Source: Candidatus Hydrogenedens sp. (GTDB taxonomy: Bacteria; Hydrogenedentota; Hydrogenedentia; Hydrogenedentales; CAITNO01). From it: 33,754 bases of DNA. How positions within the stretch are numbered: the first letter of the stretch is position 1; every line of letters begins with the position of its first letter. The notes below the pieces were generated by a model. It made no database searches, had not been told where the DNA came from, and saw only the letters and a program-made list of their open reading frames with translations. The stretch lies in the NCBI GenBank assembly GCA_012522755.1, contig JAAYJV010000153.1, positions 1 to 33,754 of the forward strand, written 5' to 3'. Shown here piece by piece: positions 1-33,754 of the stretch. A program made the translations under genes and the position numbers.

Positions 1-1280
1 AGCCGGAGAAAGATACGAAGTTGCAAGTACTGAAAGAGAAGCTGCGGGAAGGGATTCCCAAGGCCTCGGGCAAGGTATTGCTCTTTACCCAATTTGCCGA
101 TACGGCTGTCTATCTCCATGAGCAGCTCAATCCCGGCGGAGTGGACCCTTCCATTGCCGTCATCCATGGGACGAATCAGAGTAAGATGCGCGTGGCTGCA
201 CGTTTTGCGCCCCGGGCCAATGCCTTTGTTCGCCGTGCCGGGGACCAGGAAATCCGACTGCTCATCGCCACGGATGTCATGTCGGAAGGCTTGAACCTGC
301 AGGATGGTGATGTGATCGTCAATTATGATCTGCACTGGAATCCTGTGCGCCTGATTCAGCGTTTCGGCAGGATAGACCGCATCGGCACGGAGAATGATGA
401 GGTCTGGGGATTTAATTTTCTGCCTGAGCGGGCACTGGACAAGAACCTCGGATTGACGGAAAGGCTCAAGGCGCGCATTCAGGAAATTCACGATACCATC
501 GGCGAGGATGCGGCGATCCTGGATGCGGAAGAACGGATCAATGAAGAGGCCATGTTCGCCATTTATCAGGGCGAAGGCAAACAGATGCTGCTCCAGGAAG
601 AGGAGGAGGACGGGATCCCCGATCTGACGGAAGCTGAGGCTTTTTTCCGGCGGCTGCGCGAAGAGGACCCTGCCGAGTATGACCGTATTTGCGCCTTGCG
701 CAGCGGGATCCGGAGCGGTCGGGCCCTTATATCCCATCAGGGCGCTTATGTCTTCTGTCAGGCGGGACTGTTCCAGCAGCTTTATCTGGTGGACAGAGAG
801 GGCACTGTTGTGTCGCGGGATATGACGGAGGCTTTGCGACGTATCCGCTGTTCCCGGGAAGAGCCCCGGGCGACGCTGCCTGTGAACCATAATCGCCTGG
901 TCATGACGGTGAAGGAGATTTTTGAAGAAGAGGCGGAACAGCGCCTGGCCGAACAACAGCAACTGCGCTCTCTGTCGCCGGCACAACGTTATGTGGTCCG
1001 GGAACTGCGCGCCCATGCGGCCCGGTCGGATAATGAAGATGTCAAGAGACGATGCCACGCCATGGAAACAGCCTTCTCGGGGATTTTGCCTCCGGCACTG
1101 CGCGGAGGACTCAATGCCCTGCGCCGCAGTGGGATGACCGGTGAGAACCTGCTCCGTGAGATGCAGGAACGCTATCATCGTTTCGGACTGGCGGCCTTGC
1201 AGGAGCGGTACAGCCGGGATCATCTGGAAAAGACGGTGGATGATATTCCCAGGATCGTGTGCAGTGAGTCTTTTGTGTAA
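1..1280 (+). CDS. SNF2-family helicase, C-terminal part (5' truncated)
   Basis: The reading frame is open from the window edge (first full codon at base 3), so the N-terminal ATPase lobe lies outside. The visible part begins with a helicase C-terminal lobe: a GKVLLFTQF strand, an IHG motif, then LIATDVMSEGLNLQ (motif V-like) and NYDLHWNPVRLIQRFGRIDRIG (motif VI with its arginine fingers), written here in pieces of one continuous block at about bases 265-385. This is the SNF2/HepA pattern of an ATP-driven DNA or nucleoprotein translocase. After it comes an acidic region (EEEEEDG at about base 595) and a long helical tail of unknown function. Large SNF2 proteins of this type are common in defence islands, sometimes with a phospholipase D-like nuclease domain or partner, but the nuclease part cannot be seen here. 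The family call is sound; the biological role is unknown. Confidence 0.85.
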   Translation, partial: PEKDTKLQVLKEKLREGIPKASGKVLLFTQFADTAVYLHEQLNPGGVDPSIAVIHGTNQSKMRVAARFAPRANAFVRRAGDQEIRLLIATDVMSEGLNLQDGDVIVNYDLHWNPVRLIQRFGRIDRIGTENDEVWGFNFLPERALDKNLGLTERLKARIQEIHDTIGEDAAILDAEERINEEAMFAIYQGEGKQMLLQEEEEDGIPDLTEAEAFFRRLREEDPAEYDRICALRSGIRSGRALISHQGAYVFCQAGLFQQLYLVDREGTVVSRDMTEALRRIRCSREEPRATLPVNHNRLVMTVKEIFEEEAEQRLAEQQQLRSLSPAQRYVVRELRAHAARSDNEDVKRRCHAMETAFSGILPPALRGGLNALRRSGMTGENLLREMQERYHRFGLAALQERYSRDHLEKTVDDIPRIVCSESFV

Positions 1281-1299
1281 GTGCGTATTATAGGTGGTA

Positions 1300-1324
1300 G
1301 GGAATAGGGAATAGGGAATAGGGG
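1300..1324 (+). repeat. GGGAATA heptad tract, G-quadruplex-capable
   Basis: Four runs of at least three G (1300-1302, 1307-1309, 1314-1316, 1321-1324) are each separated by AATA. This fits the G3-N4 pattern that can fold as a four-tetrad-strand quadruplex. The second copy of the long repeat has one heptad less, consistent with replication slippage. Confidence 0.7.
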
Positions 1325-1336
1325 CGAGGAGTGTAG

Positions 1337-1356
1337 GGGCACGGCATGCCGTGCCC
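1337..1356. repeat. Perfect 20-bp palindrome in direct repeat copy 1
   Basis: GGGCACGGCATGCCGTGCCC is its own reverse complement. It lies 57 bases past the helicase stop and is followed by ATTTC, so it could form a weak terminator-like hairpin. The same palindrome occurs at 3470-3489 and with one mismatch at 24317-24336. Confidence 0.85.
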
Positions 1357-1683
1357 ATTTCAGCCCAGACTCTGACTCCTGTCCCTCCCACATCAGTCGG
1401 ATCCGACTGATCCGACCGATCCGACCGATTTCCGGGGACAGATGAAGGCTTCAATGTCTTTTAAAAAACCAAGAAGGGCAGCCATTCTTTTTAAAGTCTC
1501 CCAATCTGGATGACCGTCTATTTTTTGCGTTGTTGTGGCTGAATACTTTGATAAGCGGGCCGGGTCGCAAAAAAACCGGAATGACGGCGGGGGGGTGTGG
1601 TGAGGGCCTTGATAGAAGATCAGAGAACCAAGTGCACAGCACTTCAAATCCTAAGCAACGAGAATCATCCTTGGGATTTAAAA

Positions 1684-1719
1684 TATACCATATGCCGCTT
1701 TAGTGTAATATGGTATACT
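1684..1719 (+). promoter_or_regulatory. Promoter and inverted-repeat operator of xre-immA
   Basis: TATACCATAT at 1684-1693 and ATATGGTATA at 1708-1717 form a perfect 10-bp inverted repeat with a 14-bp spacer. The right arm overlaps an extended -10 element, TGGTATACT (hexamer TATACT at 1714-1719), 25 bases before the start codon. A regulator bound here would block RNA polymerase. Xre-family antitoxins commonly repress their own promoter from such sites, so self-repression is a reasonable inference. No good -35 hexamer is visible. Confidence 0.6.
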
Positions 1720-1744
1720 ATGGGTAACAAGGAGTGTTTTCACT

Positions 1745-2884
1745 ATGAACATCAATATACTAGCCACTAATCTTCGTCGCTTTCGTGCGGGCCGTCGGAT
1801 GAGCCAGATGGCTCTCTCGGAAAAGTCGGGTGTGTCTCCGGGTACTATCAAAAAACTGGAAAATGAGCGCACTGAACCCCGAGTGGATACTCTTCAGCGT
1901 CTTGCCCAAGCCCTGGAGATTCCGCTGAAAGACCTCTTTGTTCCTGTCCGGGCACTTGAGACTGTGCGCTTTCGCAGTTCACGGCGGATGCAGAATCGGG
2001 AAAATATTCTTGCTGAAGTGGGACGTTGGCTTGATGATTTCTGCTGGCTGGAAACTGTGCTTGACCAAAAAAGTGTTTTTAAGCTTGCCGGGCTCTGCAA
2101 AGATGTGGGGCGGTACTCTGTTGAAGAGATGGCCCTTCGTTGCCGAAATAAGCTTGGTCTTGGTCCAAGCGAACCCATTCATGATATTTGTGGTCTTCTG
2201 GAATCCGCCGGTGTCAAAGTGCTTCCACTTTCCATGGCATCGGACAGTTTTTCCGGTCTCTCGGTAGGCGAAGAGGACGGAGGTCCAGCGGTTGCTGTCA
2301 ATGTCTGGGAGCGCATTTCTGTGGAACGGCGCATATTCAGCGCAGCTCATGAACTGGGACATCTTCTCATGCATTCACAAGCCTATGATGTCATGGAAGC
2401 CGGTGAGAATAAGGAAGAGGAACAAGAGGCCAATCTTTTTGCCGGTTATTTTCTGATGCCTGATGCCGGATTTCAGCGGGAGTGGGAGGAGACCTCCGGG
2501 TTGGGTCTGGTTGATCGCGTATTTAAAGTCAAACGCATCTTTCATGTGAGCTATAAAACTGTCCTCTATCGGCTGATCCATTTGGGGGCCGTTGATACCA
2601 ATGTCTGGTCTTGTTTTAATGTGGCCTATCAGAGACGGTTCAATCGCAAGCTGGGATTCAAAGAAGAACCCGTCCGGATGAATCCAGCCGAGCCCTTCGG
2701 CTTGCAGGCTATAGATTTCAGTTCCGACCGATTCAGCCGACTGGTTCGCCAGGCGATTGAAGAGGATAAGATCAGCTTCAGCCGCGGTGCGGAAATGCTG
2801 CAGATTCCGCTGGAAGAATTGCGGGAGCGTTTTTCCTGCTGGGTGGCCGTAGCCCTGGAAAAAGCGGAAAAGAGGGCCGGATAA
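1745..2884 (+). CDS. Xre HTH / ImmA-IrrE metallopeptidase fusion
   Basis: This 379-aa protein joins two domains. Residues 5-63 are an Xre-type helix-turn-helix (RMSQMALSEKSGVSPGTIKKLENERTE region). About residues 140-260 are an M78 (ImmA/IrrE) zinc peptidase with the HELGH motif at 202-206 and a downstream glutamate (E228, in EQEANLFAGYF) as probable third zinc ligand. Such fusions act as regulators or antitoxins that repress their own operon and can cleave themselves or a partner repressor. The start has a good ribosome site (AAGGAG at 1729-1734). The stop overlaps the next gene's ATG by one base, so the two genes are translationally coupled. An inverted-repeat operator precedes it. Family assignment is firm; the trigger and target are unknown. 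Confidence 0.9.
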   Translation: MNINILATNLRRFRAGRRMSQMALSEKSGVSPGTIKKLENERTEPRVDTLQRLAQALEIPLKDLFVPVRALETVRFRSSRRMQNRENILAEVGRWLDDFCWLETVLDQKSVFKLAGLCKDVGRYSVEEMALRCRNKLGLGPSEPIHDICGLLESAGVKVLPLSMASDSFSGLSVGEEDGGPAVAVNVWERISVERRIFSAAHELGHLLMHSQAYDVMEAGENKEEEQEANLFAGYFLMPDAGFQREWEETSGLGLVDRVFKVKRIFHVSYKTVLYRLIHLGAVDTNVWSCFNVAYQRRFNRKLGFKEEPVRMNPAEPFGLQAIDFSSDRFSRLVRQAIEEDKISFSRGAEMLQIPLEELRERFSCWVAVALEKAEKRAG

Positions 2885-3366
2885 TGATTATGGATGCCTG
2901 CGTGCTTATCGATTTCTTGCATGCCGATCGCAGTGTGTTCCAGAGTATCTCCCATTATGTTGGTCCCCTTTATGTTGTTTCTTCTGTCGTTGAAGAACTT
3001 CGTGATGTCCAAAATAGCGAGGAACTTATAGCGCTGGGCATATCCGTTATCGTGCCGAAACGTGAAGATGTGGATATGGCCGCCAGTAAAATAGATGCTC
3101 TCTCTTTTCAAGATTGGTTGTGCTTATTGACGGCCAAGCGTCACGGACTGACATGTGTCACCAATGATAAAAGGATTCGGCGACAGTGTGAGCAAGAAGG
3201 GGTTTCTTTGCTTTGGGGCTTGGAGTTGCTCCTGGGGTTACATGAGGTCGATGGTATTACAAAGAAAATGGCTGAAACGGTCGCTCTGGGAATTCACCAG
3301 ACAAACCCACTGCATATCAGCAGAGATATTTTTGAAGAGTTCCGGAAAAAATTAAGGGCTCAATAA
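2884..3366 (+). CDS. PIN-domain protein, probable toxin or nuclease partner
   Basis: This 160-aa protein has the PIN RNase layout: MDACVLIDFL at the N-terminus (D4), E37/E38 in SVVEELRD, D77 in LSFQDWLCLLTAKRHG, and D95 in CVTNDKRIRRQC. These four acidic positions would bind the Mg/Mn ions. PIN proteins of toxin-antitoxin pairs cleave tRNA, rRNA or mRNA. Here the gene starts on the last base of the upstream Xre-ImmA stop codon (TAATG), so they form one transcription unit. The C-terminal ~50 residues (after LLWGLELLLGL) form a helical extension. A second ATG two codons in is an equally possible start. The pair resembles known Xre-COG2856/PIN couples predicted to be toxin-antitoxin systems. Toxicity itself is inference. 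Confidence 0.8.
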   Translation: MIMDACVLIDFLHADRSVFQSISHYVGPLYVVSSVVEELRDVQNSEELIALGISVIVPKREDVDMAASKIDALSFQDWLCLLTAKRHGLTCVTNDKRIRRQCEQEGVSLLWGLELLLGLHEVDGITKKMAETVALGIHQTNPLHISRDIFEEFRKKLRAQ

Positions 3367-3422
3367 GGGCAATATCATGTAAATGCTTCCATGGGTGGTC
3401 AGAGAATGGATGAGGTCGAGGG

Positions 3423-3536
3423 GCGTATTATAGGTGATAGGGAATAGGGAATAGGGGCGAGAAGTGTAGGGGCACGGCATGCCGTGCCCATTTCAGCCCA
3501 GACTCCGACTCCTGTCCCTCCCACATCAGTCGGATC
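3423..3536 (+). repeat. Long direct repeat, copy 2 (right of Xre-ImmA/PIN module)
   Basis: This 114-bp block matches 1283-1403 with three substitutions and one missing GGGAATA heptad. It lies 56 bases after the PIN stop codon, so the two copies bracket the whole module and its promoter. After the shared part the two flanks diverge. Confidence 0.95.
3470..3489. repeat. Perfect 20-bp palindrome in direct repeat copy 2
   Basis: Same self-complementary sequence as at 1337-1356, followed by ATTTC. Confidence 0.85.
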
Positions 3537-3901
3537 GGACGGATGTGGGAGGGGCGGGGGTTGGTCTTGGGGCATATAAGGGACTCAAAGGGAATAGTCG
3601 TGTCTGGGGAATCGGTCGGATCGATCGGATCGGTCGGATCTGCTATCTCCAATCCCCTCGTCCCTCGTCCCTCGTCCTTCGCTCCTATCCCATCCCTCAT
3701 TTTGCCGGGTAAGCTCTTTGTGGGATATGATATAATTTGCCGGGTCACTTTTTCGCGGGCTTTTTGCTGCGGGAATAGTGTCCTTAAGATAGTGTTAAGA
3801 AATATAGATGGTACGAAATGGTTGTATCATCGGCGTATTTTTTTCTTGTGACCCTGAATGCGATTGTGTGGGCAGTCGCTGTTTTCAATGAAAGAGACAG
3901 T

Positions 3902-5326
3902 ATGTCAGAGATGGATAAAACGTATTTGGCTGTGATCGGTGGTGGTCCGGGCGGGTATGCGGCCGCTTTTCATGGGGCGGATCTGGGTCTGGATGTGACT
4001 CTGATCGATATAGAGGCCAATCCCGGGGGTACCTGTCTTTATCGCGGGTGCATTCCTTCGAAGGCGCTGCTGCATGTTGCGAAGCTGATCAATGATGCGC
4101 GCGATGCTGAAGAGTGGGGTTTGAAGTTTTCGGAGCCGGAAATCGATCTTGACAAGATGCGTCAGCGTACCCGTCTTGTGGTTGAGCAGATGACGGGGGG
4201 GCTGGGTCAGCTGTGTCAGGCCCGGAACATCCGTTATGAACGTGCCCGCGCCTCTTTTATCGATCCCCACACGCTGGCGCTCAATTATGCTGACGGAAGC
4301 AAAAAACGTCTTGCCGCGGACTATGTGATCATCGCCACGGGATCGCGCCCGACTCTTTTCGGTCCTCTCATCCGTTCTCCCCGGCTCATGAATTCCACGA
4401 ATGCACTGAATCTTTTTGATATTCCTGAAACGCTGCTGGTCATCGGTGGCGGTTATATCGGCTTGGAGCTGGGTTCGGTTTATGCGGCTCTGGGTTCGAA
4501 GGTGACCGTGGCTGAAATGTCGGATATCCTTCTCACCGGCGGCGATCGTGATCTGGTGAAACCCCTGGCGAAGCGGCTGGAAACTCTCTTTGAAGAGATC
4601 ATGCTGAAGACGCGCGTGAATACCATGAAGGAAGTGGAGAACGGGATTCTGGTCAACCTGGAAAATGAGGAACTGGGCCAGGAAGACCGTCTTTTCGACA
4701 AGGTACTGATCAGCGTGGGTCGCAAACCGAATTCACAAGGCTTGGGCCTCCGTGAGATCGGGCTCAGTATTGATCGTCAGGGATTCATCCCCGTAGATTT
4801 GCAGCGGCGTACGGCCATCCCCCATATTTTCGCCATTGGCGATGTGACGGGCCAGCCCATGCTCGCACACAAGGCTTCGGCTGAAGGCAAGGTTGCGGCG
4901 GAGAATATCGCAGGTCGCAAGGCTGTCTTTGATCCTCAGGCGATTCCGGCGGTGGTCTTCACGGATCCGGAAGTGGCCTGGGCGGGTCTCACGGAAAAGC
5001 AGGCTCAGGAACAGGGCATTTCCGTTCAGGTTGCGCGATTCCCCTGGGCCGCCTCGGGTCGTGCCAGTACTTTGAGCCGTCCTGAAGGGATGACGAAAAT
5101 GCTGTGTGATCCCGATACGGGTCAGATTCTGGGGATGGGTATTGCCGGGACCAATGCGGGCGAGCTCATTTCCGAGGGCGTGCTGGCCATTGAGATGGGC
5201 GCTGTCGTGGAAGATCTGGACATGACCATTCATCCCCATCCGACCTTGAGCGAGACGGTCATGGAATCGGCATCGGCTGTCTTCGGGACGAGCACACACT
5301 TTTACCGCCCTCAGAAGAAGGCATGA
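3902..5326 (+). CDS. lpdA: Dihydrolipoyl dehydrogenase
   Basis: This FAD/NAD disulfide oxidoreductase of 474 aa is the usual family length. It is the E3 subunit that reoxidises dihydrolipoamide of 2-oxoacid dehydrogenase complexes or the glycine cleavage system, in the cytoplasm. Visible are the FAD-binding VIGGGPGGYAAA (residues 11-22), the redox-active GGTCLYRGCIPSKA (C45 and C50), a second dinucleotide motif VIGGGYIGLELGS, the FAD-contacting IFAIGDVTG, and the C-terminal HPHPTLSE with the His-Glu catalytic pair. I chose the ATG at 3902, preceded by GAAAGAGA, over the ATG at 3818, because it places the first beta strand seven residues from the start as in homologues. No E1 or E2 gene lies in the window, so the partner complex is unknown. 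It converges with the cca gene, leaving only seven bases between stops. Confidence 0.93.
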   Translation: MSEMDKTYLAVIGGGPGGYAAAFHGADLGLDVTLIDIEANPGGTCLYRGCIPSKALLHVAKLINDARDAEEWGLKFSEPEIDLDKMRQRTRLVVEQMTGGLGQLCQARNIRYERARASFIDPHTLALNYADGSKKRLAADYVIIATGSRPTLFGPLIRSPRLMNSTNALNLFDIPETLLVIGGGYIGLELGSVYAALGSKVTVAEMSDILLTGGDRDLVKPLAKRLETLFEEIMLKTRVNTMKEVENGILVNLENEELGQEDRLFDKVLISVGRKPNSQGLGLREIGLSIDRQGFIPVDLQRRTAIPHIFAIGDVTGQPMLAHKASAEGKVAAENIAGRKAVFDPQAIPAVVFTDPEVAWAGLTEKQAQEQGISVQVARFPWAASGRASTLSRPEGMTKMLCDPDTGQILGMGIAGTNAGELISEGVLAIEMGAVVEDLDMTIHPHPTLSETVMESASAVFGTSTHFYRPQKKA

Positions 5327-5333
5327 GTGCGGA

Positions 5334-6695
5334 TCATTTCTCCGTGCGGGGATAATGCTTTTCCACAAAAGTCAGGGCATCCCCTTTGTCGCGGAGCAGA
5401 CCATCGAGCTGCGCCTCTTCCACGGCTTGCAGCATGCTGCGAAAACGCTCATCGGGTTTGTATCCCAGAGCGATGAGATCATCACCCGTGATGAGGGGCG
5501 GTGGCGACAGTTCTTCTTCGCGCTGCTTGCGGCACCAGGCTTCCACCTCTTCGATCACCGAGAGATCACCATGGCTGGCTAGGCTGTCGCAGCGCGCAAG
5601 AGCCAGCAGTTCCCGAAAACCCTCTTCGCGCATGAGCTGTTTTTTCTTGTGAACACGCATGTCAGGAAAGACGTGTATTTTCATGTGGTGTTCCACAAGC
5701 CAGACAATGCGCTCCGTGAGTTTATTGGACATGCGAAGACGCTGACAGATTTCCCAGGCGATATCGGCTCCTTCCAGTGCATGGCCATGAAAGCGGATGC
5801 GCCCATCATGAAAGCGGCTTGTATGGGGCTTGCCGAGATCGTGAAAAAGGACGCCCAGAGCCAGGGCTGCTGAGGGTTTTTGCGGGAGAAAAGAGAGGGC
5901 AAGCCGGGTATGGACAAAGACATCGCCTTCGGGATGAAATTCGGGAGGCTGTTCCACGTTTTTGAGGCTGCTCACTTCGGGGAGCACGATTTCCAGGAGC
6001 CCGCTTTCGTCCAGTAGCTCCAGGGCCTGATCTGCATTGCCTTCGGTGAACATGCGGATCAGTTCCTCACGGATACGCTCCACCTTCACAGTGCGGATGC
6101 CCTCCTTTTCGTCTTTCATGGCCTGAAAGGTTTTTTCTTCCAGGGCATAGCCGAAGCGGGCTGCGAAACGGACAGCACGGAGGAGGCGCAGGCGATCTTC
6201 CCGGAAGCGCGCCACAGGATCGCCGACGGCACGCAGTATTTCCCCTTCCAGATCGGTCCGGCCGTCCACATAGTCCAGAAGCTCTCCGGCCAAAGGATCG
6301 TAGAACAAGGCATTGATCGTAAAGTCACGGCGGAAGGCATCTTCCTGTTCATTGGAAAAAGATACGGATTCCGGGCGGCGGCCATCAAGATAGTGTCCGT
6401 CCTTTCTGAAGGTGGCCACTTCGTATGGAGTCCCGTTGATGATGACGAGAATCACACCGAATTGAATTCCTACAGGCCGTGTTTTTCGGAAGAGAGGTTG
6501 GATTTCCTCGGGCGTGGCACTGGTGGCAATGTCATAGTCGGCGGGTGTTTTTCCCAGAAGCAGATCGCGGACACAGCCTCCGGCGAGCAGGGCTCGATGT
6601 CCTTTATCATGGAGGGTCCGGCATATGTCCACAGCCTGTCGGGCGAGATTATCCTGAGGCAGGGAAAGGGAGTGGGCTGGCGTGTTTTCTTTCAT
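5334..6695 (-). CDS. cca: CCA-adding enzyme / poly(A) polymerase family nucleotidyltransferase
   Basis: This 453-aa class II tRNA nucleotidyltransferase adds or repairs the 3' CCA of tRNA. The N-terminal head shows LAGGCVRDLLLG (37-48) and ADYDIATSATP with the metal-binding D53 and D55, then FRRDFTINALFYD (121-133) and RFREDRLRLLRAVRFAARF (163-181), which recognise nucleotide and tRNA. A HD phosphohydrolase domain follows with H262, H285-D286 and H303/H305, as in bacterial CCA enzymes with 2',3'-cyclic phosphodiesterase-like domains. The ribosome site AAGGGG overlaps the upstream gene's TAA, with only nine bases between genes, so translation is likely coupled to the membrane protein. Strict CCA-adding versus A-adding or poly(A) activity cannot be separated from sequence alone. 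Confidence 0.92.
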   Translation of the reverse strand: MKENTPAHSLSLPQDNLARQAVDICRTLHDKGHRALLAGGCVRDLLLGKTPADYDIATSATPEEIQPLFRKTRPVGIQFGVILVIINGTPYEVATFRKDGHYLDGRRPESVSFSNEQEDAFRRDFTINALFYDPLAGELLDYVDGRTDLEGEILRAVGDPVARFREDRLRLLRAVRFAARFGYALEEKTFQAMKDEKEGIRTVKVERIREELIRMFTEGNADQALELLDESGLLEIVLPEVSSLKNVEQPPEFHPEGDVFVHTRLALSFLPQKPSAALALGVLFHDLGKPHTSRFHDGRIRFHGHALEGADIAWEICQRLRMSNKLTERIVWLVEHHMKIHVFPDMRVHKKKQLMREEGFRELLALARCDSLASHGDLSVIEEVEAWCRKQREEELSPPPLITGDDLIALGYKPDERFRSMLQAVEEAQLDGLLRDKGDALTFVEKHYPRTEK

Positions 6696-6704
6696 GGCCG
6701 CCCC

Positions 6705-8939
6705 TTATCCTGCAACGGTATGGATGAGCCGGCCCAGAATAAACAGGACCGAGCCACCCAGACAACTGAGCAGCGCCAGCAGGGCTGTGTAATAGCGTGC
6801 TGTGGATCGGGTGAGTGTTGCCAGGCTGAAAAAATAAAGGGTCAACAGGAGCAGTGCAGCCAGGAACCAGAGCCCTGAATTGAGACGATAAAGAACAGTC
6901 ACCGCAACCAGAAGGAGCAGCGGTGAGAGCAGTCCGGACAAGAGTCTCCTGAACAGGTTGTCGGGTTCAAGCTGTTGCTTCAACAGATATTCCAGAGGCA
7001 GGCTGTTGAGAAGAAGGAAGATAAGGGCCGGCAGAATTTCCGGGCGATAATAAAGATGGGGGCCTGATCCGAAACAGCGCAGCAGCACCAGGAGTTGGGC
7101 GGTTATGAGCAGAAAAAGGGTGATTGTTTTCATGCCGCTCCAGGTGAAAAATTTATTCTGCGAGAGGAGGAAAAAGAACCAGCCGCTGAGACTGATGAAA
7201 AAGATCACGTCGCCCGGTGATGCCCTGAAGAGGAGCAGTCTTGCCGCAAGAAAAATGACAGCGCCATAGGGGAGCGCCAAGACGAAGGATTCGGGGAGAG
7301 CAGCCTTTTTCGGGTGGATCCAGGGGCTCGTACCATCGGCGATAATGGCTGCAAGCAGGGTAGTCACCAGCAGCACCCAGACCTGATATCCCGGAAGGAG
7401 TGCCACTGTGGGCGCTGTGTGAGCGAAAACAAAGGGCCAGGCATAGTAGCAACTGTGGGCCATCAAGAGAGAGAGCAGGGCGCTTCGGGTAAAGGCGGGT
7501 GTGGCCAGGAGCAATGACAGGCCGAAGAAAAAACATCCCTGCCAGAGGAGAAGCCAGGGGAGTGCCTGGCTGTCTTCCCGTCGCAGGATGAGATGAAAAG
7601 CCAGCAGGAAAGCAGCCACCAGGGCATGAGACAAGGACAGAAGATGCTGGCTGAATTGTTGCCCACTCCCCGCTTCCGCTTTCCTGGCCCAGCCATAATG
7701 GAGGCGCGAAAGAATGACGCAGAGCAAGGCGGAGGCACTCAGAATAGCCCAGAATCGTGGCAGGAACACAGGGCCGATCAGCATGAAAGAGCGGCCGCTT
7801 TTCAGGAAGAAGGAAAGGACCACGACCCCGGCGAGCATGATATGTTCCATGATCCTGAAACTGCGATGGCCATAGTGCCAGGCTACCAGCGCAGGGCCGA
7901 AGCAAAGAGCCGTAAGCAGGATGATCCGTGTTTCCGCGGGCCAGCTGAGAAAAAGTCCCGCAGCCACGGCCAGCAGAATCTGTCCGCCGAAAAGGGCGCG
8001 GAAACGAAGGTGTGTACTGTGATTCCGGAGCAGATAAAAGGAGGGCGGAGCGGCCAGGATCAGGGCGAAAGCGGGAAGCCAGGTTTTCAGCAGTGAGGAA
8101 GTGGGCAGCAGCATCACAGCAGCCGCGAGAGCATAGGCTATGGCGCCCACCATGAAGAGACGGTTGGCCGCCGTGGCACTCTGGGTTTTGCCGCGTGTTC
8201 TGAAAAGTACCAGAGCCACAGACATGAGCCAGGTCAGGGTCAGCCCGGGAAAGAGCAGCGTATGAGCGATATTTTTTTCAGCCCGGGCCGTATAGACCCA
8301 TAGAAGACAGGCAACACAGACCAGCACCAGGGAGACGAGATGATCCCGGTCTTTCCGGAGCCACAGTCCCAGCCAGCCCAGGAGGAAAAGAGAGAGCAGT
8401 GCGGGAGCCGCAGGGCGCAGTGATTCGCCGAGATGAGGCAAGACCCGGATCAGCAGATATACAGCGGCCAGAACAACCACCAGAGCGACAGAGCGGCTTC
8501 GGATGCGCTGAGCCAGCGTGGCGAAGAGCATGAGCACGAGCAGACAGAGGAGGAAGCTGAGGAAAGGTCGGGGCGCTGTAAGGCCGAAGAGGGGCGATCC
8601 CCGGGAAAAGAGCATGCCCGTGAGGGAGAGAAAGAGAAAGGGCATGCCCCCGCCTGAAAGACTTTTGCCGCCCGTGAGCTCTGCGCGGACCAGGAGGCTT
8701 CCACCCAGAAAAAAGACCATGCCGGGAATGAGCCCGAGGATAAGGATGAAAGTTGCGGGGAGAGGCAGGGCTTGAAGGAGCCAGGCCAGAGCGATCATGA
8801 GCAGGATAAAAAGAATGCCCGCTGTCTGCTTCATGAACAGCCAGTAACTGTCGGGCACTTCGGGCGCGGGTCTCCCCGGTTGGCCCTGGCCCGCAGGCGG
8901 CCTGTTCTCTCTTTGATTGTGAAGCGTCAGATCAACCAC
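6705..8939 (-). CDS. Very large polytopic membrane protein, function unknown
   Basis: This 744-aa protein is almost entirely hydrophobic, with roughly twenty alternating membrane segments joined by short Arg/Lys-containing loops. The first ~35 residues are hydrophilic and proline-rich (NRPPAGQGQPGRPAPEVP). I recognise no catalytic motif, transporter signature or named family. The GTG start at 8939 is supported by AAAGGA about six bases upstream. The gene lies 68 bases downstream of the aminotransferase and ends nine bases before cca, so it is probably co-transcribed with both. Large multi-spanning proteins of this sort are sometimes DUF2339-like or envelope-associated, but nothing here proves either. 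Confidence 0.7.
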   Translation of the reverse strand: MVDLTLHNQRENRPPAGQGQPGRPAPEVPDSYWLFMKQTAGILFILLMIALAWLLQALPLPATFILILGLIPGMVFFLGGSLLVRAELTGGKSLSGGGMPFLFLSLTGMLFSRGSPLFGLTAPRPFLSFLLCLLVLMLFATLAQRIRSRSVALVVVLAAVYLLIRVLPHLGESLRPAAPALLSLFLLGWLGLWLRKDRDHLVSLVLVCVACLLWVYTARAEKNIAHTLLFPGLTLTWLMSVALVLFRTRGKTQSATAANRLFMVGAIAYALAAAVMLLPTSSLLKTWLPAFALILAAPPSFYLLRNHSTHLRFRALFGGQILLAVAAGLFLSWPAETRIILLTALCFGPALVAWHYGHRSFRIMEHIMLAGVVVLSFFLKSGRSFMLIGPVFLPRFWAILSASALLCVILSRLHYGWARKAEAGSGQQFSQHLLSLSHALVAAFLLAFHLILRREDSQALPWLLLWQGCFFFGLSLLLATPAFTRSALLSLLMAHSCYYAWPFVFAHTAPTVALLPGYQVWVLLVTTLLAAIIADGTSPWIHPKKAALPESFVLALPYGAVIFLAARLLLFRASPGDVIFFISLSGWFFFLLSQNKFFTWSGMKTITLFLLITAQLLVLLRCFGSGPHLYYRPEILPALIFLLLNSLPLEYLLKQQLEPDNLFRRLLSGLLSPLLLLVAVTVLYRLNSGLWFLAALLLLTLYFFSLATLTRSTARYYTALLALLSCLGGSVLFILGRLIHTVAG

Positions 8940-9008
8940 GCGTTCCTTTCTTCAGCGTCGGGAGCGGATGAACCCGCACCGCCCCCGACAGAAAGAGGAG
9001 TCTTTTTA

Positions 9009-10106
9009 TTATACAAGAGACTTCAGGATTTCGCAGCCCCGTTTTATGGTTTCGTCGGGAGCGGCAAAGGAAATTCTGAAGCAGGAGGGATTATCGGAGA
9101 AGACGCTTCCGGGAATGATGAGCACATTGTTTTCGATGGCTTTTTTCACGAAGGCATCGCCGTCTCCGTCCGGAGTCCGGGGATAGATATAGAAGGCGCC
9201 ACCGGGCTTGACACAGTGGAAAGTATCTTTCAAGCCGTTGTATACCAGGTCGCGTTTGCGTCTGTATGCATCCACTTTTTCGGTCATGTCGGCTTTGAGT
9301 GCCAGCACGGCCGCTTTCTGGGCGAAAGAAGGTGCACAGACAAAGGTGTATTGCTGCAGGGTGTTCATGGCCTGGATCACCCCTTCCGGTCCGCCTGCAT
9401 AGCCCAGACGCCATCCGGTCATGGCCATGTTCTTGGAGAAGCCGTTGAGGAGCAGCACATTGTCATAACGTCCCACCATGGTGGCCGGTTCTTCATCATA
9501 TTGGAGGGATTCATAAATTTCATCGGAGATGACGAGGAGGTCATGTTTCTTCGCAACAGCGGCCAGGCTGTCCAGTTCCGCACCATTGAGGGTCACGCCC
9601 GTGGGGTTGGCGGGCGTATTCACGATGAGCGCCTTGGTGCGGGGGGTGATGGCCGCTTCCACCCTTTCGGCCGTCAACTTGAAATCGGGGAAGGTGTTGA
9701 CCGTTACGGCCTTGCCGCCGAGAAGATTCACGAGATGCTTGTACATGACAAAAAAAGGATCGGCACAGATGACCTCGTCGCCGGGATTGACCGTTGCCAT
9801 GAGCGCAAGAAAGAGGCCGCCCGACACACCGCCGGTAATCATGACGTTTTTCAGTTCAGCGCCGAATTTGCGATCATAATACTCGGCGGCTCCTTCACGC
9901 AATTCGTCGATTCCCCAGGTTTGCGTGTAGGCATTGAAACCCGCCTGGATCTGGTTGCAGGCTTCATCTTTACACAACTGATCCACATCATAATCGGGCT
10001 GGCCGATGCTCAGGTTGATGGGATCTTTCATCTTTGCGGCCAGGGCGAAAATTTTACGGATGCCGCTGGCGTCAATGGCGTTCATACGCTCTGCGAGAAA
10101 ACTCAT
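9009..10106 (-). CDS. Class I/II PLP-dependent aminotransferase
   Basis: This 365-aa fold-type I aminotransferase has the aspartate/aromatic family hallmarks: INLSIGQPDYD (30-40), NTPANPTG (163-170), SDEIY (194-198) and SKNMAMTGWRLGY (224-236), in which K225 forms the Schiff base with pyridoxal phosphate. The C-terminal FRISF carries the substrate carboxylate-binding arginine. It transfers amino groups between an amino acid and a 2-oxo acid in the cytoplasm. The amino donor cannot be read from sequence: aspartate, alanine, aromatic or related. It is the first gene of a minus-strand group with the membrane protein and cca. AAGGA lies eight bases before the ATG. Confidence 0.9.
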   Translation of the reverse strand: MSFLAERMNAIDASGIRKIFALAAKMKDPINLSIGQPDYDVDQLCKDEACNQIQAGFNAYTQTWGIDELREGAAEYYDRKFGAELKNVMITGGVSGGLFLALMATVNPGDEVICADPFFVMYKHLVNLLGGKAVTVNTFPDFKLTAERVEAAITPRTKALIVNTPANPTGVTLNGAELDSLAAVAKKHDLLVISDEIYESLQYDEEPATMVGRYDNVLLLNGFSKNMAMTGWRLGYAGGPEGVIQAMNTLQQYTFVCAPSFAQKAAVLALKADMTEKVDAYRRKRDLVYNGLKDTFHCVKPGGAFYIYPRTPDGDGDAFVKKAIENNVLIIPGSVFSDNPSCFRISFAAPDETIKRGCEILKSLV

Positions 10107-10311
10107 GGGACTATCCTTGTTGTGGTACTTTCGTAGCCTTTTCAGTGAAATGAATATAACAGAATACCGGTCCGGATCCCCTCTCGGGCCACCCGTCCGG
10201 ATGCATCAATGTATCACGGGACAGAGGGACTCTTCAAAAGACAACGACTTTTATTTGAATTGTATCCAGGGATTTTCTCATCTCACCGGCAATCCTGCAT
10301 CCCCTTCCGTC

Positions 10312-10331
10312 ATTCCTGCGCACGGAGGAAT
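10312..10331. repeat. REP-like dyad
   Basis: ATTCCTGCGCACGGAGGAAT has six-base complementary ends (ATTCCT and AGGAAT). It resembles the short 'GTCATTCC...GGAATC' dyads common in bacterial gaps. Only one copy was noticed. Confidence 0.45.
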
Positions 10332-10403
10332 CTTATCGTGATCATTAGGACGTTGAAAAAATAACAGCTTTCTGTACGCGGTAATAAGCGCAGAGACATG
10401 CAT

Positions 10404-10779
10404 CCTGGGAACGCCAATTTCCACATTGGCATACAGCGTGTATGGTTCTTAAAGCATATACAGGTAATGGTGCGGCACGTGGGCTGTTGTCATACAACAA
10501 ATATAGAAAGATTTACGACTGTAGGCTTCTCTTTTTTTTGTGGCATTCAAGATCATCATCCCGAATCTTTATGGTTGCGGTGTGATAGCGCTTATTCGCC
10601 TTGTGCCAATGAGGGCATTGGCGCTCCCCCGTTATAGGTCTTTTCACCGGAAAGTTTTCACAGTTGTCTGTGAATCCAAGCCTTGTAATTTTAGAAAACC
10701 ATATCATGTCGTGGCAACACCAATAGCTTGTTGAAGTTATCATGCGTAGTCTGCCAATGTGGAAATTGGCGTTCCCAGG
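10404..10779. mobile_element. MITE-like element with perfect 28-bp terminal inverted repeats
   Basis: Bases 10404-10431 and 10752-10779 are exact reverse complements over 28 bp. Each arm contains the small hairpin core GCCAATTTCCACATTGGC. Inside, at 10603-10628, is a second hairpin unit (GCCAATG, AGGG, CATTGGC), followed by TTCACCGGAAAGTTTTC. There is no coding sequence, and flanking target duplications are not obvious. The same end sequence recurs at 24057-24084 and 33596-33623, so the family is dispersed. A non-autonomous element is one reading; a REP/BIME-like hairpin array is the other. Confidence 0.55.
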
Positions 10780-10800
10780 GTGCGCGAATTTACGCCTTTA

Positions 10801-10920
10801 TTTCATCAGTGTTTATCCGTGTTCATCTGTGGTTCAATGGGGCGTTGCTTCGCTTCAAAAACTTTGGTGAAAAAATCTTCTTCGTGCGCCTTCGTACCCG
10901 ACCTGCTCTCGTGGTTAAAA
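10801..10920 (-). repeat. 'CCACAGATG' and 'CACGAAGG' phrase repeats, inverted copy
   Basis: Read on the minus strand, this block contains CACGAAGG-type phrases followed by CCACAGATGAACACGG and ACACTGATGAAATAAAG. A related direct copy of the second phrase lies at about 23997-24040, and of the first at about 33497-33540. Non-coding. Confidence 0.6.
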
Positions 10921-10960
10921 ATGTAGTGAAGTCTTTTTTTGTTGCGTTGTGAGCAATCGT

Positions 10961-11764
10961 TTACAGATAGCCCAAGCCCAGTAAAGCGAGAATGACCACG
11001 CCCAGTACCATGCGATACCAGGCGAAGGGGGCATACGGCCGCTTCTGAATATAGGCCATGAAAGAAGCCACCACCAGCCAGGCTGTCACAAAGGCCACGA
11101 TGCCACCTACAGCGATGAGTCCCCACTCCGAAGTGCTGAGATCCAATCCTGTTTTCACGGTCTTGTAGGCTGTTGCGCCGAGCATGGTGGGGATGGCCAG
11201 AAAAAAGGAAAATTCCGCCGCAGCCGGACGTGATGCGCCGAGGATCATGGCGCCGATAATGGTCGCAGCGGAACGGGAAGTGCCGGGCATCATGGCAAGG
11301 CATTGGAAAAAGCCAATGGCCAGGGCGATACGGAATCCTATTTCTTCCGCACGGTTGAAGCGTGTTTCGGGCGGCCGCTTTTCCAGGAGGAGCAGAACGA
11401 TCCCGCCGATGATGAGAGCGATGGAGATGCTCGTGGGATTGAAAAACCAGGCTTCGAGATAATCATCCAGAAAAAAACCGATGACCGCTGCGGGAAGGAA
11501 GGCTACACATATTTTGACCCAGAGTAAAAAGACCGTGTTGAAGTCCGTGCCTGATGAAAAGGGCCAGAGCCGCTTCCAGAAATAAAGTACTACGGCGAGA
11601 ATGGCCGGCAGCTGCACGACAATTCTGAAAGTCTCGGCGAAGGCGGGACTCCCGGGAAGGCTGAGCCACTCTTCCAGAAGGATCATGTGGCCTGTGCTGC
11701 TCACAGGCAGAAACTCTGTGAGACCTTCCACAAGCCCGAAAATGATGACGGATATACAGGACAC
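10961..11764 (-). CDS. uppP: Undecaprenyl-diphosphatase (BacA/UppP family)
   Basis: This 267-aa membrane enzyme dephosphorylates undecaprenyl pyrophosphate to recycle the lipid carrier for peptidoglycan and other envelope polymers; overproduction gives bacitracin resistance. Visible are LVEGLTEFLPVSSTGHMIL near the N-terminus (E13, E17 and the SSTGH at 22-26) and PGTSRSAATI (160-169), the two family signatures that form the active site. About eight membrane segments are present. The GTG start at 11764 is backed by GGAGAG five bases upstream. It lies downstream of the Gfo/Idh gene, but a terminator in between suggests separate transcription. Confidence 0.95.
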   Translation of the reverse strand: MSCISVIIFGLVEGLTEFLPVSSTGHMILLEEWLSLPGSPAFAETFRIVVQLPAILAVVLYFWKRLWPFSSGTDFNTVFLLWVKICVAFLPAAVIGFFLDDYLEAWFFNPTSISIALIIGGIVLLLLEKRPPETRFNRAEEIGFRIALAIGFFQCLAMMPGTSRSAATIIGAMILGASRPAAAEFSFFLAIPTMLGATAYKTVKTGLDLSTSEWGLIAVGGIVAFVTAWLVVASFMAYIQKRPYAPFAWYRMVLGVVILALLGLGYL

Positions 11765-11797
11765 AGCAGCTCTCCGAATGACAATGGAATGGTAAAA

Positions 11798-11828
11798 GAG
11801 CCTGTGAGACGTCGTGCCTCACAGGCTC
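11798..11828 (-). terminator. Rho-independent terminator of the Gfo/Idh gene
   Basis: On the minus strand GAGCCTGTGAG and CTCACAGGCTC form a perfect 11-bp stem around a 9-base loop, followed by TTTTACC. It sits 24 bases past the Gfo/Idh stop codon and before the uppP start. Confidence 0.85.
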
Positions 11829-11852
11829 CGTAATACTCAGAGGGGTAATGGA

Positions 11853-13202
11853 TCAGACGACTTCGGGCACAACAAAGCCTTCGCGATATTCGCGGGTAAG
11901 CATGGAATTGGCTTCGTCATCGTTGATGACCTGTTCGGCGGCTGTGTCGATTTCCAGGACACGGTTGACCCGGGCGCCTGCGAGCGCATAGTGGGAGAGA
12001 GCCGAGGAATAGTGTCCTTCAATGGGCGGTGCCGTCAGTTTGGAGGCGTCGCGGCTGCGGACACAGTCGATGAAATTCTGGTAGTGATACAGGTCGTTGC
12101 CGTCATTACCTTCTTTGATCAACTCAGTCTTGCTCTTGCCTTGCTCTATGCCACGATAGGCTTTATAGCTGCCGTAGCCGGGGAAAGTCATCCAGCCTTC
12201 CGACCCGTAGAAGATGACGCCGAAAGAGGTGCCGCCCGCTTCGTCATTCGTATACCAGGGGCGCACTTCCAGCGTAATCATTTTGTCTTTGTCGTCTTCG
12301 CCCTTGAACATGAAGGAGGTGGAAGAGACGTTGAAGATTTCCTGGGCATCGCCCCAGAGGAAATTACCGCCCATGGAGGTGACTCTGTAGGGAACGTCCA
12401 CGCCCAGACCCCAGCGGGCCGCGTCGAGCTGGTGAACACCCTGATTGCCGATGTCGCCATTGCCATAGGCCCAGACCCAGTGCCAGTAATAGTGGACATA
12501 AATGCCTTCGCCTTTGTTATTGACGTAGAAGGGGGCTTCCTGAGCCGGTCCCTGCCAGAGATTCCAGTCGAGCGTTTCAGGAGGATTGCCTGGAGTAGCC
12601 TGGCCGATGCTGGGGCGCCACTTGTAGCATACGCAACGGGCCATGTACACATCGCCGATGAGTCCGTTTTTCAGCTCGTTGATGCCTTCCTGGAAACCGG
12701 GGTTGCTGCGCAGCTGGGTACCGTGCTGAACAATGCGGTTGTATTTGGCAGCCGCTTCCACCACTTTGCGGCCTTCAAAAATATTATGGCTCATGGGTTT
12801 TTCCACGAAAACATCTTTGTCCGCCTGACAGGCCCAGATGGTGCCCAGAGAATGCCAGTGGTTGGGTGTGGCCATGGAGATGGCGTCAATGTCGGGATCG
12901 TCCAGAAATTCGCGGAAGTCCTGGGCTGTCTTCGGGGTCTTGCCGCTTTTGCCAAGTCCTTTGGCGGCTGCGGGAAGAAGCTTGGCGTCCACATCGCAGA
13001 TTCCGGCTATTTCGACATTTTCCAGTCTGCTGTAAGCCCCGATGTGGCTGCGACCACGGCCATTGATGCCCATGACAGCGACACGGACGCGGTCATTGGC
13101 ACCGGCCCAGGATGTTTTGGAAGTTCCCAGCAGGATAGAGGCGGCTGCGCCTGCACCTGCTGCGGAAGTTTTGATAAAAGAACGGCGAGAAAGGGGATCC
13201 AT
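11853..13202 (-). CDS. Tat-exported Gfo/Idh/MocA-family oxidoreductase
   Basis: This 449-aa protein starts with a twin-arginine signal (SRRSFIKTSAAGAGAAASILL, R6-R7), so it is probably folded in the cytoplasm and exported with its nucleotide cofactor. The Rossmann domain begins at RVRVAVMGINGRG (38-50). EKP at 134-136 is the conserved sugar-binding/catalytic motif of the family. Further on, GNGDIGNQGVHQLDAARWGLG is the block typical of exported planctomycete-type members. These enzymes oxidise, reduce or epimerise sugars or sugar acids with NAD(P). The substrate cannot be inferred. AGGAG lies nine bases before the ATG, and a plausible promoter precedes it. Many PVC and related genomes carry dozens of such paralogues. 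Confidence 0.9.
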   Translation of the reverse strand: MDPLSRRSFIKTSAAGAGAAASILLGTSKTSWAGANDRVRVAVMGINGRGRSHIGAYSRLENVEIAGICDVDAKLLPAAAKGLGKSGKTPKTAQDFREFLDDPDIDAISMATPNHWHSLGTIWACQADKDVFVEKPMSHNIFEGRKVVEAAAKYNRIVQHGTQLRSNPGFQEGINELKNGLIGDVYMARCVCYKWRPSIGQATPGNPPETLDWNLWQGPAQEAPFYVNNKGEGIYVHYYWHWVWAYGNGDIGNQGVHQLDAARWGLGVDVPYRVTSMGGNFLWGDAQEIFNVSSTSFMFKGEDDKDKMITLEVRPWYTNDEAGGTSFGVIFYGSEGWMTFPGYGSYKAYRGIEQGKSKTELIKEGNDGNDLYHYQNFIDCVRSRDASKLTAPPIEGHYSSALSHYALAGARVNRVLEIDTAAEQVINDDEANSMLTREYREGFVVPEVV

Positions 13203-13241
13203 GGTTTGTTACTCCTATATGTTACAAATACACTTGCACCT

Positions 13242-13271
13242 ATCCTAGCAAAGCCACTTGAAAACAATCAA
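13242..13271 (-). promoter_or_regulatory. Promoter of the Gfo/Idh gene
   Basis: On the minus strand TTGATT (13271-13266), an 18-base spacer and TAGGAT (13247-13242) with an upstream TGC form an extended -10 promoter. It predicts a leader of about 30 bases that includes AGGAG before the ATG. Confidence 0.45.
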
Positions 13272-13380
13272 TTAAATATAAGACGCTGAAAACAGCGGGC
13301 TGGTTTCCTGAATATGGGGAAAGCCGGAATTATGTATTTATTAAATGTGTTAGGTATTCTATTATAAGAGAAGTGTGCCT

Positions 13381-13812
13381 ATGAAAAGAGTTTGTTCCAT
13401 AGCCGGTCTCATGCAGGCTGGTCGTATTGCCGGGGGATATGGACTGCTATCTCTGCTGGTGGTCGTGTATTCTCTGGGCTTTTGCGCACATCATCATGCA
13501 AGCAGTTGTCTGGCCGCAGCACATGATGCCGGGGAGTGTTGTGAAGACAACCCGACCCGGGCTCCCCTGGCTGGGGAAAAAAGTGTGACAGCGGCTATCT
13601 GCCATTGCATGAGTTTTCATCTTCACCCGGCACCCGGCTTTGATGTGCCGGAGCAGAGAATCTCGCTTTCAGCCGGGCACATCTCCATGATTGCGGAAGC
13701 ACTTGTTTCAGAACCGTGTTTTCGCGCGTCTCTCTTCGCAGCCGACAAATTTCCCTCTGAGGAATTCCGATGGCCCTCTCCCCCTGAGCGCAACCTTCCT
13801 CTGCTCAGCTGA
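13381..13812 (+). CDS. Small exported Cys/His-rich protein at the head of the metal-efflux operon
   Basis: This 143-aa protein has one hydrophobic N-terminal segment (about 20-35; signal or anchor) followed by metal-ligand-like clusters: FCAHHHASSC (C35, H37-H39, C43), ECCED (C53, C54) and ICHCMSFHLH (C74, H75, C76, H80, H82). No catalytic family is recognised. The frame also opens at a GTG at 13375, but the ATG at 13381 has AGAGAAG at the right distance. It lies 66 bases upstream of the membrane-fusion gene in the same direction. Position and composition suggest a periplasmic or membrane metal-binding accessory of the efflux system, possibly for copper, silver, zinc or cobalt. That role is inference. 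Confidence 0.65.
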   Translation: MKRVCSIAGLMQAGRIAGGYGLLSLLVVVYSLGFCAHHHASSCLAAAHDAGECCEDNPTRAPLAGEKSVTAAICHCMSFHLHPAPGFDVPEQRISLSAGHISMIAEALVSEPCFRASLFAADKFPSEEFRWPSPPERNLPLLS

Positions 13813-13878
13813 GTTTCTTTCCTGACATCTGTATCTGCTCTTTTATTTCAGATTCAATTTTCAGGAAAGGAAAATTTC

Positions 13879-15729
13879 ATGTCAGCCATTTTCTTCAGGC
13901 GGGCTGCTTTGTCTCCTCTTTTTTGTACCGCACTCATTACTGTATATATAGCGGGCTGTTCTCTGCCGAAAGCAACAGAGAGCTCCCATGACCACGGCCA
14001 CGGGCACAGCCATGGCCATGATCACCATGATCACGACCACGACCATGAAGACGAAGGCTCTTCTGTAACCATGTGGACCGATGAGCTGGAGATCTTCGTC
14101 AAATTTGATCACCTGGATGCCGGCACAGACCAGGAATTCGCCGTCTATCTCAGCGCTCTTGATACAGGCCTGCCCGTGGTGGGGCCCGACCTGAGCTTGC
14201 AGCTGAAAAAAGAAGGCGGGAACACCCGGCTGGAAGCCAAAACACAGGCTGATCCCATGGGCGCTCATAAAACAAAGCTGACTTTCCCCTCTCCGGGATT
14301 CTGGGAGTTGAGCTTTGAAGTGCCCTCCGGGGATGCAAAAGAGCTGATCTCCTTCCCCCACCTGGATGTGCACGATCATGGGCATACCCATGATCATACC
14401 CATGATCATGACCATGATCACGCGCACGATCACGACCATGACCACGACCATGATCACGATCACGACCACGACCATGATCACGATAGCGACTGTGATCGCG
14501 ACCATGACCACGGGCATGCACATGGTACAAACTATGTGACCAATGATGATCTTCCGGCTGCGTCGATTCACTTTGAAAAAGATCAACAGTGGGTTCTTCC
14601 GCTGGTTACACAGCTTGTGGGGCGTGACAAGCTGGTGGAAGGTCACCGCATACCCGCCACGGTGCAGGAAACTCCCCATTCGCGCAGCATTCTGACGGCT
14701 CCTTTGAGCGGGCGATTGCTTGCACCGGAATCTCAGGACTTCCCGAATTTGGGTGATCTTGTGGAGGAAGGTCAGGTGCTCGCGGGTGTACTGCCCACCT
14801 TGCAGGGAGGTGATGCTCTCGCGCGGGAATCCAATATACACAGTCTGCAAGGGCAGCGTACGGAACTGGCCGTGCAGGCTGCGCAGGCCCGGGGCGAGGC
14901 GGAACGTGCCCGTGCCCTGGTGATGCAGCATGAGGCCGCTCTCAGTCGTGCGGAACGCTTGCAGGAAGCCAAGGCGGGATCTCAGCGGGAAGTGGAAGAG
15001 CAACAGAGCGCTTTGGCTTCCGCCCGGGCTTTGTTGAGAGAGGCGGAACAGACGGAAGGCCAGGTCAGGGCTGCGTTGAACGCTTTGCCAACCCTCGAAT
15101 CGAGAGAGCAGGAAGGCGTGACAGCCTGGATCAAGTCGCCCATTGCCGGCAGAATTACCCGTCTCATTGCCGGAGCAGGCGCTCAGGTGGATGGTGGTCA
15201 GACGGTGATAGAAGTGGTGAATGCCCAGGAGGTGCTCATTGAAGGGCAGGTCCCTGAAGCACTGGCTCCCGTTTTGTCACAGCCTTTGCAGGCCCGTTAT
15301 GAACTGCCGGCTTTCCCCGGAGAGTTGTATGCCATTGAAGCGCCTGAGAATGGTCGGGAACCCTGGCTGCTTCCGCAGGTGAAAGAAGACAGCCGGACGG
15401 TTCCCCTTCTTTTCTACACGAAGAATGCAGAAGAACGACTCCGTATCGGCATGACGCTCACACTCCTCGCCGATGGCAAGCGTGCGGATAATGCCCTGCA
15501 AGTGCCTCTCTCCGCTGTGGTGGACGAAAACGGCATTCCCACGGTCTATGTGATGCTCACGGGAGAGCATTTTCAGAAGCGCCCGGTTCGGCTGGGAATC
15601 AGCGACGGGGTCATGACAGAAGTTCTTGACGGCCTGTGCGAAGGGGAACGTGTTGTGGTGCGTGGCGCCTATGCCGTGCGTCTTGCCGGATTGGCCGGTG
15701 CCGGTGTCGGCTCCGCTCACGTACATTAA
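13879..15729 (+). CDS. CusB/CzcB-type RND membrane-fusion lipoprotein with two His/Asp tracts
   Basis: This 616-aa periplasmic adaptor links the inner-membrane pump to the outer-membrane channel. A signal peptide ends in a lipobox-like YIAGC (C27). Two His/Asp/Gly tracts occur at residues 37-57 and 165-216, flanking a ~100-residue beta-rich region. The C-terminal two thirds is a HlyD/RND adaptor: a lipoyl-like half motif (TAPLSGRLLAPE), a long coiled coil (about 315-400), the second lipoyl half (IKSPIAGRITRLIAGAGAQV), and a barrel region ending in VVRGAYAVRL. The tracts most likely bind metal cations and deliver or sense them. The length exceeds typical adaptors (about 400 aa) because of the N-terminal addition. 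AGGAAAGGAAAA precedes the ATG. The pump gene follows after 12 bases. Confidence 0.9.
   Translation: MSAIFFRRAALSPLFCTALITVYIAGCSLPKATESSHDHGHGHSHGHDHHDHDHDHEDEGSSVTMWTDELEIFVKFDHLDAGTDQEFAVYLSALDTGLPVVGPDLSLQLKKEGGNTRLEAKTQADPMGAHKTKLTFPSPGFWELSFEVPSGDAKELISFPHLDVHDHGHTHDHTHDHDHDHAHDHDHDHDHDHDHDHDHDHDSDCDRDHDHGHAHGTNYVTNDDLPAASIHFEKDQQWVLPLVTQLVGRDKLVEGHRIPATVQETPHSRSILTAPLSGRLLAPESQDFPNLGDLVEEGQVLAGVLPTLQGGDALARESNIHSLQGQRTELAVQAAQARGEAERARALVMQHEAALSRAERLQEAKAGSQREVEEQQSALASARALLREAEQTEGQVRAALNALPTLESREQEGVTAWIKSPIAGRITRLIAGAGAQVDGGQTVIEVVNAQEVLIEGQVPEALAPVLSQPLQARYELPAFPGELYAIEAPENGREPWLLPQVKEDSRTVPLLFYTKNAEERLRIGMTLTLLADGKRADNALQVPLSAVVDENGIPTVYVMLTGEHFQKRPVRLGISDGVMTEVLDGLCEGERVVVRGAYAVRLAGLAGAGVGSAHVH
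13987..14051 (+). repeat. His/Asp-coding tandem tract 1
   Basis: Short in-frame units of CAC/CAT with GAC/GAT/GGC encode residues 37-57 of the adaptor. Alternating codons keep the protein pattern while breaking up exact DNA repetition. Confidence 0.8.
14371..14525 (+). repeat. His/Asp-coding tandem tract 2
   Basis: Repeats of GACCAT and GATCAC hexamers encode about 50 residues (165-216) dominated by alternating His and Asp. This is the most repetitive stretch of the window and is coding, not CRISPR. Confidence 0.9.
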
Positions 15730-15741
15730 GGAGCGCCAGCC

Positions 15742-18700
15742 ATGATGGATAAATTGATTCAATGGTCTGTGACCAACCGCTATCTTGTCATCGCTCTTTC
15801 CCTGGTGGGAACTGTTTTCGGTTTGTATCTGTGCTTTCATACGCCCGTGGACGTTTTCCCTGATCTGACAGCCCCCACAGTGGTTGTGTTGACCGAAGCG
15901 CCGGGATATTCGCCATCGGAGGTGGAAAATCTCGTCACTTTTCCTCTGGAAACAACGCTTAACGGTGCGCCCGGAATACGGCGGGTACGCTCCGCTTCCA
16001 TGCCCGGTTATTCCATTGTCTGGTCGGAATTCGACTGGGGAGAAGAGATGAATGTGGCGCGACAGATTGTTGCCGAGCGTGTTCAGCTCACAGCGCCCGA
16101 TCTGCCCGAAGATATCATGCCGCCTATTCTTGCGCCGCCCACATCGCTCATGGGCGAAATCCAGATAGCGGCTCTTCACGCCGAGAATCGTTCCATGACG
16201 GATTTGCAGAATTATGCGGAAATTGTTCTGGCCCGTCGCCTTCTGGCCGTGCCCGGTGTGGCGCAGATCACCGTTGTAGGCAGTGGCGATCGGCAATATC
16301 AGGTCGCTTTGAAGCCTGATCGTCTTGCAGCTCTGGGAATCACCCTGGCGGAAGTGGCCGAAGTACTGGCGGAAAACAATATGAACATCCCCGCCGGATT
16401 CATTTCTGAGCGGGGCACGGAATATCTCGTTACGGGGCTCGGTCGTCTCCAGACTGTGGAGGATATCGGTAAAGTTGTGGTGACGACCCGTCAGGGCGTA
16501 CCGGTTTTCGTGAGCGATGTGGCTGAGGTACGGCTCGGTGCGGCACCCACACGGGGTACGGGCTCCGCCAATGGAAAACCCGCCGTCCTGCTCATCATCC
16601 AGAAGCAGCCCCAGGCCAATACACTGGAACTTGATAAAGTGCTCGAAGAAGTCTTTGCCGAAGAGGAAGCGAAACTGCCCACGGGTATGGAGATGAATAC
16701 GAGCCTCATGAAACAGGCTGATTTCATCCGTATCGCCGTGAGTAATGTGGCCAATGCCATTCGCGACGGGATGATCATCGTCGTGTTGATCATGGCTTTT
16801 TTCCTGCTCAGTGGCAAGGCGCTTTTCATCACCCTGACCGCCCTGCCCATATCGCTGATCATCGCTGTTCTGTCCATCCAGTTCTTTGGCGGCTCCATCA
16901 ATACCATGACTCTGGGCGGGCTGGCCATTGCCATCGGTTCGCTCATGGATGATGCCGTCATCGACGTGGAAAACACCATACGCCGTCTTCGTCTGAGCCA
17001 GGATGAGATTGTCGGAAACAAGCCCCGGGCTCTGCGCATTGTATACGAGGCGAGCTCTGAAGTGCGCTCCGCCATTGTTTTCGCAACGGTGATTATCACG
17101 GTTGTCTTCGTGCCTTTGTATACGCTGGAGAATGTGGAAGGGCGACTGCTCCGACCTCTGGCAACATCGTATATAGTGGCTATCTTCGCTTCTCTGCTTG
17201 TGGCGCTCACCCTCACCCCCGCACTGGAGGCGGTGTTGCTGCCAGGAAGCCGTATCGTGTCGAATCCCCGCGAACCCCGGGTGGCCTCTCTGGTGCGACG
17301 GGGATACAATCTGATTTTGAGGCCTGTACTGCGACATCCCTGGCTGGTGAGTCTGCCCGTAGCAGCCGTGTTCATCGCATCTCTCGTTGGATTTTCTTTC
17401 ATGGGACAATCTTTCCTTCCCGATTTCAACGAAGGTGCCTTGAATGTGGTGGCCAATACTTTGCCGGGCACTTCTCTCGAAGAATCAAACCGTATCGGTC
17501 TTCAGGTGGAACGGCTTCTCATGGAAGTGCCGGAGATCACCTCTGTGGCCAGGAAGACAGGCCGAGGCGAATTGGACGAACATGCTCAGGGTATTGAAGG
17601 CTCGGAGATGGAGGCCACCTACCTGCTCACTGATCGGTCCAAAGATGAGATGCTCGTGGAGGTGCGTGAAAAGCTGGACAAAGTGCCGGGGATCAGCTAT
17701 GGCATAGGCGGTCCCATTTCGCACCGTATCGACCATATGCTTTCCGGAGCGCGCTCCAGTGTGGCCATCAAATTCACGGGCGAGGATCTGTATGTGCTGC
17801 GCGAGCTGGCCGAGGAAGCCCAGGAGCGGATCAGACAGATACCCGGTGCGGCCGATATCGCCATGGAGCCCCAGACGGATGTGCCTGAAGTGAGCGTGCG
17901 CTTTGATCGCGACCTCCTCGCGCGACAGGGGATCTCATTTGAAGAAGCGGGCGTCACACTCCGTGCGGCTCTTTTCGGTGCGCCTGTCACACGCATTTAT
18001 GAGGGACGCAATGCCTATGACCTTGTGCTGCGCCTGGCGGAAGACAAAGATGCGACCCTGACATCGCTGGAAAAACTGCCCTTGCGCAACAGTGCCGGTG
18101 CCCTGGTGCCGCTGCACACCGTCGCAACCGTTTTTCGTGGAAGTGGTCCCAACGTGATCACCCGCGATCAGGTGCAACGGAAAATCTTTGTCACCTGCAA
18201 TCCTTCCGGACGGGACGTTGCCTCGCTTGTCCGTGATATTCGCACAGAAATAGATCCTCTCCTCGCCGGGAAAGAAGGATACTCCGTTCATTATGGCGGA
18301 CAATTTGAAAGTGCGGCCGCCGCCTCGGGACGTCTGCTGGCTTCGGGAGCGGTGGTGCTCTTCGGTGTCTTCGCCCTGCTCCTGATGGCTTTCAAAAACA
18401 TACGGGATGCCCTCTTTGTCATGGCCAGCCTGCCCCTCGCTCTCATTGGCGGTGTGGTGGCTGTCTTTCTGATGGGCGGCGTCCTTTCCGTAGCCTCCAT
18501 TATCGGATTCATCAGCGTTTTCGGTGTGGCCGCCAGAAACGGGATCATGCTGGTTCAGCATATCCGTCATCTTCAGTTGGAAGAGGGCGTGACTGATTTT
18601 GCCGAGGCTGTGCGTCGTGGTGCCGTGGAGCGGATTGTTCCCGTGTTGATGACGGCTCTGTCCACAGGATTTGCACTCATCCCGCTGGTTCTGGCCCACG

Positions 18701-18846
18701 AGGCGCCGGGCAATGAGATTCAGAGTCCCATGGCTGTTGTCATTATCGGAGGCCTGCTCACCGCAACCTTTTTGAATATGATTGTCGTGCCCACCCTGTA
18801 TCTGCGGCTCGGTCGTCCGGCCCTTATGAATGAAAACATCACCTGA
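15742..18846 (+). CDS. CusA/CzcA-family heavy-metal RND efflux pump
   Basis: This 1034-aa proton-driven inner-membrane transporter has the standard RND length, twelve membrane segments and two large periplasmic loops. Its start, with TPVDVFPDLTAPTVVV and EAPGYSPSEVENLVTFPLE, is typical of the heavy-metal efflux branch. In membrane segment 4 the motif GLAIAIGSLMDDAVIDVEN (near residue 395) carries the charged residues of the proton relay. It expels monovalent or divalent metal ions from the periplasm through the tripartite complex with the adaptor and TolC-like protein on either side. AAGGAG lies eight bases before the ATG, overlapping the upstream stop. Cu/Ag versus Zn/Co/Ni specificity is not decided: I did not verify the methionine residues that distinguish CusA. 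Confidence 0.95.
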   Translation: MMDKLIQWSVTNRYLVIALSLVGTVFGLYLCFHTPVDVFPDLTAPTVVVLTEAPGYSPSEVENLVTFPLETTLNGAPGIRRVRSASMPGYSIVWSEFDWGEEMNVARQIVAERVQLTAPDLPEDIMPPILAPPTSLMGEIQIAALHAENRSMTDLQNYAEIVLARRLLAVPGVAQITVVGSGDRQYQVALKPDRLAALGITLAEVAEVLAENNMNIPAGFISERGTEYLVTGLGRLQTVEDIGKVVVTTRQGVPVFVSDVAEVRLGAAPTRGTGSANGKPAVLLIIQKQPQANTLELDKVLEEVFAEEEAKLPTGMEMNTSLMKQADFIRIAVSNVANAIRDGMIIVVLIMAFFLLSGKALFITLTALPISLIIAVLSIQFFGGSINTMTLGGLAIAIGSLMDDAVIDVENTIRRLRLSQDEIVGNKPRALRIVYEASSEVRSAIVFATVIITVVFVPLYTLENVEGRLLRPLATSYIVAIFASLLVALTLTPALEAVLLPGSRIVSNPREPRVASLVRRGYNLILRPVLRHPWLVSLPVAAVFIASLVGFSFMGQSFLPDFNEGALNVVANTLPGTSLEESNRIGLQVERLLMEVPEITSVARKTGRGELDEHAQGIEGSEMEATYLLTDRSKDEMLVEVREKLDKVPGISYGIGGPISHRIDHMLSGARSSVAIKFTGEDLYVLRELAEEAQERIRQIPGAADIAMEPQTDVPEVSVRFDRDLLARQGISFEEAGVTLRAALFGAPVTRIYEGRNAYDLVLRLAEDKDATLTSLEKLPLRNSAGALVPLHTVATVFRGSGPNVITRDQVQRKIFVTCNPSGRDVASLVRDIRTEIDPLLAGKEGYSVHYGGQFESAAAASGRLLASGAVVLFGVFALLLMAFKNIRDALFVMASLPLALIGGVVAVFLMGGVLSVASIIGFISVFGVAARNGIMLVQHIRHLQLEEGVTDFAEAVRRGAVERIVPVLMTALSTGFALIPLVLAHEAPGNEIQSPMAVVIIGGLLTATFLNMIVVPTLYLRLGRPALMNENIT

Positions 18847-18875
18847 GTCTCACCAGGATGGAAGGAAAAAATACA

Positions 18876-20087
18876 ATGAAAATTTTACATGTGATTGTGG
18901 CGACGCTGTGTATCACAGCAGGGATCGCCGGTGCCGACACTGGATCGATAATCCTCTGTGCTGAGGAGGTTGTCACTCAGGTATTACAGGTCCATCCCGG
19001 TGTGACAGAGGCCTTGGAAGCGGTGGAAGAAGCCCGGGGCCACGCCATCCAGGAAGGATTGTGGCCCAACCCTGAATTGGAACTGGGCGCCGAAGGACTC
19101 CATGGCAACCGGGGCGGCGATTGGCTTGCGGGCGTATCGCAGCATATCCCTCTTTTCGGTTCAAGAGCCCTGGCTCGCAAAGCAGCCGAGGCGGGAGTAT
19201 CAGCCGCAGACCAGCATTTGCAGGCGCGCAGGAAAGAACTGGCCGCCCTGGCGGAGAGCGTCTTTTATGAAGCCCTGGCGGCCCGGGAAGAAAGAGAGAT
19301 TGGTGAAACAAACCTGGCCAATGCAGCGGGAATCGCCGAAATGACGCGGCAACGCTTTGACGCGGGCGACACGGCGGAGATGGACTGGCTCCGTGCGGCC
19401 GCCGAAGAGACCCATCAGCGCGCCGAACTGGAAGTATTGCGAGTGCGCGAAGAAACCGCACTGGCGACTCTGGCGCTTCTCTGTGATATACCCCTCACAG
19501 AAACACTCAGCCTCAGCGGTACGCTCCTCCCTGAAATGGAGGCCTTTCCAACTGCAGCGAGTCTTGGCGAACTGCTTGGAAATGCGCCGGAACAGCGGGC
19601 TGTGGAATTTGAAATAGAAGAGGCGGCTGGCGAAGTGAAAGCGCTGAAACGGGAAGCACTGCCTGAGCCGGATATCCATGTCGGATGGCGACAGGAACGC
19701 GCGGAAAAGGTTCATGCTGTGGACTTCAGCATCAGCTTTGATCTCCCCTTGTTCGACAGAAATCAGGGAGCCATTGCTGAGGCCCGTGCCCGGGGTCGCC
19801 GCCTGGAAGCGACCCGCCTCGCACAAATCAAAGGAGGACATCAACAGGCACTTTTCCTCCTGGGTGAAGGCCGTGCAGCTCTGGCCGAAGCGAAAATGCT
19901 CCGTGCGGAAACCTTTCCCAAACTGGAAGAAGCCTGCGAGGCTCTGGAGACAGCACTCCGCCTGGGAGGTATCAGCCTTTTCGAAGTGCTCGCCGCACAA
20001 CAGGAAGTGGCTGAAATGCGCTTGCACCTCCTCGATCTCGATCGCCGCGCCCGCAACGCTTTGATAGAACTGGAGGCCTTGTTCTGA
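18876..20087 (+). CDS. TolC-like outer-membrane factor of the metal-efflux system
   Basis: This 403-aa outer-membrane channel subunit is of the CusC/CzcC type. I chose the ATG at 18876 (GAAGGAAA upstream, then a normal signal peptide MKILHVIVATLCITAGIAGA) rather than the ATG at 18858. Long amphipathic helices rich in Ala, Glu and Leu form two OEP repeats. The second contains DFSISFDLPLFDRNQGAIAEA, the typical beta-strand and turn region. It would trimerise and form the outer-membrane tunnel for the RND pump just upstream (30 bases apart). No terminator was seen after it. Confidence 0.88.
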   Translation: MKILHVIVATLCITAGIAGADTGSIILCAEEVVTQVLQVHPGVTEALEAVEEARGHAIQEGLWPNPELELGAEGLHGNRGGDWLAGVSQHIPLFGSRALARKAAEAGVSAADQHLQARRKELAALAESVFYEALAAREEREIGETNLANAAGIAEMTRQRFDAGDTAEMDWLRAAAEETHQRAELEVLRVREETALATLALLCDIPLTETLSLSGTLLPEMEAFPTAASLGELLGNAPEQRAVEFEIEEAAGEVKALKREALPEPDIHVGWRQERAEKVHAVDFSISFDLPLFDRNQGAIAEARARGRRLEATRLAQIKGGHQQALFLLGEGRAALAEAKMLRAETFPKLEEACEALETALRLGGISLFEVLAAQQEVAEMRLHLLDLDRRARNALIELEALF

Positions 20088-20133
20088 TGGATTGCTTCCC
20101 AGGCCATAGATTATGATCCGGCATCGATCAACA

Positions 20134-20163
20134 TTGCGAAGGCGGGGCTTTTTCTGGTATACC
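20134..20163 (+). promoter_or_regulatory. Possible promoter of the glycerophosphodiesterase gene
   Basis: TTGCGA (20134-20139), an 18-base spacer and TATACC (20158-20163) preceded by TGG give an extended -10 type promoter. Initiation near 20170 would leave only eight bases before the ATG at 20178 but a normal leader with AGGAG before the ATG at 20205. Confidence 0.4.
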
Positions 20164-20177
20164 TGAGGTATTGTTCC

Positions 20178-21002
20178 ATGGATCAACTCAGGAGATATAC
20201 ACCCATGATGATGTCCCTCTTTCTTGTTCTTTCAGCAGCCCTTTTTCCAGTGCCGGGTCAGGGAAGCCATAGCTGCGCACACCGTGGCAATGTAAGTGAC
20301 TTTCCCGAGAACACGCTGCCCGCCATTCAATCCGCTGTGGATATGGGTGCCGCACAGATAGAGTTTGATGTGCACCGTACACGGGACGGGCATCTGGTCA
20401 TCATGCACGACAACACAGTAGACCGAACTACCAATGGCAGTGGCGCCGTGCCCGATCTGAGCTTCGAAGAAATCCGGGCTCTGGATGCAGGAAGCTGGTT
20501 TGATGAATCCTTTGCAGGAACACAGGTGCCTACCCTCGAAGAAGTACTGAAAATCATTCCCCATACGATTCTGTGCAATGTGCATTTGCGGAACCAACCC
20601 GAAATCGCCGCCAAAACAGCACAAATCATCAAAGAAATGGATAAACTGGACCACTGCTTTCTCGCCTGTACCATGAAACAGAAGGAGGAAGCCCGGGCTG
20701 TCGCTCCTGAAATCATGATCTGCAATATGGATCGGCAAGGCGGTGCCCGAAAAGACTATATCGACCAGACCATTGAAGAGGAATGTCAGTTCATCCAATT
20801 GCATCACCAGCGGGGTACGGAAGGACTCGCGGCTGATGTGAAACGCCTTCATGATGCCGGTGTCCGTGTCAACTGGTTCAGCGCTGAAGAGCCTCCTCTC
20901 ATGAATACGCTCATCGATGCGGGCATTGACTATATCCTGACGGACCGACTGTCTCTTCTGCAGCAAGTGCTTCAGGAAAGAGCGGAAAAGAGCAACCCCT
21001 GA
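20178..21002 (+). CDS. Exported glycerophosphodiester phosphodiesterase
   Basis: This 274-aa GDPD-family TIM barrel hydrolyses glycerophosphodiesters to glycerol-3-phosphate and an alcohol. Motifs are CAHRGNVSDFPENT (HRG at 35-37, E44-N45), IEFDVHRTRDG (E62, D64) and IMHDNTVDRTTNG (H77-D78), which form the metal site and the acid-base pair. A hydrophobic N-terminal stretch ending near VPGQGS is a signal peptide, so the enzyme is periplasmic or surface-exposed. The start is ambiguous. The ATG at 20178 gives an n-region with two arginines, while the ATG at 20205 has a better ribosome site (AGGAG at 20190-20194). It is followed at 115 bases by a metallophosphoesterase gene. Together they suggest release of phosphate from lipid-derived esters. 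Confidence 0.88.
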   Translation: MDQLRRYTPMMMSLFLVLSAALFPVPGQGSHSCAHRGNVSDFPENTLPAIQSAVDMGAAQIEFDVHRTRDGHLVIMHDNTVDRTTNGSGAVPDLSFEEIRALDAGSWFDESFAGTQVPTLEEVLKIIPHTILCNVHLRNQPEIAAKTAQIIKEMDKLDHCFLACTMKQKEEARAVAPEIMICNMDRQGGARKDYIDQTIEEECQFIQLHHQRGTEGLAADVKRLHDAGVRVNWFSAEEPPLMNTLIDAGIDYILTDRLSLLQQVLQERAEKSNP

Positions 21003-21117
21003 TTTTAACAATCGAAGATCCGTCACTTTTTGAGACCTCTGCGGTGCAACAGGTACAATAGCTGATCCAAGAGATCGAAAACAGCAGACCCACCCAAGCC
21101 AAGCAATCAGGAAAGGA

Positions 21118-22176
21118 ATGTGCCAGAGACCGGGAATGAGCGCCATTATCGCACCAACTGAATATCCGCTGCCGGAACTGAAAGCCAGCCTGGACGACAA
21201 CCCTTGGATGGCAACGCTGCGGGAACGTCCTCCTTTGAGCCAGCGTCAGGCAGAGCTGAAAGAAAAACGTGTCCAGGTGGAACAGTTCCACAGAAGTACC
21301 GTGCCGGGACTGACAGAGCTGGATCCGGTCACTTTTTCAAGGGGTATGCTCATGTGCGGCCTGCGCCTTTTTCTGAAGTGTCTGGGGATTTACGAAAGAG
21401 GACGTCGCAACGCCCTCGACCTGCAGCTTAATGAGGTGGAAGTGTTCTGGCCCCATCTCCCGACAGGGCTGGAAGGCTTGCGTATACTGCATCTTTCCGA
21501 TCTGCATCTGTCCCGGCGCTTTCCCGCTTTTGCGGAAAAAGCAGGGCGACTGCTCCAGGGGCTCGCTGTGGATGTATGCGTCATGACAGGTGATTATCGC
21601 TGGGGATACTATGGGCCTATCGACCATGTGCCTCCACAGATCCATACCCTTCTGGACGGGGTCCGTTCACGCTTCGGCACAGTGGCTGTTCTCGGCAATC
21701 ACGATACTTTTGAGATGGCGGAGACTCTGGAAGAAGCCGGTATTCCCGTTCTTTTCAACGAAGGGATCGCGCTTCCTTTTCGTGATGCGACTCTCTGGCT
21801 CTGCGGTATTGATGATCCCCATGTATACGGCTGCGACAGCATTGAGACCGCTCTGGAAGATTCGCCCGAAAATTCCTGGAAAGTGTTGCTCGCCCATACC
21901 CCCGAAAGCATCCCCGAGGCCGCAGAGGCGGGCATTTCCTTCTATCTCTGCGGACATACCCACGGAGGCCAGATCAGGCTGCCTCTCATCGGAGCACCCA
22001 GTTCCAATGCCCGATGCAGCCGGGATCAGGTTCTGGGTCGCTGGCAATATGGTGACATGATGGGCCATACCAGCCCGGGGCTCGGAACAACGGATCTTCC
22101 TGTACGCTATGGTTGCCCGCCCGAGGCTACGGTACTCACATTGAGACGGGGTCGGGAAAAGATCGTAAGCCCCTGA
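21118..22176 (+). CDS. YkuE/LpxH-like metallophosphoesterase
   Basis: This calcineurin-like phosphoesterase of about 350 aa has the ordered two-metal motifs LHLSDLHLS (D128, H130), MTGDYRW (G158-D159), VLGNHDTFE (193-196), LLAHTPES and CGHTHGGQI. The closest-looking group is YkuE/UDP-2,3-diacylglucosamine-hydrolase-like proteins, some of which act on lipids or cell-wall precursors; the real substrate is unknown. About 110 residues precede the catalytic domain, mostly helical and charged, with one short hydrophobic stretch (MLMCGLRLFLKCLG), so it may sit at the membrane. The ATG at 21118 overlaps its own AAGGA. The ATG at 21136, 18 bases on, is a reasonable alternative. The protease gene follows after 25 bases. 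Confidence 0.82.
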   Translation: MCQRPGMSAIIAPTEYPLPELKASLDDNPWMATLRERPPLSQRQAELKEKRVQVEQFHRSTVPGLTELDPVTFSRGMLMCGLRLFLKCLGIYERGRRNALDLQLNEVEVFWPHLPTGLEGLRILHLSDLHLSRRFPAFAEKAGRLLQGLAVDVCVMTGDYRWGYYGPIDHVPPQIHTLLDGVRSRFGTVAVLGNHDTFEMAETLEEAGIPVLFNEGIALPFRDATLWLCGIDDPHVYGCDSIETALEDSPENSWKVLLAHTPESIPEAAEAGISFYLCGHTHGGQIRLPLIGAPSSNARCSRDQVLGRWQYGDMMGHTSPGLGTTDLPVRYGCPPEATVLTLRRGREKIVSP

Positions 22177-22201
22177 ACAACACTTTTTACGGAGAAAAGA
22201 G

Positions 22202-23842
22202 ATGAGAGTAAAGGCCCTCATTGTAAAGCGACAAAGCAGCTCAGCCCGGCACCCTCATGGTTGGCTGACAATCTCTGTGTTCCTGATCCTCAGTGTCGTG
22301 ATGACAGTCCAGGCCTTCGCAGAGAATACTGAATCCTCCGAACTGCATCTGACACCACTCAATCCCGCTTTCGTGGAATGGCAGAACAAAGTTGCCGCCG
22401 GTGAGCGTGCAGGTATCATGCCTTCTCCTGTCCTTTATCACAATGATCCGCTCATTGATGAAAAACTGGATTTGCCATCACGTTTCGACCTGCGGGACAG
22501 CGATCGCATCAGCCCGGTGAAATACCAGGGGTCGTGCGGATCCTGTTGGGCTTTCAGCAACTGCGGTCTTCTGGAAGGGCTCATGAAAGACAGCCAGGGA
22601 TTTTTTCCTGATCTTTCTGAAAACCATCTTATCCATCATCATGGATTTTTAATGGAGCCTTGTCACGGCGGAGGCAGTGGGATGGCACTGGCTTATTTCT
22701 CCCGCTGGGACGGTCCTCTCCTCGAAGAAGACGACCCCTACAATCCCGATGTCGGAAGCAATCCCCGGGCTGGCGCAAAAACCCAGACCCTTCTCCTGGG
22801 TGCATCCATCTTCAGCGAGGCGAAGTCCCTGCGTACACGGCTGCAAGCCTATCTCTTTGAAAAGGGTCCCCTTGCCACAAGTATGTGTTGGGATGATGAT
22901 TTCTATAATGCCAGCCAGAATGCTTATTATTGTTCAGCCGAAATGGGTCTGGGACATGGCATCACTCTGGTCGGATGGGACGACAACAAAGAAATTGACG
23001 GTGCTCCGGAGCTCGGTGCGTGGATTTGTAAAAACAGTTGGGGACTGAAGTGGGGCGAAGAGGGATTTTTCTATCTCTCCTACCACGATGCGGCTTCCGT
23101 TGACGAGTGTATGGGCCTGGATGAAATCGCAAAGCCAAGAGAATATGGTCGTCTCTACATGTACGATCCCTTCGGTGTCAATGCTTCTCTGACCTCAACG
23201 CCCGGTATCACCGTCTATGCCGCCAATGTATTTGCCGCTGTTGAGGATGAAGAAATTGTCGCTGTGGCAACTTTTTTCGTGGCTGATGGCATAAATTATA
23301 CGGCGGCCATCCATGAAGGGCCCATTGTCGACGGAACTCCGGGAACACTTCTCAGTGAGACAAGCGGTGTTATGGAACAAGCTGGATATCACACCATCAG
23401 CCTCCCCGAAAAAGTGGCGATAAAGGCCGGAGACAGTTTCACGGTTGTCTTCGCTTATCAGAAAGATGAGGTCGACGTATCGATCCCTATTGAAGCGCCA
23501 CAACCCGGAAAAGTACCCGCCCAATCCGAAGCCGGCGAAAGCTATGTCAGCACTGACGGCTTCTTCTTCCAAGATGTCACCGAACATGTTTCCAAGGGCA
23601 ATGCCTGTATCAGAGCACTCACGGCACCCAAACCCGATGAGTCACTCGCCCAGACCCATCCAGCTGATGCCAATGAAGAGGGATTCATTTCTATGGAAGA
23701 AGTGCAGTATTACACACAAGGCTGGCAGGAAAAAGAGGTCCTTATGGACTGGGCCATAGGTGCCCTTTACCTCAAACGACTTGGCGGTACCTACCGCTAT
23801 GATCCTGAGTTGTCCGGGTCACAGGCCTGGATTCCCGACTGA
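22202..23842 (+). CDS. Exported papain-family (C1) cysteine protease with dockerin-like tail
   Basis: This 546-aa protein has a signal segment ending near VQAFA (residues 24-40). The C1 peptidase domain shows the full catalytic set: Q109 and C115 in YQGSCGSCWAFSN, H252 in LGHGITLVGWDD, and N278 in ICKNSWGLKWGEEG. A beta-sandwich of the lectin-like type found after bacterial C1 peptidases covers about 315-475. The last 61 residues begin HPADANEEGFISMEEV, an EF-hand/dockerin-like loop, and end in a YRYDP...AWIPD block typical of surface proteins in Hydrogenedentota-like genomes (from memory, not checked). No propeptide inhibitor domain of the I29 type is evident. The ATG has GGAGAAAAGAG upstream. 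It probably degrades proteins outside the cell or at the surface. Confidence 0.88.
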   Translation: MRVKALIVKRQSSSARHPHGWLTISVFLILSVVMTVQAFAENTESSELHLTPLNPAFVEWQNKVAAGERAGIMPSPVLYHNDPLIDEKLDLPSRFDLRDSDRISPVKYQGSCGSCWAFSNCGLLEGLMKDSQGFFPDLSENHLIHHHGFLMEPCHGGGSGMALAYFSRWDGPLLEEDDPYNPDVGSNPRAGAKTQTLLLGASIFSEAKSLRTRLQAYLFEKGPLATSMCWDDDFYNASQNAYYCSAEMGLGHGITLVGWDDNKEIDGAPELGAWICKNSWGLKWGEEGFFYLSYHDAASVDECMGLDEIAKPREYGRLYMYDPFGVNASLTSTPGITVYAANVFAAVEDEEIVAVATFFVADGINYTAAIHEGPIVDGTPGTLLSETSGVMEQAGYHTISLPEKVAIKAGDSFTVVFAYQKDEVDVSIPIEAPQPGKVPAQSEAGESYVSTDGFFFQDVTEHVSKGNACIRALTAPKPDESLAQTHPADANEEGFISMEEVQYYTQGWQEKEVLMDWAIGALYLKRLGGTYRYDPELSGSQAWIPD

Positions 23843-24056
23843 GTTGAAAGGACAGAGAGAGCAAGATTTTTTACCACAGAGGGACCACAGCGCTGTATAG
23901 CCGCAACCAAATGTTTTTTCTAATTGAACCAGGTCAATCACGGAACACACGGAAAAAATACATCTTGACCGAAGAGATGACACTGACACGACGTCCCTTA
24001 GAACCACAGATGGACACTGATTTACACTGATGAATTAAAGACCTTGGGTCGCGCAG

Positions 24057-24280
24057 CCTGGGAACGCCAATTTCCACATTGGCACACAGCGTGTGATGAT
24101 CCGGGAAATAAATTGACTTGGTTGCGGCATGATATCTCTCTTCTGTTTATATCTTTCTTGATGCGCCCAAGTCTTTACGTCGCGCCAAAGCTCTACAACG
24201 ACCCACTGTCTTTGCCGCGATGTGTGCCAATGGGGACATTGGCGCTCCCACGATACGACCTTCACCGTCGGAAAGTTTTC
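24057..24280 (+). repeat. Paired-hairpin element, second copy
   Basis: It starts with the same 28 bases as the MITE-like arms (24057-24084, identical) and then CACAGCGTGT. At 24224-24249 it carries the second hairpin unit (GCCAATG, GGGA, CATTGGC, then GCTCCC), followed by TTCACCG and GGAAAGTTTTC. This parallels 10404-10659 in order and spacing, with diverged sequence between. The outer inverted arm of the 10404 element is absent here. Confidence 0.65.
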
Positions 24281-24310
24281 GAAGGCATGAATATGTTTGA
24301 AGGCGTTAAG

Positions 24311-24336
24311 AAAAATGGGCACGGCATGGCGTGCCC
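24311..24336 (-). terminator. Terminator of the beta-helix/DUF4034 gene
   Basis: On the minus strand GGGCACG, a six-base loop and CGTGCCC form a seven-bp GC-rich stem followed by ATTTTTCTT, 10 bases after the stop codon. The stem is a one-mismatch copy of the 20-bp palindrome found near 1337 and 3470. Confidence 0.8.
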
Positions 24337-24346
24337 AGATTTCCTG

Positions 24347-26659
24347 TCACCACTCTTCACTCTCGGGATCTGATTCAAAAAGAAAATATTCGACGGCATT
24401 GAGTATGGTTTTCATCAGTCCTCCCGATGGCCTCTTGAGAGCTCTGGGAGCTTCGCCCTGCTTGTTTGCCCAGGCCTTCCAGTCTTCCCAGGCGCCGAGG
24501 CGCTCCCACCAGCCGAGATGGTTTTCATCGCCGATGCGGTCCAAAAGCTCTTTGGCCAGTTCCTGCTTGTGATACATGCAGGCGAGGGCAAAGTATTGAT
24601 AGAGCACATGGGTCCATTCCGGCTTTTCTTCGAGCATCTCTTTGCAGCCCCGCTCCAGAATATCCCAATCCAGTCCGATTTCTTCGTCCAGATAGATATC
24701 GGCCATGCATGTAACAAGGCTGATGGCAATGTCCTTATAAAGTCGGGCACCGCATTTTTCCCGGGTCTGTTCGTAGAGTTCGAGCATGAAGCGAGCCAGT
24801 TCGCCTTTTTTACCTTTCCAGCGTTCCAGCAGTCCAAAGGCCCGGTCGAAATGAAGATCAAAGGAGTAGGGGTCTATTTCCAGGCCTTTGTCATACCACT
24901 GCTTTGCAAGAAGGCGATCATTATCAAGTCCCCGATTGATTTCCATACCGAGGATACAGACACGAAGTTCCCGGGGATTGATCTTTTCCGCCTGCAGCAG
25001 GTATTCCCGGGCAATGGAGAGTTCTTTTTTCAGTGTTTCCCAACCCTCCGGTGTGACGGTATGTGTATATCCTGAACCTCGTGCGATCCATCCATAGCGC
25101 AAGTGCAATTCGGCCAGAGCCACACAGGGTGTGACAGAATCAGGATACGCTTCTTTCCATCGTTCAAATATAGGCGTGAATATTTCGGGGCTGTGCGGGC
25201 CGATGGTTCCCATCCCCTTGATGAGGGCCCTGTAAAAAGTCGAGGCTTGTTCCGCACCGTTATGCGGATAGACAGGTTTATGCTCGCGCAAACGATCGGC
25301 TATGATTTCCAGGCTGTCAAATTGTTCCTTCAGAAGGGCTTGAACAATCTGATAAAGCTCGATCTGGTGCTGCTGTGAGGCGGGTGTTTCAGCCAGTTGG
25401 ATAAAATCCTCACCGCCGTTGTTTTCTCCCTTGTTGGAGCCCAGTTTCACCTCTGTCAGTTCATCCAACACTGCGAAGCCATGAGATCCGTTTCCGGCGC
25501 AGTAATTACCGTCCGCTTCCCCCGCAGCGCCCAGGCAAAACAGAATGCCATGGCGCTTGTTGTTGATGCAGTGGTTGTTTGTCACCACAGGGGCGCTCAC
25601 CCAGTTGGCAACAAGAATCCCGTCCCAGCTGTTCCCTTCACAATGGTTGCCGCTGACCGTTCCTGATGCACCGAATTCCATGATCACACCGCTGTCTTTG
25701 TTCCCCGTGCATCGGTTATCCAGCACATCCACCCGGGTGCTGATGGACTGAACATTGACACCAAAGCCCTGGTTATCGACACAGAGATTGTTTTTTACGA
25801 TTCCCGTAGCCCCGTATGTGAAGAAAATGGCATTGCTTTGATTCTCCCTGTATTCATTATCCTCCACGAGTCCGATAGCCCTCATTTCAAGTTGCGTGCC
25901 TGGGCCCTGGTTCTGCAGAATCTTGTTGTTCTTCATATTGAGGGTGGTGCCCTCGTTCATGGCTCGCACTCCCCACTTTCCGTTATGGGCAATGGTCGAA
26001 TCCTCCAGATCCAGTGAGGCGGCTTTGGTTGCGAGTATGCCTCCTTCTTTGTTGTCTCTCAATGTCGCACCGGAGGCCTGCGCCTTTGTTCCTTCTATAC
26101 GTACAAAGAGTCCGTAATGGTGATTATTCTCCACAAGGGTATTTTTGAGCATGCAGATGCCTTGTTCGTCCACCAGAATACCGCAACCGATACCGGGCCC
26201 GATGATACAGTCTTCGATGGTCGCCTTGGCGTCAAGAACTCTGATCAGTTCCGGACGGTCCCCCAGCTCTTCATCAGCCCTGTGCGTATCACTGTGTTCC
26301 ACTTTCAGTCCTGAGATAAGCACCTCAGCCGACCGGCGGACGGTCATGGCCGACCGTTGCGTATGAGGAAGGCTGATAATAGTTTTGTCGCAGCCGGCAC
26401 CTTCCAGCCTGAGCGATTTGGTAATGCGCAGGCTTTCTGCATAAACCCCGGCCGGGATGATGATGGTTTCGCCGGGTTGGGCTGCATCCAGAGCCTCCTG
26501 GATGGTTGTGAATGTGCCTGCAGCTGTTTTGATGGCCGGAGGGACCCTTATATCTTTTTCGGGAGCTGGTGAACATCCCGGCTGCAGAAAGAAGAAGGCG
26601 ATAGCGCCCATAACAATCATGACCGAAAACACAAAGGTGAGCCGCATCTTTTTGCCCAT
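24347..26659 (-). CDS. Right-handed beta-helix protein fused to a DUF4034-like domain
   Basis: This 770-aa exported protein has an N-terminal hydrophobic segment (8-25) followed by QPGCS, an imperfect lipobox at C29, so a lipoprotein is possible. Residues 45-420 are a parallel beta-helix of the NosD/pectate-lyase-like type: it opens with TAAGTFTTIQEALDAAQPGETIIIPAGVY and continues with repeated N-N turns (NTLVENNHHYG, KNNLCVDNQGFG, CINNKRHGILF). The C-terminal part (about 460-720) has helical repeats with AYPDSVTPCVALAELHLRYGW, which I match from memory to DUF4034. The first part probably binds or cleaves a polysaccharide. The function of DUF4034 is unknown. AAGGAT precedes the ATG; the gene is 73 bases downstream of a phosphoesterase gene. 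Confidence 0.8.
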   Translation of the reverse strand: MGKKMRLTFVFSVMIVMGAIAFFFLQPGCSPAPEKDIRVPPAIKTAAGTFTTIQEALDAAQPGETIIIPAGVYAESLRITKSLRLEGAGCDKTIISLPHTQRSAMTVRRSAEVLISGLKVEHSDTHRADEELGDRPELIRVLDAKATIEDCIIGPGIGCGILVDEQGICMLKNTLVENNHHYGLFVRIEGTKAQASGATLRDNKEGGILATKAASLDLEDSTIAHNGKWGVRAMNEGTTLNMKNNKILQNQGPGTQLEMRAIGLVEDNEYRENQSNAIFFTYGATGIVKNNLCVDNQGFGVNVQSISTRVDVLDNRCTGNKDSGVIMEFGASGTVSGNHCEGNSWDGILVANWVSAPVVTNNHCINNKRHGILFCLGAAGEADGNYCAGNGSHGFAVLDELTEVKLGSNKGENNGGEDFIQLAETPASQQHQIELYQIVQALLKEQFDSLEIIADRLREHKPVYPHNGAEQASTFYRALIKGMGTIGPHSPEIFTPIFERWKEAYPDSVTPCVALAELHLRYGWIARGSGYTHTVTPEGWETLKKELSIAREYLLQAEKINPRELRVCILGMEINRGLDNDRLLAKQWYDKGLEIDPYSFDLHFDRAFGLLERWKGKKGELARFMLELYEQTREKCGARLYKDIAISLVTCMADIYLDEEIGLDWDILERGCKEMLEEKPEWTHVLYQYFALACMYHKQELAKELLDRIGDENHLGWWERLGAWEDWKAWANKQGEAPRALKRPSGGLMKTILNAVEYFLFESDPESEEW

Positions 26660-26674
26660 GATAATAATCCTTTT

Positions 26675-26697
26675 TCCCGGCTTTCACTCAGCCGGGA
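26675..26697 (-). promoter_or_regulatory. Intercistronic hairpin just before the beta-helix gene's ribosome site
   Basis: TCCCGGC and GCCGGGA form a seven-bp stem around a nine-base loop. On the minus strand it ends directly at AAAAAGGAT, the ribosome site of the next gene. It lacks a T tract, so it is more likely a stability or translation element than a terminator. Confidence 0.45.
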
Positions 26698-26732
26698 TCA
26701 TTCATTTCCGGTTCCGGACATTGTGATATTTC

Positions 26733-27935
26733 TCAGGGACTGATCGTTTCTTCGTGAATGATTTCTCCGCCCTTGCGAATGACTGTGACCTGCATGGTGT
26801 CAGGCGAGACATCCACGCGGACGGTTCCGTCTGTGGGATTCGTCATGAGATGAAAGTGGTTGTCGCCATCCTCGCCGGGCTTGCACCAGCTGAAGCGATG
26901 GGTATGGCCGGAGAGCCACAGATGGGCGCCTTTTTCGTTGATGGCATCACGCCACAAGCGCCGTACTTCCTGAGAGCCGAACCAGTCTTCAGCCGAGGTG
27001 GCACTGGGCTGGTGTGTGATGACCACACGAAAACGGGCATTTTTGCAGGCGTCGCTTTTCAGTTCTTCCAGAAGCCATTTGGTCTGCTCATCTCTGAAGT
27101 GTACAAAATCGACGAGCCCGGCATATTCACGATGATCGTCCACTTTGTCTTCCCCGGAGTCCAGAGCAAGAAAATAGACATTGCCATGGGTGAAGGCATA
27201 ATAGCTGCGCCCGTCAACACCGGGAATATACTCGAAAAAGCGGCGTGCCCAGGGACCGCGGGTCTCATGGTTACCACGTACGAAGACCATGGGTATGGAA
27301 GAGCCGAACTGGCGGGCACAGGCATCATAGAAGGCATCAAAAAACTGTTTGTCGCTTATGAAGTCGTTGACGATATCACCGTTGAGCACCACAAAATCTA
27401 TGGTGTCCCAGTCCACATCTTGAAACATGGCTTCGAGCCGTTCACAATCATCATGAATGTCGTTCCACATGACAAAGGAAAAGTTTTCTTTTGCAGGATC
27501 CAGATGGGTATAGCTGAAAATTTCGCTCTCCACTGTTTGTCCGAAAATAGGCACGTAAGGCGTTTTGTAACCACGGAAAGCTTTGGAGACGAGCTGATAG
27601 CGAATGGTTTTTCCGGGAGTGAGGCCTGTAAGCCGTACGGCCTGACAGGTGCTTTCGTTGGGGATGAGGCCGAGAGTACTGGCAACAGCCCGTTTATCCA
27701 GCGTTTCCCCTTCCCCGTAGCGTACCTCACTGACGGCATTGCGGCTCGTATGCCAGGTGACGGTGATTTCATTGAGTCCGGGCAACTGCAATACAGGGCC
27801 GTGGGTAATTTCTATGGATCCCCGGGGCTCGGTACTCTGGGCGAGGCCGCAAGCACTGGTCAATGCGAGAAGAGTGAGCAGGATCAAGGCTGGGGAAAGA
27901 ATTCGGGAGAATGAAGAAGAAGTGCTGAAAGTCAT
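26733..27935 (-). CDS. Exported metallophosphoesterase with FN3-like N-terminal domain (purple acid phosphatase-like)
   Basis: This 400-aa protein has a signal peptide (RILSPALILLTLLALTSAC). About residues 40-145 are a fibronectin-III-like domain (ITVTWHTSRNAVSEVRYG, then LTGLTPGKTIRYQL) as in purple acid phosphatases. The calcineurin-like catalytic domain follows with WNDIHDD, LNGDIVND, VRGNHETRG, VITHQPS and LSGHTHRFSW, the expected metal-ligand series. It should hydrolyse phosphate mono- or diesters outside the cytoplasm. I chose the ATG at 27935, which directly precedes the signal peptide, rather than the upstream ATG at 28013, which would add 26 hydrophilic residues without a ribosome site. 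It is probably co-transcribed with the beta-helix gene. Confidence 0.88.
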   Translation of the reverse strand: MTFSTSSSFSRILSPALILLTLLALTSACGLAQSTEPRGSIEITHGPVLQLPGLNEITVTWHTSRNAVSEVRYGEGETLDKRAVASTLGLIPNESTCQAVRLTGLTPGKTIRYQLVSKAFRGYKTPYVPIFGQTVESEIFSYTHLDPAKENFSFVMWNDIHDDCERLEAMFQDVDWDTIDFVVLNGDIVNDFISDKQFFDAFYDACARQFGSSIPMVFVRGNHETRGPWARRFFEYIPGVDGRSYYAFTHGNVYFLALDSGEDKVDDHREYAGLVDFVHFRDEQTKWLLEELKSDACKNARFRVVITHQPSATSAEDWFGSQEVRRLWRDAINEKGAHLWLSGHTHRFSWCKPGEDGDNHFHLMTNPTDGTVRVDVSPDTMQVTVIRKGGEIIHEETISP

Positions 27936-28091
27936 GATGAAAGCCTTTTTCTGTTGCAGTGAGCATGTACAGCGCCCGTGGCCAGGCGAAGCAGGCTGTG
28001 CTTTGAAACACATGCAACGGGCACATCAAATTCTGTGATTCAGTATACCCCAAGGCCGCATCAGAATAAAACGAATTCTCTTGAAAATTTT

Positions 28092-29021
28092 TTATTCCAC
28101 CTCTTCCTGAATGATGAAAAGAGGCTTCCGCTGCGATTCAATATAAATGCGCCCCACATATTCGCAGGCAATACCCAGCGCACAAAGTTGAATGCCTCCG
28201 AAGAAAATAATTGCGGCCAGAAAGAGCTGCATCTGCGAAAAATCCCCCTGAAAAAGTCCCCATAACAACCCGTGCAGCCCGAGAAGAGAGCCGACGATGA
28301 GACTGAGAATCCCCAGCACACTGATCGTCTGGAGAGGCAGAATGGTTACCGTGGTAATCATGTCAAAGCCTGTGCGGAAGAGTTTGAGCACGCTGTAGCG
28401 GCTGGAGCCGTATTGTCGTTTGGTATGACGCACCTGTACCTCTGCAACTTTACCGCCGAGCATGGCTGCATCCACGGGAAGGTAACGGCAACGGTGCGAG
28501 AAAGCAGCCATATGCTTCACCAATTGACGGCGAAATCCCTTGAGTGAACAGCCGTGATCATGAAGGGGAAAACCTGTGGCATGGCCCGTATAGTGGTTGA
28601 GCATGCGCGACATGAGTTTACGGAACACGTTGTCATGGCGATTGACACGCCAGCCGCCCACCATATCATAGCCCGCTTCCAGCTTTTCATAAAGGAGCGG
28701 AATATCTTCTGGAAAGACCTGCAGATCCGCATCGAGCATGAAGACATATTCGCCCCTGGCTTCCGAAAAGCCCGCATAGAGCGCCGGACTCTGCCCGAAG
28801 TTTCTGGAAAGAATCAATACACGCCACCGTTGATCTTTTTTTCGGAAACCTTTGAGAATCTCAATGGAATTGTCCGTGCTGCCGTCGTCAACAGCGATCA
28901 CCTCATATTTCTCAGCTATTGTCTCCAGAGTAGCTGTCATCCGATCATAGAGTTCCTGAAGAGTATTTTCTTCATTGAATATGGGGATGACGACGGAAAT
29001 TTTCAGTGCTTCTTCACTCAT
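28092..29021 (-). CDS. Family 2 glycosyltransferase, GtrB/DPM1-like, membrane-anchored
   Basis: This 309-aa protein has a GT-A domain: ISVVIPIFNEENT (8-20), VDDGSTDNS (D45-D46) and MLDADLQ (DAD at 97-99), the nucleotide-sugar and metal-binding acids. It also has QYGSSRYSVLKLF before two C-terminal membrane segments (about 228-255 and 265-290). This is the layout of enzymes that move a sugar from a nucleotide donor to undecaprenyl or another polyprenyl phosphate on the cytoplasmic face. Donor and acceptor are not defined by sequence. AAGGAA lies eight bases before the ATG. It follows cysteine synthase on the same strand after about 120 bases, which contain a short dyad (29051-29066) but no clear terminator. 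Confidence 0.88.
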   Translation of the reverse strand: MSEEALKISVVIPIFNEENTLQELYDRMTATLETIAEKYEVIAVDDGSTDNSIEILKGFRKKDQRWRVLILSRNFGQSPALYAGFSEARGEYVFMLDADLQVFPEDIPLLYEKLEAGYDMVGGWRVNRHDNVFRKLMSRMLNHYTGHATGFPLHDHGCSLKGFRRQLVKHMAAFSHRCRYLPVDAAMLGGKVAEVQVRHTKRQYGSSRYSVLKLFRTGFDMITTVTILPLQTISVLGILSLIVGSLLGLHGLLWGLFQGDFSQMQLFLAAIIFFGGIQLCALGIACEYVGRIYIESQRKPLFIIQEEVE

Positions 29022-29143
29022 GAGTATTTTTCCTTATGGGTGGGATCAGGCTGTCATGCGTGACAGGACAAAAAGTACCGGATCACACACTGAGGCATCA
29101 TATCCCAAGCCGGAATGGGAGTCAACAAAAATCAAGGGAAGCG

Positions 29144-30031
29144 TCACATGAGGGCGGTACTGAAATAACGCTCAGCCCGGTCCGGAAGTATTGTGATGAT
29201 ATTGCCTGACACATGGCCAGCCGCTTTCCTGGCGGCCCAGATGTTTGCACCGGAAGAAATACCCACAAGCAGCCCGTGATCCGTGCCCAGCTCGCGGGTT
29301 GTTTTGATGGCGTCTTCGTCGCTCACCTCGATCACCTCATCGATCATGGAAACATCGAGCACGGCGGGGATGAATCCGTCGCCTATGCCCTGAATCTGAT
29401 GAAGGCCCGGTTCGTGACCCAGCAGAGCCGACACATTTCTGGGCTCCACGGCAATGAGCCGGATATCAGGATTCTGTTCTTTCAGATAGCGGCCCACACC
29501 CTGCAAGGTGCCGCCACTGCCCACGCCTGCAATGAAACAGGCAATATCGCCACCCGTCTGTTCCCAGATTTCCCGGGCCGTGTTTTCATAGTGTGCCCGG
29601 GGATTGTCCTGGTTCTCGAACTGTTGGGGCACATAAACCTTCGGGTCGGCATCTTGCATTTCCATCACGCGATTCACAGAGCCGGCGATGCTCTCCGAAG
29701 CCGGTGTGAGGGTCAGCTCGGCACCGAGCGCACAGATGAGCCGCTTCCGTTCTTCGCTCATGTTTTCCGGCATGACGATATGGACTTTATATCCTTTGAG
29801 CCGGCCGACCAGCGCAATGCCGATGCCCGTGTTGCCGGAGGTGGGTTCAACAATGAGAGAGTTGCCGTTAAGTTCGCCCCGTGCTTCGGCTCCTTCCAAC
29901 ATGGCCAGAGCAACCCGGTCTTTGATACTTCCGCCAGGATTCAGAAACTCCGCCTTCGCGAAAATGGTCTCTTCTCCCAGGCGAAGCAGTGGCGTGTTAC
30001 CGATAAGATTTAAAATAGTGTTTGTTTGCAT
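29144..30031 (-). CDS. cysK: Cysteine synthase (O-acetylserine sulfhydrylase), CysK/CysM family
   Basis: This 295-aa PLP enzyme makes L-cysteine from O-acetyl-L-serine and sulfide. Key motifs are LNLIGNTPLLRL (7-18), NPGGSIKDRVA with the PLP lysine K37, EPTSGNTGIGIALV (SGNTG at 65-69, substrate carboxylate loop) and IAGVGSGGTLQGVGRYL (phosphate-binding loop). I chose the ATG at 30031 (GGAGAG upstream) because the longer frame, reaching 30262, adds about 77 residues that overlap the 3' end of the kinase gene and do not resemble the family. The CysK versus CysM branch is not certain; both use the same fold. It lies 67 bases after the kinase gene on the same strand. Confidence 0.92.
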   Translation of the reverse strand: MQTNTILNLIGNTPLLRLGEETIFAKAEFLNPGGSIKDRVALAMLEGAEARGELNGNSLIVEPTSGNTGIGIALVGRLKGYKVHIVMPENMSEERKRLICALGAELTLTPASESIAGSVNRVMEMQDADPKVYVPQQFENQDNPRAHYENTAREIWEQTGGDIACFIAGVGSGGTLQGVGRYLKEQNPDIRLIAVEPRNVSALLGHEPGLHQIQGIGDGFIPAVLDVSMIDEVIEVSDEDAIKTTRELGTDHGLLVGISSGANIWAARKAAGHVSGNIITILPDRAERYFSTALM

Positions 30032-30098
30032 TGTCACAGATTCTCTCCGAAAAAAGTAGTTCAGTCGCGCTAAAGATACAGAGAACGATTCAACGAAT

Positions 30099-31781
30099 TC
30101 AACAAGACAGGCGAATCTCTCCCGCACCGGCGACAGCATGATTGACGATGACCCGCGTCTCCGGAGCGACGGATTCCAGCCGGGCGCCTTCTCCGGCCAG
30201 AGCCGCATAGTCGGGTGATTGCAGACAGTCCCGGAGTTCTTGGGCAAGTTGTTCAGCTTCATGACGGTGACACAAGACCATCACCACTCCGGCGATTCCG
30301 GCGCCTGTGAGCGATGCGCCCAGTGCGCCGCCTTCCAGAGAAACATCCACCAGCCGATCCAGAGCCGGACTGCTGGCACCATAGCAGCCCGGTATGAATT
30401 CCACAGCCGGATGCGTTGCCAGATACTGATCCAGCGCCTTATCCCGGACAGAGGATTGAAAGGGATGTCCGTGCCGGTCCCGGACCCGGTCGCCTTCATG
30501 GCCCAAAGTCATCAGCCGCCCGGCCAGTGCAAAATCAGCTTCTTCCAATGCCTGAGCGAAACGAAGCGCACGGGCTGATTCAGCAATACCGAAGAGCAGA
30601 GGCCCGCGCAGAGGAATCCGATGGGGCTTGTCCTCTTCGGCGACCCCTTCAAAATACTGACCATAATGTACTTCCAGATCCGGGGGAGCATAACGCTCTT
30701 TCAAGGCTTCCAGACTGATGTATTCAGGGACGGCTTTCATGAGATCCACAAAGGCGGACAAGCCGCCCAGGGCCTCCGGTGTTATCCGGGACAGCCGATC
30801 CATGAACACAATCTCCTCTTCCTCCCGGCCCTGTTCTCTCATGGCCGATTGAAGCACGGTAAGTGCCATGGAATAGGCGAAGCGATTGAGTGAATACCGT
30901 ACCCGCTGAGGCCCGCTGAGACTTCGTGTCGTACAGGAATCGATGATCAGCAGTGCCAGTTCATCGGGAAAGGCGATATGTCGACCGCCGGAGAGATCCA
31001 GAGCATCAGGATGGAGAGCCACCTGAAAAAGACTTCCTCGTTCCCCCAGAAGAAGGGCCGTCTGATCGCTCACACCACTTCTGGCTCCGGCATACCATTC
31101 CACTTCACGGCTGGCCGCAATGAGTTCTGTTTTATTCAGGGACAGGCCGTTGAAAGCGGAGAAAGCCAGGAGAAATACAAGGTTCAAAGCCGTGGAAGAG
31201 CTGAGCGACGCGCCCACGGGAAGATCACTGGCCACGAGTGCGTCCATCCCCACGAAAGAAGAGGGCGAAAAATGGTGGTCCAGCCACAGGGCTGCGCCCA
31301 GACAATAGTTGCTCCATCCGTCATGCGCCGGCCTGAAGCCGTCGCGGGTAAGGAGATCCATCCAGCAGGCTCCGGCCGGAATGGCCCGTTTTTCTTTTTC
31401 ATGATCCCACCGGGTTTCGCCATAGGAGCCCAGCGTATTGGCGACAGTGCATTGCCCCTTTTCAGAAGGTGATGCGATGAGAAGCACTTCGCGCTGGTGA
31501 GTCATCAGATTGAGCCAGCCCCCATGGGTATCCACATGCATGCCCCGCAGATTGACCCGGCCCGGTGCCCGGAAGATACGGACGTGCCGATCACCGAAAC
31601 GGGAGATATAGGCCTTGAGGGCATTGATCAAAAGGGATCGCCGTGATTGAAGGAGATTCTCATCATTCCCATGGATTTCCCGGAGGCCGCGGTCACTCTC
31701 CCCCGATTCCAGCCGACCCAGCCACAGCGAGGCCTGTAGTGGAAGCGCTTCGGCTGAAGAGAAAAGAAGATCATGGGTCAT
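30099..31781 (-). CDS. Galactokinase-like GHMP kinase, substrate uncertain
   Basis: This 560-aa kinase of the GHMP superfamily shows three expected motifs: FRAPGRVNLRGMHVDTHGG (70-88), DLPVGASLSSSTALNLVF (186-203, ATP loop) and GASLTGAGIAGVVMVL near the C-terminus. GARSGVSDQ holds the probable catalytic Asp (D239). It would phosphorylate a sugar C1 hydroxyl, as galactokinase does. Two features are atypical. The sugar-binding GEHTDY of galactokinases reads GMHVDT here, losing the glutamate, and the protein is much longer than the usual ~390 aa, with about 60 extra N-terminal residues and insertions. I chose the ATG at 31781 (AGGAT upstream) over the ATG at 31970, which adds residues unlike a kinase. 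Arabinokinase or another sugar kinase remains possible. Confidence 0.82.
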   Translation of the reverse strand: MTHDLLFSSAEALPLQASLWLGRLESGESDRGLREIHGNDENLLQSRRSLLINALKAYISRFGDRHVRIFRAPGRVNLRGMHVDTHGGWLNLMTHQREVLLIASPSEKGQCTVANTLGSYGETRWDHEKEKRAIPAGACWMDLLTRDGFRPAHDGWSNYCLGAALWLDHHFSPSSFVGMDALVASDLPVGASLSSSTALNLVFLLAFSAFNGLSLNKTELIAASREVEWYAGARSGVSDQTALLLGERGSLFQVALHPDALDLSGGRHIAFPDELALLIIDSCTTRSLSGPQRVRYSLNRFAYSMALTVLQSAMREQGREEEEIVFMDRLSRITPEALGGLSAFVDLMKAVPEYISLEALKERYAPPDLEVHYGQYFEGVAEEDKPHRIPLRGPLLFGIAESARALRFAQALEEADFALAGRLMTLGHEGDRVRDRHGHPFQSSVRDKALDQYLATHPAVEFIPGCYGASSPALDRLVDVSLEGGALGASLTGAGIAGVVMVLCHRHEAEQLAQELRDCLQSPDYAALAGEGARLESVAPETRVIVNHAVAGAGEIRLSC

Positions 31782-32079
31782 GGAACAGCATCCTGAATAA
31801 GGTGGTTTCTCCGAGAAACAAAGGGAAAAGAGCCGGAAAAGAGCCTGCAGAATTGAAAGTATACCAAAAACAGCATGACTTTCCGGCATAATTGTCAACT
31901 GATCACTGTTCACAGAGTAGAATAGGCTGTGGACAAAGTTTTTACACCGAAACTCAGAGTATGCATGCAATCGGCACTTTGATGGTATACTTGTGATACA
32001 TACTGTTGTTCTTTTACAGTATTTGTGGTCTTATAGGTATTATGTATCGATCTTATAGGTATTAAAGGAACCAGTGAAG
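31782..32079. other. Divergent promoter region between kinase and PEGA/SUMF genes
   Basis: Both genes read outward from here. A minus-strand extended -10 (TGGTATACT; hexamer at 31863-31858) faces the kinase. A plus-strand TGGTATACT (hexamer at 31986-31991) and a pair of 14-bp direct repeats face the PEGA/SUMF gene. TTGACA lies at 31898-31893 on the minus strand, but 29 bases from the -10 is too far to pair with it. No gene is seen. Confidence 0.5.
32029..32064 (+). promoter_or_regulatory. Tandem 14-bp direct repeats upstream of the PEGA/SUMF gene
   Basis: TCTTATAGGTATTA occurs exactly at 32029-32042 and 32051-32064. The start-to-start distance of 22 bases puts both on the same face of the DNA. 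The second copy ends at the ribosome site AAAGGAA. It could be a regulator's binding site or a leader element. Confidence 0.6.
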
Positions 32080-33456
32080 ATGAAACCCGGAACCAGGAGG
32101 GGAGAGATCTTTGTCTGGGGGATGTTGATGACCCTGCTTCTGCTTGCGGGATGTGGCGGCGGAAAAAGCAAAACAGATGCCCTCGTGACGATAACCATTG
32201 ATACCGAACCCGTAGAAGGCGCATCCGTCCTGATGCTGGGTGTGGATCAGGGTTTTACTCCTGTCACCATTCACGATGTGCCGCCGGGCGATTATGAGGT
32301 CATATTGCGTCTCGACAAATACCGCCGGGCCATTGAGCCCATTCAGGTTACAGACGAAAGTGACCAGCACTTCACCATTGAGATGGAGCCTATTCTGGGT
32401 TATCTGTCCATTACCACACAACCGGGCGATGCCGAGGTGATCCTCAACGGCGAATCTCTGGGGAAAGCGCCTGTAGTCAAACACGCTCTTCAGGTGGGTG
32501 AGTACGACTATGAAGTAGTCCATCCCGATTACTATCCGCTCCAGAATTCTTTTACCATGGAAGACAACTTCAAGATGGAGTTCACCCATGAGCTGCGTCC
32601 GCTGGAGTCGGAACTCATTGTCACCTCGAGACCCAGTTCCTCCAGCATCTGGCTTAATAATATTCCCCAGGCACAGAAGACTCCCGCCAAACTCGTGCTC
32701 CGGCCCGGGCGCTATCTGGTCAGTGTGCACAGCGAAGGCTATGTGCAGACCGATGAACTGGTGGAACTGACAGCCAACGAATCGCATTCTGTGGAAATGC
32801 GCATGTCGCCCGGAAAAGTGCCGCAGGGCATGACACTTGTTCCCGGCGGAGAGTTCACCATGGGTGCCGACGACAGTGCGCCCGACGAACGGCCCGCACG
32901 TAAAATCACTGTGAAGCCTTTTTATCTCGATCGTTTTGAAGTGACGAATCTGGCCTTCAAGCAGGTCTTCTCCGATCATAAATATCTGGAAGGACAGGAC
33001 AACCTGCCCGCTCAGGGGATCTCCTGGACCCAGGCGGTGAAATATTGTGAGTCTGTCGGCAAACGGCTGCCCACGGAAGCGGAATGGGAAAAAGCGGCCC
33101 GGGGCACGGAAGGCCGTGTCTATCCTTGGGGTGAAGTTTTCGTGCCCGGTTATGCCAATACCACGGAAACGGCTATAGGCGTGCCCACACGGGTCGGCAA
33201 CTTCTTTGAAACGCCTTCCGTCTATGGATGTATGGATCTTTCAGGGAACGTCTATGAATGGGTCTTCGACTGGTATGAAGCCTATCCCGGTAATACCGAT
33301 GTGACCAAAGAGTACGGACAGATTTACCGCGTCCTCCGGGGAGGATCCTATCGTGGCGACAAATTTGAAGCCCGGGCAACAGCAAGGCATTTTGACCGCG
33401 TCGACTCCAACCGACGGGACTACGGATGCCGTTGCGCCATGGATGCACGGGAATAG
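32080..33456 (+). CDS. PEGA-repeat lipoprotein with formylglycine-generating-enzyme-like (SUMF1) domain
   Basis: This 458-aa protein has a signal peptide ending in a clean lipobox (LLLLAGC, C25). Three to four PEGA-type beta domains follow (about 35-260), for example TPVTIHDVPPGDYEVILRLDKY, GYLSITTQPGDAEVILNGES and PAKLVLRPGRYLVSVHSEGY. The C-terminal SUMF1/FGE-sulfatase domain (about 265-458) reads MTLVPGGEFTMGADDSAPDE, FEVTN, GKRLPTEAEWEKAARG, YPWGE, DLSGNVYEWVFDWY and VLRGGSY. PEGA domains bind surface structures. True formylglycine enzymes need a specific Cys pair near the C-terminus, and only CRCAMD is seen, so this is more likely a non-catalytic or differently acting member. The ATG at 32080 has AAAGGAA nine bases upstream; a GTG at 32074 is less likely. 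Confidence 0.86.
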   Translation: MKPGTRRGEIFVWGMLMTLLLLAGCGGGKSKTDALVTITIDTEPVEGASVLMLGVDQGFTPVTIHDVPPGDYEVILRLDKYRRAIEPIQVTDESDQHFTIEMEPILGYLSITTQPGDAEVILNGESLGKAPVVKHALQVGEYDYEVVHPDYYPLQNSFTMEDNFKMEFTHELRPLESELIVTSRPSSSSIWLNNIPQAQKTPAKLVLRPGRYLVSVHSEGYVQTDELVELTANESHSVEMRMSPGKVPQGMTLVPGGEFTMGADDSAPDERPARKITVKPFYLDRFEVTNLAFKQVFSDHKYLEGQDNLPAQGISWTQAVKYCESVGKRLPTEAEWEKAARGTEGRVYPWGEVFVPGYANTTETAIGVPTRVGNFFETPSVYGCMDLSGNVYEWVFDWYEAYPGNTDVTKEYGQIYRVLRGGSYRGDKFEARATARHFDRVDSNRRDYGCRCAMDARE

Positions 33457-33754
33457 CGTAGCGCAGCACAGCCGCAACCAAATGATTTTTTTTAAACCAC
33501 GAAGTCACGAAGGCCACGAAGGTTCACGAAGAAGAAAACTTTTTTACCAGATTGTCAGGGCGTGCGCAAAGATTCAGAAAAGCTCCTGAGACTTGCCTGG
33601 GAACGCCAATTTCCACATTGGCAGGACACCCGGGAAAAGACCATGATTTATGTATGCATTTGACGGGAGAACAAAGACTCAGAGTTTACAAAGGCTTTTA
33701 TTTTATTCTTGGTTGGCAAAAGACCTGTTACCGCATCACTGTTTACAAAATGTC
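33457..33754. other. Repeat-rich tail after the PEGA/SUMF gene
   Basis: This tail holds AGCCGCAACCAAATG at 33470-33484, a run of CACGAAGG phrases (about 33497-33540) and another copy of the 28-base hairpin end (33596-33623). No gene is supported to the window edge. Confidence 0.65.
33596..33623 (+). repeat. Solo copy of the 28-base hairpin repeat
   Basis: Identical to 10404-10431 and 24057-24084 over 28 bases and to the complement of 10752-10779. The partner hairpin unit is not seen before the window ends. Confidence 0.85.

Follow-up and report, generated by a model that had tools for sequence, protein, structure and literature searches.

The feature at 10404-10779 of the window (the whole analysed stretch, 33,754 nucleotides of a Candidatus Hydrogenedens contig) is probably a copy of a genome-wide family of REP/BIME-type repeats, which a RAYT would mobilise on single-stranded DNA. 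Repeats of this type, linked to RAYTs, are known in kind; what is new here is the CTGG head of the repeat and this particular family. Literature searches by REP sequence and by REP/RAYT terms, supplements aside, returned no report of a CTGG head, and the listed matches to REP sequence strings in print all went to one nine-letter string, on unrelated topics. The original prediction, made from the letters alone, had proposed a non-autonomous transposable element or a BIME-like family, and in kind it was right: the copies are inverted REP pairs, and RAYT genes of other genomes in the order bear this arm class at their edges.

Arms, pairs and copies

Each arm consists of a conserved head, CCTGGGARC, followed by an 18-nt hairpin of the form GCC-n5-CC-n5-GGC. 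The window holds the following arms and modules:

10404..10431, + strand: REP arm of type A (CCTGGGAAC + GCCAATTTCCACATTGGC), core match 10408
10605..10631, - strand: variant of REP arm type B, the internal hairpin, core match 10605
10752..10779, - strand: REP arm of type A, exact inverse of 10404-10431, core match 10753
10780..10882, - strand: outer module X past the 28-mer, common to 23954-24056
23954..24056, + strand: outer module X, upstream of the second element
24057..24084, + strand: REP arm of type A of the second element, core match 24061
24226..24252, - strand: REP arm of type B (GGGAGCGCCAATGTCCCCATTGGC) of the second element, core match 24226
24253..24340, - strand: outer module V (ccggaaagttttc-like, by-eye assignment), whose end is a GGGCACGGCATG-type hairpin at 24317
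33596..33754, + strand: canonical 206-bp unit cut by the contig end, with a type A arm and most of the interior, partner arm missing

The predicted exact 28-bp inverted ends are real: 10404-10431 and 10752-10779 are exact inverted 28-mers and, flanks included, match over 35 nt at 94%. Self-comparison of the window finds the same arm again at 24057 and 33596. Besides its two type A arms, A(+) with core match 10408 and A(-) with core match 10753, the element has a third arm, B(-) at 10605, so the supposed internal unit is itself a variant arm. The relative placed at 24057-24280 is genuine as well, but it ends near 24252 and its right arm is of type B, not the same end. What had been taken for a solo end at 33596 is a truncated unit, since the canonical interior continues to the last base of the contig (33623-33754 agrees by eye with the consensus), which stops ahead of where a partner arm could appear at the usual spacing of 176 bp.

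Across the genome of 4,006,924 bases, the 23-nt core has 186 + 167 = 353 matches at up to three mismatches, far beyond chance, and its reversed control has none. We sampled 660 kb of this genome's DNA, of which 422 kb are contigs C8 and C123, part of C78 and the window, the rest being chosen around matches; it contains 133 arms. Among the 69 neighbour pairs less than 400 bp apart, 40 are '+-' (heads outward), 15 '--', 13 '++' and one '-+'. The '+-' neighbours lie mostly 158-198 bp apart with a mode of 176, a spacing held exactly by 17 of the 40, and a paired-arm pattern with the wrong spacing (a gap of 100-130) gave no match. Tandem arm units are 98-99 bp apart, in one array on contig C170 (L102 5371-6061), or 137-149 bp apart. 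In the 206-bp consensus of the 22 canonical units, conservation is 99.5 and 97.8% in the arm columns and 85.1% in the interior.

The repeat thus carries the marks of a REP in the broad sense (a short palindrome with a conserved 5' head and high copy number) and of REPINs and BIMEs (inverted REP doublets with conserved arms and variable spacers, and mosaic arrays). It is mainly extragenic: by a crude ORF caller, 31 of the 42 arms in the 422 kb lie outside called ORFs, which cover 88% of that DNA. The bases upstream of GGGA are CCT in 104 of the 133 arms, CGT in 20 and others in nine; the GT[AG]G head is not what these 133 arms carry, and the family is not placed in the canonical GTAG-type REP superfamily.

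Flanking modules and the congeneric locus

The 28-mer had been proposed as the border of the element; a genome-wide comparison of copies overturns this, as similarity continues past most arms into alternative modules. In the window, 10739-10882 and 23954-24097 form an inverted match of 144 nt at 74%, about 103 nt of it beyond the arm, and almost no repeat extension is found to the left of 10404. Depth profiles of ten elements show copies running some 50-175 bp outward in most, with a sharp drop at the outer points; depth is near 100 at arms and near 25-35 at modules, so that arms are 3-4 times commoner than any module. The outward flanks of 153 arms are of type X in 36, Y in 12, Z in 45 and other in 60; in a less redundant set of 125 arms, X flanks 29, Z 27 and Y seven, none of the three flanks 60, and two are too short. 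Modules, in turn, are followed by an arm in 31/33 (X), 6/6 (Y), 32/32 (Z) and 13/16 (V) cases, matches less than 30 bases from a stretch end or shorter than 25 being dropped, and these ratios are biased upward because much of the DNA was picked around arms. Two of the three V exceptions retain GGGAG and then enter new sequence, a module switch at the head. The family is a mosaic with its joints at the arms.

Of the other genomes searched, G010 alone belongs to this genus. The neighbours of the element align to G010, where 193 bp separate them, compared with 836 bp in the window; in the alignment the whole element block faces a gap. The block around 10404-10779 is therefore absent from G010, which is compatible with insertion here or deletion there, the exact joints not being readable. 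No insertion with exact empty-site borders was caught in this comparison; the flanks of the copies are themselves repeated, and congeneric intergenic DNA is too diverged for exact target-site borders.

RAYT genes and the arm class across the order

A transposase gene with ends matching the arm had been suggested as a check. Such genes exist as RAYTs of the same order, but none of that clade was found in the genome itself. With the RAYT of G011 as query at 1e-25, we found 18 loci in 13 of 68 genomes of the order. Each of the 11 best (E <= 9.4e-33) carries one or more GGANYGC-headed hairpins, and eight do so on both sides of the matched gene region (the hairpin of L194 is imperfect and about 900 bp from the match start), and the seven weaker loci have none. 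Counted over the 11 loci, these hairpins number 35 within the 12.0 kb at the genes, compared with 12 in the remaining 24.5 kb; 100 kb of the genome's own DNA without arms has none. Most are CTGGGARC plus 18 nt with T-CC at the centre, like the window arms; L182 and L184 have variant forms whose loop is three bases long. All five RAYTs of this hairpin-bearing clade that were scanned score above the NF047646 cut-off. In G011, a REP pair lies in frame inside the RAYT gene, where its relatives have no REPs. RAYT open frames at L142 (973-2037), L180 and L181 contain or run through in-frame REP hairpins, so that the predicted protein includes REP peptides (NANLPIG, PGNADVPVG).

The pattern CTGGGARCGCC-n5-CC-n5-GGC matches in 24 of the 68 genomes, with 275 matches in the genome studied here (the most of the 68), 89 in G002, 45 in G011 and 38 in G010. 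Its reverse has one match in all 68 genomes, and an off-register control with one extra N has two, none of them in this genome. In G002, 45 of the 58 listed matches (of 89 counted) bear exactly its RAYT-flanking stem, by eye count. The stems change in a compensatory manner: across 14 aligned arms, 98.8% of cells are paired and four of six pairs changed on both sides, in 18 cells, with a covariation score reached by none of 500 shuffles, although eight RAYT-locus rows and the C167 row of the own genome were picked by hairpin searches, which favours pairing. A count of further pair types was not above shuffles, 497 of 500 reaching it. Furthermore, of 32 distinct stems typed from the pattern listing, 17 obey Watson-Crick pairing throughout the three free positions, compared with 11.5% of mixed halves, and the pattern itself does not demand inner stem pairs. 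REP presence follows RAYT presence only loosely: 7/9 genomes with a RAYT have REPs versus 17/59 without (p = 0.007, with the E cut-off set after the hairpins were seen and the genomes not independent), and 7/13 versus 17/55 when all 13 RAYT genomes are counted. Near L062-like RAYTs of other phyla, hairpins are mostly of the GGAGTGC class, which supports the RAYT-REP principle and not the cognate pair.

The genome itself has two RAYT-like genes, on contigs C167 and C8, scoring 73.9 and 32.9 bits with NF047646 against a cut-off of 80. A RAYT profile search returned only these two distant genes and one match at E = 0.13 in this genome, and only the ortholog of the C8 gene in G010; neither this search nor the G011 query at 1e-25 found a RAYT of the hairpin-bearing clade in either genome. 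The E = 0.13 stretch, on contig C48, was rejected as a RAYT remnant, for it sits within an unrelated 498-aa open frame, which by eye resembles a radical-SAM tRNA-modifying enzyme.

The C167 gene is the one intact RAYT of the genome and by eye retains HYH and a Tyr. Its 3' side carries two hairpins of a second REP class, GGAGTGCGGAAGCcatGCTTCCGC and a variant, and its 5' side carries GAAAC + GCCAATGTCCCTATTGGC, a hairpin of the 18-nt class with a damaged head (the GCCAAT hairpin without the full head). The second class (GGAGTGCGGAAGC class) has 15 pattern matches in this genome and none in G010, several of them as separate inverted units. Such units, with head TTTGGAGTG and some with internal hairpins, occur at L171 (4500-4740), L173 (129-321), L174 and L177, and match the 3' flank of C167. 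The C8 gene (L061) was rejected as the mobiliser, having no hairpin beside it and, by eye, neither the usual Y nor the initial His of HUH (it reads HSIH, and its G010 ortholog L133 reads DSIH). At L061 1426-2136 and L133 1468-2184, the RAYT-like gene is in conserved synteny in the two congeneric genomes with its catalytic HUH and Tyr positions replaced, and is perhaps a domesticated relic.

Hence RAYT genes flanked by the same hairpin class are found in related genomes and not in this one, where the searches also found no cognate full-length RAYT, a usual if not universal companion of REPINs and BIMEs. Possibly the copies are orphans; alternatively, an assembly gap may hide the cognate gene. 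Among the first 100 matches listed, at least 13 contigs start less than 400 bp from an arm; a RAYT flanked by such arms could therefore be missing from the assembly, and a REP family would account for the contigs of this genome often starting or ending in these repeats. According to passages of PMC3686654, overrepresented REPs without a cognate RAYT are quite frequent and are ascribed to RAYT loss or REP switching.

Alternative readings and related systems

A classical MITE, that is, a non-autonomous element with 28-bp terminal inverted repeats cut by a DDE transposase and flanked by a target-site duplication, would explain the exact inverted ends and the absence of the block from the congeneric ortholog. 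It is nevertheless highly improbable. The terminal inverted repeats are not the outer border in all copies; repeat similarity runs 50-175 bp past most arms, X, Y and Z matches are nearly always joined to an arm (31/33, 6/6, 32/32), and arms also stand in direct tandem units of 98-99 and 137-149 bp. Moreover, the 660 kb hold 12 head-outward spans of 0.4-3.5 kb, and of three open frames in them scanned against Pfam none is a transposase (one is a GH3-LysM protein, one a pectate-lyase-like protein and one has no match). The MITE form of the prediction is thus unsupported: copies do not have the 28-mer as a common border, and beyond it the sequence runs on into one of several alternative flanking modules. 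It is less improbable, yet still unlikely, that the real unit is a composite of about 500 bp (module X or Y, arm, core, arm, module Z) that recombination or a different mobile element has spread, with the arms as passengers or joints. The repetition of X, Y and Z, their nearly constant abutment to an arm, their depth of about 25-35 in the sample and its sharp fall at the outer points all speak for such a unit; against it stand the 3-4-fold excess of arms over any module, the several alternative modules next to arms (with none of X, Y or Z in 60/125), and the recurrence of the arm class at RAYT genes in other genomes.

Selection rather than mobility could also maintain the hairpins, as a terminator, an mRNA stabiliser or a site for gyrase or a nucleoid protein, roles ascribed to REPs in passages of PMC8266576. 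The arms are mostly outside ORFs, and long-range folding is stable, 10404-10779 reaching -76.6 kcal/mol as a single strand versus -42.2 for shuffles (z = -8.3). However, taken singly, the three arms of the window show at most slightly better folding than shuffles (z -0.2 to -1.9), and the distribution across the order is patchy, at 24/68 genomes. Arms occur in 16 gene gaps, of which eight are tandem, four convergent and four divergent, versus 153/45/45 for other gaps, hence no clear 3'-end bias. We consider such host maintenance quite unlikely. The RNA-element form of the prediction has likewise gained no positive evidence, with no match in the window to an Rfam family at gathering score and no such 3'-end bias.

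The reading that we favour, a RAYT-mobilised REP/BIME-type family, would work as follows. The arm, an 18-nt single-strand hairpin behind the head CCTGGGARC, is the REP; two inverted arms with heads outward, or a pair plus tandem arms, enclose spacers of mostly ~110-150 nt and so form REPIN/BIME-like non-autonomous elements. A Y1 (HUH-tyrosine) RAYT would recognise head and hairpin on single-stranded DNA, cut adjacent to the head and rejoin elsewhere without target duplication, and strand switching at the arms would give rise to the mosaic of modules. RAYT cleavage at that position would have moved the present copies, their cognate RAYT presumably being lost or outside the assembly. A rather unlikely extension is that the CTGG-headed REPs form a class parallel to GT[AG]G with their own RAYT clade, greatly expanded in a genome that now lacks that clade, and that the surviving RAYT of C167, which is of a different clade and has both REP classes in its flanks, drove the expansion or maintains it today, by cross-mobilisation or a switch of REP class.

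Among known systems, REPs with RAYT/TnpA-REP genes, or 'REPtrons', as portrayed in parts of PMC2817692, PMC8266576 and PMC6006769, are alike in their short hairpin with a conserved 5' head, a copy number in the hundreds with most copies extragenic, inverted pairs, the same hairpin at RAYT gene edges, a stem co-varying between genomes and, as for subclass 2.4 (PMC6006769), in-frame REPs inside the tnpA-REP gene. They differ in that the head here is CTGG+GARC and not GT[AG]G, and in that the cognate RAYT is not found in this genome. Passages of PMC6006769 also describe atypical heads, RAYT subclasses that have REPs and others that lack them, and REPs within the genes of subclass 2.4. The P. putida REP (TGTGGGAGCGGGC..., as given in PMC2817692) has TGGGAGC in common with the arms and differs in the first head base. 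BIMEs (bacterial interspersed mosaic elements) share REPs in both orientations, several alternative spacer and flank modules and tandem reiteration, unlike the long spacers (~110-150 nt) and outer modules (50-175 nt) seen here; most REP-dimer spacers are 20-100 bp in the account given by sections of PMC3733652. The REPIN, as presented in parts of PMC3116915, is likewise a doublet of inverted REPs in which conservation is higher in the arms than in the spacer, with a single long hairpin predicted, but its doublets peak at 71 and 110 bp, whereas the '+-' mode here is 176 and the mosaic extends past the arms. TIRtrons/TIRYTs, in sections of PMC3733652, also have RAYT-like genes flanked by inverted repeats that form moderately repeated families; their GGGGWSAS motif is, by eye, absent from the arms here. 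The present family offers a CTGG-headed REP/RAYT pairing, together with many genomes of a single order for comparing RAYT clade, REP stem and REP abundance. Whether RAYTs need a GTAG head, and whether REPs spread without a cognate transposase, are testable with these sequences.

The window contains further repeats. At 10286-10340 lies a CGTCATTCCTGCG..GGAGGAATC repeat with more than 20 weak matches in G010, which by eye resembles the CGTC-tagged REP superfamily as depicted in sections of PMC3733652. Hairpin repeats of the GGGCACGGCATGCCGTGCCC type occur at 1337, 3470, 24317 and 33102, the one at 24317 being at the outer end of module V and the others elsewhere. Finally, 13879-15729 encodes an HlyD/CusB-like protein with long His/Asp-rich repeats (13988-14520), which adjoins an AcrB-family pump gene (15742-18846) and a TolC-like gene; together, the three possibly form a metal exporter.
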